Positions 1-64,000 of a stretch of 64,000 bases of DNA are shown in pieces. Where the stretch lies: the NCBI GenBank assembly GCA_017550285.1, contig JAFZPP010000017.1, forward strand, positions 1-64,000, given 5' to 3'. Within the stretch, counting starts at the first letter, position 1; each line of letters opens with the position of its first letter. This DNA comes from Oscillospiraceae bacterium (GTDB lineage Bacteria; Bacillota; Clostridia; Oscillospirales; Ruminococcaceae). The notes under the pieces were generated by a model. That model had not been told where the DNA came from. It was given only the letters and a program-made list of their open reading frames with translations, and did not search any database. A program made the position numbers and the translations under genes.

Positions 1-197
1 AGACCGAATATTGCTCCTATGACGAGACCGCCTGTCGGTCCGAGGGCAATCGCCGCAACTGCAATCGGAATGACGTTCAGCGTGATGGAAAGCGGAGGGA
101 TCGGAATCGTTCCGATCGGCGTGAATGAGAATAACATCACCATCGCCGTCATGAGTCCCAGGATCACAATCGCCTTCGTTTTGTCTTTTGTTTGCAT
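1..197 (-). CDS. ECF transporter S component, 3' part cut off by window edge; probably pantothenate-type
   Basis: Only the first 65 or so residues are present. The protein starts at an ATG at 197 with a GGAGGAATT ribosome site just upstream. After a short basic N-terminus (MQTKDKTK) it shows a hydrophobic helix, a TPIGTIPIPP loop and a second helix ending in ALGPTGG. This pattern is typical of the substrate-binding S component of energy-coupling-factor vitamin importers, which sit in the membrane and pair with shared EcfT/EcfA energisers. The divergent neighbour is coaBC, which makes coenzyme A from pantothenate, so a PanT role (pantothenate uptake) is a reasonable inference. Other ECF substrates cannot be excluded from the fragment. 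Confidence 0.75.
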   Translation of the reverse strand, partial: MQTKDKTKAIVILGLMTAMVMLFSFTPIGTIPIPPLSITLNVIPIAVAAIALGPTGGLVIGAIFG

Positions 198-253
198 TTC
201 AAAATTCCTCCTTGTTGTTATCATTCCCCGAAGGGATACAATACAGCAGCTTC

Positions 254-282
254 ATTATAGCGCAGCCGGAAGGAAAAGTAAA
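254..282 (-). promoter_or_regulatory. Sigma-A promoter for the ECF transporter gene
   Basis: On the minus strand a TTTACT -35 box and a perfect TATAAT -10 box are 17 bases apart. The -10 box lies about 57 bases upstream of the start codon. Confidence 0.7.
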
Positions 283-331
283 CGGTTTATACCGCTCTGT
301 AACCTTTTCTGTGAAAAAAGAAAAAAGGGGG

Positions 332-360
332 TTCCATTTTCCGTTAAAAAATGGTATAAT
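332..360 (+). promoter_or_regulatory. Probable sigma-A promoter for coaBC
   Basis: A perfect TATAAT at 355-360 follows a weak TTCCAT -35 box by 17 bases. It lies 48 bases before the coaBC start codon. Confidence 0.6.
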
Positions 361-408
361 TGATTGCAGATACAATGTATCAATCTGATTGTTTTCGGAG
401 GAACCGCC

Positions 409-1611
409 ATGCTGACAGGAAAAACCGCCGTGCTCGCCGTCACCGGCAGCATCGCCGCATATAAGATTCCGAACCTCGTCCGGATGCTGACAAAGCTGCA
501 CTGCAATGTGCAGGTGCTCATGACGCAGAACGCGACGCAGTTCATCAATCCGATCACGTTTGAAACACTGACCGGCAACAAATGCCTGATTGACACCTTT
601 GACCGCAATTTCCAGTACAGCGTCGAGCATGTCGCACTCGCAAAACAGGCGGATGTCGTCATGGTCGCGCCCGCATCCGCAAATGTCATCGGCAAAATCG
701 CAAACGGCATCGCAGACGATATGCTGACGACAACCGTCATGGCATGCCCCTGCAAGAAGATCATCTCCCCTGCGATGAATCATAATATGTATCATAATCC
801 GATTGTACAGGATAATATCCGGAAGCTCGAACGCTTCGGCTATGAGATCGCCGCGCCCGATACCGGCAGACTTGCAAACGGCGACATCGGCGACGGCAGA
901 ATGCCCGAGGAAAAGGTGCTGTTTCAGTATATCATGCGCGAGATCGCATGCGAAAAGGACCTTGCAGGCAAAAAGATACTCGTGACCGCCGGCGCGACGC
1001 GCGAGGCACTCGATCCGGTGCGCTTTATCACGAATCATTCCTCCGGCAAAATGGGCTTTGCCGTTGCAGAAGCCGCTGTCCGCCGCGGCGCAGAGGTCAC
1101 GCTTGTTGCCGCACATACCGATATCGAGCCGCCGCTCTTTGCGGATGTTGTTCCGGTCGTATCGGCTGCGGATATGTTCGAGGCAGTCACATCGCGCGCG
1201 GATGAAATGGATATCATCATCAAGGCGGCGGCAGTCTCGGATTATACGCCTGCAACCGTCGCGGACAATAAGATCAAAAAATCCGACGGAACGCTGACAA
1301 TCGAAATGCAGCGCACAAAGGATATCCTGAAATATCTCGGCGAGCATAAGCGCAAAGGGCAGTTTATCTGCGGATTCTCCATGGAAACGGAGCATGTTGT
1401 TGAAAATTCGCGGAAGAAGCTCGCCTCGAAAAACTGTGACATGATCTGCGCAAACAGCCTCCGCACAGAGGGCGCAGGTTTCGGCACGGATACGAATGTC
1501 CTGACGCTCATCACCGCCGACCGTGAGATCGAGCTCGAGAAGATGAGCAAGGAAGCCGCCGCGCACCGCATCTTTGATACAATTTTAGCGGTGTCTCCGA
1601 CGGCGCAATAA
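409..1611 (+). CDS. coaBC: Bifunctional phosphopantothenoylcysteine decarboxylase / phosphopantothenate-cysteine ligase
   Basis: CoaBC performs two consecutive steps of coenzyme A synthesis in the cytosol: joining cysteine to 4'-phosphopantothenate, then decarboxylating the product to 4'-phosphopantetheine. The N-terminal half (about 1-180) is the FMN-binding CoaC flavoprotein, with GSIAAYK, the catalytic histidine at 74 in VEHVA, an APASAN loop near 87-92 and the PAMN motif near 121. The C-terminal half (from about 188) is CoaB, with VTAGATRE, the conserved Asn210 in NHSSGKMG, and a KIKK lysine motif. At 400 residues it has normal length. ATG 409 was chosen because GGAGG lies 7 bases upstream; an upstream in-frame ATG at 364 lacks a ribosome site. 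Confidence 0.96.
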   Translation: MLTGKTAVLAVTGSIAAYKIPNLVRMLTKLHCNVQVLMTQNATQFINPITFETLTGNKCLIDTFDRNFQYSVEHVALAKQADVVMVAPASANVIGKIANGIADDMLTTTVMACPCKKIISPAMNHNMYHNPIVQDNIRKLERFGYEIAAPDTGRLANGDIGDGRMPEEKVLFQYIMREIACEKDLAGKKILVTAGATREALDPVRFITNHSSGKMGFAVAEAAVRRGAEVTLVAAHTDIEPPLFADVVPVVSAADMFEAVTSRADEMDIIIKAAAVSDYTPATVADNKIKKSDGTLTIEMQRTKDILKYLGEHKRKGQFICGFSMETEHVVENSRKKLASKNCDMICANSLRTEGAGFGTDTNVLTLITADREIELEKMSKEAAAHRIFDTILAVSPTAQ

Positions 1612-1634
1612 GAGAATATCTGTTTTGTTATCAT

Positions 1635-1678
1635 AAAAAGCCGCCCGATTCATGCAATGCGCTGATTCGACGGCTTTT
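1635..1678 (+). terminator. Probable terminator after coaBC
   Basis: AAAAGCCG at the 5' side pairs with CGGCTTTT at the 3' side, with a weaker inner stem. It lies 24 bases after the coaBC stop and resembles the element at 1740-1783. Confidence 0.55.
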
Positions 1679-1739
1679 CACGTTTCATTTTTCTCTATTC
1701 GCTTTCTCCTTCCTCCCTCCTCCTTTCTCCATGCATAAC

Positions 1740-1783
1740 AAAAGCCGCTCAATCCGCGCTGTGACGCAGAATTGAGCGGCTTT
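1740..1783. terminator. Bidirectional hairpin terminator; near-copy exists at 24036-24078
   Basis: AAAGCCGCTCAAT pairs perfectly with ATTGAGCGGCTTT around a 17-base centre. It sits between the convergent coaBC and the small gene at 1819-2079, so it can stop transcription from both sides. The stretch 1681-1732 before it is almost pure pyrimidine. Confidence 0.7.
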
Positions 1784-1818
1784 CATATTCATCATTGCAA
1801 TTTTATCGGAGACACCGG

Positions 1819-2079
1819 TCAGTCTTCCTTCTTGGCGTCGTCCTTTTTGCCGCCGAGCAGACCGCCGACAACATCCTTGAGCTTATCGCCGATGCCGCTG
1901 ACGCCTTCCTTGGCGACAGCCGCCTTGACAGCCTCAATGATCTTATTGAGCGTATCCTTATCGACCTCACCGACAATGCCCTTGACGGCGCCTGCCGGAT
2001 CCTTCATGAATTTTTCCTTCAGATTGCCGTCCTTGGTAATCTGCGCTATAATCTTCTCTACTTCTGCTTTGATATCCAT
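1819..2079 (-). CDS. Small acidic/lysine-rich protein of unknown function
   Basis: This encodes an 86-residue soluble protein without signal peptide or membrane segment. It appears mostly helical: an N-terminal amphipathic stretch, a KDPAGAVKGIVG segment near residues 26-37, a second helix, a glycine-rich hinge (VVGGLLGG) and a charged tail KKDDAKKED. The GGAGGAAC ribosome site is well placed before ATG 2079. The KDP..AV..I.G segment recalls short helical proteins common in Clostridia, but I cannot name a family. The gene lies 30 bases after the DUF1508 gene, probably in one transcript. Confidence 0.75.
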   Translation of the reverse strand: MDIKAEVEKIIAQITKDGNLKEKFMKDPAGAVKGIVGEVDKDTLNKIIEAVKAAVAKEGVSGIGDKLKDVVGGLLGGKKDDAKKED

Positions 2080-2109
2080 TGGAATGTTCCTCCTGTGAAA
2101 AATAGTTGC

Positions 2110-2481
2110 TTACTCTTCCTGCATCTCGATCTTGGAATCTGCATTCTTCTTGACAGACTCGATGCCGTTCAGGCAGCCGGAGATTGCCTTATAGCCCTCG
2201 CTGACTGCGATGATCTGACCGTTCGTTGCCTTGAGGCGGAAACGGAATTCGCCCTTCTTATCGTTATAGACCTCAAACTTCGGGTGCTTCTGCTTTGCAA
2301 AGCCCTCCTCGGTCTGGTTCTCAATCCCTGCAACCGGCGCATTGCGCTGCACGCTTGCGATACCGGCACGGCATGCCTTTTCGGTCGTATAGACCTCGGA
2401 GGTTGCGATCACTTCGCCGTTGCCTGCCTTGAGGTCAAACTTAATGCCTGTTTTTGTTTTTTTAATCAGATATTTTCCCAT
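2110..2481 (-). CDS. DUF1508 (YegP-like) tandem-repeat protein
   Basis: The 123-residue protein consists of two copies of the roughly 50-residue DUF1508 fold. Repeat one begins MGKYLIKKTKTGIKFDLKA and repeat two begins FEVYNDKKGEFRFRLKA. Each continues with the NG[EQ][VI]I..SE.Y motif and ends with an [IC].GI.SV segment. YegP-type proteins are small and cytosolic; their function is not established, although a stress link has been suggested for some. ATG 2481 was chosen over upstream in-frame starts because an AGGAGG site precedes it by about 8 bases and homology begins there. Confidence 0.88.
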   Translation of the reverse strand: MGKYLIKKTKTGIKFDLKAGNGEVIATSEVYTTEKACRAGIASVQRNAPVAGIENQTEEGFAKQKHPKFEVYNDKKGEFRFRLKATNGQIIAVSEGYKAISGCLNGIESVKKNADSKIEMQEE

Positions 2482-2539
2482 AATACATTCCTCCTGTTTC
2501 ATGCTGTGTAAGATTGCCGAATCTCCGGCGATCATGTTT

Positions 2540-2568
2540 ATTATACACGAAACTGCACAGAAAGTCAA
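2540..2568 (-). promoter_or_regulatory. Sigma-A promoter for the DUF1508 gene and the small gene after it
   Basis: The minus strand shows TTGACT, 17 bases, then TATAAT. The -10 box ends about 58 bases upstream of the DUF1508 start. Confidence 0.82.
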
Positions 2569-2623
2569 GATAATTCCGCAGATTTTTTACTGAAACACGA
2601 ATTATTTTTCCGATTTGACAAAT

Positions 2624-2654
2624 ATCCCCGATGCATTTTCGGTGCATCGGGGAT
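2624..2654 (-). terminator. Probable terminator after the patatin gene
   Basis: ATCCCCGATGCA pairs perfectly with TGCATCGGGGAT around a 7-base loop, 12 bases beyond the stop codon of the patatin-like gene. The U-tract on the minus strand is poor, so termination may be incomplete. Confidence 0.55.
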
Positions 2655-2665
2655 GAATTCTGATG

Positions 2666-3532
2666 TTATTCAGACTGCCCTGCAAGGAATGCGCGCAGCG
2701 CAGGCAGCACGGAAAGCCCTGTCTCCCTGCCGATTGCATAGACGGCACGCAGCTTCTCCGGATCATGCGTCACATGGCTGACCGGCAGCTTCTCCGGCGG
2801 ACGGATAACAAATGCCGTACCGTTCTCCTCCGCCTCGCAGACATGCGCGACCTGTTTATTATACATGATATGCCGCCGCTCCATGGCACGGAGCAGTGCA
2901 GGATATTTCCGGTAGACCGTGCGTGCAAGCGGCATCGTGGAATTCGGCTGCTTGACATAGCCCTTCGGCTGCGTCAGAATCACGATATTGCGCTGATATC
3001 CCTTATACTCAAAGTATTTCAGCGGAATCGAATCGGCAATCCCGCCGTCGAGCATTTCATAGTTTCCGGCTTTGACAATCCTTGAGGCAAGCGGCATCGA
3101 CGCACAGGCGCGTACCCATTCAAGCTCCTCTCTGTCGAGCATATCACGGCACTGATGATAAACCGCTCTGCCCGTATGCACATCGGTGCAGGCAATATAA
3201 AACGGGACGCCGTTTGCTAAGAATGTCTCGTTGTCAATCGGGTCAAGCTGTTCCGGTATCGTATGGTAGCAGAATTCCGCGCCGAACATATCACCGGTCA
3301 GCAGCAGCGAAGGCACACTGCAAAAGCGCGGGTCCTTTACATATTTCAGACAGTAGCGGAGGGCTCTGCCGCGCTGCTTTGTGAGGAAATTGCAGCCGAA
3401 TGTCGCGCCGGCGGATATGCCGATCATGCCGTCAACCGTGATGCCCTCATCGAGAAATACATCGAGGATTGCCGACGTAAACAGACCGCGCATGGCGCCG
3501 CCCTCAAGAACCAGTCCGAGCTTTTGCTTCAT
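2666..3532 (-). CDS. Patatin-like phospholipase family protein (YjjU type)
   Basis: This is a predicted cytosolic serine lipid hydrolase of 288 residues. It has the patatin hallmarks in order: an oxyanion-hole motif LEGGAMRG near residues 9-16, the nucleophile Ser40 in GISAG, and the dyad aspartate at 162 in LDGGIADS. This order and length fit the YjjU/RssA-like patatin group, whose substrates are mostly unknown. ATG 3532 is preferred because GGAG precedes it and the patatin fold begins there; a longer reading would overlap the trkH stop. It lies 38 bases after trkH and may share its transcript. Confidence 0.9.
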   Translation of the reverse strand: MKQKLGLVLEGGAMRGLFTSAILDVFLDEGITVDGMIGISAGATFGCNFLTKQRGRALRYCLKYVKDPRFCSVPSLLLTGDMFGAEFCYHTIPEQLDPIDNETFLANGVPFYIACTDVHTGRAVYHQCRDMLDREELEWVRACASMPLASRIVKAGNYEMLDGGIADSIPLKYFEYKGYQRNIVILTQPKGYVKQPNSTMPLARTVYRKYPALLRAMERRHIMYNKQVAHVCEAEENGTAFVIRPPEKLPVSHVTHDPEKLRAVYAIGRETGLSVLPALRAFLAGQSE

Positions 3533-3570
3533 AAAGTTACTCCGTTTCGTATGATATTGTACATCCGCAG

Positions 3571-5007
3571 TTATTTTTTCCATGTCGAGGGTGCCAGCAG
3601 CAGCACAATCGGGAACAGCTCCAGTCTGCCTGCGAGCATATCAAAAATCAGAACGCATTTGGAGCCGGTTGAGAAAACGTCATAATTCGAGGTCGGTCCG
3701 ACCAGCTCGAGACCCGGTCCGATGTTGTTGAGCGTTGCAACAACCGCGGTGAAATTCGTCGTCAGATCAAGTCCGTCAACCGTCAGGATCAGCATACTGA
3801 TCACATAGATCATAATATACACGGCAAAATACACATGCACGGATTTGATGATCTCCGCATCGACCTGATGCCCGTCCATGCGCACCTTTTTCACTTGCCG
3901 CGGATGCGTCATGACACGCAGCTCATTGCCCATATTCCGGAACAGAATGATGAAGCGCGAGACCTTAATGCCGCCGCCCGTCGAGCCTGCGCAGGCGCCG
4001 ACAAACATCAGCATGACCAGCAGTGTCCGCGAATAAACCGGAAACTGATTGAAGTCCACGGTTGCAAATCCGGTCGAGGACAGCAGCGAGCCGATTGTAA
4101 AGGAGCTGTGCATCAGTGCCTCGCCCGTCCCGCGGAACATCGGCAGATGCCGGACATTGAGCGTGATTGTCACGATTGCAAAGACGATGATGCCGAGATA
4201 GACCTTCAGCTCATCAGTCAGTGCTTCCTTGAATTTCTTATGCAGAAGCAGGAAATAGCAGGAGAAATTGATGCCGAAGAGGAACATGAACACCGTAATG
4301 ACATTGATGCAGAACGGCGTATACGGCATACCTGCCGGATTGCAGGAGAAGCCGCCCGTTCCGGCTGTGGCAACGGAAATATTGATTGCATCAAAGACCG
4401 GCATGCCGCCGATCAGCAGCAGTACAAATTCCGCAACCGTCATGACAAAATATATGATGTAAAGCAGCATGGCGGTCTTGCGGACGCGCGGCACCAGCTT
4501 GCTGACCGAAGGTCCCGGGCTCTCCGCCTTCATCAGATACATATTCTGACCGCCTGCAAGCGGCAGAATCGCCATAATAAAGACCAGCACGCCCATGCCG
4601 CCGACCCAGTGCGTAAAGCTGCGCCACATCAGCATGCATTTCGGCACCGGCGCCAGATCGTGCAGGATGCTTGCGCCGGTTGTCGTGAATCCGGAAACCG
4701 CCTCAAACATCGCATCGACAAACTTCGGAATCGTTCCGGAAATCCAGAACGGCAGCGCGCCGATCAGACTGAGCACCAGCCAGCTCAGCGCGACAATCAC
4801 AAAGCCGTCGCGCGCAAACAGATTCTTATTCTGCGGCTTAAAGCGCGTAATCACGATGCCTGCCAGCAGACAGAGCGCTGCGATGACCGCAAAGAGCAGC
4901 AGCTCCGGCTCGTGATATACTGCGGCGGTCACTGTCGGCACCGCCATAAATACACCCTCGAAAAACAGCAGGATTCCGAGAATATAGATCGTCATTCGGA
5001 TATTCAT
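3571..5007 (-). CDS. trkH: TrkH-family potassium uptake channel subunit
   Basis: TrkH forms the membrane pore of a potassium uptake system gated by TrkA. The 478-residue protein is highly hydrophobic and has four pore-loop repeats with recognisable filter segments: TTTGAS, ATAGTGGFS, SSTGFA and NNIGPG. A GSTGGG motif occurs in the loop near the third repeat, and KVSRF, a typical TrkH cytoplasmic stretch, follows. The length matches the TrkH family (about 480). It follows trkA by 16 bases, so the two subunits are co-transcribed. The ribosome site GGAGG is 10 bases before ATG 5007. Confidence 0.95.
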   Translation of the reverse strand: MNIRMTIYILGILLFFEGVFMAVPTVTAAVYHEPELLLFAVIAALCLLAGIVITRFKPQNKNLFARDGFVIVALSWLVLSLIGALPFWISGTIPKFVDAMFEAVSGFTTTGASILHDLAPVPKCMLMWRSFTHWVGGMGVLVFIMAILPLAGGQNMYLMKAESPGPSVSKLVPRVRKTAMLLYIIYFVMTVAEFVLLLIGGMPVFDAINISVATAGTGGFSCNPAGMPYTPFCINVITVFMFLFGINFSCYFLLLHKKFKEALTDELKVYLGIIVFAIVTITLNVRHLPMFRGTGEALMHSSFTIGSLLSSTGFATVDFNQFPVYSRTLLVMLMFVGACAGSTGGGIKVSRFIILFRNMGNELRVMTHPRQVKKVRMDGHQVDAEIIKSVHVYFAVYIMIYVISMLILTVDGLDLTTNFTAVVATLNNIGPGLELVGPTSNYDVFSTGSKCVLIFDMLAGRLELFPIVLLLAPSTWKK

Positions 5008-5023
5008 TCTGTCACAGCCTCCG

Positions 5024-6379
5024 TCATTGCAGCAGATCGTTCATGTCATGCAGTCCGAGATGATTCGTCACAATGACAACCGAATCGCCCTGCTGAATCA
5101 TATCGCTGCCGCGCGGGATCAGAACCTTGCCGTTGCGGACAATCGCCGCAACCAGCACGCCGCTGCGCAGTTTCAGACGCATCAGCGGTGCGGCAGTCAG
5201 CGCCGAATCCGCATTGACGGTAAATTCTGCCGCCTCGACCTTGCCCTTGATGATCTGATAGAGCGTTTCCAGGTTCGTGCCCATGGTCTTGTTCATCGCG
5301 CGGACATAGCGCACAATGTAATCCGAGGTCAGATTCTTCGGATAGATGATCGTATCCAGATCGAGATGCCCGATCACCGAATCAAAGTCAATGCGGTTGA
5401 TTTTCGTCACAACCTTGCCCTCTGTTACGGATTTTGCAAAAAGCGAAAGCAGGATATTCTCCTCATCGAGATTCGTCAGCGAAACGAATGCCTCCGCGCG
5501 GTTGATATTCTCCTGCATCAGAATCTCCTGATTGATCGCATCCGCATAGATCACATTGACATCGGAGAACATATCCGTCAACATATCCACTCTGTCCTCA
5601 TCCTTCTCGATGACGGTGATGCTCATGCCGTCCTTTTCGAGAATCCGGCAGAGATAATGCGTGATATCGCCGCCGCCCGCAATCAGGACATCATTGACCG
5701 GCTTCGCCTTGTAATTGATGCGCTTGAAGAAATTGAATGCACTCTTAGGGTCGGCGATGATCGAAATGACATCGCGTGCCTCGAACCTGAAATCGCCGGA
5801 TGCGATGAACGCCTCATCATCGCGCTCGATTGTGCAGACCAGCACATCACAGTGCAGCTTCGCCGCGATCTCGCGCACCTGCATGCCGCAGAGCGGAGAA
5901 TCCTCCGGCAGCTTGAATTTCAGCAGCTCGATCTTGCCCTTGACAAAGGTATCAATCTTGATCGCCGACGGGAAACGCAGGACACGCGCAATCTCTTCCG
6001 CAGCGGCATATTCCGGATTGATGACCATGGCAAGTCCGAGTTCCTCTTTCAGATAGCGGACATCGGCATTGTACTGCGGGCTGCGGACACGCGCAATGGT
6101 CTGGCAGCCGCCGGCTTTCTTTGCAATCAGGCAGCAGAGCAGATTCCGCTCGTCGGAGCCGGTGACGGCAATCAGCAAATCTGCCTTGTCGATGCCTGCC
6201 TCCTCGAGTACGGCGCGCGTCGCACCGTTTCCGGCAACATGCATGACATCATAGCGCTCTGCAACATCCGTTGCGCGGGCGCCGTTGATATCGACAACCG
6301 TGATATTGTTTCCCGGCTCGTTCAGCTGCTCCGTGAGCACTCTGCCGACCTTGCCGCAGCCGACAATGATAATATTCAA
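5024..6379 (-). CDS. trkA: TrkA, NAD-binding regulatory subunit of the Trk potassium system
   Basis: TrkA is a peripheral cytosolic protein that gates TrkH in response to nucleotides. The 451-residue protein has two RCK units. The first Rossmann domain begins MNIIIVGCGKVG; the second starts near residue 233 with VLIAGGGDITHYL, a less regular glycine motif. Each is followed by a TrkA-C domain, the last ending near the C-terminus with GDSVVIVTN. The start codon is TTG, preceded by AGGAGGAG about 10 bases upstream. It is immediately upstream of trkH, the usual pairing. Confidence 0.95.
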   Translation of the reverse strand: MNIIIVGCGKVGRVLTEQLNEPGNNITVVDINGARATDVAERYDVMHVAGNGATRAVLEEAGIDKADLLIAVTGSDERNLLCCLIAKKAGGCQTIARVRSPQYNADVRYLKEELGLAMVINPEYAAAEEIARVLRFPSAIKIDTFVKGKIELLKFKLPEDSPLCGMQVREIAAKLHCDVLVCTIERDDEAFIASGDFRFEARDVISIIADPKSAFNFFKRINYKAKPVNDVLIAGGGDITHYLCRILEKDGMSITVIEKDEDRVDMLTDMFSDVNVIYADAINQEILMQENINRAEAFVSLTNLDEENILLSLFAKSVTEGKVVTKINRIDFDSVIGHLDLDTIIYPKNLTSDYIVRYVRAMNKTMGTNLETLYQIIKGKVEAAEFTVNADSALTAAPLMRLKLRSGVLVAAIVRNGKVLIPRGSDMIQQGDSVVIVTNHLGLHDMNDLLQ

Positions 6380-6420
6380 AGCTGTGAACTCCTCCTAAAG
6401 CATTGCTTTATTCCGGTGAA

Positions 6421-7152
6421 TCAGTCATGCCGTTCGGCTGGATTGCCGAAGGTCTCGCAGAAGCGCGCCGAGAAGGAAGGCTCCCGTCCGGCGGCATAGA
6501 GATGACCGGTATCACCGAAGGTATTGATGCGGAATGACGCGATTCCCGCTCTGCGCTCCTCCGTCGAGAGGACAGTGACCGCAGTCGGGGCGGCACAGAG
6601 CCCGTGCCAGAGCACCATCGGCGAGCAGCCGATCAGGTGCGCAAGCATGACGCATTCCACGCCGAAATGACAAAACAGCACAATCGTATCGGTATTCGGA
6701 TGTTCCGCGCGGTAGATCATGCCGTCGCGGACATAGCCGTGTTTTCTGAGCAGATCATCGAGTCCCTGCCAGACGCGCTTTGCCTCATCGCCGACGCCGT
6801 ATTCGCGCATGACATCCGTTTCTGCCCATTGATCCTTGTCATAATACAGAGGCTCCTGCGTCCAGTATGCGGGGAGCCAGTCCCACGGCACACGGACATC
6901 GCCGGTATCCGGATGCAGAATCGGCGCATGAAATTCACGCAGCCAAGGGAGCGTTTTCGCTTCACGGTGCAGCGTTTCGAGCGTATAGCGGGCGGTCGCC
7001 TGCGCCCTGCCGAGCGGCGAAACATAAAATGCCGCAATATCCGGATGCTGCCGCAGACGCTCCGCTGTCAGCATCGCCTCGGTTTTTCCGGTATCGGTCA
7101 GCGAATCATGTTCATAATCCGGATCGCCGTGCCGGACAATTATCAGTTTCAT
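6421..7152 (-). CDS. Histidine phosphatase family protein
   Basis: This 243-residue cytosolic protein belongs to the phosphoglycerate-mutase-like histidine phosphatase superfamily. The catalytic RHG motif is at residues 7-9 in IIVRHGDPD, the expected position for the phospho-accepting histidine, and LTDTGKTEA follows. A second active-site histidine is likely in LFCHFGV. The substrate cannot be read from sequence. It lies 41 bases upstream of trkA on the same strand and may be in that transcript, but nothing links its chemistry to potassium transport. AAAGGA lies just before ATG 7152. Confidence 0.88.
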   Translation of the reverse strand: MKLIIVRHGDPDYEHDSLTDTGKTEAMLTAERLRQHPDIAAFYVSPLGRAQATARYTLETLHREAKTLPWLREFHAPILHPDTGDVRVPWDWLPAYWTQEPLYYDKDQWAETDVMREYGVGDEAKRVWQGLDDLLRKHGYVRDGMIYRAEHPNTDTIVLFCHFGVECVMLAHLIGCSPMVLWHGLCAAPTAVTVLSTEERRAGIASFRINTFGDTGHLYAAGREPSFSARFCETFGNPAERHD

Positions 7153-7198
7153 AGTGTTCCTTTTCTGTGTTCAGAGAGGGGGGTAAACTGTAACCGAT

Positions 7199-7228
7199 CT
7201 GTTCTCCGTCCGGGCTGCCGGAGAACAG
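7199..7228. terminator. Strong hairpin after the SDR gene; weak terminator at best
   Basis: CTGTTCTCCG pairs perfectly with CGGAGAACAG around 10 bases. There is no clear U-tract on either strand. Confidence 0.35.
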
Positions 7229-7243
7229 AACGTCCTTTTCCCA

Positions 7244-7987
7244 TCAGTAAGCACTGCACTGCATCGCTTCCGCCTTTTCGACGGCTTCTTCCAGCGTCAT
7301 ATCATAAAACGCACCGGCAGGGAAATATCTGCCGGATTTCGGCTGCGCAATGAATGCGCCGACGATGACGCCGGGGAGTGCACTCTCGGGTGCATTCGGT
7401 GCATGCGGACCGCCGAGGTCTGTTCTGCACCAGCCGGGGTCGGTCAGATTGACTGCGACGCCGGTCCCTTCGAGCTTTGAACCCAGGTCGATTGTGACCT
7501 TATCGAGCGCTGCCTTGCTGGCAGAATAGCCTGCCTGCTCCGGTTCCAGCCGGATGCCGCTCGTTGTGTTGACGACTCTGCCGAAGCCGCGTGCGATCAT
7601 CTTCGGAATGAAGTGATAGCAGAGCATCATCGGCGAAATCGTGTTGATCTGGAAGCTCGCAGCATAATCGCTGACCGGTGTCTGCCAGTAGTCGGTGCGG
7701 TACGCAATCTGCACGCCTGCATTGTTGAGCAGGATATCGACAGGCACGCCCGCCGCATCAATTTCGGCAATCGCCTTCTCAACAGATGCTGCATCTGCAA
7801 GATCGCAGGCAACCTCACGCACCTGCACCTTCTCGGAAAGCGTTTCGGCAAGCGCTGCGGTATGCGCCGTATCGCGGCTCAGCAGGATCAGATTGCAGCC
7901 GTGCGCTGCGAGCGCTTCTGCCGCAAGTCTGCCGATTCCGCGGCTGGCACCGGTGACAAGTGCCCATTTTCCCTCAAGATTTAACAT
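7244..7987 (-). CDS. Short-chain dehydrogenase/reductase (SDR) family oxidoreductase
   Basis: This is a classical NAD(P)-dependent SDR of 247 residues. The cofactor motif TGASRGIG is at 12-19, NNAG at 88-91, and the catalytic Tyr154-x3-Lys158 pair in YSASK. A conserved serine is expected in NTTSG near 140-144. Substrate specificity cannot be deduced; the family reduces or oxidises alcohols, ketones and sugars. The gene has its own promoter, is followed by a hairpin, and is divergent from the sensor-GGDEF gene at 8262. Confidence 0.92.
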   Translation of the reverse strand: MLNLEGKWALVTGASRGIGRLAAEALAAHGCNLILLSRDTAHTAALAETLSEKVQVREVACDLADAASVEKAIAEIDAAGVPVDILLNNAGVQIAYRTDYWQTPVSDYAASFQINTISPMMLCYHFIPKMIARGFGRVVNTTSGIRLEPEQAGYSASKAALDKVTIDLGSKLEGTGVAVNLTDPGWCRTDLGGPHAPNAPESALPGVIVGAFIAQPKSGRYFPAGAFYDMTLEEAVEKAEAMQCSAY

Positions 7988-8057
7988 CGTTTCCCTCTCC
8001 TTTTTTCAAGTTGCCCGTTTCACGGCAGCAGTCCGTAATGCTGCTCCCGTTCATCAT

Positions 8058-8086
8058 ATCATACCATAAAATACGTCAAAAGTCAA
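8058..8086 (-). promoter_or_regulatory. Sigma-A promoter for the SDR gene
   Basis: The minus strand reads TTGACT, 17 bases, TATGAT, about 71 bases upstream of the SDR start codon. Confidence 0.78.
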
Positions 8087-8191
8087 CAGGCAGGCGGACT
8101 GCTGTCCGGCGCGCATACCGGAACGCACTGAAAAAATGCACAAATGGCTGTGCTCATCTATGTGCATATCTACGAAATCCCGTGAAAACCC

Positions 8192-8219
8192 TTTTTCTTT
8201 TCCGAAAATATGCTATAAT
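8192..8219 (+). promoter_or_regulatory. Probable promoter for the sensor-GGDEF gene
   Basis: A perfect TATAAT at 8214-8219 has a poor TTTTTC -35 box 16 bases upstream. The weak -35 box suggests that an activator may help. Confidence 0.5.
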
Positions 8220-8261
8220 AAAATAGGCTATGCATAACCCTGACCCAATCGAGGTGTATCT

Positions 8262-10169
8262 ATGAAAATCCGAAATATTGCCGTGATCGTAATCGGTCTG
8301 GACGAGGAATATCAATATAATGTCATTCGCGGCATCAATCAGTATGCACGCGATAACAATGTCAATGTCACATATTTTGCAGCATTTCCCGGCGTTGTTG
8401 TCAGCAAGAAATTTGATATCGGCGAATTCAGCATCTTCAACCTGACCAATTTCTCCTATTTTGACGGTGCCCTGCTGATGCTCAATACATTCAGCAATTC
8501 CGAGCTCAAGGAACGAATCGTCTCGCGCGTGCGTGCATCCGGCATTCCGGCAGTCACCTTCGAGACCAAGGATTACCCCGAGTTCTATGATATCAGCATC
8601 GACAACTTCAAGGTCATGAAGGAGCTGACAAATCATGTCATTCAGGTGCACGGTGCAAAGGTGATCAACTACGTATCCGGTCCGCTCTCCAATCCCGAGG
8701 GCAGAACGCGGTACAATGCGTTTTTGAGCGCAATGAAGGAGAACAGTCTCCATGTTGACGAACGCCGCATCTTCCACGGCAGCTTCCGCGGCTATGACGG
8801 CAAGCTCGCCGCCGATGACTTTGCGGAATCCGGTCTGCCGCTGCCCGATGCGTTCATCTGCGCAAATGACAGCATGGCACTGACACTGATTACCTCGCTG
8901 CGGCAAATGGGCTACAGCGTGCCGGAGGATACGATTGTCACAGGCTTCGATGACAGCTTCATTGCAAAGAACAGCTCGCCGGAGCTGACATCCGTATCCC
9001 GTCCGCTGTATGAATCCGGCTATCAGGCATGCGATAAGCTCTGCCGCCTGCTGAACGGCGAGAATCAGCCGCGCTCGACGGAAATTTCCGCCGCGCCGGT
9101 CTATCGGGAAAGCTGCGGCTGTCCACGCTCCGCCGATGAAGATATCCGCGAAAACCAGAAGCAGACATTCAGCCGTCTCGAGCGCACAAACGCAAATATC
9201 CTGACGCTCAACCGTCTGACCGCAGGACTCGCAAGCGCTGAGACAACGGCGGAAAATATGGATGTTATCGCGTCAGTCCTCAACGATATCGACTGTGAAA
9301 AATTCTGTCTCTGCCTGACTGCGGACTGGCAGGAGGCGTTTTCGCCGAAGCTGCCGCCGCGTGACCCGAATGTCTACTGCGACTATATGACCGCGCCGCT
9401 GATCTGGGAGCGCACCGGACGCAGAAGCGTACCGATCTTCAAAAGCAGTGAGATGTTTCCCGAGCCGCCGCGGACCGGCGGAAATATCTATTACTTCCTG
9501 CCGCTGCATTTCGGCGACCGCTGCCTCGGCTATTACATCATTACAAACGGTAATTTCGCAATCAACAGCCTGCTCTGCCATACGCTGACCATGAACATCA
9601 GCAACTCGATTGAAAACATCCGCAAGCTGTTCCACCTGAACCGCGCCATGGAGGAGCTGAACCGCCTCTATGTCATTGACCCGCTCTGCGATATCTACAA
9701 CCGCAACGGCTTCATCAATCTTGCGGAGGAAATGTTCCGTGAGAGCGTCCGTAAGGGCGAAAGCATCCTGCTCAGCTTCATTGACATGGACGGGCTCAAA
9801 TTCATCAATGATAATTACGGGCATAATGAAGGCGATTTTGCAATCCGGCAGCTCGCCGAAATCATCAAAGCCTGCACGGATACGCACGGCATTGCAGCGC
9901 GCATCGGCGGCGATGAATTTGTAATCTTCGCAAAGAATGCCGGTCAGGACGCAGCGGATGCACTGGCGGACCGCTTCAATCATGCGCTTGCCGAATGCAA
10001 TCTGCGGCTGCAAAAGCCCTATCTGATCTCCGCCAGCATCGGCAGCATTGTAAACATCGCCAACGAAAACGATACGCTTTACAGCATGATTCAGCGCGCC
10101 GACGATAAGATGTATGAGATCAAAAAGTTCAAGAAAAGCGCACGGAAATCCGAAGCTGTGAGCGAATAA
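8262..10169 (+). CDS. LacI-type ligand-binding domain fused to GGDEF diguanylate cyclase
   Basis: The 635-residue protein starts directly in a periplasmic-binding-protein-like fold (Peripla_BP_3, as in LacI regulators), about 1-285. It contains the ICANDSMALTL and TGFDDS signatures of that fold. There is no helix-turn-helix, signal peptide or membrane segment. A middle region (about 290-450) is GAF-like or unassigned and precedes a helical linker. The C-terminal GGDEF domain has the intact GGDEF loop at about 549-553 (ARIGGDEFVIF), so c-di-GMP synthesis is expected. No RxxD inhibitory site is at the usual place before it. It presumably couples an intracellular sugar-like ligand to c-di-GMP. 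GAGGTG precedes ATG 8262. Confidence 0.9.
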   Translation: MKIRNIAVIVIGLDEEYQYNVIRGINQYARDNNVNVTYFAAFPGVVVSKKFDIGEFSIFNLTNFSYFDGALLMLNTFSNSELKERIVSRVRASGIPAVTFETKDYPEFYDISIDNFKVMKELTNHVIQVHGAKVINYVSGPLSNPEGRTRYNAFLSAMKENSLHVDERRIFHGSFRGYDGKLAADDFAESGLPLPDAFICANDSMALTLITSLRQMGYSVPEDTIVTGFDDSFIAKNSSPELTSVSRPLYESGYQACDKLCRLLNGENQPRSTEISAAPVYRESCGCPRSADEDIRENQKQTFSRLERTNANILTLNRLTAGLASAETTAENMDVIASVLNDIDCEKFCLCLTADWQEAFSPKLPPRDPNVYCDYMTAPLIWERTGRRSVPIFKSSEMFPEPPRTGGNIYYFLPLHFGDRCLGYYIITNGNFAINSLLCHTLTMNISNSIENIRKLFHLNRAMEELNRLYVIDPLCDIYNRNGFINLAEEMFRESVRKGESILLSFIDMDGLKFINDNYGHNEGDFAIRQLAEIIKACTDTHGIAARIGGDEFVIFAKNAGQDAADALADRFNHALAECNLRLQKPYLISASIGSIVNIANENDTLYSMIQRADDKMYEIKKFKKSARKSEAVSE

Positions 10170-10172
10170 ACC

Positions 10173-10215
10173 AATCCCCCTGCGGTACAGGAATTGACCG
10201 CAGGGGGATTTTTTT
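10173..10215. terminator. Strong rho-independent terminator between convergent genes
   Basis: AATCCCCCTGCGGT pairs with ACCGCAGGGGGATT, followed by a seven-T run on the plus strand. On the minus strand it ends with a shorter U-tract for the dockerin gene. Confidence 0.92.
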
Positions 10216-10219
10216 CGAT

Positions 10220-10675
10220 TCAGGTCTGATCGCGCAGGACAGCTTCCAGCACGCCGGTTTCAGGATTTTGCTCGATACGGTATTTCTCATTGAAGGCAAC
10301 AAGCGCCGCATCCGATTTCAATTCTCTGCCGACCACGCTCTCCATCGTCACCGTCGGGTCAACCAGATGTGCACAGTAGTAAATCAGCACAAACTCTGCA
10401 TCAGACACACTGGCAATGAATTCAATACTGTCTGGAAATTTTTCTGTTTTCCCGTCAACGTTGCCGAGCGCGCGCTGTTCCTTGGTCAGGCTGCCGTCTA
10501 ACTGGCACATGACTTCAACATAATCACGCAGAATCAGCTGCGCATCTGCAATATTGACAGTCCCGTCCAGATTGACGTCACCCATTTGCGGTATAATCTC
10601 CTCTGCGGAGACCGGTGCAGTCAGCATCCCGCAAAGCAATACTCCTGTGATGATTCCGATGGACAGTTTTTTCAT
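10220..10675 (-). CDS. Small secreted dockerin protein, last gene of the sigma-factor unit
   Basis: The protein has 151 residues. A Sec signal peptide (MKKLSIG, hydrophobic core, APVSA) is probably cut after residue 24. A type-I dockerin follows almost at once: first calcium loop GDVNLDGTVNIADA at 32-45, helix LILRDY, then a second half starting GNVDGK near 71. In that second half about a dozen extra residues separate the loop from SVSDAEFVLIYY. The last 50 residues are unassigned and contain no known enzyme domain, so it may be a cohesin-binding adaptor or decoy. It is 23 bases after the dockerin-bearing membrane gene. AGGAGG sets ATG 10675. Confidence 0.85.
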   Translation of the reverse strand: MKKLSIGIITGVLLCGMLTAPVSAEEIIPQMGDVNLDGTVNIADAQLILRDYVEVMCQLDGSLTKEQRALGNVDGKTEKFPDSIEFIASVSDAEFVLIYYCAHLVDPTVTMESVVGRELKSDAALVAFNEKYRIEQNPETGVLEAVLRDQT

Positions 10676-10698
10676 GATAATTTCCTCCTTCAAAAGTG

Positions 10699-12048
10699 TC
10701 ATTCATTTTGTGATTCCGGCACACTGATGCCGATAAACTGTACGGCGGCATCCCATGCCGCATCTTCTGATGCAAAGCCGGAAAGAGATGTGTAATAATG
10801 GTTGCCGGATTCATCCCATACGGTACCGGTCAGATTGCCCGATTCATGTACATAACGGCTGTAATCCCTGCGAACCTGAACGGTCAGATTCTTCTCCGGA
10901 ATCTGCACTTCCAGTGTTGTTTCCGAAGGAATGCCGTCTATATACAGCACAGAATCCTCATCCGTCAGAAGATACCGCACCAACGTGACAAACTGCCCGC
11001 CGCAGCGGTAATATGCCTTGAACTCGCCGTCGCTTTGGTGATACCAGTAACCGGTCATCGTGAATGCGCCCACATGCACCGGCAATGCGCCGAATCCTTC
11101 AAGCTGCACGGATTCCTCCGAAGCATCGGTATACCGCCAGATCATATCACGGTCAGCACAGCCGCCTGCGCCGAGCCCGACGATGCGTCCGTACCTGATA
11201 AATTCTTCCAGCGACAACTGATCCGCATGCATATCATGACCGTGCAGTTCATCAATATATCGGATCAGGACAAAGCTGTCTGCATAGGAAACAGGATAAT
11301 CTGTCTCCTGATAATCCCTGCGCTGCGGCTGAATCTCATCCGATCCCGATACCAGCGGCAGCGGAATCCGGTTGTCGGCGATACAGTCTCCGAGCACAAG
11401 CTGCTCCGGCGTCAGCAGACTTTCACCGCCTTCCAGCACAACTGCCGTATATTCCGCCTGAAGCAGTATAGCATCCTGCGAATCGAGCACGCCGTCCATA
11501 TTCACATCGCCGAGCTGATACTTTGCAGTGATCTCCGGATCATAGGCGCGTCCTGCAATGGTCGGATGCGTTTTTGTGCCGGTTTCAGTCTGCGCTGCCG
11601 TTTTCTGTGAAGCGGTTGTATTCTGCTGTGTTTTGGCAGATGCGTTTTGCGTCGCCGAAGCAAGTTCCGTGCCGCTGACAGCAGTTGTCTGCGTGATGAT
11701 GCCGAGGCGGGTTTTCGATTCCGGCTTTGCGCTTGTTTCACTCTGCACGGTTGTGGTGACAGTCGCCGGAAAGACCTCTGTAATATCATGCGCATGCGAC
11801 TCGACCGGAAAATCCGGCGTCCTGCTGCCGAACCAGAGCCCCAGACCGATCACAGCCGTCAGACATGCCGCTGCACTGAGCGCTGCCGCAGCCCCGAGCA
11901 GCCTGTGCGGCATCTGCCTCCGCTGAACGATCTGCGGCGCTGCCGAAAAACCGTCTTTCTTCATATGCGCCATGCGGTACTGCACCGCTTCATCGAGATA
12001 CTCCGGCGGCAGAAGCGCCATGAGATCATTCATCTGCATATTATTCAC
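10699..12048 (-). CDS. Membrane protein with anti-sigma layout and an extracellular dockerin
   Basis: The 449-residue protein has a short cytosolic part (1-49), one membrane helix (about 50-73), a long Thr/Ser/Gln-rich linker (80-165) and an extracellular dockerin from about 179. The first calcium loop is GDVNMDGVLDSQDA. The second half is interrupted by about 20 residues before VSYADSFVLIRYI. An unassigned C-terminal domain (about 280-449) follows, possibly DUF4367-like. The start is the GTG at 12048, which overlaps the stop of the sigma-factor gene (GTGA); AGGAGG lies upstream. Coupling to an ECF sigma gene and a single-pass topology point to an anti-sigma factor. I see no zinc-binding HxxxCxxC motif, so that role is inferred. 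Confidence 0.82.
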   Translation of the reverse strand: MNNMQMNDLMALLPPEYLDEAVQYRMAHMKKDGFSAAPQIVQRRQMPHRLLGAAAALSAAACLTAVIGLGLWFGSRTPDFPVESHAHDITEVFPATVTTTVQSETSAKPESKTRLGIITQTTAVSGTELASATQNASAKTQQNTTASQKTAAQTETGTKTHPTIAGRAYDPEITAKYQLGDVNMDGVLDSQDAILLQAEYTAVVLEGGESLLTPEQLVLGDCIADNRIPLPLVSGSDEIQPQRRDYQETDYPVSYADSFVLIRYIDELHGHDMHADQLSLEEFIRYGRIVGLGAGGCADRDMIWRYTDASEESVQLEGFGALPVHVGAFTMTGYWYHQSDGEFKAYYRCGGQFVTLVRYLLTDEDSVLYIDGIPSETTLEVQIPEKNLTVQVRRDYSRYVHESGNLTGTVWDESGNHYYTSLSGFASEDAAWDAAVQFIGISVPESQNE

Positions 12049-12608
12049 ATCAATCCCTCCTTTCTCAGGTATTCTCCGAGCTTTTTGCGTGTCCGCAGCA
12101 GTGTCATTTTCACTGCGCTCTTTCCCATTTTGTGCTCCTCTGCCAGTTCGCTGACCGTACACATCATCCAGTAATGCTCAATAAAGAGAATGCGCGTTTC
12201 CTGCGGCAGGGACGATAAAAACTGCCCCAGCGCCGCACGGAGCATCCGCTGCTCCGCGGCAAGCGCCGTATCGTCCGCATCCGCCAGCACATCCGGCAGC
12301 GATTCCAGCGAGATATCCGCACTGCCGCCGCCGCGCTTGACCGCAGTATTCTGTGCCTGCCGGTCCAGTGCAATATGTTTTGTCAGCGTGATGAGAAATG
12401 CACGGAAGCTCTTCGGCTTTGCCGGCGGAATCGCATTCCAGAGATGCAGCATCGCATCGCTGACACATTCCTCCGCATCCTCTGCATTGCCCAGAATTCT
12501 GTATACAATGCTGTAGCAGAAGCCGCCGTAGCGTGTCTGTGTTTCGGCGATTGCCTGCTCACTGCGCATTTCAAACATCCGTATCAGATCAGCGTCATCT
12601 GCCGGCAT
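12045..12608 (-). CDS. ECF-type RNA polymerase sigma factor
   Basis: This 187-residue protein has the two domains of extracytoplasmic-function sigma factors. Region 2 runs over about 25-90 and includes YSIVYRILGNAEDAEECVSD. Region 4 at the C-terminus contains LPQETRILFIEHYWM and the helix-turn-helix TVSELAEEHKMGKSAVKMTLLRTRKKL. It would direct RNA polymerase to a small regulon when released from its membrane partner, encoded by the overlapping next gene. ATG 12608 was chosen because AGGAGG lies 8 bases upstream; an ATG two codons earlier lies too close to that site. An ECF-style promoter 44 bases upstream suggests autoregulation. Confidence 0.92.
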   Translation of the reverse strand: MPADDADLIRMFEMRSEQAIAETQTRYGGFCYSIVYRILGNAEDAEECVSDAMLHLWNAIPPAKPKSFRAFLITLTKHIALDRQAQNTAVKRGGGSADISLESLPDVLADADDTALAAEQRMLRAALGQFLSSLPQETRILFIEHYWMMCTVSELAEEHKMGKSAVKMTLLRTRKKLGEYLRKEGLM

Positions 12609-12651
12609 ATGCATCGCCTCCTTTGCTTTTGTTTTCCCCGCTTCATTCCCA

Positions 12652-12680
12652 TAGACGGCAAATCTCCCCGAACGGTCACA
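12652..12680 (-). promoter_or_regulatory. Putative ECF-sigma promoter controlling the sigma/dockerin operon
   Basis: The minus strand has TGTGACC, 16 bases, CGTCTA. The shape matches ECF promoters (TGtaAC-type -35, CGTC-type -10 as for SigM/SigX/SigW groups) and not the sigma-A consensus. Its position, 44 bases before the sigma start codon, fits autoregulation. Confidence 0.55.
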
Positions 12681-12699
12681 GGAAAAATAAAAAAACTGA

Positions 12700-12771
12700 A
12701 AAAAAGAAAAAGCAGAAAGTATCATCACCGGAACACATTGATGTTCCGGCATACGGATTCCTTTCTGCTTT
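12700..12771 (-). terminator. Terminator after dusB
   Basis: An outer stem AAAGCAGAAAG/CTTTCTGCTTT encloses a perfect inner hairpin CCGGAACA/TGTTCCGG. On the minus strand it is followed by several T runs. Confidence 0.8.
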
Positions 12772-12793
12772 CTCTCTGCACCTTCCTGCCTGT

Positions 12794-13789
12794 TCACTTT
12801 GCTCTGTCTGCGCGGTATGCCAGATAGTCCGCGGCAAGCTGTTCCGCATCGGCATAGGTGCAGAGCCCTGCCGAGCGCGCACGGAATGCAGCCGCACCCG
12901 GATAGCCGCGCAGATACCATAACGCATGCTTGCGCGCCTCTCGCATGGCAAGCTGCTCCGATTTTTCGCTGTTGTCCAGAATCATGCGCATATGCCGGAG
13001 CATCTCACGCAGCCGCGTTTCCACATCAGGCGGCGTAAACGGCGTCCCTTCCAGTGCATGTATGATTTCCCCGAATATCCAAGGATTGCCGTAGCTCGCC
13101 CTGCCGACCATGACCAGATCACAGCCTGTCTCACGGTACATGCGCACCGCGTCCGCGCCGGATGTGATATCGCCGTTGCCGATCACCGGAACCGATACGG
13201 CTGCCTTGACTGCCGCGATCTGTGACCAGTCCGCATTGCCGCTGTAAAACTGCGTGCGCGTTCTGCCGTGGACGGCAATCGCTTCTGCGCCCTCTGCTTC
13301 CATGCGCTTTGCAAACTCGACTGCATTGATATGCTCCGCATCCCAGCCGATGCGCATTTTGACGGTCACGGCGCATCTGCCTTCCGCCGCTCTGACCGCT
13401 GCTTTCAGGCATTCCGCAGCAAGCTCCGGTGTTTTCATCAGCGCACTGCCCGCCCCCTGATTGACAACCTTCGGCACCGGACAGCCCATATTCAGATCAA
13501 TCCAGTCCGGCTGAAAATCCAGCAGCCGCTGCACCGCCTCCGAAATAAATTCCGGTTCACTGCCGAAAAGCTGCAAGCCCATGGGGCGCTCCGCCTGTGT
13601 GATGCGGCAGAGCTCGGCACTCCCCTTGCTGCCGTAGCAGAGCCCCTTTGCCGAAATCAGCTCGCCGGTCGTCATGCAGGCGCCGTGTTCTGCGCAGAGC
13701 GTGCGGTATGCGGTATCGGCGACCGATGCCATCGGTGCAAGGGCTGCGGTCTGCGGCACGGTCTGCCGCGCGATTGTAACTGTATTCAT
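12794..13789 (-). CDS. dusB: tRNA-dihydrouridine synthase
   Basis: This FMN enzyme reduces uridines in the D-loop of tRNA using NADPH. The 331-residue protein begins with the TIM-barrel strand AALAPMASVADTAYR. It has the catalytic cysteine at 103 in NMGCPVPKV, the substrate motif VKMRIGWD, the AVHGRTR histidine motif and VIGNGDI, followed by MVGRASYGNPWIF. Length and motifs match the DusB group of Firmicutes. The start overlaps the stop of the upstream amidohydrolase gene in an ATGA, so translation is coupled. A strong terminator follows. Confidence 0.95.
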   Translation of the reverse strand: MNTVTIARQTVPQTAALAPMASVADTAYRTLCAEHGACMTTGELISAKGLCYGSKGSAELCRITQAERPMGLQLFGSEPEFISEAVQRLLDFQPDWIDLNMGCPVPKVVNQGAGSALMKTPELAAECLKAAVRAAEGRCAVTVKMRIGWDAEHINAVEFAKRMEAEGAEAIAVHGRTRTQFYSGNADWSQIAAVKAAVSVPVIGNGDITSGADAVRMYRETGCDLVMVGRASYGNPWIFGEIIHALEGTPFTPPDVETRLREMLRHMRMILDNSEKSEQLAMREARKHALWYLRGYPGAAAFRARSAGLCTYADAEQLAADYLAYRADRAK

Positions 13790-14616
13790 GCGATATGACT
13801 CCCAAGCAGACGCAGCGCATTTTCATGCGTGATCTGTGACATTTCTTTTTCTGTCAGTCCGAGCGATGTCAGGAAGCGCAGCGTATCTGCCGGACTCTCC
13901 CACGGCGAATCAGAGCCGAACAGAATCTTCTCCGCGCCGTGATTCCGGATGATGCGGACACACTGCGCCGGATCAATAAACTGCGAGATAAACGCCGTAT
14001 CAAGCATGATCGGCGTCCCGACGAGATATTTCTCGACGTCATCCCACTGTTCCCAGCCGCCGAGATGCGCCGCGATCAGATTCTTTCCGGAGACATAATC
14101 AAGCGCATGACGAATCCGCTCCGGCGGTGCATATACGGGCGGAGGGAGTCCGATATCGTCGCCTGCATGGAAAATGACCAGCAGATCAAGCTGCTCCGCC
14201 TTTTGCAGAATGCGCAGCACCTCCGGACTGTCGATATAGAACTGCTGGAACTGCAAATGCAGCTTGATGCCGCAGAATCCGCGTTGCTTCAAATCTTCGA
14301 GCACGGTCTCCCATGCAGGGTCCGCCGGATGCAGCGTGCCGAAGGAAAGCGCCTGTTCCGACCGGACGGTTTCCGCATAGCGGTTGATCGTCGCGGTCTG
14401 CGAGGGCTTGGTCGCAATCGGCAGGCAGACGCTTCTGTCCACATGCGTGCGCTGCATGTCGCTGAGCAGACCGTCAAGCGTTGCCGGACGGCAGGTCAGC
14501 GGCTCGCCCTTCCGGTAATCCTCGCCCTGAATCTGCCGGATTGCAGATTCCAGCGCTGCAATGCTGCGCGCGGCAATCGCTTCCGGAAAAATATGTGTAT
14601 GAAAATCAATGAGCAT
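13786..14616 (-). CDS. Amidohydrolase family metal-dependent hydrolase
   Basis: The 276-residue protein is a compact TIM-barrel amidohydrolase of the amidohydro_2 group. It starts MLIDFHTHIFPE, giving the metal-binding His-x-His pair at 6 and 8. It also has IFHAGDD, a third histidine in AAHLGGW and the catalytic-aspartate motif FGSDSPW. Such proteins include decarboxylases and hydrolases of carboxylated substrates; the substrate cannot be told here. ATG 14616 was preferred because GGAGG precedes it and the domain begins immediately. The coupled gene is dusB; no functional link is known to me. Confidence 0.88.
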   Translation of the reverse strand: MLIDFHTHIFPEAIAARSIAALESAIRQIQGEDYRKGEPLTCRPATLDGLLSDMQRTHVDRSVCLPIATKPSQTATINRYAETVRSEQALSFGTLHPADPAWETVLEDLKQRGFCGIKLHLQFQQFYIDSPEVLRILQKAEQLDLLVIFHAGDDIGLPPPVYAPPERIRHALDYVSGKNLIAAHLGGWEQWDDVEKYLVGTPIMLDTAFISQFIDPAQCVRIIRNHGAEKILFGSDSPWESPADTLRFLTSLGLTEKEMSQITHENALRLLGSHIA

Positions 14617-14629
14617 AGGTTCCTCCGTA

Positions 14630-15271
14630 TCAGTGCATGTATTGCGCGAGCCATTCAAATGCTTCTGCTTTCGGAATATCGACCTCATTCAGGATCATAT
14701 CCAGCAGTTCAAGGTCATCTGTGCAGGATGCAAGCTCCTTGCGCCGTTCATAGTCCTCATTGCTGCACCGCGCCTGTTCCAGTTCGTCCGGATCGTCAAT
14801 ATCTCCGTAATAGTACTCGTCTGTTTCCCAGTCCTCCAGTGAAAACTGCTCATAATTCAGACAATAGTAAATCGCCGCAAATGTCCGGCTGACGCCGAGA
14901 TGCCGGTCCAGCGCATCCAGAACGGTCTTCATGCCTTTTTCATTGCAGATTGCCTTTGCAATAAAATCGCGCAGGATTTCTTCCTCCTCATCCGAGCCGA
15001 TCTCGGCAAACTGTTCCGGATCAGGCACAAGAAAGAGATCATCGGCGTAATCATATTCCAGAAGCCGTGCGGTCACTTCCAGATAAACCGTACACATGCC
15101 TGCTGCCAGCGAATAGACCTGCATTTTCTCGGGAATCGTGTCATAGGAAGTCAGCCCGTCGCGTTCCAGCAATTCCCAAACCTTGACAAACCAGATTTCT
15201 GCATTGCCCTCATAGGTTATGATGCCGCTGCGGATGCAGGATTCGATTTCATTCTGATAATTGACTTTCAT
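14630..15271 (-). CDS. Conserved-looking hypothetical cytosolic protein
   Basis: This 213-residue acidic protein has no signal peptide, membrane helix or family motif that I recognise. It is predicted mostly helical. A hydrophobic central segment (VYSLAAGMCTVYLEVTARLLEY) is followed by acidic runs (SDEEEEIL, DEYYYGDIDDPDEL). Its length and acidity recall immunity-type or DUF4375-like proteins of Firmicutes, but that is only an impression. It is preceded by its own promoter and an AAAGGAG site. It ends 13 bases before the amidohydrolase start, so it probably heads that transcript. Confidence 0.75.
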   Translation of the reverse strand: MKVNYQNEIESCIRSGIITYEGNAEIWFVKVWELLERDGLTSYDTIPEKMQVYSLAAGMCTVYLEVTARLLEYDYADDLFLVPDPEQFAEIGSDEEEEILRDFIAKAICNEKGMKTVLDALDRHLGVSRTFAAIYYCLNYEQFSLEDWETDEYYYGDIDDPDELEQARCSNEDYERRKELASCTDDLELLDMILNEVDIPKAEAFEWLAQYMH

Positions 15272-15304
15272 GGTGCAGAACTCCTTTCAGATCATATACT
15301 CTTT

Positions 15305-15333
15305 ATTATACAACAATTCACCGCGCAATGCAA
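15305..15333 (-). promoter_or_regulatory. Sigma-A promoter for the hypothetical-amidohydrolase-dusB transcript
   Basis: The minus strand reads TTGCAT, 17 bases, TATAAT, 33 bases before ATG 15271. Confidence 0.78.
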
Positions 15334-15437
15334 GCGCCGCACCTGAAAAGATAGGAAAGAGAAGTGAAAGTGAGGAGATAAAGGAAGGCGGAAGGAGAAA
15401 AGCACACTTGTTAAAATATAAATATTTATTCGGAATA

Positions 15438-15466
15438 TTGACAAAATAATATTTCTGTGATATCAT
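15438..15466 (+). promoter_or_regulatory. Sigma-A promoter for the SPFH/RHH pair
   Basis: TTGACA is followed after 17 bases by TATCAT, in an AT-rich stretch unlike the surrounding DNA. The -10 box is inside a perfect palindrome. Confidence 0.85.
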
Positions 15467-15476
15467 AATGATATCA
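15458..15476. promoter_or_regulatory. Perfect 19-base palindrome over the -10 box, candidate operator
   Basis: TGATATCAT-A-ATGATATCA is an exact inverted repeat covering the -10 hexamer and the likely transcription start. A repressor bound here would block the promoter. The ribbon-helix-helix protein encoded at 16552 is the obvious candidate. Confidence 0.6.
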
Positions 15477-15511
15477 AATGGATGTGCAATTCATCCGGAA
15501 AGGACATCATC

Positions 15512-16549
15512 ATGAAAGAAAAGATTTTGACACAAAAGAAAAACGGTATGGCAATGCTTCTGCTCTTCCTCCTGCTCTATCTCGCCGGTGTCGGGGTATT
15601 CGTCTACGGCGTCACGGGCTTCGATGCGGAAGGACAAATCGCCGTTCTCCGCCTGACTGCATTCATCGCAGGCATCATCTGGATGTGCATCGGCTGGTTC
15701 CCGCTGCTCGGTCTGCGCATCCTCAAGCCGCAGGAAGCGCTCGTCCTGACCCTCTTCGGCAAGTATGTCGGCACGCTCAAGGGCGACGGCTTCTACTGGG
15801 TCAATCCCTTCTGCACCGGCTTCAATCCGGCTGCCACGACCAGACTCCGCCAGAGCGGCGATGTGGCGCCGACCTCCGTGCTCAAAGCTGCTGCTCCGGA
15901 CGGCACAACGGCAAATGTTGCGCTGGAAATGCCGAACAAGAAAATTTCCCTGAAAATGATGACCCTGAACAACAATCAGCAGAAGATCAATGACTGCCTC
16001 GGCAATCCCATTGAGATCGGCATTGCGGTCATCTGGCGCGTTGTCGATACGGCACAGGCGGTGTTCAATGTCGATAACTACAAGGAATATCTCTCCCTGC
16101 AATGCGATACCGCACTGCGCAATATCGTCCGGCTCTATCCGTATGACGTCGCACCGAATGTCGATACGACCGGCGACGGCATTGCGGACGAGGGCTCGCT
16201 CCGCGGCTCCAGCGAGGTCGTTGCAGCAAGAATCCGCGATGAGATTCAGCAGAAGGTCGAGAACGCAGGCATCGAGATTATCGAAGCAAGAATCACCTAT
16301 CTTGCATATGCACCGGAGATCGCAGCCGTGATGCTCCAGCGTCAGCAGGCATCCGCAATCATTGATGCAAGAAAGATGATCGTAGACGGTGCAGTCGGCA
16401 TGGTGGAGATGGCGCTCGAGCGACTCAGCGAGAACAACACGATCGAGCTGGACGAGGAGCGCAAGGCGGCAATGGTTTCCAACCTGCTCGTCGTGCTCTG
16501 CGGCAATCATGATGCACAGCCGGTGGTCAATTCCGGCAGCCTCTACTGA
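15512..16549 (+). CDS. SPFH (band 7/stomatin-like) domain membrane protein
   Basis: The 345-residue protein has two N-terminal membrane helices (about 12-34 and 45-68). A large cytosolic SPFH domain follows, beginning near [29 protein letters not shown]. It continues with the band-7 features [20 protein letters not shown] and an extended helix [20 protein letters not shown] coiled segment with [15 protein letters not shown] precedes the C-terminus. SPFH proteins assemble as ring-like scaffolds in membrane microdomains. ATG 15512 is preferred to an upstream in-frame ATG because AAAGGA lies 8 bases before it. It is 2 bases from the RHH gene. Confidence 0.9.
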
Positions 16550-16551
16550 TC

Positions 16552-16758
16552 ATGGCAGCAAAAAAGCAGGTTCCGCTGCGGCTCTCCGAAAAGCTCTATG
16601 ATGCCATTGCCGCATGGGCTGAGGATGATTTCCGCTCCGTCAACGGGCAGATTGAATACCTGCTGACGGAATGTGTCAAGCAGCGAAAGAAAAACGGAAA
16701 ATATGTCGGCGAGGAGATCGACGCACCGCCCGATCTCGACATCGGCAAATTCAGTTGA
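16552..16758 (+). CDS. Small ribbon-helix-helix (Arc/MetJ-like) DNA-binding protein
   Basis: The 68-residue protein begins MAAKKQVPLRLSEKLYDAI, a beta strand with alternating polar residues as in Arc-type repressors. Two helices follow (AAWAEDDF and SVNGQIEYLLTECVKQRKK), with the conserved SVNGQIEYLL turn between them. The last 20 residues are acidic and look unstructured. RHH proteins act as dimers that insert the strand into the DNA major groove. It is translated directly after the SPFH protein; such pairs recur in Firmicutes. Control of the palindrome at 15458 is inferred. Confidence 0.85.
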   Translation: MAAKKQVPLRLSEKLYDAIAAWAEDDFRSVNGQIEYLLTECVKQRKKNGKYVGEEIDAPPDLDIGKFS

Positions 16759-16774
16759 TAACCGTATACAACAA

Positions 16775-16812
16775 AATCCGCGAAGTCAAACTGGCTTCGC
16801 GGATTGTTTTTT
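16775..16812. terminator. Bidirectional rho-independent terminator
   Basis: AATCCGCGAAG pairs perfectly with CTTCGCGGATT around an 8-base loop, followed by GTTTTTTT on the plus strand. It also serves the convergent peptidase gene, whose stop codon touches it. Confidence 0.9.
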
Positions 16813-18916
16813 ATGCTGCGGTTGTTGTTTTTGTTGTGGACACCGTTGTCTGTACAGCGGTTGTTGTTTTCGCAGTTGCTGCACTGGTTACTGCCGCAGT
16901 TGTCGCAGTCGCAGCCTTTGTGGTAGTTGCTGCCTTTGTAGTGGTGGACGCTGCTGTTGTCTTCGGGGGCGCTGCGGTAGTGGTCGCGGCGGTCGAATTT
17001 TGCGTTGTGGTTCTGGCGGTTGTAGTTGCTGCGGTTGTGGTTGCAGCGGCAGTTGTTGCAATCGTTTTTGCGGTGGTAGTTGTTGTAGTCGTTTTTGTAG
17101 TGGTGGCAGTAGTAGTTGATGTGGTAGTTGTTGTTGTCGTAGTCGTCGTTGTCGTAGTCGTCGTTGTCGTAGTCGTCGTTGTCGTGGTTTCCGGATCGAG
17201 CAGATGCTCCCAGCCGACTTCACGCTGCGCAACCGTATTCGTCACATAATACAGCAGAATCATCTGCGCATCTGCGACCGTCAGATCGCCGCTGCCGTCG
17301 ATATCCGCATTTTCAAAGCCGTGCAGATCAACCGGCGCACTCTCAAAGCCGGAAAGCGACGAGATATACCGATCGAGCACAAGCTGCGCGTCGATATTGT
17401 CAATCCGGTCGTCAATATTGAAATCGCCGCGCTGATAAATCTTCTCCCAGTGTGCATACAGCGTGTGCGCATCGGTATTCGTCAGCTTCGTGCTGCCGGT
17501 GATCTGCTGCGGCGGTTCGGCATCCTGCTCCTCCGCGGCATCCGGCTGTGTTTCCGGCTGATCGGTCTCCTGCGGCTGCGTATACCACCCAAGGAACTTC
17601 CACCAGCTGCGCTGCGGAACGGGCAGTTCGCCGTATGTGCCCGGATAATGCACGGTCTCCGGCGCATTCTCCACCGTACCGCCTGCCGCATCAAAGGAAA
17701 TCGGCACATCACCGCTGACCGAGACAGCATATGCCGCAGGCTCGAGCTTGCCGTAGCTGTTGGCAATCTCGGCGGAAAGCGCATATTCGCCCGGCAGCTC
17801 CGGCGTCCAGACATCCGTTGCCTCACTGTCTTTCAGTACGCGCACCGTGCGCAGATCGCGGTACTGCTCGCCGTTTCTGCGGATATGAACGATCTGCTCC
17901 GTCGAAAGGTCACTGGAAAGTGTCAGGTCAATCGGCTTGCCGGTCTCCCCTTTTTCCGCGGAGATTTTGAAATCCGCTTTCTCCGGCGCGCCCTCATAGA
18001 CATGGAACACAAAATCCGGACTGTCGATCATGCCGAACTCATTTGCGCCGGTCACATAGCAGGAATAATCGCCGACCGGCAGCTGATAACGAAAATGCTG
18101 CCGCGAGGAAAGCGCGTAATCACGAACATAAAGCGTTGAAAGCCGCTCGCCGTCCTTGTCATTGATGCCGAGCGCGAAGGTATTGCGCGTATCGCTGTCA
18201 GCAACAAAATCAATGACCTCATTTGCACCGGCATAGTCGATACCGCTGTTCAGCCCGACCTCTGCACGCTCCGGTGCTTTCGTATTCGAGAGCAGAATAT
18301 ACCACGAACCGGCAGTCTTGCCCTGACTGAGTTTCTGCCCCGAAACCCAGCTGTCGCCGGAAAGTCCGCGGCTGTCAGAAACAGCGCTCTCAATGACATG
18401 ATAGGTCTGATTCTCTTCATTGTAGCCCGTCACGGCAATGAAATGCCCCGGCACATGCAGCACGATCACGCCGCCTGTTTTCAGATGATTGATCGCGGCG
18501 GGCTGGGTCACGGTGCCGAAATACTCCTTGCCGAGCGTAAAATGAAATTTCTCGCCGAATTTCTTTTCGATATTTGCATAGAGAATATCGCGGTAGGTGC
18601 CGCCCCCGCCCGGACGGAATGCACCGATTTCATATGCCCACTGCGCAACCTCGACCGCATCGGCTTCGGTGCCGTTGAGGCCGTAGAGCGCATTGCAGAA
18701 GGAGAAAATGCCGCAGGCAGAGGTATACATGGAGTTGCCGGTTGTGGCATAGCCGTCCCATGTGACATCCTTCCATTTTGCCTCCCACTGGTTATAGAGT
18801 CTGCCGTCTGCGGCTTCTGCACAGAGCGGCGCGGTTGTCAGATGCGGAAAGCCGAGCAGCACCGTGCAGCAGAGCACAGCAGCCGTCAGCGTGCCGATGA
18901 TTTTTTTCCCGTTCAT
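16811..18916 (-). CDS. Secreted C39-like cysteine peptidase with InlB-type repeat, dockerin and Thr-rich tail
   Basis: The protein has 701 residues. A signal peptide covers about 1-36. A papain-like C39 domain follows, with Cys68 in TSACGIFSFCNALYG and His158 in HVPGHFIAVTGY. Beta-rich regions at about 215-400 are unassigned. A Listeria-Bacteroides (InlB B) repeat runs from ISFDAAGGTV (about 407) to TLYAHWEK (about 492), interrupted by an acidic Pro/Gln/Glu insertion. A dockerin has loops GDFNIDDRIDNIDA (497-510) and ADIDGSGDLTVADA (537-550). The last 125 residues are almost all Thr and Ala. It is probably a cellulosome-attached or cell-surface protease; a peptidoglycan amidase-like role is possible. 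Confidence 0.87.
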   Translation of the reverse strand: MNGKKIIGTLTAAVLCCTVLLGFPHLTTAPLCAEAADGRLYNQWEAKWKDVTWDGYATTGNSMYTSACGIFSFCNALYGLNGTEADAVEVAQWAYEIGAFRPGGGGTYRDILYANIEKKFGEKFHFTLGKEYFGTVTQPAAINHLKTGGVIVLHVPGHFIAVTGYNEENQTYHVIESAVSDSRGLSGDSWVSGQKLSQGKTAGSWYILLSNTKAPERAEVGLNSGIDYAGANEVIDFVADSDTRNTFALGINDKDGERLSTLYVRDYALSSRQHFRYQLPVGDYSCYVTGANEFGMIDSPDFVFHVYEGAPEKADFKISAEKGETGKPIDLTLSSDLSTEQIVHIRRNGEQYRDLRTVRVLKDSEATDVWTPELPGEYALSAEIANSYGKLEPAAYAVSVSGDVPISFDAAGGTVENAPETVHYPGTYGELPVPQRSWWKFLGWYTQPQETDQPETQPDAAEEQDAEPPQQITGSTKLTNTDAHTLYAHWEKIYQRGDFNIDDRIDNIDAQLVLDRYISSLSGFESAPVDLHGFENADIDGSGDLTVADAQMILLYYVTNTVAQREVGWEHLLDPETTTTTTTTTTTTTTTTTTTTTTTSTTTATTTKTTTTTTTAKTIATTAAATTTAATTTARTTTQNSTAATTTAAPPKTTAASTTTKAATTTKAATATTAAVTSAATAKTTTAVQTTVSTTKTTTAA
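17133..17187 (+). repeat. 15-base tandem repeat coding for polythreonine
   Basis: The unit GTTGTCGTAGTCGTC occurs three times in full plus a ten-base partial copy. On the coding strand it encodes five threonines per unit, so copy number can change without shifting the frame. Confidence 0.85.
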
Positions 18917-18989
18917 TCAGTTCCTCCGGATTTATTTTTGTTTTATTATTATACGCCGGAAATGTGATGATTTTGTGAAAGCAGGCAAC

Positions 18990-19060
18990 GCCTGCATGAA
19001 TTGATCTAAAGATGGCAGTGCCGCCCTCCATTGATCTAAAGCCCGCCGGTGGGCATTCCG
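18990..19060 (-). repeat. REP-like dispersed element, two motif copies
   Basis: The minus strand carries GGCGGGCTTTAGATCAAT and then TTTAGATCAATTC, each followed by a short GC-rich palindrome (GGGCGGCACTGCC and CAGGCGTTGCCTG). The same motif occurs at 28540-28760. Confidence 0.6.
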
Positions 19061-19145
19061 AAAATGAAGTCCTCCATTCTACTTTCTCCCACACTTCCCT
19101 CTCCACACTCCTCTCTCCGCACTTCTCACTCACTCCTTTCTCCTC

Positions 19146-19174
19146 TTGCACTTTTCGTGAATATGTGCTATAAT
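19146..19174 (+). promoter_or_regulatory. Sigma-A promoter for the ACT/UPF0210 genes
   Basis: TTGCAC is followed after 17 bases by TATAAT, with a TGC extended -10 directly before it. Confidence 0.8.
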
Positions 19175-19235
19175 ATAGAAGTATGCTCCGGCGGACCGCC
19201 GGAACCCTTTATTTTTCGGAAGGAGGCTTTCCCCT

Positions 19236-19505
19236 ATGAAAGCAGTCATTACAGTCATCGGTCATGATACCGTCGGAATTCTGCATAAGGTCAGCGGCAT
19301 CTGCGCTGAGAAAAATGCAAACGTCATCGAGGTGACGCAGAGTGTTTTGCAGGATTTATTTGCCATGTTCATGCTCGTCGATATCCGCGGCATCAGCTGT
19401 GAATTCTCGGAGCTCTCCGAAGCCCTGACCGCACTCGGCAAGGAGCTCGGTCTCTCGATCCACGTCATGCACGAGGATATTTTCAACTCTATGCACCGCA
19501 TCTGA
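19236..19505 (+). CDS. ACT domain protein (UPF0237 family)
   Basis: The 89-residue protein is a stand-alone ACT domain. It starts MKAVITVIGHDTVGILHKVSG, contains the predicted ligand loop NANVIEVTQSVLQDLF and ends with HVMHEDIFNSMHRI, as in UPF0237 proteins. ACT domains bind small molecules, often amino acids, and regulate partners. It lies 15 bases upstream of the UPF0210 gene, a pairing that is conserved in many Firmicutes and archaea. Its ligand is unknown. GGAGG precedes ATG 19236. Confidence 0.93.
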   Translation: MKAVITVIGHDTVGILHKVSGICAEKNANVIEVTQSVLQDLFAMFMLVDIRGISCEFSELSEALTALGKELGLSIHVMHEDIFNSMHRI

Positions 19506-19520
19506 TTTTGGGAGGATACT

Positions 19521-20879
19521 ATGCTCAATACCTCTGATATACTCGAAACAATCCGCATGATTCAGGACGAATGCCTTGATATCCGCACGATCACCATGGG
19601 CATTTCGCTGCTGGACTGCTGTGCGGAGGATATGCACACCGTCTGCGACCGCGTCTATGAGAAAATCACACGCAAGGCGGAAAAGCTCGTCGCAACCGGT
19701 CAGCAGATCGAGACCGAATACGGCATCCCGATCATCAACAAGCGTATTTCGATCACCCCTGCCGCCATGCTCGTCTCTGCAACCAGAGGCGGTGATCCGG
19801 TTCTGCTCGCACGCACCTTGCAGCGCGCTGCAGAGACAACCGGCGTCAATTTCATCGGCGGTTTCTCCGCACTCGTCCACAAGGGCTTCTCTGCCGGCGA
19901 TGAGGCTCTGATCCGTGCGATTCCGCAGGCACTTGCCGAGACCTCGAATCTCTGCGCTTCGGTCAATGTCGGCTCGACGAAAGCCGGCATCAACATGGAT
20001 GCCGTCCGGCTCATGGGCGAGATCGTCCGTGAATCCGCCGAGCTGACCGCCGATCAGCAGTGCTTCGGTCCTGCAAAGCTGGTCGTGCTCTGCAATGCGC
20101 CGGAGGATAACCCCTTCATGGCAGGCGCATTCCACGGCGTCGGCGAGCCGGACTGCGAGGTCCATGTCGGCGTATCGGGTCCGGGCGTTGTCCGCGCGGC
20201 AATCGAAAAATATCCCGATGCATCCATTGACGAGCTTGCGAATATCATCAAGCGCACGGCTTTCAAGATCACGCGCATGGGTCAGCTCGTCGGTACGCGC
20301 GCATCCAAAATGCTCGGCGTTCCGTTCGGCATTGTCGATCTTTCGCTTGCCCCGACCCCTGCTGTCGGCGACAGCGTTGCACATATCCTCGAGGGCATGG
20401 GACTCTCGATCTGCGGTATGCACGGCACAACGGCTGCACTCGCACTGCTCAATGATGCGGTCAAGAAGGGCGGCGTCATGGCATCGTCCAGCGTCGGCGG
20501 TCTCTCGGGCGCATTCATCCCCGTTTCGGAGGATGCCGGCATGATCGACGCGGCAAATTCGCGCGTTCTCTCCATCGAAAAGCTCGAGGCAATGACCGCG
20601 GTCTGCTCGGTCGGTCTGGATATGATCGTCATTCCGGGTGATACGCCTGCTTCGACGATCTCCGCGATCATCGCAGACGAAGCCGCAATCGGCATGGTCA
20701 ACAGCAAGACAACCGCTGTCCGTGTGATTCCGGCAATCGGCAAAAAGGAAGGCGAGGAGCTCGATTTCGGCGGTCTGTTCGGCAAGGGTCCGGTCATGCC
20801 GGTACGCCGTGAAAGCGCCGATAAGTTTATTTCGCGCGGCGGCAGAATCCCTGCCCCGATGCAGAGCCTGAAAAACTGA
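19521..20879 (+). CDS. PFL-like family protein UPF0210 (DUF711)
   Basis: The protein has 452 residues, typical for UPF0210. It begins with helix [23 protein letters not shown] and has the family stretches [40 protein letters not shown] and [10 protein letters not shown]. The family is structurally related to pyruvate-formate-lyase-like glycyl radical folds, but I see no radical loop of a true PFL, and its reaction is not known to me. It is co-transcribed with the ACT protein upstream, probably its regulator. GGGAGG precedes ATG 19521. Confidence 0.93.
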
Positions 20880-20923
20880 TTGCCGTACCGCTGCATCATC
20901 ATATTATTGTTCGGAGGTATCCA

Positions 20924-21226
20924 ATGAAACCTGTCATTCTCAGTGCAGACAGTGAACGGATGCTGTACTCTGTTCCGGATGTCGTTGCAGAGCATCTGCG
21001 TGAATACTGTCTGGAATTTTGCAGCAAGTGGCTTCCGGAAAGTCCGGATGCTGCGCCCTACAGACAAAACGGCTGTCTGTGCTATACAGAAGCCGATTTC
21101 ATTGCATATCTGAACAAATATTTGTTTCCGGATGAGCCCTCCGTACTGATCAGAAATCTCGGCTTTCCGGATTATGAATCCGGTCTGCCGAAGGAATACG
21201 ATGCGATACCGCGGTTCAATTTCTGA
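20924..21226 (+). CDS. Small hypothetical protein
   Basis: This 100-residue protein has no recognised family. It begins MKPVILSADSERMLYSVPD, a beta-helix pattern, and carries four cysteines (in EYCLEFC and GCLC). The middle segment YTEADFIAYLNKYLFPDE precedes a proline-rich end (LPKEYDAIPRFNF). There is no signal peptide or membrane helix. GGAGG is positioned before ATG 20924 and the gene starts 44 bases after the UPF0210 stop, so it may be in that transcript. Confidence 0.7.
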   Translation: MKPVILSADSERMLYSVPDVVAEHLREYCLEFCSKWLPESPDAAPYRQNGCLCYTEADFIAYLNKYLFPDEPSVLIRNLGFPDYESGLPKEYDAIPRFNF

Positions 21227-21327
21227 TAGCCGATCCTTCCAGAAGCAGCGTGTTTTCTGAGTTTTCATATACATTTATCATGATGCATATGATACATACA
21301 AAGCCCCAAAACCGAAAGAATAATCAC

Positions 21328-22539
21328 ATGAAGTCAATACTGAAATACTGTATCGCCATGCTGCCCGCAGTCGGCATGGCGATTCTTTGCGGATGCAGTT
21401 TCGGCGAGGAAATCACGGCTATGCACGATGATTCGCGCGTGATCGAATACCCCGAGGGTGCCGTCACCACGACAACCGAAACGACCGTCACAACCACGAC
21501 GACGAATGTCTGGACGCCGCCGGATGACCCGTCGCTCACGGAACTGCTCGATACGCTCAGTCTCGAGCGCAAGGCGGCACAGATGATTCTCGTCGGATGC
21601 ACGGATCAGAACGTCGGCAATGATGTCTGCGAAAAGGGTGCAGGCGGTCTCTGCCTGTTTGCACAGCCGTTTGCATACAAAACCGCAGACGAGGTGCGCA
21701 GTATGACTGCCGGTTTTCAGGATGCGGCAAGGATTCCGCTGCTGCTCTCGGTCGATGAGGAAGGCGGCTCGGTCTGCCGCGTCAGCCTGAATCCGAATCT
21801 GCGTGAGACGAATTTCTGGAGTCCGCGGTTCCTGTTTGAACAAGGCGGCTGGGACCTCATCCGCAGCGATACCGAAGAAAAGGCAGCATTTCTGCTTGAT
21901 CTCGGGCTCAATGTCAATCTTGCACCGGTCTGCGATGTGCCGTTCAATACATGGGATTTCATCTATCCGCGCTGTTTCAGCATCGATGCAGAGGAGACTG
22001 CCGAATACATTGACACGGTCGTTTCGATCATGAAAGAACAGAAGCTCGGCTGCTCGCTCAAGCACTTTCCGGGCTACGGCGGCAGTGCCGACACGCATCT
22101 GAATATGGCGTATGATGCGCGTGAATACAGTGAATTTGCATCGCGCGATCTGCTGCCGTTTCTCGCAGGCATTGAAGCAGGTGCCGATTCGGTCATGGTG
22201 ACACACAATATTGTCGAATGCATGGACAGCGAACAGCCTGCATCACTCTCGCCGGAGGTACACCGCATTCTGCGCGAGGAGCTCGGCTTCCGCGGCGTCA
22301 TCATCACAGATGATCTCGGAATGAACGCAATTACGCAGTTTACGAACGGACAGAATCCGGCGGTTGCAGCCGTGCTCGCAGGCAATGATCTGCTCTGCTA
22401 TGCCGATTTTGACGGCTCTGTCGCGGCAATTACCGAAGCAGTCCGTGACGGCACGATTGACGAGGATCAGCTTGACGCATCCGTTCTGCGGATTCTCAAA
22501 TGGAAGCAGTCGCTCGGTCTGCTGGAGGATGTATCATGA
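21328..22539 (+). CDS. GH3-type glycoside hydrolase lipoprotein, first of a tandem pair
   Basis: The 403-residue protein has a lipoprotein signal ending LCGC, a short threonine-rich linker and a single GH3 N-terminal (NagZ-like) catalytic barrel. It has DEEGGSVCRVS, NLAPVCDVP, the general-acid motif KHFPGYGGSADTH (His-Asp of the NagZ loop) and the nucleophile region ITDDLGM. These features fit beta-N-acetylglucosaminidases of the NagZ group, so release of sugars from peptidoglycan or chitin-like glycans at the cell surface is likely. The C-terminal GH3 domain is absent. ATG 21328 lacks a strong ribosome site. The stop overlaps the start of the paralogue by four bases (ATGA). Confidence 0.88.
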   Translation: MKSILKYCIAMLPAVGMAILCGCSFGEEITAMHDDSRVIEYPEGAVTTTTETTVTTTTTNVWTPPDDPSLTELLDTLSLERKAAQMILVGCTDQNVGNDVCEKGAGGLCLFAQPFAYKTADEVRSMTAGFQDAARIPLLLSVDEEGGSVCRVSLNPNLRETNFWSPRFLFEQGGWDLIRSDTEEKAAFLLDLGLNVNLAPVCDVPFNTWDFIYPRCFSIDAEETAEYIDTVVSIMKEQKLGCSLKHFPGYGGSADTHLNMAYDAREYSEFASRDLLPFLAGIEAGADSVMVTHNIVECMDSEQPASLSPEVHRILREELGFRGVIITDDLGMNAITQFTNGQNPAVAAVLAGNDLLCYADFDGSVAAITEAVRDGTIDEDQLDASVLRILKWKQSLGLLEDVS

Positions 22540-24008
22540 AACGGCGGCTGTTCTGTGCGCTGACTGCCGGTCTGCTGCTGACCGCCTGCGGCGCTGAGAC
22601 AACGGATGAGGAGCATTCCATGATTGACGATCTCATGATCGAGGAAATGTCTGCGGAAACAGAAACCGAAGCGCCCGAAACAACCGATACTGCCGCATCC
22701 CTGACAACGGAACCGGAAACATTCACAGATACGCAAAAACAGACACAGCAGTCCCGCACCGTGACAACGACGGCTGCATCAACGACACAGGCTTCCAAGA
22801 AAACCGAAGGACAGTCTGTGCAGATCATTCAGATCATCCGCGGGGAGGAGTCCCCTGCGACCACAAAAACGCAGCGCACGACCGGTACAACCGTCAGCAC
22901 AACCGGCACCGGCAAAACAACATCCGCAAAGCGCACAACCTCAGCATTAACCACAAAAACCGCCGCAGCATCCACCGTCACAACGACAACCGAAGCACCG
23001 CAGCCGCTTGATATAGAGGGGCGTCTGCGCGCCATGTCGCTGCATGAAAAGGCGGAGCAAATGATGATCTCGAGCGCCGCGGATGAAGCGACCGCTGCCG
23101 CTGCAATCCGGCGCGGCGCCGGTGCGATGTGTCTGTTCGCGGGCGCATTCAGCGGCAAATCGGCAGCCGCAGTGCAGGCTATGACCGCACGCTTGCAGGC
23201 GGCGGCGAAAACGCCCGTGCTGATTGCCGTCGATGAGGAGGGCGGACCGGTCAACCGCGTCAGTCTGAATCCGCAGCTTCGCGCTGCACCGTTCCGCAAC
23301 AGCCGCTTCATTTTCGACGAAGGCGGCTGGGATGCACTGCGCGGCGATACCGCAGAGAAAGCCGATCTGCTGCTCTCGCTCGGCGTCAATGTCAATCTCG
23401 GACCGGTCTGCGATGTGCCGGTCGATCCCTCGAATTATATCTACAGCCGAACCTTCGGTCTGAACCCGCACGAGACCGCGGATTATGCCGATGTTGTTGT
23501 CTCGGAGATGCGTGCGCACAGGCTCGGCTCGGTGCTCAAGCACTTCCCCGGCTACGGCGGCAGCATCGACACGCATCAGTTTATGGCGTATGATACGCGC
23601 GATTACAGTGCCTTCACGGAAAGTGATTTCCTGCCGTTTCTCGCGGGCATCCGTGCCGGTGCGGATGCGGTCATGGTCAGCCATAATATCGTCAACTGCA
23701 TGGACCCTGAGCATCCTGCATCGCTCTCTCCCGAGGTGCACCGGATTCTGCGCGAGGAGCTTGGCTTCACCGGCGTTATCATGACTGACGACCTCGGCAT
23801 GAATGCGATCAATCTCTATACCGGCGGTCAGAATGCCGCAGTCGCAGCCGTACTTGCAGGCAATGACTTTGTCATGTTCGCAGACGATACGGCATCGGCA
23901 GACGCAATCGTTGCAGCGGTCGAATCGGGGCTCATCTCCGAGGAACAAATCAACGAATCCGTCCTGCGCATCCTCCGCTGGAAGCAATCGCTCGGACTGA
24001 TCGAATAG
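22536..24008 (+). CDS. GH3-type glycoside hydrolase lipoprotein, second of a tandem pair
   Basis: The 490-residue paralogue has a lipobox LTAC after a short signal (MKRRLFCALTAGLLLTAC). A long Thr/Ser/Lys-rich linker follows (about 25-160), longer than in its neighbour. The GH3 barrel has DEEGGPVNRVS, NLGPVCDVPVDP, KHFPGYGGSIDTH and MTDDLGM, so the active-site residues of NagZ-type enzymes are intact. The first copy reads ITDDLGM and KHFPGYGGSADTH at the same places, showing duplication. The two are translationally coupled; GGAGG lies just before ATG 22536. A surface N-acetylhexosaminidase is likely; plant beta-glucosidase activity is less likely. Confidence 0.9.
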   Translation: MKRRLFCALTAGLLLTACGAETTDEEHSMIDDLMIEEMSAETETEAPETTDTAASLTTEPETFTDTQKQTQQSRTVTTTAASTTQASKKTEGQSVQIIQIIRGEESPATTKTQRTTGTTVSTTGTGKTTSAKRTTSALTTKTAAASTVTTTTEAPQPLDIEGRLRAMSLHEKAEQMMISSAADEATAAAAIRRGAGAMCLFAGAFSGKSAAAVQAMTARLQAAAKTPVLIAVDEEGGPVNRVSLNPQLRAAPFRNSRFIFDEGGWDALRGDTAEKADLLLSLGVNVNLGPVCDVPVDPSNYIYSRTFGLNPHETADYADVVVSEMRAHRLGSVLKHFPGYGGSIDTHQFMAYDTRDYSAFTESDFLPFLAGIRAGADAVMVSHNIVNCMDPEHPASLSPEVHRILREELGFTGVIMTDDLGMNAINLYTGGQNAAVAAVLAGNDFVMFADDTASADAIVAAVESGLISEEQINESVLRILRWKQSLGLIE

Positions 24009-24035
24009 TATGTCCTGTTTTATGATAATACAAAT

Positions 24036-24078
24036 AAAGCCGCTCAATCCACGCTGATACGTGAAATTGAGCGGCTTT
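24036..24078. terminator. Bidirectional hairpin terminator, near-copy of 1740-1783
   Basis: AAAGCCGCTCAAT and ATTGAGCGGCTTT form a perfect 13-base stem. The inner part differs from the other copy by changes that keep pairing (GCG/CGC becomes ACG/CGT). It separates two convergent genes. Confidence 0.75.
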
Positions 24079-24080
24079 CC

Positions 24081-24800
24081 TTATTTATGCCGATCGGGCT
24101 GCTTCTCTCTGTTCAAATACCAAAAGAGGAATACAATCAAAAGGATTGCAGATAGAATACCGGCGAAGACACCCACAAAGAAGCGCAGCAGCTTGGATTC
24201 TGACGTGCCCATGTCAAAAAGCGTAAATACAGCGAGCAGACAATTTGTTATAAGCGCAGTCAATGTGTCCTTTGTCTTTTGACTCGTGCATGAAAACCCG
24301 CTGCACTTCATTTTCAGCCATCTCAGAAACGCTTTCGGACGTACTTTTCGATTACGGCACAGCGATACAGCAAATATCTCTCCGCATAAAAATGCAATCA
24401 GGATACTTGCTGCATCATAGTATTTCAGCAGCAAAATACCGACTGTCTGCACAATCAGCATACTTTGATAACATACAGCATAGATTTCATCTGTCATTCC
24501 GGATTGACCTGTCAGATGCTGAACGATCTTATGAAACAGAAGAAAAACAAAACAATATACAATCGGAGAGAGACTGTTCTTCCAGTCCCCAAAACACCCG
24601 CTCTCATCCAAAACATAACTGAACATAAGATTCAGATACAGTCCGATTGCCATAAATCCATTATACGCCGCGATATTCAGAACCGTGACCGGATTCAGTG
24701 AAAAGCCGGATTTCTTTTTTCTGCCGGAATTGATCCACTTCAAATAGATCAACAAACTTACTGTGAAACCAATGATAAAACCGAACCCGAATTTCAGCAT
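24081..24800 (-). CDS. Polytopic membrane protein of unknown function
   Basis: The 239-residue protein has about six hydrophobic segments and basic loops (SGRKKKSG, NRKVRPKAF) that suggest cytosolic connections. I recognise no transporter or enzyme motif. Base composition is visibly richer in A+T than in the genes around it, which may reflect recent acquisition. ATG 24800 was chosen because GGGGGAG precedes it and the first helix (LKFGFGFIIGFTVSLLIYL) begins immediately. It is downstream of the rpsU terminator and convergent with the GH3 genes. Confidence 0.72.
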   Translation of the reverse strand: MLKFGFGFIIGFTVSLLIYLKWINSGRKKKSGFSLNPVTVLNIAAYNGFMAIGLYLNLMFSYVLDESGCFGDWKNSLSPIVYCFVFLLFHKIVQHLTGQSGMTDEIYAVCYQSMLIVQTVGILLLKYYDAASILIAFLCGEIFAVSLCRNRKVRPKAFLRWLKMKCSGFSCTSQKTKDTLTALITNCLLAVFTLFDMGTSESKLLRFFVGVFAGILSAILLIVFLFWYLNREKQPDRHK

Positions 24801-24821
24801 GGATACTCCCCCATTCAAAGC

Positions 24822-24862
24822 ACAAAAAACACAGCACCGCAAAACCGCGATGCTGTGTCTTT
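24822..24862 (-). terminator. Terminator after rpsU
   Basis: On the minus strand ACACAGCA and TGCTGTGT flank an inner CGCGGTTTTGCGG hairpin, followed by six Ts. It lies about 105 bases after the rpsU stop. Confidence 0.8.
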
Positions 24863-24967
24863 TCTTGTTTCGTCATGATCCCGTATGTGATATATACAGG
24901 GCAACGGAATTCTCGCTCCTGCACGAAGCGCAGCGCGCAGCGGCACGGCGAACGACTCCCGACGACA

Positions 24968-25141
24968 TCAGAACTTGCGCTTACGAGCTGCTTCAGACTT
25001 CTTCTTACGCTTTACGGAAGGCTTCTCGTAGTGCTCGCGCTTGCGAACCTCAGCGATGACGCCGTCTTTTGCGCAGGAACGCTTGAAACGCTTGAGTGCG
25101 GTATCCAAGGACTCGTTCTTACCAACGCGTACTTCTGCCAC
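24968..25141 (-). CDS. rpsU: 30S ribosomal protein S21
   Basis: S21 is a small basic protein of the 30S subunit involved in start-site selection. The 57-residue protein reads (M)[22 protein letters not shown] and ends with a lysine/arginine tail ([14 protein letters not shown]), the family norm. The start is the GTG at 25141: it follows GGGAGG by 8 bases and matches family length, while a longer reading from 25192 would add residues not found in S21. It has its own strong promoter. Confidence 0.97.
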
Positions 25142-25243
25142 GAATTTTTCCCTCCCTTTGTCACCCGACAGAGGATATCTATAAAGAGTCATCCCGTTCA
25201 GGGTATCGGATGCTCCTTATGAGCTGAATATGAATATAGGTAT

Positions 25244-25272
25244 ATTGTATCACATTTTATACCTTTTGTCAA
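25244..25272 (-). promoter_or_regulatory. Strong sigma-A promoter for rpsU
   Basis: The minus strand reads TTGACA, 17 bases, TACAAT, about 103 bases before the GTG start. Confidence 0.9.
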
Positions 25273-25311
25273 GCGGATTTCTTCTGAGAGACAGGTTCCG
25301 ACCGGTTTTCG

Positions 25312-27717
25312 TTAATTTGCAACAAAATTCACCAGCTTATTTTGTACATAAATCTGCTTGCGAATTGTTTTTCCGGCAAGCGCCTTCTGCATATTCTCAT
25401 CCTTCATTGCAAGCGCAACAACCGTTGCTTCATCGGCGCCCTGCGGGATCATCAGCTTCGCCTTGATCTTGCCGCAGACCTGTGCAACGATCTCGACCTC
25501 TGCCTCGACGCACAGTTCCGGATCGTATTCGACCCACGACTGCTCATTGAGGATACCGAAGCCCTGCTGCGAGAAGATTTCCTCGGTCATATGCGGTGCA
25601 AACGGATTGAGCAGAATCAGCAGCGTGCGGAGCTCGCCCTTCGTGATGCTGCCTGCTGCATAAATCTGGTTGACAAGCGTCATCATTGCTGCGATTGCGG
25701 TATTGAACTTGAGGTTCTCGATGTCCTCGGAGACCTTGCGGATCGTCTTGTGCATCGGGGTCAGGAGCGCATCGCTGTAGCCTTCGCCCTCGGTGACGAT
25801 ATCCTGTAAGCCCCAGATACGGTCGAGGAAACGCTTGCAGCCCTTGACGCTGTCCTCGCTCCACGGTGCTGCCTTTTCATAGTCGCCCATGAAGAGGACA
25901 TACAGCCGCAGAACGTCTGCGCCGTACTGATCAACGACGTCATTCGGGTCGATGACATTGCCCTTGGACTTGGACATCTTGTCGCCGTCCGGACCGAGAA
26001 TCAGACCCTGCGCGGTACGCTTTGCATAGGGCTCCGGTGTCGGCACGACGCCGATATCATAGAGGAACTTGTGCCAGAAGCGGGAATAGATCATATGTCT
26101 TGTGACATGCTCCATGCCGCCGTTATACCAATCAACCGGCATCCAGTATTTCAGTGCATCCATATCGGCAAGGCACTTGTCATTTGCCGGATCGCAGTAG
26201 CGCAGGAAGTACCACGAGGAGCCTGCCCACTGCGGCATGGTATCGGTCTCACGCTTTGCAGCGCCGCCGCACTGCGGGCACTTGCAGTTGACGAAGGAAT
26301 CGAGCTTTGCAAGCGGCGATTCACCGTCGGTGCCCGGCTCAAAATTCTCGACCGGCGGCAGTCTCAGCGGCAGCTCCTCATACGGAACCGCGACGATGCC
26401 GCACTTCGGGCAGTGTACGAGCGGAATCGGCTCGCCCCAGTATCTCTGGCGGTTGAATGCCCAGTCCTTCATCTTGTACTGCACGCCTGCCTCGCCGCAG
26501 CCCTTTGCCGCGAGGACGGTCAGCACCTTGGCAATGGCATCCTTCTTGTTCGTGATGCCGTTGAGTGCATCGGAATTGACCATTTCGCCGTCACCGGTAT
26601 AGGCTTCCTTGGAGATATCGCCGCCCTTGATAACCTCGATGATGTCAATGCCGAATTTCTTTGCAAATTCATAGTCACGGGTATCGTGTGCCGGAACCGC
26701 CATGATCGCGCCGGTACCGTATCCCATCATGACATAATCGGAAATATAAATCGGAATCTCCTTGCCGGTCAGCGGATTGACAGCGGTTAAGCCTTCGATC
26801 TTCACGCCGGTCTTATCCTTGACAAGCTGGGTGCGCTCGAACTCGGTCTTCTTTGCGCATTCCGCCTTATAGGCATCGAGCTCTGCAATATTTGCGATTG
26901 CATCGCGGTATTTCTGGATCATCGGATGCTCCGGCGCCATGACCATGAAGGTTACGCCGTAGAGCGTATCGGGGCGCGTGGTATAGATACGGAGCTGCTC
27001 ATCCTGCTCCTTGATCTTGAAATTGACGAATGCGCCGGTCGATTTGCCGATCCAGTTCTCCTGCTGGAGCTTGATATTCGGCAGGTAATCAACGGTCTCC
27101 AGACCCTCGAGCAGCTTGTCTGCATACTTGGTAATGCGGAGATACCAGACCTCCTTGGTTTTCTGGACGATATCGCTGTGGCAGATATCGCACTTGCCGC
27201 CCTGCGAATCCTCATTCGAGAGGACAACCTTGCAGGAGGGGCAGTAATTGACCATCGTCTTGTCGCGGAATACCAGTCCGTGCTCGAACATTTTGAGGAA
27301 GATCCACTGCGTCCACTTGTAGTAGCCCTCCTCGGTGGTATCGACCACGCGCGACCAGTCAAAGGAGAAGCCGACGCGCTTGAGCTGACCGGTGAACTTC
27401 TTGATGTTCTCATCGGTCACCTGACGCGGATGTACGCCGGTCTTGATTGCGGTATTCTCCGTCGGCAGACCGTAAGCATCGAAGCCGATCGGGAACAGGA
27501 CATTGTAGCCCTGCAAACGGCGCTTTCTGCTGACGACCTCAAGACCGGAATAAGCCTTGATGTGTCCGACGTGCATACCGTGGCCGGAAGGATACGGGAA
27601 CTCGACGAGCGCATAGAACTTCTTTTTATCAGAACCGTTCTCTGCGCGGAAGGTCTGGTGTGCATCCCAGTAATCCTGCCACTTTTTTTCGACTGCGGAA
27701 AAACTGTATTCCTGCAT
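25312..27717 (-). CDS. leuS: Leucine-tRNA ligase
   Basis: LeuRS charges tRNA-Leu with leucine in the cytosol. At 801 residues it has normal bacterial length. The class-I HIGH signature is present as HVGHIK near residues 48-53, inside PYPSGHGMHVGHIKAYSG. The KMSKS loop (DKMSKSKGNV) is near 577. The CP1 editing insertion is present, with TTRPDTLYGVTF and the editing aspartate stretch GTGAIMAVPAHDTRD. Zinc-type cysteine pairs occur (CPSC, CDIC and later CPKC, CPQC). The gene lies 22 bases after a small membrane-protein gene; I saw no T-box leader before it. An upstream operon promoter must serve it. Confidence 0.98.
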   Translation of the reverse strand: MQEYSFSAVEKKWQDYWDAHQTFRAENGSDKKKFYALVEFPYPSGHGMHVGHIKAYSGLEVVSRKRRLQGYNVLFPIGFDAYGLPTENTAIKTGVHPRQVTDENIKKFTGQLKRVGFSFDWSRVVDTTEEGYYKWTQWIFLKMFEHGLVFRDKTMVNYCPSCKVVLSNEDSQGGKCDICHSDIVQKTKEVWYLRITKYADKLLEGLETVDYLPNIKLQQENWIGKSTGAFVNFKIKEQDEQLRIYTTRPDTLYGVTFMVMAPEHPMIQKYRDAIANIAELDAYKAECAKKTEFERTQLVKDKTGVKIEGLTAVNPLTGKEIPIYISDYVMMGYGTGAIMAVPAHDTRDYEFAKKFGIDIIEVIKGGDISKEAYTGDGEMVNSDALNGITNKKDAIAKVLTVLAAKGCGEAGVQYKMKDWAFNRQRYWGEPIPLVHCPKCGIVAVPYEELPLRLPPVENFEPGTDGESPLAKLDSFVNCKCPQCGGAAKRETDTMPQWAGSSWYFLRYCDPANDKCLADMDALKYWMPVDWYNGGMEHVTRHMIYSRFWHKFLYDIGVVPTPEPYAKRTAQGLILGPDGDKMSKSKGNVIDPNDVVDQYGADVLRLYVLFMGDYEKAAPWSEDSVKGCKRFLDRIWGLQDIVTEGEGYSDALLTPMHKTIRKVSEDIENLKFNTAIAAMMTLVNQIYAAGSITKGELRTLLILLNPFAPHMTEEIFSQQGFGILNEQSWVEYDPELCVEAEVEIVAQVCGKIKAKLMIPQGADEATVVALAMKDENMQKALAGKTIRKQIYVQNKLVNFVAN

Positions 27718-27739
27718 ATTAGAAAAGCCTCACTTTCGC

Positions 27740-28075
27740 TTAATTTGACAATTTGCAATGCTTCCGGACATCGGGCTGAAATGCGAGCACGACCGCGCAG
27801 AGCATATCTGCGATGCCTTCGAGCAGATAAATCAGATACCTGTTGAAACCGAGATTGCGGATGTTGTCCGGCAGACAGGCGCAGGCAACGAGCATCAGCA
27901 GAACCGCAATGACGGTATTGCTGTGTCTGACGCCGAAATACAAAAGGAGCAGCGCTGCAATCCCGATTACAAGCGGTGCAAGGGAACCGCCGAGGAACAG
28001 GCTGCTGCAAACGGGCTTGAGAATCAGATACAGCGAGATGCCGATGCAGATTTTCTGTCCTTTGTTCAGCGTCAT
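27740..28075 (-). CDS. Small membrane protein between rsfS and leuS
   Basis: The 111-residue protein has about three hydrophobic helices (GISLYLILKPVCSSLF, PLVIGIAALLLLYFGV, TVIAVLLMLVACACL) and a partly hydrophobic fourth. The pattern resembles small uncharacterised membrane proteins of clostridia, but I cannot name a family. Its start overlaps the rsfS stop (TAATG), so it is translated by coupling, and leuS follows 22 bases later. Confidence 0.75.
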   Translation of the reverse strand: MTLNKGQKICIGISLYLILKPVCSSLFLGGSLAPLVIGIAALLLLYFGVRHSNTVIAVLLMLVACACLPDNIRNLGFNRYLIYLLEGIADMLCAVVLAFQPDVRKHCKLSN

Positions 28076-28434
28076 TACGCCTCCGTCAGCAGATGCGAGA
28101 TATCGACCTGCTCACCGTCCGCCCAGAGGCGCTCGAGCTGATATTCGTCTCTGGTGTCGCGGTAGAATACATGTACAACAATATCGGCATAATCGAGCAC
28201 AATCCAGTTTGCCGCTCTGACGCCCTCGACGCCGCGCGGCTCAATGCCGAGCTGTCCGAGCTGGAAATCGACCTCATCCGCGAGGGACTTGACCTGCGTG
28301 GTGCTCGTACCGGTTGCAATGACAAAATAATCGGCAATGATCGTCAGATTGGTGATGCCGATAACCTGAATATTCTCCGCCTTTTTGCTGTCGAGAATCT
28401 TTACGATTTTTTCGAGCTTTTCCTGTGTCGTCAT
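28075..28434 (-). CDS. rsfS: Ribosomal silencing factor RsfS
   Basis: RsfS binds ribosomal protein L14 and prevents joining of the subunits, saving energy when nutrients are scarce. The 119-residue protein has the family core: KAENIQVIGI, TIIADYFVIATGTSTTQVKSLADEV, GVEGVRAANWIVLDYADIVVHVFYRDTRDEYQLERLW. ATG 28434 was chosen because AAAGGAG lies upstream and the family starts there. Gene order yhbY-nadD-yqeK-rsfS is conserved in Firmicutes, here with an LCP gene inserted before rsfS. Confidence 0.95.
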   Translation of the reverse strand: MTTQEKLEKIVKILDSKKAENIQVIGITNLTIIADYFVIATGTSTTQVKSLADEVDFQLGQLGIEPRGVEGVRAANWIVLDYADIVVHVFYRDTRDEYQLERLWADGEQVDISHLLTEA

Positions 28435-28750
28435 ATTCAACACTCCTTTCCCGCGCCGTGCGCGGCTCCGTTTTGCTTCGCCTTTCTTCGGCGTCGTTTG
28501 CATGACAGTTCACTTGTCAGTTCAGTTGGGCGCGCTCTCCGCGCGCATACATGAGCTTTCGGCGGGCTTCAGATCAATTCATACAGGCGCAGCCCTCTCC
28601 TGTATTACAATCAGAAACTTGACTGCGTATCAAAGACGAGCAATGATCTCATGATTTTATCGTTCTCACTTCGGTGCAGAATAGGAAGCGGGCACTGCCC
28701 GCCGCGCATACATGAGCTTTCGGCGGGCTTTAGATCAATTCCCGCGGGTG
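28435..28750. other. Intergenic region between the LCP gene and rsfS
   Basis: Two copies of a REP-like element occupy much of it. A possible weak minus-strand promoter (TTGATA, 18 bases, TGTAAT around 28605-28635) could drive rsfS-leuS. Small GC-rich palindromes lie at 28455-28500. No gene, tRNA or T-box motif is visible. Confidence 0.5.
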
Positions 28751-28760
28751 TTACCCGCCC
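28540..28760 (+). repeat. Two copies of a REP-like dispersed element
   Basis: Copies at about 28541-28580 and 28703-28740 share the stretch from GCGCATACATGAGC to GGCGGGCTT and AGATCAATTC with one mismatch. Each is followed by a GC-rich inverted repeat; the second, CCCGCGGGTGTTACCCGCCC, runs over the stop codon of the LCP gene. Confidence 0.75.
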
Positions 28761-30157
28761 ATGAAGGTGTCGCCGTCCTCTATGCGCTGGAAATCGGTCA
28801 TATCGTTATCATAGAGCGTGCTCTGATACTGGTCGGGCGTCAGCATCTCCACAATCGGCAGATCATCCTCCGGCTCAAAATACGGACGGAAATACTGATT
28901 CAGCAGATTGATCACCGGCTGCTTGTGCATCAGCCAGACCGAATAGTATTCAATCTCTCCCGGGTCCGGCGGATAGTAATTATAGCCCTCACCCGGCAGC
29001 ATGTGCATCGTAATCTTCTCCATGCCGATTGTCGAGGCAAAATCCGACAGCTTGCTGATTTCATCGACAGTCAGATTCGAGCCGATCAGCTTCCGGTCAA
29101 CAATCTTGTTGATATAGCCGAGCATTTCGATGCTGCCGATCTCGCTGACCTTTGCCATCGCGGCTGCCATGAAGATGCGCTGCGCCTTCATTCTGCCGAT
29201 GTCGCCCTCGGTGTAGTCATGGCGGAAGCGGACCATCCACTCCGCCTGCTGCCCGCTGAGCACCTGCTTGCCCTCATTGATGATCTTATCGGCTTCATAG
29301 GTGATCGTATAGGGCATGTCAATCGGGACGCCGCCGATCAGATCGACAATCTCCGCAATGTCATTGCAGCTTGTCGTGATATAGCGGTCAATCGGCACCT
29401 TGAACAGTGTCTCGAGGCAGTCCACAACGCGCTGTACGGGCGCCTTGTTCGGATTGCCGAGCGTATACACGCTGTTGAGCTTGCCTGCCTCAAAGGACGT
29501 AAAGCCCGGAACAAAGGTATCACGCGGAATCTGGAGAATATGAATCTCATTTGCGCGGATATCAAACATGGCAAGCATAATGACGTCGGTATTGGAGCGC
29601 GATTCATCCGTACCGAGGAACAGGACGCCGAACTGCCCCTCCTGAATCTGGTCGAGATCAAGACCGTCGTCAATGACGCCGTCCTTCACGCCTTCGATCA
29701 CCTTTTTCGGCTCCATTTCATAGTCCTTGGATTCCAGCTCGCCGTCAATTTCAAGGAACGGCTGCCAGTGCTTAAACTTTTTCATCAGAGAGATGTGCGT
29801 TGTCGTGGTATTGCCGGTATGATCGGTGACGGTATAGGGAATCACCGGCAGATGCAGAATTAAAATAATACTGAGAATCAGAATCACAAGGATAAAGGCC
29901 GCTGCCCTGATGCGCTCCTGCTTTGAGAGTCCCCTGCGCTTTGCAGACGCCTCTGTACGGCTGCGGCGCACCGGCTCACTGCGGTACTGAGCCGGATGCC
30001 TGCGCTGCGGCGCATCGCCGTAACGGACATTGCTGCGGCGCACCTGCTGTGAACGGCTGCGGGCGGCACCCTGCACGCTTCTGCCGCTGCGTACCGAGGA
30101 TGCTCTCGGGGCGGCAGGACGGCGGCGGCGGTGTTCCTGTGTATCTTCTATACCCAT
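28751..30157 (-). CDS. LytR-CpsA-Psr (LCP) family cell-wall glycopolymer transferase
   Basis: LCP enzymes transfer wall teichoic acids or capsule polymers from lipid carriers to peptidoglycan on the outer membrane face. The 468-residue protein has a cytosolic N-terminus of about 85 residues that is unusually rich in arginine. One membrane helix follows (about 88-108, AAAFILVILILSIILILHL). The LCP domain has FGVLFLGTDESRSNTDVIML, LQIPRDTFVPG, NSVYTLGN and WMVRFRHDYTEGDIGRMKAQR, with the conserved arginines and aspartates. It sits between yqeK and rsfS. Confidence 0.93.
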   Translation of the reverse strand: MGIEDTQEHRRRRPAAPRASSVRSGRSVQGAARSRSQQVRRSNVRYGDAPQRRHPAQYRSEPVRRSRTEASAKRRGLSKQERIRAAAFILVILILSIILILHLPVIPYTVTDHTGNTTTTHISLMKKFKHWQPFLEIDGELESKDYEMEPKKVIEGVKDGVIDDGLDLDQIQEGQFGVLFLGTDESRSNTDVIMLAMFDIRANEIHILQIPRDTFVPGFTSFEAGKLNSVYTLGNPNKAPVQRVVDCLETLFKVPIDRYITTSCNDIAEIVDLIGGVPIDMPYTITYEADKIINEGKQVLSGQQAEWMVRFRHDYTEGDIGRMKAQRIFMAAAMAKVSEIGSIEMLGYINKIVDRKLIGSNLTVDEISKLSDFASTIGMEKITMHMLPGEGYNYYPPDPGEIEYYSVWLMHKQPVINLLNQYFRPYFEPEDDLPIVEMLTPDQYQSTLYDNDMTDFQRIEDGDTFMGG

Positions 30158-30195
30158 GCGGTAAAATGCTCCTTTGCGATGAACATACGTAAGGT

Positions 30196-30837
30196 TTATT
30201 TGCGGCTTTCCGCAGATTTTGCCTTCTGCTCCGCTTTGCCCTCACTGCGGGCAGCGAGCTTTTTCAGATAGTAATTATACGCTTCGACGGTCGAGACCGG
30301 CAGCGGTGTTTCCTTTTTCAGGACGCTTTCGATTGCCCATTCAAATGCGCAGAGCATCGCCTTCTCGAGATCATTCTGCACCATTTTGCGGAAGCGCTCG
30401 ACATCGCGGTAGGTGCGGTCGGCGGAGATCAGGTCTGCCATATAGACAATCTCCTCAAGCCTTGTCATATCCGCACGCCCGACCGTATGCCAGCGCGCCG
30501 CGCCGAGGATTTCCTCATCCTCAATACCAAGCTCCGCATGCATATACGAAGCCGCCGCAACGCCGTGCCAGACGGGCTTGCAGAGCCATTCCGCATCGCT
30601 GACGGCAAAGGGTCCCCCGCGCATCAGCTCCTCCTGCTCGGAGAAGGGCAGCTCCTTGCAGCAGTCATGCAGCAGACCGGCAAGATATGCCTTCTGCGGG
30701 TCGGCACCCCAGCGCTCCGCAAGCGCAAATGCAGCGCGTGCCACATTGACCGAATGCGTAAACCGCTTCTTGGAGAGCCGCGCCTTCAGCAGTGCTGTCA
30801 GGCTGCGAATCTGCTCATTCTGATTTGACTGACTCAA
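30196..30837 (-). CDS. yqeK: HD-domain bis(5'-nucleosyl)-tetraphosphatase (YqeK)
   Basis: YqeK hydrolyses diadenosine tetraphosphate symmetrically to two ADP. The 213-residue protein has the HD metal-binding residues: His in THSVNVA near 23, the HD pair in LAGLLHDCCKEL near 51-52, a further His in KPVWHGVAAASYM, and the aspartate in YMADLISADR. The likely start is a TTG at 30837, preceded by GAGGTG; this start lies inside the end of nadD (23-base overlap). It is the usual nadD neighbour. Confidence 0.92.
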   Translation of the reverse strand: MSQSNQNEQIRSLTALLKARLSKKRFTHSVNVARAAFALAERWGADPQKAYLAGLLHDCCKELPFSEQEELMRGGPFAVSDAEWLCKPVWHGVAAASYMHAELGIEDEEILGAARWHTVGRADMTRLEEIVYMADLISADRTYRDVERFRKMVQNDLEKAMLCAFEWAIESVLKKETPLPVSTVEAYNYYLKKLAARSEGKAEQKAKSAESRK

Positions 30838-31465
30838 AAATATTCACCTCTTCATCCGGAAGATACAGATGCTTCTCCTGTATATATTGTACTACATTTT
30901 CCGGCAAAAGGCAAGAGCAATCCGCATGATTTTGCAGATTCTGCCGGATTTCCGTTGAGGAGACCTCGACGGCATCCACGGTCAGGACACGAATCTCCGC
31001 ATCGGGACATTCGGCTTTCATGCTGTCTGCACAGGCTTGCAGTCCGGACAGATCACCCTGCTCACGCGAGACCGCGCAGAGCGATGCCATACGCAGAATC
31101 TCCTGCCATTCGCGCCATGTCCGGAAGCTGAGCAGCATGTCGCTGCCGATCATCAGCGTCCATTCGGTATCGGGATGCTGCGCGGTCAGTGCACGCAGCG
31201 TATCCACCGTATAGCTTTTCCCGGATTTGCGTGTTTCATAATCGGAAACCTTCATCCAGCGGTAGGGCTTCGCCGCAATCCGGCACATTTCGAGCCGGTC
31301 GGCAGCCGGTGCATAGGCGGCAGAGCTTTTGTGCGGCGCCTCACCGGCAGGCATCAGAACCACACCGTCGAGCCGCAAAGCCCGCTTCACGGCGCGTGCC
31401 AGATGCAGATGTCCGTTGTGAATCGGATTAAAGCTGCCGCCGAACAGCCCCATCTGGCGGCTCAT
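30815..31465 (-). CDS. nadD: Nicotinate-nucleotide adenylyltransferase
   Basis: NadD adenylates nicotinate mononucleotide, a core step of NAD synthesis. The 216-residue protein has the nucleotidyltransferase signature GLFGGSFNPIHNGHLHLA near 7-24 (an HxGH-type motif), MLMPAGEAPHK-like substrate loop (VLMPAGEAPHK), and the C-terminal SSTEIRQNL motif near 184-192. The start overlaps the yhbY stop as ATGA, and the end overlaps yqeK, so these three are translated in series. Confidence 0.96.
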   Translation of the reverse strand: MSRQMGLFGGSFNPIHNGHLHLARAVKRALRLDGVVLMPAGEAPHKSSAAYAPAADRLEMCRIAAKPYRWMKVSDYETRKSGKSYTVDTLRALTAQHPDTEWTLMIGSDMLLSFRTWREWQEILRMASLCAVSREQGDLSGLQACADSMKAECPDAEIRVLTVDAVEVSSTEIRQNLQNHADCSCLLPENVVQYIQEKHLYLPDEEVNIFESVKSE

Positions 31466-31770
31466 TTCTTTTTCTTCGTGTCAACGAGCTGAATGACCGG
31501 CTTCTTCGGATTCCGCTTGTAGAGCACGAAGCGGTTGCCGATCGAGCAGACAACCTCTGCGCCGGTCTCATTTGCAATCAGCTCGGCTGCCTCACGGGCA
31601 GAATATTCGCAGGTCTCGAGCACATTGCCCTTAATCAGTTCACGTTTATGAAGCGCATCGGCAGCCTGCTTGATGAGCTGCTCGCTCATGCCGCCCTTTC
31701 CGACGGTCAGGATGCTCTCCTCGGTCGATGCAAGACCGCGGAGCTGTGCGCGCTGTTTACTTGTCAGCAT
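31462..31770 (-). CDS. yhbY: CRM-domain RNA-binding protein YhbY
   Basis: YhbY binds pre-50S ribosomal particles. The 102-residue protein is a single CRS1-YhbY domain: MLTSKQRAQLRGLASTEESI, then VGKGGMSEQLIKQAADAL, followed by RELIKGNVLE and the GxxF-like end IGNRFVLYKRN. A lysine-rich tail (KKPVIQLVDTKKKK) closes it. It precedes nadD with a 4-base overlap, the conserved Firmicutes order. Confidence 0.95.
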   Translation of the reverse strand: MLTSKQRAQLRGLASTEESILTVGKGGMSEQLIKQAADALHKRELIKGNVLETCEYSAREAAELIANETGAEVVCSIGNRFVLYKRNPKKPVIQLVDTKKKK

Positions 31771-31788
31771 ATGGATTCTCCTTTGCAG

Positions 31789-32013
31789 TCAGCGGTGCCA
31801 TTTCTTCGATCTGCCGAGCTTATCGAGCTCCTCTCTGCGAATCCACTCCTCGGTGAAGCCGCAGGTCACGCAGATATAGCGGTCTACTTTGACCGCAGAA
31901 AAGATTGTGCCGCCGGTCATGATGTTGTTGCCCGAGCCGTATGCACCGGCTGAGCCGTCCACGATCACGATATCATTGCTGCCGCATTTCGGGCAGATTC
32001 TCTGGTACATCAT
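31789..32013 (-). CDS. Small zinc-ribbon protein
   Basis: The 74-residue protein has one treble-clef-like zinc ribbon, with cysteines in YQRICPKCGSND and YICVTCGFTEEW separated by about 37 residues. The glycine-rich segment between them (GAYGSGNNIMTGG) is typical of small DUF-type zinc ribbons in Clostridia. The function is unknown. An ATG-ATG pair lies 9-12 bases after AGGAGG; 32013 is the first of them. It sits between rdgB and yhbY. Confidence 0.8.
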   Translation of the reverse strand: MMYQRICPKCGSNDIVIVDGSAGAYGSGNNIMTGGTIFSAVKVDRYICVTCGFTEEWIRREELDKLGRSKKWHR

Positions 32014-32029
32014 AATCACATACCTCCTG

Positions 32030-32632
32030 TCATTTCATAAGCTGTCTGAGCCGGTCCGCGACCTGTACAAGTGCATTGTGCCGGTGCGAAACGGCGTTCT
32101 TTTTCTCCGCAGGAACCTCCGCGAAGGAGCGCCCCTGATAGCCGAACACAGGGTCATAGCCGAAGCCGTTTGCGCCGCGGGCTGCAAAAAGAATTTCGCC
32201 CTCGACTCTGCCCTCGAAGAATTCCTTTGTCCCTTCCGGAGACATGAGGCACATCACGCAGGCAAAATGCGCCTGACGCTTTCCCTCCGGCACATCCCGC
32301 ATCTCATGCAGCAGCTTTGCGATCAGGTCGCTGTCGGATGCGCCCTCGCCTGCCCAGCGCGCGGAATAGACCCCCGGCGCACCGTCCAGTGCATCGACGA
32401 AAAGCCCGCTGTCATCGGAGAGCACCCAGATTTGATCGCCCTGATTCAATGCAAGCTGCCGGATGCATTCTGCCTTGATCGCGGCGTTTTCTGCGAAAGT
32501 TGTACCATTCTCCTCGGGCTCGGCTTCATAGCCCGCCTCCCGCTGCGAGATCACGGAAATGTCCGTATCTGCGAGCATCTGACGTATCTCACGCAGCTTG
32601 TTTTTGTTGTCTGTCGCAAGCACCAGCTTCAT
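32030..32632 (-). CDS. rdgB: XTP/dITP diphosphatase (RdgB/HAM1)
   Basis: This enzyme cleans the nucleotide pool by hydrolysing inosine and xanthosine triphosphates. The 200-residue protein starts MKLVLATDNKNKLREI, the family hallmark. It continues with FAENAAIKA, VLSDDSGLFVDALDGAPGVYSARWAG, GFGYDPVF and SHRHNAL, which contain the active-site and base-recognition residues. It follows ftsY by 14 bases. GGAGG precedes ATG 32632. Confidence 0.97.
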   Translation of the reverse strand: MKLVLATDNKNKLREIRQMLADTDISVISQREAGYEAEPEENGTTFAENAAIKAECIRQLALNQGDQIWVLSDDSGLFVDALDGAPGVYSARWAGEGASDSDLIAKLLHEMRDVPEGKRQAHFACVMCLMSPEGTKEFFEGRVEGEILFAARGANGFGYDPVFGYQGRSFAEVPAEKKNAVSHRHNALVQVADRLRQLMK

Positions 32633-32646
32633 CGTATGTGCCTCCG

Positions 32647-34086
32647 TTATTTCTTGCGCTTGAAGAAGCTGAAGAAGCCTTTTTTCTTCTTCGGCTCTTC
32701 CTCCTCCGCAGCGGATTCGGCGGCTGCCTCATCGGATTCTTGCATATTTTCGCCGGTTTTCTCTGCGGTTTCTTCAGCAGTATCCTCAGTAACCTCGGTA
32801 ACCTCCTCGGTGATTTCCTCTGCAATCTCCTCCGCGGCATCGCTGACAGATTCTGCGATACCGGCTGTCAGACCGTCCGCAGCTTCGGTGAGAGCATCAG
32901 TATCATCCGGAATTATCATTTCGGCAGTCTGGATATCATTTTGTTCCGGAATATTGATAGTCAGACTATCATTTTCATCCTCCGAAATGAAATCAGGCGT
33001 ATCATCTGCAAATTCCTCAGTCGGACTCTCAGTCTCAGCGGCAGGCTCCGCAGTCTGATCGTCCGCATCCGCTGCAACATCATCATAATCATCTGAAATA
33101 TTTTCTGCTTCTTCATCCGTGTTATTCTCGGATACTTCTTCTGCATTATCATCGGAATCCTCAGCAGATGCGTCGATTTCACGATCAAAGAGTGCATCAA
33201 TGAAGCTCTTTGCCTCAAAGGGCTGGAGATCGTCGATGCCCTCGCCGACGCCGATCAGCTTGACCGGAATATTCAGCTCATTCTTGATTGAGATGACGAT
33301 GCCGCCCTTTGCGGTGCCGTCGAGCTTCGTCAGGACAATGCCGGTGATCGGGGCAACCTCCTGAAAGAGCCGCGCCTGATTGACCGCATTCTGACCGGTT
33401 GTCGCATCGAGGACGAGCAGACATTCCTTCGCACAGCCCTCCGCCTCACGGTCAATGATGCGGTTGATTTTTGCGAGCTCCTGCATGAGATTCTTCTTGT
33501 TATGCAGTCTACCCGCGGTATCGCAGATGACGACGTCGCAGCCGCGCGCCTTGGCAGCCGTGATCGCATCAAAGACAACCGCCGCAGGGTCGCTTCCCTC
33601 TGCATGGCGCACGAGCTCGGTCTCGGAGCGGTCCGTCCAGACTTGCAGCTGGTCGATTGCCGCCGCGCGGAAGGTATCCGCAGCCGCGACGAGCACGCGC
33701 TTTCCGTCATTCCTGAACTGATGACAGAGCTTGCCGATTGTGGTCGTTTTGCCCGCGCCGTTGACGCCGATCACGAGAATGACCGAAGGCTTTGTCGAGA
33801 GATCGAGCCCCTCGTCCTCGCCAAGCATCCCCGCGGTAATCTCCTGAATCAGACCCATGATATCGTTCGGGTCGGTGATGCCGCGTTCCTTGACCATGTC
33901 GCGCAGCCGGTCGCAGATTTCGACCGCAGTCTCCGCGCCCATATCGCCCATAATCATCGTTTCCTCGAGCTGCTCAAAAAGCTCCTCGTCGATCTTCGTG
34001 AACGAGCCGAGCATCCGGCGCAGACCCCGCATCAGGTTGTCGCGCGTCTTTTTCAGTCCGTCACGGATTTTTTGAAATATACCCAT
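32647..34086 (-). CDS. ftsY: Signal recognition particle receptor FtsY with acidic domain at the C-terminus
   Basis: FtsY docks ribosome-nascent-chain/SRP complexes to the membrane. The 479-residue protein begins directly with the N domain (MGIFQKIRDGLKKTRDNL). The G domain follows: GVNGAGKTTTIGKL (G1, about 113-126), DTFRAAAIDQL, DTAGRLHNKKN (G3), TKLDGTAKGG (G4) and GVGEGIDDLQPF. After the G domain (about 305) comes a 170-residue acidic, Asp/Glu/Ala-rich region that ends in the basic-hydrophobic motif KKKKGFFSFFKRKK. In E. coli FtsY the acidic domain and a similar GFF motif are N-terminal. GAGGTG precedes ATG 34086. Confidence 0.95.
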   Translation of the reverse strand: MGIFQKIRDGLKKTRDNLMRGLRRMLGSFTKIDEELFEQLEETMIMGDMGAETAVEICDRLRDMVKERGITDPNDIMGLIQEITAGMLGEDEGLDLSTKPSVILVIGVNGAGKTTTIGKLCHQFRNDGKRVLVAAADTFRAAAIDQLQVWTDRSETELVRHAEGSDPAAVVFDAITAAKARGCDVVICDTAGRLHNKKNLMQELAKINRIIDREAEGCAKECLLVLDATTGQNAVNQARLFQEVAPITGIVLTKLDGTAKGGIVISIKNELNIPVKLIGVGEGIDDLQPFEAKSFIDALFDREIDASAEDSDDNAEEVSENNTDEEAENISDDYDDVAADADDQTAEPAAETESPTEEFADDTPDFISEDENDSLTINIPEQNDIQTAEMIIPDDTDALTEAADGLTAGIAESVSDAAEEIAEEITEEVTEVTEDTAEETAEKTGENMQESDEAAAESAAEEEEPKKKKGFFSFFKRKK

Positions 34087-34216
34087 GTTGTAACACCTCA
34101 ATTTGCGTTTATCATTCGCAGCAGCTTCTGTTGATTCGTTTTCAAGTATCTAATCTTACTGTCTGCCCTAAGCACAGTAGATAGTTGTACAGATTCTTCG
34201 CCTGCATCGCTCCGCG

Positions 34217-37200
34217 TTATTCGGTGACAGCAACGCCGTTCTGGTCAAGCCGCAGCAGTCTGGAAACGCCGTCCTCCTGCATTGTGACGCCGTAGAGGAC
34301 ATTCGCCTCGTCCATTGCCGAGCGGCGGTGCGTGACGACGACAAACTGTACCCTGCCGAAGAAATGCTTGAGATATTGCGCGTATTTGCGTACATTTACT
34401 TCATCGAGCGCCGCGTCGATCTCATCGAGGATACAGAACGGCGCCGGACGCAGCTTCAATATCGCAAAATAAATACAAATCGCAACAAAAGACTGCTCAC
34501 CGCCCGAGAGCGAGATCAGATTCTTGATGACCTTGCCCGGCGGCGCGACCTTGATCTCAATGCCGGATTCGAGGATATGCTCGGGGTCGGTCAGCTCGAG
34601 CGACGCAGAACCGCCGCCGAACAGCTCGACGAAAATCTGCCCGAAATACTGGTTGATCTTCGTGAAGCTCTCCTGAAAGATCGTGCACATATCCGCCGTG
34701 AGCTGCGCAATAAGCTGCTCCAGTTCGGATTTCGCGGTCTCGATGTCTTTGATCTGCCCCGTCATGAAGCCGTAGCGCTCGGAGACCTCCTTGTACTCAT
34801 CGACCGCCGCGACATTGACCGAGCCCAGCGCACGGATACGGTTTTTGAGCGAGCTGAGCTGCTTTTCCGCTTCGCCGACATTCTCAATCGGCTCTGCCTG
34901 CTGCTCTGCCTCGGTGCGCGTCAGCTCATAGGAATCCTGCAAGCGGAAGATGAGGTCGTCGATTTCCTTCTGCACATTGTTTTTGCGCTCCTCGACACGG
35001 GTGCGCTCGAGCGACTGCTTCTCTCTGGCATCGCGGAGACCGTCCATGCCCTTGCGCAGATCGTTCGTATAGCGTTCCTTTTCATCGTGGATGCGGCGCA
35101 GCTTGCCAATCTCCTCCTGCATGCCGGTGATTGCGGCGCGTCTTGCATCCTGACCGTCGGTCAGTTCTCTGATTGCATGCTGCTTCTCGGCGATATTCTT
35201 CTGCTCGAGCCGGATGCTGTCTGCAATCTCGGCGCGCCGGTCGGCAGCCTGCTCCATATTCTGCGCCATGGTGATACGGCGGTGCCGCTCGCTTTCGATG
35301 TCCTTTGCGAGCTCCGCCTGCTTGATTTTCCGGTCTGCGATCTGCTGCGAGAGCATTGCCTGCTCACTTTGCAGCATCGTTTGCGATTCGGAATCAGACT
35401 GCAATTTTGCAGCAGCTTCTTTGATTTCCGATTCGAGTGCCGTGAGCTTTTCCGCCGCCTCGGCTTTGGATGCTTCGAGCTGTGCGATCTTCTCATTCAG
35501 CCTTGCGCGCTGCTCTGCCTCATTCTCCTGCCATGCGCGGTCGGATGCCGCACGGACGCCGATTGCTGCAAGCTGCTGCTGCAAATCATTCTGCTCCGCC
35601 TGATATTCGGTGATGAGCGCCTGTGCGCCCTCGATATCGGTCAGCAGCTTTGCCCACTCCGCCTTGCGCTTTGCGGCATCTGCTTTGAGCGTATCCATTT
35701 CGGCTTCGAGGGCTTTCAGCTTTTCGGCAGTCTCCTCGAGCTCATGCGTCCGCGTAATGACACCGGCAGACCGCGCCGCCGAGCCGCCCGAATAGGAGCC
35801 GCCTGCATGGACGACCTGACCGTCGAGCGTCACAATGCGGAATTTATACTGGAACTGTCTCGCAATGCGCGATGCGGCGTCGATATCCTCTGCCACGGCA
35901 ATGCGCCCGAGCAGGCTCTCCATGACATTGCGGTAGATATCGTCAAATCCGACGAGATCGCATGCCAGTGCAACAAAACCGTCGATATTGCTGAGATTTT
36001 CTCTGAGACGTCCGCCGCGGATCGTGGTCAGCGGCAGGAAGGTCGCTCTGCCGCCTCTGATCTCTTTCAGATAGCGGATACAGCGCTTTGCGGTGTCCTC
36101 ATTTTCGACGATGAGATTTTGCAGCGCGCCGCCGAGCGCGGTCTCGATTGCGGTGCCGTACTGCGGCTCGACGGTAATCCGCTGCGCCACGGTTCCGTGT
36201 ACGCCGCCGAGTCTGCCGCTGCCCGCGACTTTCAGAATCTGCCGGACGCTGCCTGCATAGCCCTCCATATTCTGTTCGAGGTCACGCAGAATGCGCTGCT
36301 TCTGCCGGACATTCTCATATTCGGTATTGCAGCGGCTTGCGGCGTCCTGTGCCTGCTGAAATTTCTGTTCGCGGATGCCTGCGAGCTGCTTGAAGCCGGA
36401 CAGACGGTTCTGCTGCTCCTGCAATTTCTGTGCGGAAGCGTCGATCTGTTTTTGCAGCTTCTGCTCATCTTTTGAATATTGCTTGAGCCGCTCCGTGACG
36501 GATGCGCCGTCGGCTTCGGCTCTGGTAATCATCTCTCTGGTTTCGGCAAGCTCCCGCGCAATGCCCTCGATGCTGACGCGCTGCGCATTCTCCTGCAAAT
36601 AGAGCTGCCGGAGCGCGGTATCCTGCTGCGTGATTGCATCGCCCTGCGCAGTATTCTTCGCCGCAAGCGCCTCGAGCTGATGCATCTGTGCGGCAATCTC
36701 CTGCTCCAAAACGGTCTGCTGACCGGCAAGTGTTTTGAGGTAGCTGTCCTGCTCGGCGAGCTTGCGTTCCCATTCGCCGTCGGAATCGGACAGCTCTGCC
36801 TGTCTGCGTTCAAGCTCTGCAATTTTGTCATTGCTGTGCGATATTTCATTGTTGCAGACAGCGATATTTGCGGTCACACCGGCATTTTCCTGCTCCGATG
36901 CAACGATTTTATTTTGCAGCGTCTCGATATCGACGGTCGCCTGCTGCATATCCTGAAACGCGAGATTGAGCTTTTCCTCCTCGCGCTGCAAATCGCTTTG
37001 CAGGTTCTCATATTCGGCAGTGAGCTGCAAATAGCTCTCGGAGAGCGTATCGAGCTGTGCGGTCTGCCGTCCGAGCCGATAGACCCAGAAGGAGACCTCG
37101 AGCGTCTTGCGCTCTGCGGCAAGCACAAGATATTTCTCCGCCTTTTCCGCCTGTGATTTAAGCGGACCGAGGCGGCTTTCGAGCTCTGCGGTGATATCGG

Positions 37201-37774
37201 TCAGGCGGATGAGATTCTCCTGCGCCTGTGCCAGCTTGCGTTCGGCTTCCTGCTTGCGGTAGCGGAATTTGGAGACACCCGCGGCTTCCTCGAAGATATC
37301 GCGGCGCTCATTTGATTTTGCACCGACGATCTCGGCAATTCTGCCCTGTCCGATGATCGCGTAGCCGTCGCGTCCGAGACCGGTATCCATAAACAGCTCA
37401 TTGACATCCTTCAGGCGGACATTTCTGCCGTTGATGAGATATTCGCTGTCACCGCTGCGGTAGAGCTTTCTGGTGACGGCGACCTCATCCTCCGGTTCAG
37501 AGAGTCGGCGGTCGCTGTTGTCAATCGTGAGCGTAACGGCTGCAAAGCCCATCTGCTTACGCGTTTTCGTGCCGGAGAAGATGACGTCCTCCATGCTTTT
37601 GCCGCGCAGCTCCTTAGTCGATTGCTCGCCGAGCACCCAGCGCACCGCATCGCCGATATTGCTCTTGCCGCTGCCGTTCGGACCGACAACCGCCGTCAGA
37701 CCCTCATCGAAGGTCAGCGTTATTTTATCGGGAAACGATTTGAAGCCTTGCAGCTCCAGAGATTTCAAATACAT
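34217..37774 (-). CDS. smc: Chromosome segregation protein SMC
   Basis: SMC dimers compact and segregate the chromosome together with ScpA/ScpB. The 1185-residue protein starts MYLKSLELQGFKSFPDK. It has the Walker A motif GPNGSGKSNI near 32-41, two long coiled coils, a hinge around 515-650 with the glycine-rich segment GGSYSGGSAA, the ABC signature LSGGEQ near 1090 and Walker B CILDEIDAALD. Its length is normal. It lies in the conserved rnc-smc-ftsY order, with two small genes inserted after rnc. The scp genes are not in the window. Confidence 0.98.
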   Translation of the reverse strand: MYLKSLELQGFKSFPDKITLTFDEGLTAVVGPNGSGKSNIGDAVRWVLGEQSTKELRGKSMEDVIFSGTKTRKQMGFAAVTLTIDNSDRRLSEPEDEVAVTRKLYRSGDSEYLINGRNVRLKDVNELFMDTGLGRDGYAIIGQGRIAEIVGAKSNERRDIFEEAAGVSKFRYRKQEAERKLAQAQENLIRLTDITAELESRLGPLKSQAEKAEKYLVLAAERKTLEVSFWVYRLGRQTAQLDTLSESYLQLTAEYENLQSDLQREEEKLNLAFQDMQQATVDIETLQNKIVASEQENAGVTANIAVCNNEISHSNDKIAELERRQAELSDSDGEWERKLAEQDSYLKTLAGQQTVLEQEIAAQMHQLEALAAKNTAQGDAITQQDTALRQLYLQENAQRVSIEGIARELAETREMITRAEADGASVTERLKQYSKDEQKLQKQIDASAQKLQEQQNRLSGFKQLAGIREQKFQQAQDAASRCNTEYENVRQKQRILRDLEQNMEGYAGSVRQILKVAGSGRLGGVHGTVAQRITVEPQYGTAIETALGGALQNLIVENEDTAKRCIRYLKEIRGGRATFLPLTTIRGGRLRENLSNIDGFVALACDLVGFDDIYRNVMESLLGRIAVAEDIDAASRIARQFQYKFRIVTLDGQVVHAGGSYSGGSAARSAGVITRTHELEETAEKLKALEAEMDTLKADAAKRKAEWAKLLTDIEGAQALITEYQAEQNDLQQQLAAIGVRAASDRAWQENEAEQRARLNEKIAQLEASKAEAAEKLTALESEIKEAAAKLQSDSESQTMLQSEQAMLSQQIADRKIKQAELAKDIESERHRRITMAQNMEQAADRRAEIADSIRLEQKNIAEKQHAIRELTDGQDARRAAITGMQEEIGKLRRIHDEKERYTNDLRKGMDGLRDAREKQSLERTRVEERKNNVQKEIDDLIFRLQDSYELTRTEAEQQAEPIENVGEAEKQLSSLKNRIRALGSVNVAAVDEYKEVSERYGFMTGQIKDIETAKSELEQLIAQLTADMCTIFQESFTKINQYFGQIFVELFGGGSASLELTDPEHILESGIEIKVAPPGKVIKNLISLSGGEQSFVAICIYFAILKLRPAPFCILDEIDAALDEVNVRKYAQYLKHFFGRVQFVVVTHRRSAMDEANVLYGVTMQEDGVSRLLRLDQNGVAVTE

Positions 37775-37838
37775 TTATCTGTTATCCTCATTATAATCCT
37801 TATCATCATCTATCAAAGCACCGAAGGCAGTTTCCGGC

Positions 37839-38285
37839 TCAGCGCCCCAGAACCATTTTCACAAGCGGCACCCATTCATCCTCGATGATCTCCTCACCGG
37901 TCAGCGCAAAGCCGTTCCGCTGATAGAACGCAATCCCGCGCTTGTTATATTTGAGCGCCCAGAGGTGATCCGCGCCGTGTTCGACGGCAAATTGCAGCAG
38001 CTTCGCCCCGATTCCCTTGCTCTGGAACATCGGCTCGACAAACAGCTTATCGAGCAGCGCGCCGTCCAGCCGGATGAACCCCTTGATGACGCCGTCGTCA
38101 TAGACAAAGGTCTGCCGCAGTGCCTCTGCATCTGCAAATTCGGCAGCCGAATCACGCACATTGAGCTCATCGAAATAATACGCATCATTGAGAAAATGCG
38201 GATAGAAATTGAGGCGGTAATCGGTCACATAAATCTCCGCGATGCGCCATGCATCCTCTGCTGCCGCCGGTCTGATCTGCGCCAT
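37839..38285 (-). CDS. GNAT family N-acetyltransferase
   Basis: The 148-residue protein is a single GNAT domain. It begins IRPAAAEDAWRIAEIYV, has the acetyl-CoA-binding segment in KLFVEPMFQSKGIGAKLLQFA (the Q/RxxGxG/A pattern) and ends with KRGIAFYQRNGFALTGEE, as in small-molecule acetyltransferases. The substrate cannot be predicted. It lies between rnc and smc in the same orientation with short gaps and is probably carried along in that operon. Confidence 0.9.
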   Translation of the reverse strand: MAQIRPAAAEDAWRIAEIYVTDYRLNFYPHFLNDAYYFDELNVRDSAAEFADAEALRQTFVYDDGVIKGFIRLDGALLDKLFVEPMFQSKGIGAKLLQFAVEHGADHLWALKYNKRGIAFYQRNGFALTGEEIIEDEWVPLVKMVLGR

Positions 38286-38303
38286 ATGTTCCTCCTGTCA
38301 GTG

Positions 38304-39038
38304 TCATGTTCCCGCGGGTGCGAGCTTTGCCGAGCTGATAATCTGCATTGCAGTGCTTTTCTCCGTGCGAATCAGCACAAAAATCTCATCGCTCCGGCAG
38401 TCGTCGGGATAGACAAGCAGCGAGCAGTAGGGCTTGCCGGTCACAATGTCATAATCGGAATAGCTTGCATAGGCTTTCGCGCCGTTCATCGGCAGAATCC
38501 ACGTTTCCTCCGATTCCCATGCGTCATGTTTATTCTCAGCCAGTTCCCGAAAGATCAGGCAGTTTCTGCCGCGCAGATGCAGACAGTCCTCCGGCATCAG
38601 CGTATCCTTACAGTACCAGAGCAGCTTTGTCCGCGCATCCGCAGCATCGGGATACGGTGCGCCGACTGCTTCAAAATAGCGGCGGTAATCCGCCTCCGAA
38701 TAATGATAATATTCCCACGGGTCCGTGTATTCCGCAAGCTCGGTCTGATCATTCCGCGTGACGAGAACGGCATTCTTGCCGTCCGGACCGGTAAAGCCGT
38801 GTCCGGTCTTTGTCAGCACAAAATCCGCCGGAACAGAGATTGTCAGCCCCCTGATCGTATACGGCAGATAATCCGCCGGCACATCGCAGACTGCAAACTG
38901 CGGAATTGTCCTGCCGGCATCGGGATATTTCTTCGTCACATACAGGTACATGAGCTGCCCCGGCATAACCGCACAGAGCGCCGCGCCTGCCGCGATCACG
39001 CCGCCCGCGATACACGCAGCAACTGCTGCTTTTTTCAT
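38304..39038 (-). CDS. Exported or membrane-anchored protein of unknown function
   Basis: The 244-residue protein has one N-terminal hydrophobic helix (about 4-29), which could be an uncleaved anchor or signal. The remainder is a mixed alpha/beta extracellular domain without a family I recognise. It contains phrases such as LTISVPADFVL and GPDGKNAVLVT, like domains of unknown function on surface proteins. Its ATG overlaps the rnc stop as ATGA, so it is translated with rnc. This is an odd partner, since rnc is usually followed directly by smc. Confidence 0.78.
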   Translation of the reverse strand: MKKAAVAACIAGGVIAAGAALCAVMPGQLMYLYVTKKYPDAGRTIPQFAVCDVPADYLPYTIRGLTISVPADFVLTKTGHGFTGPDGKNAVLVTRNDQTELAEYTDPWEYYHYSEADYRRYFEAVGAPYPDAADARTKLLWYCKDTLMPEDCLHLRGRNCLIFRELAENKHDAWESEETWILPMNGAKAYASYSDYDIVTGKPYCSLLVYPDDCRSDEIFVLIRTEKSTAMQIISSAKLAPAGT

Positions 39039-39727
39039 ATCTTCTCGCCCATGAGCATCAGCGCTTCCTTTGCTGCCATCTGCTCTGCGATCTTCTTTGA
39101 TTTGCCGACGCCCCTGCCGATCACATTGGAATTGAGACGCACCTCCATGCGGAACTGCTTTGCATGGTCGGGTCCCTCCTCGCCGACGAGCACATATTCG
39201 ACGCGCTCCTCGGGATTCTGCTGAATGACCTCCTGCAAGGCGGTCTTGTAGTCATGGAACGCCTCCGAGGGACGGTCAAAATGCTCCGGCATAAACTGCA
39301 AAATATAGGGCGTGACGGCATCCATGCCGCCGTCGAGAAACATCGCCGCAATGACCGCTTCAAATGCATCGGAGAGGATCGAGGGGCGCGTTCTGCCGCC
39401 GGACTGATCCTCGCCGTGACCGAGCAGGAGATAATCCCCCAGCCCGATGACCTTCGCCCATTCAAACAGCGATTTTTCGCAGACAAGCGATGCGCGGATT
39501 TTCGTCAGTTCCCCCTCCGGCAGCTCGGTACAGTTGCGGAAGAGATGATTGGAAACGACGATGGAAAGCACGCTGTCGCCTAAGAATTCGAGCCGTTCAT
39601 TGCAGCGCAGCACGCCGCGTTTTTCGTTCGCATAGGAGGAGTGACAGAGCGCTTCGGTGAGGAGTGCTTCATTTTTGAAACGGTAGCCGATTCGTTCTTC
39701 CAGCTCCGACTGCGGTTTGATCTGCAT
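39035..39727 (-). CDS. rnc: Ribonuclease III
   Basis: RNase III cleaves double-stranded RNA in rRNA processing and mRNA decay. The 230-residue protein has the catalytic signature NERLEFLGDSVLSIV near 43-57, the second acidic site in LSDAFEAVIAAMFLDGG, and a C-terminal double-stranded RNA-binding domain (DYKTALQEVIQQ to KIAEQMAAKEAL). ATG 39727 was chosen because AAGGGGG precedes it and the family fold starts at SELEERIGYRF; an upstream reading would add an arginine-rich stretch overlapping plsX in another frame. It follows plsX by 43 bases. Confidence 0.96.
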   Translation of the reverse strand: MQIKPQSELEERIGYRFKNEALLTEALCHSSYANEKRGVLRCNERLEFLGDSVLSIVVSNHLFRNCTELPEGELTKIRASLVCEKSLFEWAKVIGLGDYLLLGHGEDQSGGRTRPSILSDAFEAVIAAMFLDGGMDAVTPYILQFMPEHFDRPSEAFHDYKTALQEVIQQNPEERVEYVLVGEEGPDHAKQFRMEVRLNSNVIGRGVGKSKKIAEQMAAKEALMLMGEKI

Positions 39728-39770
39728 GACGATACCCCCTTGCATATCCTGAGTTTGTATAATCCTGCGG

Positions 39771-40787
39771 TCAGGCTTCTTCCGCCTCCGCCTTTTCCTT
39801 CTCCTTCCGCGCGGCAAGTGCATCTGTGATTGTCTCGCAGATTCTGCCGTCTACGCAGTTCTTCGCCTGCCGGATTGCGTGGAAGAATGCCTCGCCGTTC
39901 GAGCTGCCGTGCGCCTTGATGACAGGCTTGCAGATGCCGAGCAGCACCGCGCCGCCGACCTTCTTGTAATCGAACGCATCCTTGAAATCGTTGATCTTAT
40001 CCATCATGAAGAGCGCGCCGATCTTGCCTGCGCCGGAGAACATCTCCTTCATTTTGCCGGCGAAGAACTTGCCGAGTCCCTCATAGAGCTTCAGGACAAT
40101 ATTGCCCGTAAAGCCGTCTGTGACGAGCACATCGGCAGTACCGGCAGGGATATCTCTCGCCTCGATATTGCCCTCAAAATTGAGGTCGCCCGCCTCAAAC
40201 AGCTTATATGCCTCCTGCTCGAGCTCTCTGCCCTTACATTCCTCGGCGCCGTTGTTGATGATCGCAACGCGCGGATTATTGATATGCATGACCTTATCCA
40301 TATAGATGCTGCCCATAATGCCGAACTGCTCGAGCATCTCGGGTCTGCATTCGACATTTGCGCCGCCGTCCATGAGGATTGCATGACCGGCAGTCGTCGG
40401 CAGCAGCGGCGCCATGGCAGCGCGCTTGATGCCCTTGATCCGTCGGACGATCATCGTCGCACCGACAAGCAGCGCACCGGAATTGCCGGCAGATACGAAG
40501 GCATCACCCTCGTCCTCGGAGAGCTTCTGCATGCCGAGCGCCATAGAGCAGTTTTTCTTCGCCTTGACGATATCGGTCGGCTGATCCTCCATGGTGATGA
40601 TTTCCTCGGTGTGCAGGAAGGAAATGCCGTCGAGCGGGATTTGATTCTCCTGCGCAAGTGCCCTGATCCGGTTTTCGTCGCCGCTGAGCACAACCTCGAC
40701 GCCGAGATCCTTGACGGCTCTTGCAGCACCCTCAAGCGGTGCGAGCGGTGCATTGTCGCCGCCCATTGCATCCAGAATAATACGCAT
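39771..40787 (-). CDS. plsX: Phosphate acyltransferase PlsX
   Basis: PlsX makes acyl-phosphate from acyl-ACP for phospholipid synthesis. The 338-residue protein starts MRIILDAMGGDNAPLAPLEGA, the family hallmark. It contains AFVSAGNSGALLVGAT, the GGAN substrate motif (LMDGGANVECRPE), VLVTDGFTGNIVLK and GAVLLGICKPVIKAHGSSN. A glutamate/lysine tail ends it. In many Firmicutes plsX is followed by fabD, fabG and acpP; here rnc follows at once. Confidence 0.97.
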   Translation of the reverse strand: MRIILDAMGGDNAPLAPLEGAARAVKDLGVEVVLSGDENRIRALAQENQIPLDGISFLHTEEIITMEDQPTDIVKAKKNCSMALGMQKLSEDEGDAFVSAGNSGALLVGATMIVRRIKGIKRAAMAPLLPTTAGHAILMDGGANVECRPEMLEQFGIMGSIYMDKVMHINNPRVAIINNGAEECKGRELEQEAYKLFEAGDLNFEGNIEARDIPAGTADVLVTDGFTGNIVLKLYEGLGKFFAGKMKEMFSGAGKIGALFMMDKINDFKDAFDYKKVGGAVLLGICKPVIKAHGSSNGEAFFHAIRQAKNCVDGRICETITDALAARKEKEKAEAEEA

Positions 40788-40802
40788 GATGATATCCTCC
40801 GT

Positions 40803-41609
40803 TTACAGATTCCGTTCCGTCAGATAAACCGTCCGCACGACGTTCTGACTTCCCCAGAACACAATATTCACACTTTCCGTAGAACAGTGAACCGTGAACC
40901 AGTCCGTTTCCGATTCATCGCTGTCATCCGGCTCATAGAGACTGTCCTGTTCACTCAGCCCGATGCGTTCCAGAAGCTCCTGATAGCTTGAGCCGATTGT
41001 CACGCAGTTCACGCTGAACGGATACCGTACAGAGCCGTCTGCCGCAGGCACGCACCATGAAACCTCGAGCTCGAGCTCATCGTCATCGGCGCCGTCGGGC
41101 AGCTGCGGATTATGCGTTTCCACACGGGGCAGTATTTCCAGATCGCCGAAGATATTGTGTGCAAAGCATTGATTTTCTGCAAATACGAGCCACTGTGTAA
41201 ACACTTCATCTGCATGCTCGGTATAATATTCCGCATGCTCTCCGGTGATTTCATAGCCGAACAGCAGATCGGAGAGCGCAAACGGGAGCGATGCGGGCGC
41301 GCCGCCGATGCTGATCAGCGGCAGCAGTGTCTCATCCGTCCAGCCTTCATCGGGAATCGGCTGCGGCTCCAGCGCATGAATCACACCGATCCGGCGCTGC
41401 AATTCCGTTTCCGCAGGACCCTCCTCCGGCTCGTGACTGACCGTCGTACCGGTTTCCGTTCCGACAGAGGGTTCCGCCGTTGTTGTGATTTTCGGCGGAT
41501 TTGTATGATTGGCAGTCGGCTCAAAAACCACCTCTGACGAACTGCCGCATGCCGTACACAGGCACAGGCACAGGCTCAGCAATACCGCGGTCAGAAATCC
41601 GTGCTTCAT
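40803..41609 (-). CDS. Lipoprotein of unknown function
   Basis: The 268-residue protein has a lipoprotein signal with several cysteines in the core (LSLCLCLCTACGSSS), the lipidated one probably being that before GSSS near 21. A threonine/proline-rich stretch (NPPKITTTAEPSVGTETGTT) follows, then an acidic domain that I do not recognise, with SIGGAPASLPFALSDLLFG and an end rich in aspartate and glutamate. It is 15 bases upstream of plsX and is presumably in the same transcript. Confidence 0.82.
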   Translation of the reverse strand: MKHGFLTAVLLSLCLCLCTACGSSSEVVFEPTANHTNPPKITTTAEPSVGTETGTTVSHEPEEGPAETELQRRIGVIHALEPQPIPDEGWTDETLLPLISIGGAPASLPFALSDLLFGYEITGEHAEYYTEHADEVFTQWLVFAENQCFAHNIFGDLEILPRVETHNPQLPDGADDDELELEVSWCVPAADGSVRYPFSVNCVTIGSSYQELLERIGLSEQDSLYEPDDSDESETDWFTVHCSTESVNIVFWGSQNVVRTVYLTERNL

Positions 41610-41660
41610 GATGTTTCCTCACTTTGCCTGCCGCATGCAGATGCTAAAACTGTTTTGCGT

Positions 41661-42968
41661 TCATTGCATTGCGGCATCGAGCGCAGCAAGCGCTCTGTCA
41701 GCATATGCCTGATATTTTTTCTGCTTGCCGTCCCTGCCGCGGAATTTTGCATCGAGCATCGGCAGGATGCCCATATTCGCGCCCATGGGCTGCAAATTCT
41801 CCTGATAGGGATCGGTGATATAGTTTGTCAGTGCACCGAGCATGGTTTCCGGCGGCAGAATCAGCGGCTCTTCCCCGCGGATTGCCCGCACGGTATTGAT
41901 TCCTGCGAGAATGCCGCTGCCTGCGGATTCCATATAGCCCTCCACGCCGGTCATCTGCCCTGCAAAGCGGATGCGCGGTTCCTTGCGGAGCGCATAGGTC
42001 TTGTCGAGCAGCTTCGGGGAATCGAGAAAGCTGTTGCGGTGCATGACGCCGTACCGGACAAACTCTGCATGTTCCAGCCCCGGAATCATTGAAAATACGC
42101 GCTTTTGCTCGCCCCATTTAAGATTCGTCTGAAATCCGACAAGATTCCAGAGCGTGCCCTCACTGTTCTCCTTGCGAAGCTGCAAAACAGCATAGGGACG
42201 TCTGCCGGTATGCGGGTCGGTCAGTCCGACAGGCTTCATCATGCCGTAGCGGATTGCATCCTCACCGCGCTTTGCCAGCACCTCGACGGGCATGCAGCCC
42301 TCGTAGACGCGCAGCGCCTCCTGCTCAAAATCATGGAGCGGTGCCGATTCTGCATGAATCAGCGCCTCATAAAACGCAAGATATTCCTCTTTTGTCATCG
42401 GGCAGTTCAGATAATCTGCAGTGCCCTTGCCGTAGCGCGAAGCATAGAACGCTCTGTCCATGGAGACGCTCTCACCGGTGACGATCGGTGCCGCCGCATC
42501 ATAGAAATACAGAGATTTTCCGGTCAGCGCGGCAATCGGTTCATGCAGTGCATCGGAGGTCAGCGGACCGGTTGCGATGATGACATCCCCTTCCGGAATC
42601 GCCGCAATCTCCTGATTGACAACCGTAATATTCGGGTGAGACCGGATTTTTTCGGTGACAAGTGCAGAGAAGCGTTCTCTGTCCACGGCAAGCGCGCCGC
42701 CCGCCTCGACGGCACATGCCTCCGCGCAGGGAACCAGCAGCGACCCCAGCCGCCGCATCTCCTCTTTGAGCAGTCCGGCAGCGGAATCAATCCGCGATGC
42801 TTTCAGCGAATTGGAGCAGACCAGCTCGGCAAAATCCGGTGAATGATGCGCCGGAGAATATTTCTGCGGCTTCATCTCATAAAGCGTCACCGGAATCCCT
42901 GCCTGCGCAACCGCCCATGCAGCCTCGCAGCCTGCCATGCCTGCCCCGACAACCGTCACCGCACTCAC
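41661..42968 (-). CDS. trmFO: Folate-dependent tRNA (uracil-5-)-methyltransferase TrmFO
   Basis: TrmFO methylates U54 of tRNA to ribothymidine using methylene-tetrahydrofolate and FAD. The 435-residue protein begins with the FAD motif VTVVGAGMAGCEAAWA. It has ELVCSNSLKAS, FYDAAAPIVTGES, KRGEDAIRYGMMKPVGL and FAGQMTGVEGYMES, all family signatures. The start is a GTG overlapping the topA stop as GTGA. Gene order topA-trmFO is conserved in Firmicutes. Confidence 0.97.
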   Translation of the reverse strand: MSAVTVVGAGMAGCEAAWAVAQAGIPVTLYEMKPQKYSPAHHSPDFAELVCSNSLKASRIDSAAGLLKEEMRRLGSLLVPCAEACAVEAGGALAVDRERFSALVTEKIRSHPNITVVNQEIAAIPEGDVIIATGPLTSDALHEPIAALTGKSLYFYDAAAPIVTGESVSMDRAFYASRYGKGTADYLNCPMTKEEYLAFYEALIHAESAPLHDFEQEALRVYEGCMPVEVLAKRGEDAIRYGMMKPVGLTDPHTGRRPYAVLQLRKENSEGTLWNLVGFQTNLKWGEQKRVFSMIPGLEHAEFVRYGVMHRNSFLDSPKLLDKTYALRKEPRIRFAGQMTGVEGYMESAGSGILAGINTVRAIRGEEPLILPPETMLGALTNYITDPYQENLQPMGANMGILPMLDAKFRGRDGKQKKYQAYADRALAALDAAMQ

Positions 42969-45046
42969 AGCGGTCTCTCGTAGCCGCAGTCCGGCTTTTC
43001 ACAGACGAGCTTGCCGGCTCTGCCGCCCTTCTTGAACAGCGTATTCTTGCACTTCGGGCAGCGGTCCTCGACCGGCGTGCTCCATGTCATGAAGTTGCAC
43101 TCCGGATAGCCCTCGCAGCCGTAGAAGCTGCGTCCCTTCTTGGATTTCTTGAGAATGATCTTCTTGCCGCAGAGCGGGCAGAAGCCCTTGGTCGGCGTGA
43201 CGATCTTCTTGGTATTGCGGCAGTCCGGAAAACCGGAGCACGCAAGGAATTTGCCGAATCTGCCGATCTTAATGACCATCGGCTTGCCGCAGACATCGCA
43301 GACCTCGTCGGTCTCCTCGTCCGGCACGCGCAGGCGCTTGCCGTCCATTGCCTTCTCGGCGCTTTCGAGCGTCTTCTCGAAATTATCGTAGAATTTGCGC
43401 AGGGATTCGACCCAGTCGGTCTTGCCCTGCTCGACGCCGTCGAGATCGGATTCCATATCGGCAGTGAATTTCACATCGACAATCTGCTTGAACTGATCCT
43501 TCATCAGCTCCGTCGTGACCTCACCGAGCGAGGTCGGCTTGAGCTGCTTGCCGTCGCGCTCAACATACATGCGCGAGAGGATCGTGCTGACCGTCGCCGC
43601 ATAGGTACTCGGTCTGCCGATGCCGTTCTCCTCGAGCGCCTTGATCAGCGTTGCTTCGGTATATCTGGAAGGCGGCTGCGTAAAGTGCTGATTGCCGTCG
43701 AGCGATTTCAGCTTGAGCGGATCGCCCTCGGTCAGCGGCGGCAGCTCTTTGTTATCCTCATCATTCTGTGCGCCGTCCTTCGCCTCGACATAGAGCTTGG
43801 TAAAGCCGTCAAATTTGACGCTGTAGCCCGATGCGCGGAAGAGGCAGTTGTTCGCCTCGATCTCCGCAGAAACGGTATCGAGCTGACAGCTTGCCATCTG
43901 GCTTGCGATGAAGCGCTCCCAGATCAGCTTATAGAGCTTATACTGATCGGTCGTCAGGCTGTCCTTGACCTGATCCGGCGTCAGATTCGGCATGGAGGGA
44001 CGGATTGCTTCGTGCGCGTCCTGTGCGCCCTTCTTGGTCTTGAAGGTACGCGGTGACGCAGGCAGATACTGCTTACCGTATGCGCCTCTGATATATTCCG
44101 CAGCGGCAGCCTTCGCCTCATCGGAGATGCGCAGGCTGTCGGTACGCATATAGGTAATCAGACCGACTGCACCGAGCTCAGGGATTTCCACGCCTTCATA
44201 GAGCTCCTGTGCAGCTTTCATCGTTCTGCGCGCCTGGAAGCCCATGCGGCGGGATGCCTCCTGCTGGAGCGTGGATGTGATAAAGGGCGGTGCAGGCTGT
44301 CTGCTGGTGACACGTTTTTTCACAGATTTTACGATAAAATCCGCACCGTCGAGCGACTTGAGAATCTTGTCTGCATCTTCGCCGGAAGCAAGCTCCGCCT
44401 TTTTGCCGTCCACTTCTGCGAGATGTGCCGCGAAGACCTTGCGCGAGGATTTCGCAGTCAGCTTTGCGTCGATGGACCAGTATTCACGCGGCTGGAATGC
44501 GCGGATTTCGTTTTCTCTGTCCACGACCAGACGCACCGCGACCGACTGCACTCTGCCTGCGGAGAGTCCGCGGCGGATTTTGCGCCAGAGGAACGGGCTG
44601 AGCTGATAGCCGACAATCCGGTCGAGGATGCGGCGTGCCTGCTGCGCATTGACAAGGTCCAAGTCGATCTTGTGCGGATGCGACATACCTGCCTGCACAC
44701 CGGTCTTGGTAATCTCATTGAATTCGACGCGGTTATTCTGCTCGGTATCGAGTCCGAGCAGCTGCGCCAGATGCCATGAAATCGCTTCACCTTCGCGGTC
44801 CGGGTCCGTTGCGAGCCAGACGCGCGTGCTTTTCTTTGCGCGCGATTTCAGGTCCTTGATAACATCCTCTTTGCCCTTCATCTCGATATAGGTCGGCTCA
44901 AAATCATGCTCAATATCGACACTGAGCTTGGACTTCGGCAGATCGCGCACATGTCCCATGGATGCGACGACCTCAAAGCCGGTACCGAGATATTTCTGAA
45001 TGGTTTTCGCCTTTGCAGGCGACTCAACGATCACAAGTTCTGACAT
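42965..45046 (-). CDS. topA: DNA topoisomerase I
   Basis: TopA relaxes negative supercoils. The 693-residue protein begins with the Toprim domain (ELVIVESPAKAKTIQKYLG, then LATDPDREGEAISWHLAQ). It has the catalytic-tyrosine motif GLITYMRTDSLRIS and the segment DAHEAIRP. The C-terminus holds three C4 zinc-ribbon modules starting near CDVCGKPM, CPLCGKKI and CPKCKNTL, the usual number for Firmicutes. It lies between dprA and trmFO with short gaps, as in Bacillus. Confidence 0.98.
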   Translation of the reverse strand: MSELVIVESPAKAKTIQKYLGTGFEVVASMGHVRDLPKSKLSVDIEHDFEPTYIEMKGKEDVIKDLKSRAKKSTRVWLATDPDREGEAISWHLAQLLGLDTEQNNRVEFNEITKTGVQAGMSHPHKIDLDLVNAQQARRILDRIVGYQLSPFLWRKIRRGLSAGRVQSVAVRLVVDRENEIRAFQPREYWSIDAKLTAKSSRKVFAAHLAEVDGKKAELASGEDADKILKSLDGADFIVKSVKKRVTSRQPAPPFITSTLQQEASRRMGFQARRTMKAAQELYEGVEIPELGAVGLITYMRTDSLRISDEAKAAAAEYIRGAYGKQYLPASPRTFKTKKGAQDAHEAIRPSMPNLTPDQVKDSLTTDQYKLYKLIWERFIASQMASCQLDTVSAEIEANNCLFRASGYSVKFDGFTKLYVEAKDGAQNDEDNKELPPLTEGDPLKLKSLDGNQHFTQPPSRYTEATLIKALEENGIGRPSTYAATVSTILSRMYVERDGKQLKPTSLGEVTTELMKDQFKQIVDVKFTADMESDLDGVEQGKTDWVESLRKFYDNFEKTLESAEKAMDGKRLRVPDEETDEVCDVCGKPMVIKIGRFGKFLACSGFPDCRNTKKIVTPTKGFCPLCGKKIILKKSKKGRSFYGCEGYPECNFMTWSTPVEDRCPKCKNTLFKKGGRAGKLVCEKPDCGYERPL

Positions 45047-45099
45047 GATTCATAATCCTTCCCGCGGGCATTCCGCCCGATTGTATCTCATCTGTGCAA
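45047..45099 (+). repeat. Possible degenerate copy of the REP-like palindrome
   Basis: TTCCCGCGGGCATTCCGCCCG in the short dprA-topA gap resembles the palindrome at 28740. The GATCAATT core motif is missing, so this is tentative. Confidence 0.3.
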
Positions 45100-46350
45100 T
45101 CAGCATGCTCTGTAATGCTTGCCGAACAGCGTTTCCACAAAGCCGTCCAGTTCCAGCATTGTCAGCTCACTGAGCAGCGTTGAAAGGTCCATATCCAGCG
45201 CTGCCGCGATATCGTCTGCATAGGTATCGCCGCATTCGCGCAGATACTGCACAATCGCCCTGCCCGCTTCACTTTCGGGCAGCGGCTTTTCATCCTTCTC
45301 CGGCGCCGGCGGTGCAGCTTTCACCGGCTCCGTGACGGCATCGGCAGTATCCGCAGCCGGAATCTGCGGCTGCTGTGTCTGCGTCTGCGCTGCAAAGACC
45401 AGCCGTTCCGAATCGCGCAGTACCGGTTCAGGCTGCTGCATATACTGCGGATACCGGCTATAATAGGACATCAGAATATCCTCATAGCTCATCAGCGGAA
45501 ACGCGCCGTCGCGCAGCATCGGAATCACGCCGCGGTAGCGCGGATCGAAAATATCCGCCGGCGGGACGCAGTAGAGATATCTGCCCTGATCGACCGCATG
45601 CTGCGCCGTACTGAGCGAGCCGCTGCGCTCTGCCGCCTCCATGACGGCAGACGCCTCGCAGAGACCGCTGAGGATTCTGTTCCGGCGCGGAAAATTCGCC
45701 GGAAAGGGCTGCGTCCCGGGCAGATACTCCGAGATCAGCAGACCCTGATCAGAGGAGAGCATCCGTTCGCGCAGAACCTGATGCTCCCGCGGATAATTGA
45801 CATTGATGCCGCAGCCGATCACGGCAACGGTCGCACCGCCGTTGTCGAGGGCTGCCGTATGTGCAATGCCGTCCACGCCCTTCGCAAAGCCGCTGACAAT
45901 CACAAAGTTCCTGCGGCTCAGCTCCCCGACGATGTAATTCGTCACGCGCTCGGTATAGGGCGAGGGATGCCTTGTGCCGACAACTGCCAGACTGAGCGGA
46001 TTCCCGAGCAGAGCAAGATTGCCCTTCGCCGTCAGCAGAACGGGCGGCGTCCCGATATTGCGCAGCACGGAAGGATATTCTTCGCTGTCAATCGGCAGCA
46101 GCGCTATTTCATGACTGCGGCAGAAATAGACAATGCTGTCCGCCTCGCCGATCGAATGTGCAGACATCGCCTTCTGCACACCAGCCGGCAGATCGCGGTA
46201 TCTTCCCGCCTGCACTGCTTCATACACATCCTGCGGCGAATCCGCCTGCTGCAAATATTGCAGGAGCTTTGTGCTGCCCGCACCGAATACCAGCGACAGC
46301 CAGACCCAGTAGCGCAGCATCTCCGGATCGGTTTTCTGCTGCAATTCCAT
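45100..46350 (-). CDS. dprA: DNA-processing protein DprA
   Basis: DprA binds incoming single-stranded DNA and loads RecA during natural transformation. The 416-residue protein has an N-terminal SAM-like helical domain. The Rossmann-like core has LAVVGTRHPSPYTERV, VSGFAKGVDGIAHTAAL, AVIGCGINVNYPREH, FPRRNRILSGL and AAERSGSLSTAQHAVDQGR. A C-terminal winged-helix (DprA_WH) ends the protein after a Pro/Ala-rich linker (about 320-350). No other competence gene is in the window. It precedes topA as in Bacillus. Confidence 0.96.
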   Translation of the reverse strand: MELQQKTDPEMLRYWVWLSLVFGAGSTKLLQYLQQADSPQDVYEAVQAGRYRDLPAGVQKAMSAHSIGEADSIVYFCRSHEIALLPIDSEEYPSVLRNIGTPPVLLTAKGNLALLGNPLSLAVVGTRHPSPYTERVTNYIVGELSRRNFVIVSGFAKGVDGIAHTAALDNGGATVAVIGCGINVNYPREHQVLRERMLSSDQGLLISEYLPGTQPFPANFPRRNRILSGLCEASAVMEAAERSGSLSTAQHAVDQGRYLYCVPPADIFDPRYRGVIPMLRDGAFPLMSYEDILMSYYSRYPQYMQQPEPVLRDSERLVFAAQTQTQQPQIPAADTADAVTEPVKAAPPAPEKDEKPLPESEAGRAIVQYLRECGDTYADDIAAALDMDLSTLLSELTMLELDGFVETLFGKHYRAC

Positions 46351-46380
46351 TCTCTCACCGCCCCTTCCGCATGTTTCCGT

Positions 46381-47175
46381 TCAGCTCTTTGCCATTTCCC
46401 AGAGGAACAGTCCCGCCGCCATTGCCGCATTCAGCGAATTGGATGCAGGCGACATCGGGATTGTCAGGCGCTTCTCACAGGCAGCGCTGATCTCCCGCGG
46501 CAGACCGTTTCCCTCATTGCCGATCAGCACGACCGCGCCGCGGCAGAAATCATAACCGCCGAGCAATTCCGCATCCCTGTCCACCACGGCGGCACAGGTC
46601 GGCAGCGAGACTGCGCGGCAATGTGCAAAAAATGCATCCATATCCGTCAGACGCATCAGCGGCAGCCGGAACAGTGCGCCCATGCTGCTGCGGATTGTCT
46701 TGGGATTATACAGATCGCAGCACTGAAACAGATACAGCCCGTCGGTGCCGAGTGCCTCCGCCGTTCGCAGGATCGCACCGAGATTCGAGGGGTCCTGTAC
46801 GCAGTGCAGCAGCATATTCCGCGTGCCGTGTGCAGGCAGCTCCGCCTTCTCCGGCAGCATCTCCGCAATCGCAAAAATGCCCTGTGCCGTTTCGGTATCG
46901 GCGATCTCCTTTGCGAGCGCATCCGAGATCAGAAGGGTCTGCTGCGGCACCTGCGCAGACGGGATTTCCCTGCCGTACTGTTCCCTTGCCTTTTCTGTCC
47001 AGAGCAGCGCACGAAGCCGGACGCCCGAAGAAAGCGCATCGAGAATCAGCCTGCCGCCTTCCATTGCAAACGCACGGTTCTTCTCACGAAACGTGCGGCT
47101 GCGATTGAGATTCACAAAGAGCTTTACGGTCCTGTTTCCGGTTCCGGACTGCAAAATCTCAGCGGTCTGCGGCAT
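46381..47175 (-). CDS. TrmH/SpoU-family RNA 2'-O-methyltransferase
   Basis: The 264-residue protein has an N-terminal substrate-binding domain (VNLNRSRTFREKNRAFAMEGGRLI) and a C-terminal SPOUT knot. The three SpoU motifs are present: NLGAILRTAEALG, VVLIGNEGNGLPREI and IPMSPASNSLNAAMAAGL. It methylates ribose in rRNA or tRNA using S-adenosylmethionine; the exact target is unknown. ATG 47175 was chosen because AAAGGGG lies 8 bases upstream; a GTG two codons earlier lies closer. It follows the rplT terminator and precedes dprA. Confidence 0.93.
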   Translation of the reverse strand: MPQTAEILQSGTGNRTVKLFVNLNRSRTFREKNRAFAMEGGRLILDALSSGVRLRALLWTEKAREQYGREIPSAQVPQQTLLISDALAKEIADTETAQGIFAIAEMLPEKAELPAHGTRNMLLHCVQDPSNLGAILRTAEALGTDGLYLFQCCDLYNPKTIRSSMGALFRLPLMRLTDMDAFFAHCRAVSLPTCAAVVDRDAELLGGYDFCRGAVVLIGNEGNGLPREISAACEKRLTIPMSPASNSLNAAMAAGLFLWEMAKS

Positions 47176-47204
47176 GTTCACTGCCCCTTTCTAAAGTTCA
47201 TAAC

Positions 47205-47245
47205 AAACAACAAACACGCTCTGACGATTCCGAGAGAGCGTGTTT
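47205..47245 (-). terminator. Terminator after rplT
   Basis: On the minus strand AAACACGCTCT pairs perfectly with AGAGCGTGTTT, followed by a T-rich tail. It lies 12 bases after the rplT stop. Confidence 0.88.
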
Positions 47246-47256
47246 GATATAATGCA

Positions 47257-47610
47257 TTACAGAGCTGCCTTTGCCTTTTCGACAATCGCAGTAAAGCCGG
47301 CAGGGTCATGAATTGCAATCTCGGAGAGCATCTTGCGGTTCAGGGTGATGCCAGCCTTGTTGCAGCCGTTCATGAACGTGGAGTAGTTCATGCCGTTGAG
47401 CTTGCAAGCCGCAGAGATACGGGTGATCCACAGTCTGCGGAAGAAGCGCTTGTTCTGCTTTCTGCCGATGTAAGCATACTGACCGGACTTCATGACAGCC
47501 TGCTTCGCCATCTTGAAGTGCTTGGATTTGCTGCCCCAGTAGCCCTTTGCGAGCTTCAGGACCTTATTTCTTCTCTTGCGCGTCATCATTGCGCCCTTAA
47601 TACGAGCCAT
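47257..47610 (-). CDS. rplT: 50S ribosomal protein L20
   Basis: L20 is an early assembly protein of the large subunit and in Firmicutes represses its own operon by binding the infC leader. The 117-residue protein begins [26 protein letters not shown] and has the family segments [26 protein letters not shown] and [15 protein letters not shown] precedes ATG 47610. It is the last gene of the infC-rpmI-rplT operon. Confidence 0.98.
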
Positions 47611-47684
47611 TTCGTTTTACCTCCGTAACAATAGTCCGCCGCATTCCCTGCGGCATTCAGTTCAGTTTCAGTACAAGGTCCCGA

Positions 47685-47903
47685 TTACTTGTAAGGAACC
47701 ATTTCGCGGATCGTCGGTGCATTTGCGGCACTTGCAACGCCTGCATTTCTCGCAATACGCTTGACCTTCTTATCCTTCGATACGAGGCGATGACGCTTGT
47801 AAGCGTGCTGGAACTTGACCTTTCCGCTGCCGGTGACCTGAAAACGCTTCTTTGCACCGGAGTGAGTCTTAACCTTAATCTTCTTAACCTTAACGGCTGC
47901 CAT
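47685..47903 (-). CDS. rpmI: 50S ribosomal protein L35
   Basis: The 72-residue basic protein is a little longer than most L35 proteins (about 65). An N-terminal stretch [21 protein letters not shown] contains the conserved [24 protein letters not shown] follows, and the C-terminus is less regular ([17 protein letters not shown]). The position between infC and rplT confirms it. AGGAGG precedes ATG 47903. Confidence 0.96.
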
Positions 47904-47987
47904 GGATTCGTCCTCCTTGTAAATTCGTTGTATATGATCACGTCAGGCAGCAGGCACTGCCCTCATAGACGCTGCATATCCTTTGCT

Positions 47988-48602
47988 TTATGCTTCCTCT
48001 GCCGCTTCCTCCGCGGCAGTCTCCGCCGGAGCCTCCTGCGGCTTCTGCGGCTTTGCCTTCTTTGCAGACTTGTCGCCCTTTTCCGGCTTTGTCTGCTTCG
48101 GCGACATGAACATCACGATTGCTCTGCCCTCCATTTTCGGCGGCTTGTCAACCACTGCGACGTCACCGATCTCATCACGGTAGCGCTCCAGCAGCTCCTC
48201 GCCCAGATGCGGGTGTGCAATGGCACGCTTGCGGAACCGCACAGAAACCTTCACCTTATCGCCGCCCTGCAAGAATTTCTTGCCCTGTGCGACCTTGGTT
48301 TCAAAGTCATGCGTATCAATCGCGGAAAACATGCGAATCTCCTTGATTTCAACAATGCGCTGATTCTTCCGTGCTTCCTTCTCGCGCTTCTGCTGCTCAA
48401 AGCAGTATTTGCCGTAATCCATCACACGGCAGACAGGCGGCGTCGCCTGCGGCGCGATCTTGACCAGATCAAGATTCTGATCATATGCGAGCTTCTGTGC
48501 ATCCTTTGCGGACATCACACCTTTTTTCTCGCCGTCCGCGTCGATCACGAGTACCTCACGGTCACGGATCTCCTCATTGATTTGCAGTTCCTGCTTGCTA
48601 AT
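47988..48602 (-). CDS. infC: Translation initiation factor IF-3
   Basis: IF-3 keeps ribosomal subunits apart and proofreads start codons. The 204-residue protein has the N-domain (ISKQELQINEEIRDREV), the linker MDYGKYCFEQQKREKEARKNQ and the C-domain (HDFETKVAQGKKFLQGGDKVKVSVRF), plus an extra Lys/Pro/Ala/Glu-rich tail of about 35 residues. The preferred start is ATT at 48602, 9 bases after AGGAGG, as in Bacillus and E. coli where the rare AUU codon allows self-control. A TTG two codons upstream (48608) lies only 3 bases from that site. Confidence 0.95.
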   Translation of the reverse strand: MSKQELQINEEIRDREVLVIDADGEKKGVMSAKDAQKLAYDQNLDLVKIAPQATPPVCRVMDYGKYCFEQQKREKEARKNQRIVEIKEIRMFSAIDTHDFETKVAQGKKFLQGGDKVKVSVRFRKRAIAHPHLGEELLERYRDEIGDVAVVDKPPKMEGRAIVMFMSPKQTKPEKGDKSAKKAKPQKPQEAPAETAAEEAAEEA

Positions 48603-48629
48603 CGCCAAGCACCTCCTTTATGATCATGC

Positions 48630-48682
48630 AAAAAAAACAAAACAGAGAGAGCAAGGACGGATCATCCGCTGCTCTCTCTGTT
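48630..48682 (-). terminator. Attenuator-like terminator in the infC leader
   Basis: AACAGAGAGAGC and GCTCTCTCTGTT form a perfect 12-base stem followed by TTTGTTTTTTTT on the minus strand. It lies between the promoter and infC, so transcription must be able to read through. Bacillus regulates this operon by L20-dependent termination in its leader. Confidence 0.85.
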
Positions 48683-48787
48683 CACAGTTCATATCAAACC
48701 GTTTCCGGTCTTTGAAATCATGAATCAGATTACCGCTTTGCACTTCGCTGGCGGTGAGAACCGGAGTTCCGCTTGCAATCCTTGAAT

Positions 48788-48816
48788 ATTTTACATGATT
48801 TCCTCATAAAAGTCAA
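48788..48816 (-). promoter_or_regulatory. Sigma-A promoter of the infC-rpmI-rplT operon
   Basis: The minus strand reads TTGACT, 17 bases, TAAAAT, about 185 bases before infC. Confidence 0.82.
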
Positions 48817-48915
48817 GTGCGCGCCGCCGAATTTATGATTTTGCACAGTGAACGGGCAAAGCACTCCGACTATTTTCAGCAAACACTTACAAAGGCATCT
48901 GCTTCTCTGCGGGTA

Positions 48916-50847
48916 TCAGTCCCAGTCCGGAAATCCGGCAATGATTTTTGCGATATATTGCAGGATCATGATATTATCATCGGCGCTCAGACCGTCTATG
49001 CCGTCGCATTCGGCATTGATCTTGCCCTGCGCCGTGACCTCTGCGCCCGCATCCTCTGCAAGAAAACGTGCCAGCAGCACCGCATCCGAAACATCCACGT
49101 TTCCGTCGCAGTTGACGTCGCCGGTCCCTGCGCCGAGTTTCTCCGCCGCGGATGTTTCCGCAGTTGTTGTGGTTGTCACGGTCTCCGTAGTAGTTGTTGT
49201 TGCAGTTTCGGCAGTTGTCGTTGTTGTCTCCGTGATTGTGGTCGTCGTGCTCTCGGTGGTCGTGGTTTCGGTCGTGGTTTCAGTGGTCTCCGCAGGCTTT
49301 GCAAACACTGCTGCAAAATAGTTCACGCAGTTCTGCGAGGTGAAATTGCTGCCGAGCGTAACCGATTCACCCTTCTTCACATCTCTTACAAAGACGGTGA
49401 ATTCCTCGCCGTTTGAGCTGAAAAGCTGCGTCCGCATATGGGTAAAATCCTTGAGCCAGCTTGCATTCAGCTGCTCGGCGGAAAGGCTCTGAATCACGCG
49501 CACATCCATATATACGCTCAGGGTCAGGTCTTCCGCAGCGGTCAGCGTCGCCAGATCGCCGGAGAACTTTTTGGAATCGCATGCAGTCCGGATCAGCTCG
49601 CCACCCGAAGCGGGCGTGTTACCTTCACCGGCAACGGTATAATCACGGTCGCCGAACATTTTGCTGCCGACGCCGAAATTCTCCTCAATGCCCCAGCTCG
49701 CGCCGTTAACGGAATCATTGACAACAAGCTGCGCAATCAGCTTGCTGCTGTATTCCGGCATCTGCGGCAGGTCCTCCGGTTCATCCTGCGAGCCGTCGGT
49801 CGGCAGCAGTGCAAGACTGACAATATTCTTGCCCCAGTTGCCGTACCACGCATAGCCGGTTCTGCGCTCCTGCGAGATTTCCATGACATTGTAATGCACG
49901 GAGCTGTCGCGGTCGGAGAAGAGCGGTCTGTCCGTATTCAGTTCATAGAAGCGCGCCCAGAGCGGCGAAGCATTCGGATTCTCGCGGACGATCTTGTCAT
50001 CGCCGGATTTGACAAACTCGATGCCGGTCAGCGTGACCTTCTTGAACCACTCGATTGCGGTATTGACTGATTTGCGGATATCGGTCCGCGCGGGATTCTC
50101 CTTCGCATACTGATACAGGAACGTAATGATGCCGGCGCTCTCGCTGGTACAGTTTGAGGGCAGCTCATAGGCACGCGCCGCCGCAGGCTTGAGCGTATTT
50201 TCATCGTGCTGCTGACACCACGCCGCGCCGGAAATCTGCATGTCGAGCAGGCACTGGATGCCGTTCTCGAGCGAAGTCTTCGCCTTCTGCGCATAGGCAT
50301 CGCTGACCGCAGTGAAATCGCCGGATTTGCTGCTGATTTCTTTCATGATCTGGAGCACATGCACATAGGCGCCGTCATTGAGCGTGATATGCGCATGATA
50401 GGTGCCCGGCGTATTCAGGCACTGCATCCAGCCGCCGTTGCTGTACTGCATCTTAAACAGGCAGTCCACGCCGCGCATCGCGCAGTCAAGATACTTCTGC
50501 TGCTTCGTCTGCTGATATGTCCGCATCAGGAACCGGATCTGCGAGGTTGTCGCATCATTGTCAATCGTCGAATGCGCCCAGTCACCTGTATGCGCAGTTG
50601 TCATGCCCTTCTGCCAGCCGCCTTCATTGGCAACCTGATACTGAATGCACTCATCTGCAATTTTGATCGCCTCGCTGCCGGCAAACCAGCTCGCATCCTT
50701 TTTCAGAAAGCCTGACCAGTCATAGTCCGCCTCTGCGGCACTGACCGTCACGGCGTAATCCGGCTGCACGGCAGTCTGCGGCAGAGCAGCGGCGCTCCCG
50801 AGCAGCACCAGCGAAGCGCAAAGCCCTGCAATCATCTTCTGTTTCAC
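48916..50847 (-). CDS. Secreted PL10-family pectate lyase with dockerin
   Basis: This enzyme cleaves polygalacturonate by beta-elimination outside the cell. The 643-residue protein has a Sec signal peptide (about 1-37, ending VSAAEA). A catalytic domain of the Pel10 (alpha/alpha toroid) type has NEGGWQKGM near 75, STIDNDATTSQIRFL, YSNGGWMQ and ARFYELNTDRPLFSDRDSSVHYNV. A carbohydrate-binding-like beta domain (about 390-510) follows, then a Thr/Glu linker and a canonical dockerin (from 572) with loops GDVNCDGNVDVSDA and CDGIDGLSADD. The GTG at 50847 has better ribosome-site spacing than the ATG at 50853. Confidence 0.9.
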   Translation of the reverse strand: MKQKMIAGLCASLVLLGSAAALPQTAVQPDYAVTVSAAEADYDWSGFLKKDASWFAGSEAIKIADECIQYQVANEGGWQKGMTTAHTGDWAHSTIDNDATTSQIRFLMRTYQQTKQQKYLDCAMRGVDCLFKMQYSNGGWMQCLNTPGTYHAHITLNDGAYVHVLQIMKEISSKSGDFTAVSDAYAQKAKTSLENGIQCLLDMQISGAAWCQQHDENTLKPAAARAYELPSNCTSESAGIITFLYQYAKENPARTDIRKSVNTAIEWFKKVTLTGIEFVKSGDDKIVRENPNASPLWARFYELNTDRPLFSDRDSSVHYNVMEISQERRTGYAWYGNWGKNIVSLALLPTDGSQDEPEDLPQMPEYSSKLIAQLVVNDSVNGASWGIEENFGVGSKMFGDRDYTVAGEGNTPASGGELIRTACDSKKFSGDLATLTAAEDLTLSVYMDVRVIQSLSAEQLNASWLKDFTHMRTQLFSSNGEEFTVFVRDVKKGESVTLGSNFTSQNCVNYFAAVFAKPAETTETTTETTTTESTTTTITETTTTTAETATTTTTETVTTTTTAETSAAEKLGAGTGDVNCDGNVDVSDAVLLARFLAEDAGAEVTAQGKINAECDGIDGLSADDNIMILQYIAKIIAGFPDWD

Positions 50848-50904
50848 ATTCATTCCTCCCCCTGAAATACAAGCCGGACGGCACAGCTCCGGCATCTTAA
50901 TTTG

Positions 50905-50933
50905 ATTATAACGGATGTACGGGCAAATTGCAA
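50905..50933 (-). promoter_or_regulatory. Sigma-A promoter for the pectate lyase gene
   Basis: The minus strand reads TTGCAA, 17 bases, TATAAT, about 58 bases upstream of the start. Confidence 0.8.
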
Positions 50934-51073
50934 GTATCAAAACGCGCCGATCTATGACGGATTGTCTCAAACGCTGTGAATTTATGTTCCATATTGCAAA
51001 TTTTATGAGAATCATGCTTCATCCGTTCACAGAATATTTATAAAGTTGTACATATGAAACATGCGGTTTTTCG

Positions 51074-51102
51074 TTGACTTTTCGATACTTTTGTGATACA
51101 AT
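51074..51102 (+). promoter_or_regulatory. Sigma-A promoter for the GGDEF-DUF6106-nnr operon
   Basis: TTGACT is followed after 17 bases by TACAAT, 60 bases before ATG 51162. Confidence 0.85.
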
Positions 51103-51161
51103 ATAGATGTATTGACGCTATCGTTTCTGACCGAATCAATCTGCAAAGGGAGTGAACGCAT

Positions 51162-52664
51162 ATGGCCGGTGTCATCCTGTCCGCTGCACTCATCATCGGG
51201 CTTGCTCTGACCGGCATAACCATCATTCTGATCCTCACCGATCAGCATGAAACCTCACTGCGTGAATACGCAACACTTGGTCTGTTCTGCTCCGTTCTGA
51301 TTATGCTTTCCTACTACGTCGAGCTGCATACACCCGGCTTTGCTGCGAAAATCGACGCCGTTAAGTTCGGCTATATCGGCAGGGTCTTCATCAATCCGAT
51401 GCTGCTGATGCTTGCCGTCCGGCACTATGAAGCAAAGGTCGGCAGGCTCTGGCAGTTCCTGCTCTATCTGATTCCGACAATCACACTCTATCTCGTCTTC
51501 AACTGCGAACAGAACGATCTCTACTATTCTGACATACGTCTCGGACAGGACGGGCTGCTCTATGTGCTCCCCGGCCCTGCATATTATGCCTATCTCGCTT
51601 ACAACACCGTCATTGCAATGATCTACATCAGCTTCTGCCTGTACAAACGAGCGTCGCTGCCGCAGCGCGAGAAAAAGAAGAACACGATTCTGCTGATGGC
51701 AGCGCTCATTCCGTTCTTCTCGCTGATGATCTATCTCTCGGGCTGGTCGCAGGGCTATGACCTCACGACCGTCGGCATCATGATCGGCGCGCTGCTTGTC
51801 GCATTCGCAATCGTCAGGCTCGGTCTGCTCAACAAAGAGGAAATGCTCCAGAATATGGCGACAGGTCTGATCTTCATTGACAGCGAATACCGCCTGATCT
51901 ACGCAAACCGCAAGGCAATGCAGATCATTCCGGCGCTCGGCACGCCGCTTGTCCGCTCGCACCGCCTCGACCTAAAGCAGCTCTGCTCTGAGGAATTTGC
52001 GGCGATTCAGGTCGGCAATGCAAGCTATCAGCGCAAGATCACAGAATGGTCCAACGGCGAGGGACAGCACGGCAAGCTGCTGACCTTCGACGACATCACC
52101 GAAATCCGTTCGCGTCTCAACCGCGACAGCATGACCGGTCTGCTCAATCATGCGTCCTTCTATCCGATGCTGGATGATGCCATGGCGGAATCCAACCAGA
52201 GGGAAACGCCGCTGACTGTCTCGATTGCCGATATCGACAGCTTCAAGCAGGTCAATGATACCTACGGTCACGCAAACGGCGATATCGTGCTGATTGAAAT
52301 GGCAAAGATTCTGCTTGAAATCTGCGGTCCGCACGGCAGCGTCTTCCGCTACGGCGGCGAGGAGTTTGCGGTGATTTTCCGCGGTGATCTGCAATTTGCC
52401 GAGGAGACAATGGGCAAAGCACTCAAGGCATTTTCGGCAACAGAATTTGATTTCATTCCGCATCCCGTGACATTCAGCTACGGCAGCGCGGAATTCGACC
52501 GGCTCGAAACCTCGGTCGCACTCTTTGAGCGTGCCGACCAGATCATGTATCAGCGCAAAAAAGCCCTGCATGCAAAGGAGCGCGCCGCTGCGGCAATCAG
52601 CGGAAATCCGATTGCAGACGGCGCAAAAGCCGCCGTGCAGGCAGATACCCCAAAGGAGGATTGA
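51162..52664 (+). CDS. 7TM sensor-PAS-GGDEF diguanylate cyclase
   Basis: The 500-residue protein has an N-terminal region of about seven membrane helices (about 1-225) resembling the 7TM sensor module of some histidine kinases. A PAS-like domain follows (about 228-320, with ATGLIFIDSEYRLIYANRKAMQI). The C-terminal GGDEF domain (from NRDSMTGLLNHASF, about 322) has SIADIDSFKQVNDTYGHANGD and an intact GGEEF loop (FRYGGEEFAVIF), so c-di-GMP synthesis is expected. An I-site-like RxxD is not evident. It is first in an operon with a small membrane protein and nnr. GGGAG precedes ATG 51162. Confidence 0.92.
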   Translation: MAGVILSAALIIGLALTGITIILILTDQHETSLREYATLGLFCSVLIMLSYYVELHTPGFAAKIDAVKFGYIGRVFINPMLLMLAVRHYEAKVGRLWQFLLYLIPTITLYLVFNCEQNDLYYSDIRLGQDGLLYVLPGPAYYAYLAYNTVIAMIYISFCLYKRASLPQREKKKNTILLMAALIPFFSLMIYLSGWSQGYDLTTVGIMIGALLVAFAIVRLGLLNKEEMLQNMATGLIFIDSEYRLIYANRKAMQIIPALGTPLVRSHRLDLKQLCSEEFAAIQVGNASYQRKITEWSNGEGQHGKLLTFDDITEIRSRLNRDSMTGLLNHASFYPMLDDAMAESNQRETPLTVSIADIDSFKQVNDTYGHANGDIVLIEMAKILLEICGPHGSVFRYGGEEFAVIFRGDLQFAEETMGKALKAFSATEFDFIPHPVTFSYGSAEFDRLETSVALFERADQIMYQRKKALHAKERAAAAISGNPIADGAKAAVQADTPKED

Positions 52665-52668
52665 ACCC

Positions 52669-53199
52669 ATGCTCGGTTCGGATTACCGCGAGCTGATTGT
52701 CCCGAAGCTCGATAATCACGCAAAAAAATTCGGCATGCTGATCGGCGGCATTGCGCTGACGGCAGCAGTCGTCCTGTTTTCGCTGCTCAGCGGCAGATTT
52801 CTGCTGCTGCTCATCGGCGCCGCACTCGGCTTCGGCACATGGTATCTCTGGGTGCAGAACAGCATCGAATATGAATATATCATCTCCGGCGATGAGCTAC
52901 AGATCACGAAAATTCTTGCGCAGAGCAAGCGAAAGCCCATGCTGACCGTCTCACTGACGAAGTTCACGGCATTCGGCAGCTTGCAGCAGGCGGAGAATCT
53001 TTCCCAGTCGGCAACGACCGTCCTCGCCTGCTCGCAGCAGGATGAGACCGCATTCTTTGCTGATTTCGACCATTCCGACTACGGTCAGACCAGACTGATC
53101 TGGACACCGAATGACGATATTCTGCTTTATCTGGCAAAACACCTGCCGCGGTCAATCGGCTTCCGCTGGGAAGCAAAGACAGAGACCGCAGCGGAATGA
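52669..53199 (+). CDS. DUF6106-like membrane protein
   Basis: The 176-residue protein has two adjacent hydrophobic helices (about 22-44 and 46-62, GMLIGGIALTAAVVLFSLL and FLLLLIGAALGFGTWYLW). A cytosolic domain follows with IEYEYIISGDELQITKILAQSKRKP, a pattern I associate with the DUF6106 family of Clostridia. The function is unknown. AGGAGG lies before ATG 52669, 4 bases after the GGDEF stop, and nnr follows 17 bases later. Confidence 0.85.
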   Translation: MLGSDYRELIVPKLDNHAKKFGMLIGGIALTAAVVLFSLLSGRFLLLLIGAALGFGTWYLWVQNSIEYEYIISGDELQITKILAQSKRKPMLTVSLTKFTAFGSLQQAENLSQSATTVLACSQQDETAFFADFDHSDYGQTRLIWTPNDDILLYLAKHLPRSIGFRWEAKTETAAE

Positions 53200-53215
53200 G
53201 CAAAGGAGGCGCCGT

Positions 53216-54736
53216 ATGCGTCTGGTAACACCGCTGGAAATGATGAAGCTGGAGGATCTTGCGAATCAATCCGGCGTTACGTATGATATCATGATGAACC
53301 GTGCAGGTGCCGGTCTCGCCGCGCATCTCGCACATATTGCAACCGAATGCGGACAGCAGAAAATCCTGTTTCTCTGCGGAAACGGCAACAATGCCGGAGA
53401 CTGCTTTGTCGCCGCAACGCATCTCGCAGAACAGTTCGAGATCACCGTCTGCATGACAAGCGGCATCCCGAAAACGCGCACCGCATACACCAAGTACAAG
53501 CTGATGAAGCATGTCAAGGTGCTGACCGATCACGCGCAGATGCTCGAAGCAGTGCGCGCCCATATGATGATCGTGGACGGCGTCTTCGGCATCGGCTTCC
53601 GCGGCGACCTCAGCCTTCCGGTGAAGGAACTGTTTGCTGCTGCATCCGAAAATCCTGACCGCCAGATCATCGCAGTCGATATTCCGAGCGGCGGCTCCGC
53701 GCTCAACGGAACCGTCTCGCCCGGCACGATGCACTGCAATGTGACAGTCACCTTCGGTGCGGCAAAAACGGGACTGTTTGTTTCCCCGCTTGCCGAACAC
53801 TGCGGCGCACTGCTGCTGGTCGATATCGGCATACCGGATGAAGCATTCAGCGCGCTGCAATACCCAATCAACCATATCGACGGCGAAACCATCCGTGCAT
53901 TGCTTCCGCCCCGTCCGCAGAACGGACACAAGGGCATGTTCGGCAAGCTGCTCAGCGTCACAGGCTCACGGATGATGCCCGGTGCGGCACTCCTCTCAAC
54001 ACAGGCAGCACTGCGCTGCGGCGTCGGACTCTGCTGTCTTGCATCCGATCCGGAGGTCTGCAAGCTGCTTGTCATGCAGTCGCCGGAAGCAACGCTTCAT
54101 CCACTGCCCGTCGATGCAAACGGCATGCTGACGCAGAATGCGGTTCCGGAGATTATCCGCGCGTCAAAAAATGCGAGCTGCGTCCTCATCGGCTGCGGAA
54201 TCGGTCAGTCAGATGAAGTCCGAGCCGCCGTCCGGACGCTGATCCAGCAGATCGAATGCCCGATTATTTTGGATGCAGACGGTCTAAATGCGATTGTCTC
54301 CGGCATAGATATATTGCGGAGGGCGAAGTCGAAGGTCATCCTGACGCCGCATCCCGCCGAAATGGCAAGGCTGCTGCACTGCACGACCGAGGAGGTGCAG
54401 AAGGATCGCGTCACCGCGGCAAAGCGGCTTGCATCGCGCTTTCCGAATACAGTCGTCGTGCTCAAGGGCGCCGGAACGCTCGTCGCGCTTTCCGATCACG
54501 CGAGCATTAACACGAACGGCAATTCCGGCATGAGCAAGGGCGGCAGCGGCGACATTCTCGCAGGCATGATTGCTTCCCTGACCGCGCAGCACATTGAGCC
54601 GGAGCATGCCGCACAGATCGCGGTTTATCTGCACGGACTTGCCGGTGACTGCGCTGCCGCAGAGTTCTCGAAGCGTGCAATGCTGCCGAGCGATATGATC
54701 CGTCAGCTCCCGATGCTGTTCGGGGAATTTGAATAA
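53216..54736 (+). CDS. nnr: Bifunctional NAD(P)H-hydrate epimerase / dehydratase
   Basis: Nnr repairs damaged NADH and NADPH. The 506-residue protein has the YjeF_N epimerase domain (about 1-215, with FLCGNGNNAGDCFVAATHL and VDGVFGIGFRG). The YjeF_C ADP-dependent dehydratase domain follows (about 225-500, with GHKGMFGKLLSVTGS, LDADGLNAI, LTPHPAEMARL and the motif NGNSGMSKGGSGDILAG). This fusion is common in bacteria. AAAGGAGG lies before ATG 53216. It is third in the operon with the GGDEF gene. A helper role for metabolite repair under oxidative stress is possible. Confidence 0.96.
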   Translation: MRLVTPLEMMKLEDLANQSGVTYDIMMNRAGAGLAAHLAHIATECGQQKILFLCGNGNNAGDCFVAATHLAEQFEITVCMTSGIPKTRTAYTKYKLMKHVKVLTDHAQMLEAVRAHMMIVDGVFGIGFRGDLSLPVKELFAAASENPDRQIIAVDIPSGGSALNGTVSPGTMHCNVTVTFGAAKTGLFVSPLAEHCGALLLVDIGIPDEAFSALQYPINHIDGETIRALLPPRPQNGHKGMFGKLLSVTGSRMMPGAALLSTQAALRCGVGLCCLASDPEVCKLLVMQSPEATLHPLPVDANGMLTQNAVPEIIRASKNASCVLIGCGIGQSDEVRAAVRTLIQQIECPIILDADGLNAIVSGIDILRRAKSKVILTPHPAEMARLLHCTTEEVQKDRVTAAKRLASRFPNTVVVLKGAGTLVALSDHASINTNGNSGMSKGGSGDILAGMIASLTAQHIEPEHAAQIAVYLHGLAGDCAAAEFSKRAMLPSDMIRQLPMLFGEFE

Positions 54737-54803
54737 ACAGAACGAGGGCATTCCTCAGAAAATCAACTGTCGTGAAAAGCAAATCATTATGGGAGGCTTA
54801 TCC

Positions 54804-55454
54804 ATGACACATGTGATTCATCTGAGAAATGCCCTGTTTTTCTGCGTACCTGCTGCTGTTTTCATGCAAGGCTGCGATCTTCCGAAGCAGGACGCGCCGT
54901 TTCAGCCGATGCATGCCGAAGCCTATGAGACAGATGTCCTGCTCGAATACGGCGACGGACAATCTGCGAATCTGCATCTGACACGCTGCGGCGATGCACT
55001 CTGGGATGCAGAATTCACAGAACCGGCAGCGCTGTCCGGTGTCGTCCTGACATTTGACGGCGACAAAGTCAGCGCCAATTATAAGGGACTTGCGTTCACC
55101 GTTCCGAAATCGGCGCTTCCTGCGAAGAATATGCTCGGGATTGCAACAGAAGCGCTTGATGCAGCCGATGCGGCGGAATCGCTTCCCTGCGCGCAGCAGG
55201 AAGACGGAAGCTGGAGCTACAGCGGTGAATGTGCAGGCGGCAGCTATACGCTTTCATTTGCTGAATCCGGCGAGCCGCTGGTCTTTGATCTCCCTGCACA
55301 GCCGCTCCGCCTGACCTTCTCCGGCTTCACTGTCACACAGCAGACTGCCGAAACAACGGGCACGCAAACAGACGTATCTGCTGCGGAAACAGCATCATCC
55401 GAAACCGTCTCCGGCACAACTGTCACCACCGAAGCAACCGTCACAACCGCATAA
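54804..55454 (+). CDS. Lipoprotein with Thr-rich tail, unknown function
   Basis: The 216-residue protein has a lipoprotein signal (FFCVPAAVFMQGC). A beta-rich domain of about 150 residues has regular strands (LTRCGDALWDAEFTEPAALSGVVL, GSYTLSFAESGEPLVF). A Thr/Glu/Ala tail of about 40 residues follows. The domain could be an outer-surface beta-sandwich, perhaps of the DUF-type lipoproteins common in Ruminococcus, but I recognise no family. ATG 54804 was chosen because GGGAGG is 7 bases upstream. It ends at a strong terminator. Confidence 0.8.
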   Translation: MTHVIHLRNALFFCVPAAVFMQGCDLPKQDAPFQPMHAEAYETDVLLEYGDGQSANLHLTRCGDALWDAEFTEPAALSGVVLTFDGDKVSANYKGLAFTVPKSALPAKNMLGIATEALDAADAAESLPCAQQEDGSWSYSGECAGGSYTLSFAESGEPLVFDLPAQPLRLTFSGFTVTQQTAETTGTQTDVSAAETASSETVSGTTVTTEATVTTA

Positions 55455-55457
55455 AAC

Positions 55458-55490
55458 AAGGGCACATCATAACGATGTGCCCTTTGTTTT
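55458..55490. terminator. Bidirectional terminator between lipoprotein and GH9 genes
   Basis: AAGGGCACATC pairs perfectly with GATGTGCCCTT around a 5-base loop, with T-rich tails on both strands. Confidence 0.9.
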
Positions 55491-55521
55491 GTTTGGGTTC
55501 ATTCTCAATCAATCGTTCAGA

Positions 55522-58500
55522 TTAAGCCTTACCGAGATCGGAATACGGGATGATCTTTGCGATGAACTGGAGAATCTTCAGCGTGTCGTCAGCATCCGGC
55601 TTACCGTTTGCATTGACGTCAGCATTCAGTTTGCCCTGCGCCGAAACATTCGCGCCAGCATCCTCAGCAACAAAGCGAGCAAGCAGAACAGCGTCGGAAA
55701 CGTCCACGCGCATTTCGGGAGTATCGCCCTTGGAGAGGTCCACGTTGCCCCAGTCAACATCATCTTTCGTAGTCGTGCTGGAACTGGCAGTGGTCTCGGA
55801 CTTCTCAGTCGTTTCGCTGGATGCGGAAGTGGTGATCGGCTCAACGTCCTTAATATTGTCCTTATCCTGGAGGAACTCTACGATCCAAGCCAGCGGAGCA
55901 TTCCAGTTAATGGTAACCTCGTTGGTAGACCATGCCTCGATGGAGTCAACATAGCATCTCTGGGACGGGTTGTCCTTCTTGCCCGGAACGAAGCCGAGTG
56001 CACGGACATACGGATCCTGGAGACCTGCGTTCGGACCGCCGGAGAGAACGCCGTCCGGTGCTTCCGGCAGGGTCTTGTCGAGCTCATGAGACCAATATCT
56101 GTGGTGCGGGTTTCTCTCGTGGTAAGAACCGTAACCGGTGATGTAGGAATATGCCAGCGGGTTGCAGCCGAGGAGGTAGTCCATACCGGTGGTAACGCCG
56201 CTCAGGTACTTGGATTCGCCGGTCTGATCGTAAGCATAAGCCATAGCGATCAGGTTGTTGATAACCATGGAGTTGGAGCCCCACTCATAACCGTAGATCG
56301 TGATCTTCGGATCGAGGTTGTTCGGATCATTGTAGCCGGGACCGTCATAGGTGTACGGAATACCGTAGCCCTGCTCCTCTTCCTGCTTGAGGTACTCGTC
56401 AGCAGTTTCAAGAATGGATGCTTCGAGCGTCTTCTTAGCATCTGCATCGAGCAGATCCTTGTGCAGTGCGAGGGTCAGAGAACCTGCGGAACCGGTGTTG
56501 CCCCAGTTGAAGCAGGTCAGAGAGCCTTCACCGGAAGCGTTCTCACCGCCGGTGATTCTGGAGGTAACCTTGTAGGACTTGTCGCCCTGCTTACCGCCGT
56601 ATGCCTTGCCGTACTTTTCCAGTGCAGTCTTGTAGGTATCAGCATCGCTGTCCTTCATGAGCGAGCAGGAGGTGAAGAGCTCGCAGGCTGCCCAGTAGGC
56701 ATCGTCCTTGACCTCGTTATCACCGTACGGACCGCCGCCCTTTGCATGCCACATCGGAGCGTACAGCGAATTCGCGTTCAGCTCTTCTGCCGGGCAGTCA
56801 CAGCCGAGATCCGGATGTGTCTTCGTGGTCAGATCAGCCTCAACGAAGGTTCTCTCGAACGCAGCGAATGCTTCCTTTGCTTCCTTCAGGTAGGTAGCTG
56901 CCTGAGAGGAATCATAATCCTGCCAGAGTCTTGCAGCCTGTGCAGCACAAGCAGCAAAGTTCAGCGTTGCAGCGAATGTAGGCGGCTTAACGATACGGAC
57001 AGTATCCCAGCCTCCCTGATCTTCCGGACCTTCGTAGTCCCAAGGTCTGGTTGCAAGACCGGTCCACTTGTGGTCGTGCAGCTTGTGATAGTAGAGACCC
57101 TCATACTTGGAGCCGTAGGTCGGATCCTTGGAGTCAACCTTCATCGCCTCGATGAAGTCGAGCTCGTACTTGCACTCGTCGAGGACATCCGGAATCTTGT
57201 TGCCGGTTTCCGGAACAACAACCGTACCTGAGCCGTCAGCGAACTTCTTGTCGCCGCCCTCAACCTTGAGGATTGCTCTCTCATACATGTTCTGGAGCGT
57301 CCAGACGGAGATACCGCCGTTAACAACGTACTTACCGTGGTCACCGGCGTCGTACCAGCCCTTGTTTGCAGTGATCGAGTAAGAGGTCTGAGCCTGCGTC
57401 TTGCTCTCATACTCATTGATCCACTTCGGCTGGACATATGCCTTATCGGTAATATGACCGCCCTGGTGAGCCAGGTTCTTATCGGAACCGGAAACGACAT
57501 AGCTGCTCTCGATATCGCAGCCGGAACGGTTCTGATAGAAGTAGTTGATCGCGTTGGTCAGCAGGTCCTTCGAGGAATTCTCACCCTTCTGGCTGTAGAT
57601 GTCATCGCCGATCTTGAACTCGAAGGAACGCCAGGTCTTGCCGTCTACCTGGAGGTAGTAGGTACCCGGAGTCGTGAAATCGGAGAAGTCGATCTTGCAG
57701 ACCTTATCGTTGGAATCCTTATCTGCCTCCGGAGCGGTGGAAGTGAAGGACTTCACAGTCGAGCCGCTCTTTGCATCGACAAGATTTACGGTGTAAGTGC
57801 CGGAGAGGCTGATCTTCTCAGCATCGTGCAGGATATCGCCGCTGTTATCGGAGAGAACAGCGATCTTCTTGGTCTCCGGGAAATAACCGAGCTGGTTGGT
57901 GGAGATGAAGACGTCCTTCACGCCGGTAGCGACAGATGCCCAATAGCGGTCGGTCTGACCGTAGGATCTGACCGGAACATCATCTTCCTGCTCGCAGGTG
58001 ATCGACATATCATCGAACCAGATCTCGTCGCCGTCCTCCGCGTTGCCCTTGTACTGGGTACCCTTTGCATAGTGGAATGCCCACTCCATGCCTTCGAGGT
58101 CCTTGGTGCAGTGGAATGTACCGGAGTACTCCTTCCAGTCAGTGGACAGCTTTGCACAGCTGTTCGGATACTGACCGCCCATATCCGGGCCGTCGTGCAT
58201 GTCGTTCTCGTCGAGCTCAAAATACTCCTCATACGGAGAATTCGGCTGACCGATCTTGCCGCAGAGCTCAAGACCGTCGCGGCTTGCCTTTGCCTTGAAG
58301 CTGACTTTGTAGTCATGACCTGCCTTGAAGTCGAGGTTTCTGCAGCGGAACTGAAGGTCCCACTTTTCCTTTGCAGCACCCTGTGCCTTCAGGATTGTGA
58401 TGTGGACTGCGCCGTCACTCAGCTCGAAGTCCTGCTTTGCCGGGCTGGACTCACAAGTATGCCAAGGCAGAGCCTTGTACTCGAAGTCGGTTTCGCCCAG

Positions 58501-58605
58501 GATCTGACCTGCCGAAACAGTCATCGGCGCGATGCTTGCGACTGTCGGCGCGACCATTGACAGAGCCAGAAGGCCAGCAATGATCAGTTTCGATTTTCTG
58601 TGCAT
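55522..58605 (-). CDS. GH9 cellulase with N-terminal CBM, Ig-like module and dockerin
   Basis: A 1027-residue secreted beta-1,4-glucanase. Modules in order: signal peptide (about 1-32); a CBM4/9-like module (about 35-210, with DFEYKALPWHTCESSP); an Ig-like CelD_N module (about 235-340, VFISTNQLGYFPETKKIAVL); the GH9 barrel (about 345-925) with YDAGDHGKYV near 418 (catalytic aspartates), YHERNPHHRYW near 830 (catalytic His/Arg) and EVTINWNAPLAW (general acid Glu near 896); a Ser/Thr linker; and a dockerin (from about 953). The first dockerin loop (GDTPEMRVDVSD) has lost typical calcium ligands; the second (DVNANGKPDADD) is intact. It has its own promoter and a long leader. Confidence 0.95.
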   Translation of the reverse strand: MHRKSKLIIAGLLALSMVAPTVASIAPMTVSAGQILGETDFEYKALPWHTCESSPAKQDFELSDGAVHITILKAQGAAKEKWDLQFRCRNLDFKAGHDYKVSFKAKASRDGLELCGKIGQPNSPYEEYFELDENDMHDGPDMGGQYPNSCAKLSTDWKEYSGTFHCTKDLEGMEWAFHYAKGTQYKGNAEDGDEIWFDDMSITCEQEDDVPVRSYGQTDRYWASVATGVKDVFISTNQLGYFPETKKIAVLSDNSGDILHDAEKISLSGTYTVNLVDAKSGSTVKSFTSTAPEADKDSNDKVCKIDFSDFTTPGTYYLQVDGKTWRSFEFKIGDDIYSQKGENSSKDLLTNAINYFYQNRSGCDIESSYVVSGSDKNLAHQGGHITDKAYVQPKWINEYESKTQAQTSYSITANKGWYDAGDHGKYVVNGGISVWTLQNMYERAILKVEGGDKKFADGSGTVVVPETGNKIPDVLDECKYELDFIEAMKVDSKDPTYGSKYEGLYYHKLHDHKWTGLATRPWDYEGPEDQGGWDTVRIVKPPTFAATLNFAACAAQAARLWQDYDSSQAATYLKEAKEAFAAFERTFVEADLTTKTHPDLGCDCPAEELNANSLYAPMWHAKGGGPYGDNEVKDDAYWAACELFTSCSLMKDSDADTYKTALEKYGKAYGGKQGDKSYKVTSRITGGENASGEGSLTCFNWGNTGSAGSLTLALHKDLLDADAKKTLEASILETADEYLKQEEEQGYGIPYTYDGPGYNDPNNLDPKITIYGYEWGSNSMVINNLIAMAYAYDQTGESKYLSGVTTGMDYLLGCNPLAYSYITGYGSYHERNPHHRYWSHELDKTLPEAPDGVLSGGPNAGLQDPYVRALGFVPGKKDNPSQRCYVDSIEAWSTNEVTINWNAPLAWIVEFLQDKDNIKDVEPITTSASSETTEKSETTASSSTTTKDDVDWGNVDLSKGDTPEMRVDVSDAVLLARFVAEDAGANVSAQGKLNADVNANGKPDADDTLKILQFIAKIIPYSDLGKA

Positions 58606-58860
58606 GTTGAAAAACCCTCCCGTTTTTTTCTTAGTATATAAACGCCGCCAGTACGAGCTGCGCTTATATTCCGGTATAGGCGGATACAGTCCTGACGCTG
58701 CATAGAAATACGCGCAGAAATATCCCGTTCTTCAAATCTGCTGCTCCCGTGCAGCATCAGATCCTACGGCGAGTCATTCCCGCGTTTCCTTTGCATTATA
58801 CAAGCTGTATTACATCCTCGGGGTTATATACTGCGTCCCGCGCAGTTCCCCGTTGTTTAC

Positions 58861-58889
58861 ATTATAATACAAAGATAGGAACTTGTAAA
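58861..58889 (-). promoter_or_regulatory. Sigma-A promoter for the GH9 cellulase gene
   Basis: The minus strand reads TTTACA, 17 bases, TATAAT, giving a leader of roughly 250 bases. Confidence 0.75.
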
Positions 58890-59128
58890 GTGCTTTTTGA
58901 AACTTTGGCGGAAGTGTATAAACCGCCGGATAATTTTTGTGTATTTCTTCCAAATAAATTTGTTCATAATTTATGGGAAATGTTGCCGTTTCAGAATACT
59001 GTGCAATGATAAACAAGGGTAGATTTTTTGTGTTATATTACAGATAGTTGAATTGAGATATCAATTCTATGAGATTTGTACATATCACCATTTAATTTTT
59101 GTGCATCATCCCGAAATCTCGACAATAC

Positions 59129-59157
59129 TTGACAAATTCCGGCGGATATGCTATAAT
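59129..59157 (+). promoter_or_regulatory. Strong sigma-A promoter for the symporter gene
   Basis: Perfect TTGACA and TATAAT hexamers lie 17 bases apart, about 102 bases before the start codon. Confidence 0.92.
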
Positions 59158-59259
59158 TACTTTGCTGCGTTAAAGCTGTAGAGCATAAAAACGTCAAAGC
59201 GTAAAAGCATCAACAGCCCGCCGCATACTATATATAATATTTGTATCGGGAGGATTCAT

Positions 59260-60846
59260 ATGTCAGCATCACAAATCATCACGCTGATCGTGGTTGTGGT
59301 CTACGCCGCTGTCATGGTAACAATCGGTCTGATCACATCAAAGAAAACAAAAAGCGTCAATGACTTCGTCTTCGGCGGCAACAAGATCGGTCCTTGGATG
59401 ACCGCATTTGCATTCGGCACCGCCTATTTCTCCGCCGTCGTGTTCATCGGCTATGCCGGACAGTTCGGCTGGGGCTACGGTGTTTCCGCCGCATGGATCG
59501 GCGTCGGCAATGCACTGATCGGCGCGACGCTGGCATGGGCGGTTCTCGGCAAGCGCACCCGTCTGATGACAAAGCATCTCGATGCAAAGACCATGCCGGA
59601 TTTCTTCATGAAGCGCTACGGCAGCACTTCGCTGAAAACCTGTGCGGCAATCATCGTTTTCCTGTTTATGATTCCCTACACCGCATCGGTCTATAACGGT
59701 CTCTCCAGACTGTTTGCCATGGCATTCAGCCTCAATTCCCCGAACGCCTATCAGTATGTCATGATCGCAATGGCGGTTCTGAGTGCAATTTACGTTGTGC
59801 TCGGCGGCTACTCCGCAACGGCAGTCAATGACTTCATTCAGGGCATGATCATGCTCGTCGGCATTTCCGCGGTTGTCATCTGCATTCTCAATTACAACGG
59901 CGGTCTCGGCAGCTCGGTTGACATGCTCAGACAGGTCACGGCGGTTCCGGACGGCAAGCTCGCCGCCCTCTTCGGACCGGACCCGATCAACCTCTTCGGC
60001 GTTGTCGTCCTGACTTCGCTCGGCACATGGGGTCTGCCGCAGATGACCCACAAATTCTACGCAATCCGCGATGAGAAGGATATCAAGCGCGGCATGATTA
60101 TCTCGACCTTCTTCTGCCTGATCGTTTCCGGCGGATGCTATCTGCTCGGCGGCTTCACGAGACTCTTTAATACGACCGAGGACGGTCAGGGTCTCGGCAC
60201 GAATGTCATTCAGAAGCTCTCCAACGGCAAGCTCGAATTTGACGCAATGGTTCCGAATATGCTCCAGACGGCACTGCCGCCGCTGCTGATCGGTCTGGTC
60301 GTCGTGCTGGTGCTCAGCGCATCGCTTTCGACACTCTCCGCACTGGTTCTGACCTCCTCGACCACGCTCGCGCATGACCTGCTCCGTCCGGCATCCAAGG
60401 GCAAAATGGACGAGAAAAAGGAATTCGTCACGATGCGTGTGCTGATTATCTTCTTCCTGCTGATTTCCGTTATCATCGCAATGAACAAGAACGCCGCTAT
60501 CACGACGCTCATGAGCTATTCATGGGGCGCGCTCTCCGGCTCCTTCCTCGGACCGTTCCTCTGGGGACTGTTCAACAAGAAGACGACCAAGGCTGCCGTA
60601 TGGGTCAGCTTTGCACTCGGCGTCATTTCGACGGTCGCGCATATGTGCATCTTCACATTCTTCAAGGACAGCTTCGGCGGCTTCATCAAGTGGGCTGCAT
60701 CGCTGCCGCTGAATCTCGCATCGCCGATCAATGCAGGCGCCCTGCTGATGATTCTCTCGATTGTCATTGTGCCGGTCATTTCGGCATGCACAAAGCCCTG
60801 CGAGAAAGAGACGGTCGAGAACGCATTTGCTGCATACGATAAATAA
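59260..60846 (+). CDS. Sodium:solute symporter family protein
   Basis: This 528-residue protein with about 13 membrane helices belongs to the SSS family, which imports sugars, amino acids or organic acids with sodium. Visible family features are the N-terminal KKTKSVNDFVFGGNKIGPWMTAFAFGTAYFSAVVFIGYAG and the signature-like GGYSATAVNDFIQGMIM. The C-terminal ALVLTSSTTLAHDL stretch resembles the second sodium-binding region of SSS transporters. The substrate is unclear; the PutP-like start would fit proline or pantothenate as well as sugars. Placement opposite the cellulase gene suggests a sugar but does not prove it. GGGAGG precedes ATG 59260. Confidence 0.9.
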   Translation: MSASQIITLIVVVVYAAVMVTIGLITSKKTKSVNDFVFGGNKIGPWMTAFAFGTAYFSAVVFIGYAGQFGWGYGVSAAWIGVGNALIGATLAWAVLGKRTRLMTKHLDAKTMPDFFMKRYGSTSLKTCAAIIVFLFMIPYTASVYNGLSRLFAMAFSLNSPNAYQYVMIAMAVLSAIYVVLGGYSATAVNDFIQGMIMLVGISAVVICILNYNGGLGSSVDMLRQVTAVPDGKLAALFGPDPINLFGVVVLTSLGTWGLPQMTHKFYAIRDEKDIKRGMIISTFFCLIVSGGCYLLGGFTRLFNTTEDGQGLGTNVIQKLSNGKLEFDAMVPNMLQTALPPLLIGLVVVLVLSASLSTLSALVLTSSTTLAHDLLRPASKGKMDEKKEFVTMRVLIIFFLLISVIIAMNKNAAITTLMSYSWGALSGSFLGPFLWGLFNKKTTKAAVWVSFALGVISTVAHMCIFTFFKDSFGGFIKWAASLPLNLASPINAGALLMILSIVIVPVISACTKPCEKETVENAFAAYDK

Positions 60847-60870
60847 TACAAATAATACTCCTCGGGATGC

Positions 60871-60909
60871 CGCGGTATTTTGCCCTCAGCAGAATACCGC
60901 GTTTTTTTA
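60871..60909 (+). terminator. Rho-independent terminator after the symporter gene
   Basis: CGCGGTATT pairs with AATACCGCG around a 13-base loop, followed by seven Ts. Confidence 0.9.
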
Positions 60910-61289
60910 TGATGATACAACGGAATAATGTTGAATACGTTTTTTCACTCTGAACCTATGATAGATTCTTAAAATAATCAGTCCCTATTATCTTTATCCT
61001 GTGTCCGACGAATATTTTTGTTGGGTGCGGTGCACAAGTTCGAGGGGAAGAAGCACAAGGAAAGGGGCGTCTTCGCTGCGCTCAGGTTTCCCCTCTCCTT
61101 AAGGTCCCCCCCGAGCTCCCTCATTCCTTATTCTCTCCCCTCTGAGGCGCATTTTTCTAAATGGCTCTTTTATACTTTCTACATTCAAACTCCTCTCTCC
61201 TCTCTTCTCGCTCCGTTGCATGAATCCGCTGTCTTCCGCATATGATGCAGCAGACAGGGCTCCGCCCGATCATGCAAGGAGTGAGCAGA
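60910..61289. other. Intergenic region before spoIIID
   Basis: It contains AT-rich DNA to about 61015, then GC-rich DNA, then a pyrimidine-rich stretch (about 61073-61215) like those at 1681 and 19070. No convincing sigma-A promoter is seen; a sporulation-sigma promoter could be present but I could not identify one. No gene is visible. Confidence 0.45.
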
Positions 61290-61604
61290 TTGCGTAAACA
61301 TCCCTATCCGACCGCCGCATCCGGTGCCGACATGCTCGATGAACGGGCACTCCGGCTCGGCGAATATATCGCAGCACATGCAGCGACCGTCCGCAGCACC
61401 GCCGCCGTCTTCGGCATATCCAAATCGACCGTTCACAAGGATATCACCGTCCGGCTGCCGCGCCTGCACGCAGGACTCTCCGCGCAGGTGCATGAGATCA
61501 TCGAAAAGAACAAGCAGGAACGCCATATCCGCGGCGGGCTTGCCACCAAACGCAAATACGAAACCGAAAAGCAGCGCCGCAGGCGTCCGTCCTCTGTGAC
61601 CTGA
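61290..61604 (+). CDS. spoIIID: Sporulation transcriptional regulator SpoIIID
   Basis: SpoIIID switches gene expression in the mother cell during sporulation. The 104-residue protein has the family core: RALRLGEYIAAHAATVRSTA, the helix-turn-helix AAVFGISKSTVHKDITVRLP, then HEIIEKNKQERHIRGGLATKRKY with its conserved basic tail. The TTG at 61290 lies 8 bases after AAGGAG; the ATG at 61332 has no ribosome site but would still contain the core. It lies alone, upstream of pfkA. Sporulation genes in a Ruminococcus-like genome may be functional or relics. Confidence 0.9.
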   Translation: MRKHPYPTAASGADMLDERALRLGEYIAAHAATVRSTAAVFGISKSTVHKDITVRLPRLHAGLSAQVHEIIEKNKQERHIRGGLATKRKYETEKQRRRRPSSVT

Positions 61605-61691
61605 TTTTCCGCCGGATTTCCGCCGTTTTTGTTTCTTTCGCCGATTATGTAACAATTTGGAAACAAACCCGAAAAATGCTGTATAAGGCAC

Positions 61692-61720
61692 TTGACGAAT
61701 CGAAAAAAAAGTAGTAAAAT
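61692..61720 (+). promoter_or_regulatory. Sigma-A promoter for pfkA
   Basis: TTGACG is followed after 17 bases by TAAAAT, 86 bases before ATG 61806. Confidence 0.85.
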
Positions 61721-61805
61721 AGTAAGCGGCAGATTATGCACGATATAAAAAGAATGATGCTGTGCTTTTGCTGCACGGTATGCAATCATGAGGAGGATAA
61801 AAACT

Positions 61806-62765
61806 ATGAAGCGAATCGGTGTACTTACAAGCGGCGGCGACGCACCGGGCATGAATGCTGCAATCCGCGCAGTCGTCCGTACCGCAATTTACAAGGGAAT
61901 GTCCGTCATCGGCATCAACAGAGGCTATAACGGTCTGCTGAACCGTGACGTTTATGAAATGGATCTGCGTTCTGTCTCGTCCATTATCCAGCGCGGCGGC
62001 ACAAAGCTGTTCTCCGCACGCTGCCTCGAATTCAAGGAGGAGGCAGGCGTCCTCAAGGGCGTCGCAGCATGTAAAGAGCTCGGCATCGAGGGTCTGGTCG
62101 TCATCGGCGGCGACGGCTCCTACCGCGGCGCAGGCGATCTTTCCGCACACGGCATCCCCTGCATCGGTCTGCCGGGTACGATTGACAACGATATTTCCAG
62201 CACCGATTTCACAATCGGCTATGATACCGCAATGAATACCGTTATGGAGCTCGTTGACAAGCTCCGCGATACCAGCCACAGCCATGACAGATGTTCTGTT
62301 GTCGAGGTCATGGGCAGAGGCGCCGGCTATATCGCCGTCAATACCGGTGTCGCATGCGGCGCAGTCGAGATTCTGTGTCCCGAGAGAGAGTACAACCTCG
62401 ACGAAATCATCGAGAAGATGCAGGCAAGCCGCAAGATCGGCAAGCAGAACTTCATCATCATCGTTGCAGAGGGCGTCGGTCACTCCGAGGAGATCGCAAA
62501 GACGATCCAGGCAAGAACCGGCATTGAGTCCCGTGCAACCATTCTCGGACATGTTCAGCGCGGCGGTTCTCCGACTGTCCGTGACAGAGTCCTCGCAAGC
62601 CAGATGGGCAACTATGCCGTCAATCTGCTCGAGAAGGGCATCGGCAACCGCGTGGTCGGTATCCGCGGCACGAAGCTCGTCGATTACGATATTCAGGAAG
62701 CACTCAAGATGACGAAGCCCTTCGATGACGATCTCTATGATCTCACCAAGGTCATCAGCATCTGA
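61806..62765 (+). CDS. pfkA: ATP-dependent 6-phosphofructokinase
   Basis: PfkA phosphorylates fructose 6-phosphate, the committed step of glycolysis. The 319-residue protein is of normal length. It has GVLTSGGDAPGMNAAIRA near 4-21, GGDGSYRGA near 102-110, PGTIDNDI with the catalytic aspartate, and GYDTAMNTVMELVDKLRDTSHSHDR. A glycine in GGDGS (and not aspartate) indicates ATP and not pyrophosphate as donor. GGAGG lies 8 bases before ATG 61806; an upstream in-frame start is less well placed. Confidence 0.97.
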   Translation: MKRIGVLTSGGDAPGMNAAIRAVVRTAIYKGMSVIGINRGYNGLLNRDVYEMDLRSVSSIIQRGGTKLFSARCLEFKEEAGVLKGVAACKELGIEGLVVIGGDGSYRGAGDLSAHGIPCIGLPGTIDNDISSTDFTIGYDTAMNTVMELVDKLRDTSHSHDRCSVVEVMGRGAGYIAVNTGVACGAVEILCPEREYNLDEIIEKMQASRKIGKQNFIIIVAEGVGHSEEIAKTIQARTGIESRATILGHVQRGGSPTVRDRVLASQMGNYAVNLLEKGIGNRVVGIRGTKLVDYDIQEALKMTKPFDDDLYDLTKVISI

Positions 62766-62821
62766 GCATAAAAGACATCTGCGTTCAAACAGAATTCATG
62801 CCGGGCAGGAGCGCCGCTTCT

Positions 62822-62922
62822 GCCGCAGAGTAGGAAATTTCGCGTAAAGTGCCGTCCGGACGGGGAGTTGTCGGGCGGACGAAAAGCGTCTCCGGACGCT
62901 TGCGGTGAGATTTCCGCATCCC
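62822..62922 (+). promoter_or_regulatory. Tetrahydrofolate riboswitch aptamer
   Basis: The conserved sequence blocks of the THF riboswitch class occur in order: AGAGTAG, TTCGCGT-AAGTG, a GC-rich stem with GGACGGGGAGTTGTC, CGAAAAGCG, and GCGGTGAGA followed by GCATCCCGCT. It lies directly upstream of a folate transporter gene, the usual target. The aptamer is expected to bind reduced folate and lower expression. Confidence 0.88.
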
Positions 62923-62938
62923 GCTGAGGCATAAGGGA

Positions 62939-62990
62939 AATACAACACTCCTTTGTGCATTCAGGGTAATTGTGCAAAGGAGTGTATTTT
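62939..62990 (+). promoter_or_regulatory. Hairpin hiding the folT ribosome site
   Basis: ACACTCCTTTG pairs with CAAAGGAGTGT, which contains the AAAGGAG ribosome site of folT, and a T run follows. It can act as a translation blocker and possibly as a terminator. It is the expression platform of the riboswitch. Confidence 0.8.
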
Positions 62991-62991
62991 T

Positions 62992-63579
62992 ATGAAAATG
63001 TTTCGGGAATCTTTCAAGGAATTCAAGGATCTGCGTGCAGTTGTTGTGACCGGTCTGCTGATCGCCCTCTCTATGGTGATCGAGTCGTTCACGATCAACC
63101 TCGGCTTTGCAAAGATCAATTTTGCATTTCTGGCAATCGCCGCAATCGGTATGCTGTACGGACCTTCCGTGAGCATCTGCGCCGGTGCGATTTGCGATAT
63201 CCTCGGCTATCTGGTTGCACCGGACGGTGCATTCTTCCCGCTCTATACGCTGATCGGCGCGATGCAGGGTCTGATCTACGGCGTCATCGCCTACCGGAAG
63301 CTCTCGAAGAAAACCGGCAGAGAGTTCGACATCGAAATGATGATCCGTCTGGTCATTGCGCGCGTTGCAGACGTCGTGTTCATCAACCTCATCTGCAACA
63401 CCGCCGCGAACTTCCATTACGGCTTCCTGCGCGATAAGACGCTCGGCGCCGCAATCGCAGCAAGAGTCGCAAAGAATCTGCTGGAGCTGCCCATTGATAT
63501 CATCCTGATTGTCGGCGTGCTCATGGCAGTGCTGAAAGCCTATACGGTGGTATTCGGCACGCGCAGAACACCTGCCTGA
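62992..63579 (+). CDS. folT: Folate ECF transporter S component
   Basis: FolT captures folate and pairs with the shared ECF module. The 195-residue protein has about six helices. Typical S-component features are VTGLLIALSMVIESF, the folate-type INFAFLAIAAIGMLYGPSVSICAGAICDILGYLVAP and the loop FFPLYTLIGAMQGLIYG. The tetrahydrofolate riboswitch before it strongly supports folate as the substrate. ATG 62992 lies 9 bases after AGGAG, inside the riboswitch hairpin. proC follows 33 bases later. Confidence 0.95.
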   Translation: MKMFRESFKEFKDLRAVVVTGLLIALSMVIESFTINLGFAKINFAFLAIAAIGMLYGPSVSICAGAICDILGYLVAPDGAFFPLYTLIGAMQGLIYGVIAYRKLSKKTGREFDIEMMIRLVIARVADVVFINLICNTAANFHYGFLRDKTLGAAIAARVAKNLLELPIDIILIVGVLMAVLKAYTVVFGTRRTPA

Positions 63580-63612
63580 CCCGAACAAATCTCAAAACAG
63601 GAGTTGTTGATT

Positions 63613-64000
63613 ATGAAACTCGGTTTCCTCGGTGCCGGCAATATGGGCACCGCAATGATGCGCGGCATTGCCGCATCCGATCTCTGCAAATCCGGCGAGA
63701 TCGCACAGATTTTCGCTTTCGATACCGATTCTGAAAAGCTCAAAAAGCTCGCAGATGCAGGTATTCAGGCATGTGAATCCGCACAGGCGCTCAGCGATGC
63801 CGTTGATTATCTTGTGCTTGCCGTCAAGCCGCAAGTGCTGGGCGGTGTGCTCGATGCCCTGACAATCCGCAGGGAGCAGGTCATCATTTCGATCTGTGCC
63901 GGTATCTCCGCAGAGTTCATCCGCAGCCATACAATTCCCGATGCGCGCATCATTCTCTGCATGCCGAATACGCCGCTGATGCTCGGTCTCGGCGCCACTG
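63613..64000 (+). CDS. proC: Pyrroline-5-carboxylate reductase, 3' end cut off by window edge
   Basis: ProC reduces pyrroline-5-carboxylate to proline with NAD(P)H in the cytosol. The 129 residues present show the N-terminal Rossmann motif MKLGFLGAGNMGTAMMRGI, VLAVKPQVL and the family segment ISICAGIS. PNTPLMLGLG near the window end is the proC substrate-loop signature. AGGAG precedes ATG 63613. It appears to be in the folT transcript. Confidence 0.93.
   Translation, partial: MKLGFLGAGNMGTAMMRGIAASDLCKSGEIAQIFAFDTDSEKLKKLADAGIQACESAQALSDAVDYLVLAVKPQVLGGVLDALTIRREQVIISICAGISAEFIRSHTIPDARIILCMPNTPLMLGLGAT

Follow-up and report, generated by a model that had tools for sequence, protein, structure and literature searches.

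Single-pass ECF anti-sigma factors of the RsiW type cross the membrane by a single helix and are encoded in operons with an ECF-type promoter. In Acetivibrio (Clostridium) thermocellum and its relatives, each SigI sigma factor is held by RsgI, a membrane anti-sigma factor encoded beside it, the outer domain of which senses the fibre-degrading surface, and many paralogous pairs are present per genome, often near dockerin and cohesin genes (excerpts of PMC3413522). The same excerpts list CBM, PA14 and peptidase as outer domains of RsgI sensors, with GH in C. thermocellum, and a table of RsgI-like proteins from A. cellulolyticus displays CBM, PA14, peptidase or unknown outer domains. Release of the sigma factor from RsgI was linked to RseP cleavage (PMC12203970, available part). 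According to the accessible sections of a 2024 survey, the RsgI suite is used only by producers of Acetivibrio-type cellulosomes (PMC11557425), and how ruminococci regulate their cellulosome genes was described as not yet understood (PMC4081043, in excerpt). In Ruminococcus flavefaciens, the dockerins of ScaB, CttA, ScaH and a peptidase (group 4) bind the cell-wall cohesin ScaE (PMC5301203, in excerpt).

The operon described here lies on the minus strand of a 64,000-base window (bases 1-64000 of contig C23), i.e., the whole stretch of DNA analyzed, from a host genome of 3.4 Mb in 50 contigs. Its gene order, single helix and ECF-type operon promoter are those of the RsiW type, whereas neither a zinc finger nor another known anti-sigma domain was recognised and the large outer part carried a dockerin. 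With the SigI/RsgI pairs it shares a co-encoded membrane partner presumed to hold the sigma factor, an outer domain that may sense the fibre-degrading surface, and membership in a large set of paralogous pairs, but the sigma factor is of the ECF type (sigma2 and sigma4), the partner has no RsgI_M match and the outer domain is a dockerin. That dockerin is close to group 4 of R. flavefaciens, ScaH being the best structure match and some cohesin-bearing proteins of the genome displaying a related dockerin type, but its second repeat is interrupted and not symmetrical, the Gly-Arg dyad is missing at the first site, and it is borne by an anti-sigma factor and by a small protein without other recognised domain. 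We rate the dockerin as outer domain of an anti-sigma factor as new, and the ECF sigma/anti-sigma arrangement as already known. No dockerin-bearing anti-sigma factor was found in the open-access literature searched, nor in the available portions of PMC3413522, PMC2930009, PMC4081043, PMC5301203, PMC6056542, PMC11557425, PMC5748583, PMC5801460 and PMC5590126; within that literature, this agrees with an earlier, sequence-only reading of the window, which knew of no such system.

Operon layout and the family of sigma factor and membrane partner pairs

The first gene (12045..12608, minus strand, start codon picked to agree with orthologues) encoded an ECF sigma factor of 187 aa, with both ECF domains (sigma2 and sigma4) over cut-off in Pfam and NCBIfam. 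Its stop overlapped by GTGA the GTG start of the gene for a single-pass membrane partner of 449 aa, the presumed anti-sigma factor (10699..12048, minus strand), and the gene for a small secreted dockerin protein of 151 aa (10220..10675, minus strand) followed 23 bp further on, as the sequence-only reading had proposed for all three genes. The membrane partner (all parts on the minus strand) comprised a cytosolic N-terminus with a short conserved helix, presumed to bind the sigma factor (residues 1-49, 11902..12048; aligned to 21 paralogues of the own genome and to 6 relatives), a single transmembrane helix preceded by basic residues and followed by few (residues 50-68, 11845..11901; hydropathy), a Ser/Thr/Ala-rich linker (11530..11838; alignment), a dockerin fold (residues 177-287, 11188..11520) and a C-terminal outer domain without known family (residues 288-449, 10702..11187; no Pfam family over cut-off, low-confidence model). 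Convergent with the operon, a LacI-type sugar-binding domain fused to GGDEF was encoded at 8262-10169 (plus strand).

At 43 of the 53 sigma70_r2 sites of the host genome, the next frame spanned 200 aa or more and had a predicted helix, a few of these cases being doubtful. In a sigma factor tree of 72 rows (41 from the own genome, 31 from relatives), 56 rows fell into one 100/100 clade, including 27 from the own genome, and 25 of these 27 overlapped their partner by 4 bp. The partners had a short N-terminal helix motif in common (alignment). Over 42 partners, Pfam recognised 11 families at E 0.01, with 1 to 4 partners per family, and most partners were without Pfam domain. The membrane protein of the window matched no Pfam family at E 0.01 and was thus without the RsgI_M central domain, for which a single match was obtained in the whole genome, at another locus on contig C37.

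No known anti-sigma domain was recognised in the N-terminus of the membrane protein by Pfam, no convincing PDB match was obtained with a 28-row profile, and the NCBIfam antisigma model, which has a cut-off of 100 bits, scored 19.2 bits, as would be expected if the membrane protein were a mere neighbour of the sigma gene and no anti-sigma factor. Such a reading is very improbable given the recurrent 4-bp overlap and the covariation of the two proteins, since sigma factor distances were tracked better by the first 32 residues of the partners (Mantel r 0.62, 54 rows, 0 of 2000 permutations reaching the observed value) than by the last 150 residues (r 0.44), a correlation to which shared history also contributes. 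The pairing of an ECF sigma factor with its own membrane partner, claimed from the window alone, was in this way extended to a paralogous family.

The dockerin label changed 10 times on the sigma tree, which indicates that outer domains were swapped. Loci L155 (dockerin) and L160 (no dockerin match, outer part PASTA-like by eye) had near-identical sigma factors and partners alike at 97 of the first 105 residues. Two pairs without dockerin match (C31_139694 and L162) were placed next to the window as nested branches of the tree.

A search for ECF sigma genes beside dockerin-bearing transmembrane proteins, as suggested by the sequence-only reading, yielded at least 21 loci in at least 15 of 30 genomes of the genus, these counts being biased lower bounds as loci were chosen by eye for likeness to the anti-sigma factor of the window. 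Fourteen of the 21 loci served as seeds of the search profile, and the seven others scored E 1e-24 to 3.6e-13; with a profile built from 30 other dockerins of the own genome, each of the 21 had an E of 0.01 or lower (in these small sets). Seven of the dockerin-bearing anti-sigma factors (L163, L164, L165 and L217-L220) were shorter, with 361-409 aa. Weak dockerin matches were displayed by 5 further loci, two of them in the own genome (C17_50977 and C13_43425). The membrane protein of the window used as query had no match in 31 genomes of other genera. Loci L157 and L158, considered as orthologues of the window, were rejected as such, the sigma tree giving no support.

The outer dockerin and the cohesins of the genome

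The presence of a dockerin in the part outside the cell was borne out by profile and fold. The dockerin fold was present in the membrane protein while two canonical calcium-binding repeats were not, loop 1 being canonical and loop 2 interrupted, and Pfam scores were under cut-off. Calcium loop 1 was invariant across 7 aligned sequences, and between two genomes the dockerin showed a dN/dS of 0.15, a ratio drawn from just nine differences (6 synonymous, 3 nonsynonymous). Among solved structures, the ScaH dockerin of R. flavefaciens, known from a crystal with a cohesin, was the best match for the dockerins of both the membrane protein and the small protein. By eye against ScaH, the Gly-Arg recognition dyad that group-4 dockerins have in both repeats (PMC5301203, in excerpt) was replaced at the first site by Ser-Gln in the anti-sigma factor and by Ile-Ala in the small protein. 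The AlphaFold model of the outer part was poor overall (mean pLDDT 45.2), with values per ten-residue block of 64-81 for the first half of the dockerin, 29-53 near the insert and 53-68 for the second half; a structure search with this low-confidence model returned no convincing fold match for residues 288-449. The AlphaFold model of the small protein (6 sequences, mean pLDDT 51.6) was too poor for use.

The own genome is that of a cellulosome producer, with at least 149 dockerin matches (150 of 296 candidates scored) and 21 cohesin matches with E of 1 or lower, among which 16 exceeded the cut-off. Two dockerin profiles were compared, an enzyme-type profile and a second type built from 7 dockerins chosen by eye, six of which came from proteins with a cohesin match (two of those cohesin matches below cut-off). 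The small protein clearly fell into the second type, with 61.0 bits against 20.2 for the enzyme type, and the anti-sigma factor of the window weakly so (21.1 against 16.7 bits), while the dockerin at L163 was not (11.7 against 12.7 bits).

A profile of the small proteins matched at least 55 places in the own genome (150 of 187 candidates scored), among which the anti-sigma dockerin ranked 23rd, 21 places outside the operon matching better. Five of these places (one each on C31, C24 and C46, the other two on C27) fell within the roughly 16 frames that have a cohesin match, and most of the remaining places were in large proteins of unknown make-up; cohesin-bearing proteins at L031 and L032 displayed another dockerin type. 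A 'scaffoldin-type' label for the dockerin was dropped on account of the 5 places among at least 55, which made a docking switch slightly less likely and a decayed dockerin slightly more so. Judged by these profiles, the dockerin type is common to several scaffoldin-like proteins and to many others, and is not specific to scaffoldins.

A cohesin of a scaffoldin or of the cell-surface layer is one candidate partner, because ScaH was the best match and related dockerins occur on some of the cohesin-bearing proteins in the genome, and a surface cohesin also by analogy with ScaE of R. flavefaciens. An LPxTG cohesin was looked for in 10 cohesin loci and 8 regions and none was seen, several frames there running off the stretch; sortase matches in the own genome amounted to 7. 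That both dockerins of the operon dock to the same cohesin is a guess, in view of the 23rd rank of the anti-sigma dockerin.

Promoter, small dockerin protein and exchange with a relative

An ECF-type promoter motif, TGTGACC-N16-CGTCT (12653..12680, minus strand), was located 44 bp 5' of the sigma start codon. The same motif, with varied spacer bases, was found 5' of the sigma gene at L152, L153, L154, L155, L156 and L160; counting the window, 7 of 10 rows in its sigma clade carried the motif. The strict pattern matched once in the own genome, at the window itself, against 4 matches for the backward control, so that only place and conservation count as support for the promoter. In eight relatives, 17 strict matches (15 for the control) comprised 7 at orthologous operons, 3 at 37 bp before another ECF pair (in genomes G004, G021 and G025) and 7 elsewhere, five of which were examined for a wider regulon and displayed no convincing target. 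A loose motif scan retrieved 13 of 74 upstream stretches, compared with 1.7% of random ones; the window was not among the matches because its sigma start had been placed too far 5'. From the position and conservation of the motif, we read the operon as putatively autoregulated, with a sigma factor that may act on its own promoter. At L153 (G001:C45 7693-7827), two copies of the motif were found 107 bp apart 5' of the orthologous sigma gene.

No domain besides the dockerin was recognised by Pfam in the small secreted protein. A dockerin protein was encoded by the next gene (within 100 bp) at 13 of 21 dockerin-bearing pairs and at 8 of 46 others (Fisher p 5e-4; the 5 weak rows, excluded from this test, had no downstream dockerin gene), but the association was not significant over 8 phylogenetically independent pairs (sign test, median p 0.125). 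In the own genome, 6 of 41 pairs had a dockerin gene next. Within the sigma clade of the window, the small protein was present at 5 of the 7 dockerin-bearing rows (window, L152, L153, L154 and L155) and missing at L156 and L159; no counterpart followed the anti-sigma gene directly at L157, L158, L164 (one of two), L217, L218 and L220. As it was absent from several dockerin loci, the small protein is not essential. A link between the small protein and the receptor, as drawn in the sequence-only reading, was supported by its presence at 5 of 7 clade loci and by the block exchange described below.

DNA identity to the close relative G012 was 0.81-0.97 in the sigma gene and in the inner half of the gene for the membrane partner; it rose to 0.95-1.00 in the stretch that runs from the dockerin into the middle of the small gene, and then fell to 0.72 over about 100 bp. 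Synonymous divergence followed the same pattern, with dS of 0.41-0.45 in the N-terminus and linker, 0.08 in the dockerin, 0.03 in the C-terminal part and 0.02 in codons 1-73 of the small protein, and saturation (about 2) in its codons 74-97 (10385..10456, minus strand). These values fit a recent exchange of the outer part of the anti-sigma factor (dockerin and C-terminal domain) together with the first half of the small gene, and, because synonymous change was saturated there, codons 74-97 fit a replaced block in the second half of the small dockerin. Positive selection on these codons was not supported, on the same ground. The comparison concerned one pair of assembled genomes, G012 being in about 530 contigs and 75% complete, so assembly error could mimic the exchange.

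Several arrangements of dockerin genes were observed besides these operons. At L104, L118, L131, L144 and L148 of the own genome, an ECF/membrane pair without dockerin match in the partner had a dockerin gene within 100 bp. Seven head-to-tail dockerin genes (139-270 aa) were encoded at L232 (1773-6378, own-genome contig C45), a few kb from two ECF pairs. Tandem small secreted dockerins matching the same profile were found at L225, L226 and L230, in stretches without dockerin-bearing membrane partner, and at L226 a weak sigma match (35 bits) lay upstream of them.

Candidate mechanism, alternatives and other features of the window

A possible mechanism would add sigma binding, cohesin binding, a signal and a feedback to what was observed, namely the order of the genes, the ECF domains, the profile and fold of the dockerin, the conserved promoter and the recurrence of the arrangement: the operon may be an autoregulated ECF switch whose outer dockerin docks to a cohesin, the docking state setting the release of the sigma factor, a reading that we propose tentatively and with somewhat less than even confidence. 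The short cytosolic N-terminus of the partner would hold the sigma factor, as expected from the family, while the single helix and flexible linker would place the dockerin outside the membrane, where it may plug into one of the cohesins of the genome. Docking, or its loss, would alter how far the outer part is exposed or how much tension it is under and thereby, by analogy with RsgI, its proteolysis and the release of the sigma factor. A site-2 protease match was obtained in the own genome, which says little because the same family was present in 14 of 14 control genomes. The released sigma factor would then fire its own promoter and raise the production of sigma factor, anti-sigma factor and small secreted dockerin protein, which may occupy or compete for the same kind of site and so provide feedback.

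The main rival to this docking switch is that the dockerin merely parks the receptor by anchoring it to the cellulosome and that something else is sensed, the signal coming from the C-terminal domain (residues 288-449) or from a mechanical pull when the scaffold grips the fibre. It would account for the presence, after the dockerin in orthologues, of a distinct C-terminal part (about 160 residues), for the dockerin and C-terminal part looking exchanged together between two close genomes, and for the binding of polysaccharide by clostridial RsgI sensors (excerpts of PMC3413522). However, the C-terminal part was less conserved than the dockerin between distant orthologues, and other dockerin-bearing anti-sigma factors, mentioned above, were shorter; anchoring without sensing by the dockerin is, on this evidence, rather unlikely.

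A dockerin that has decayed or been repurposed and no longer binds cohesin, e.g., a calcium-sensing fold derived from domain shuffling, would agree with the interrupted loop 2, the Pfam scores under cut-off, the missing group-4 recognition dyad and the frequent swaps of outer domains. It is quite improbable in view of the invariant calcium loop 1 and the low dN/dS, itself from nine differences in all. Besides, R. flavefaciens group-2 dockerins, which are like truncated group-4 modules, do bind cohesins (PMC5301203, in excerpt), and one repeat alone is recognised in such dockerins (available part of PMC2930009).

A broader form of the docking switch would be a family of ECF receptors whose dockerins compete for cohesins, sense free or occupied docking sites, answer with secreted dockerins, have swapped their outer domains and replace SigI/RsgI in Ruminococcus; taken as a whole, this is unlikely. 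Nevertheless, the ECF/anti-sigma family, with outer dockerins in some members and dockerin proteins from the same operon, provides a testable candidate for the regulation of the Ruminococcus cellulosome. If the docking switch is true, the assembly tag of a molecular machine would be used as a signalling receptor.

Elsewhere in the window, a secreted protein of 701 aa with a Thr-rich tail was encoded at 16811-18916 (minus strand) and displayed a dockerin match of 20.9 bits (Pfam, below cut-off). No peptidase family was recognised in it by Pfam or NCBIfam; its N-terminal half presumably resembles a C39-like cysteine peptidase, judged by eye. A 699-aa protein with a Pectic acid lyase domain was encoded at 48916-51015 (minus strand), and a THF riboswitch (88.4 bits) was detected at 62824-62928 (plus strand).
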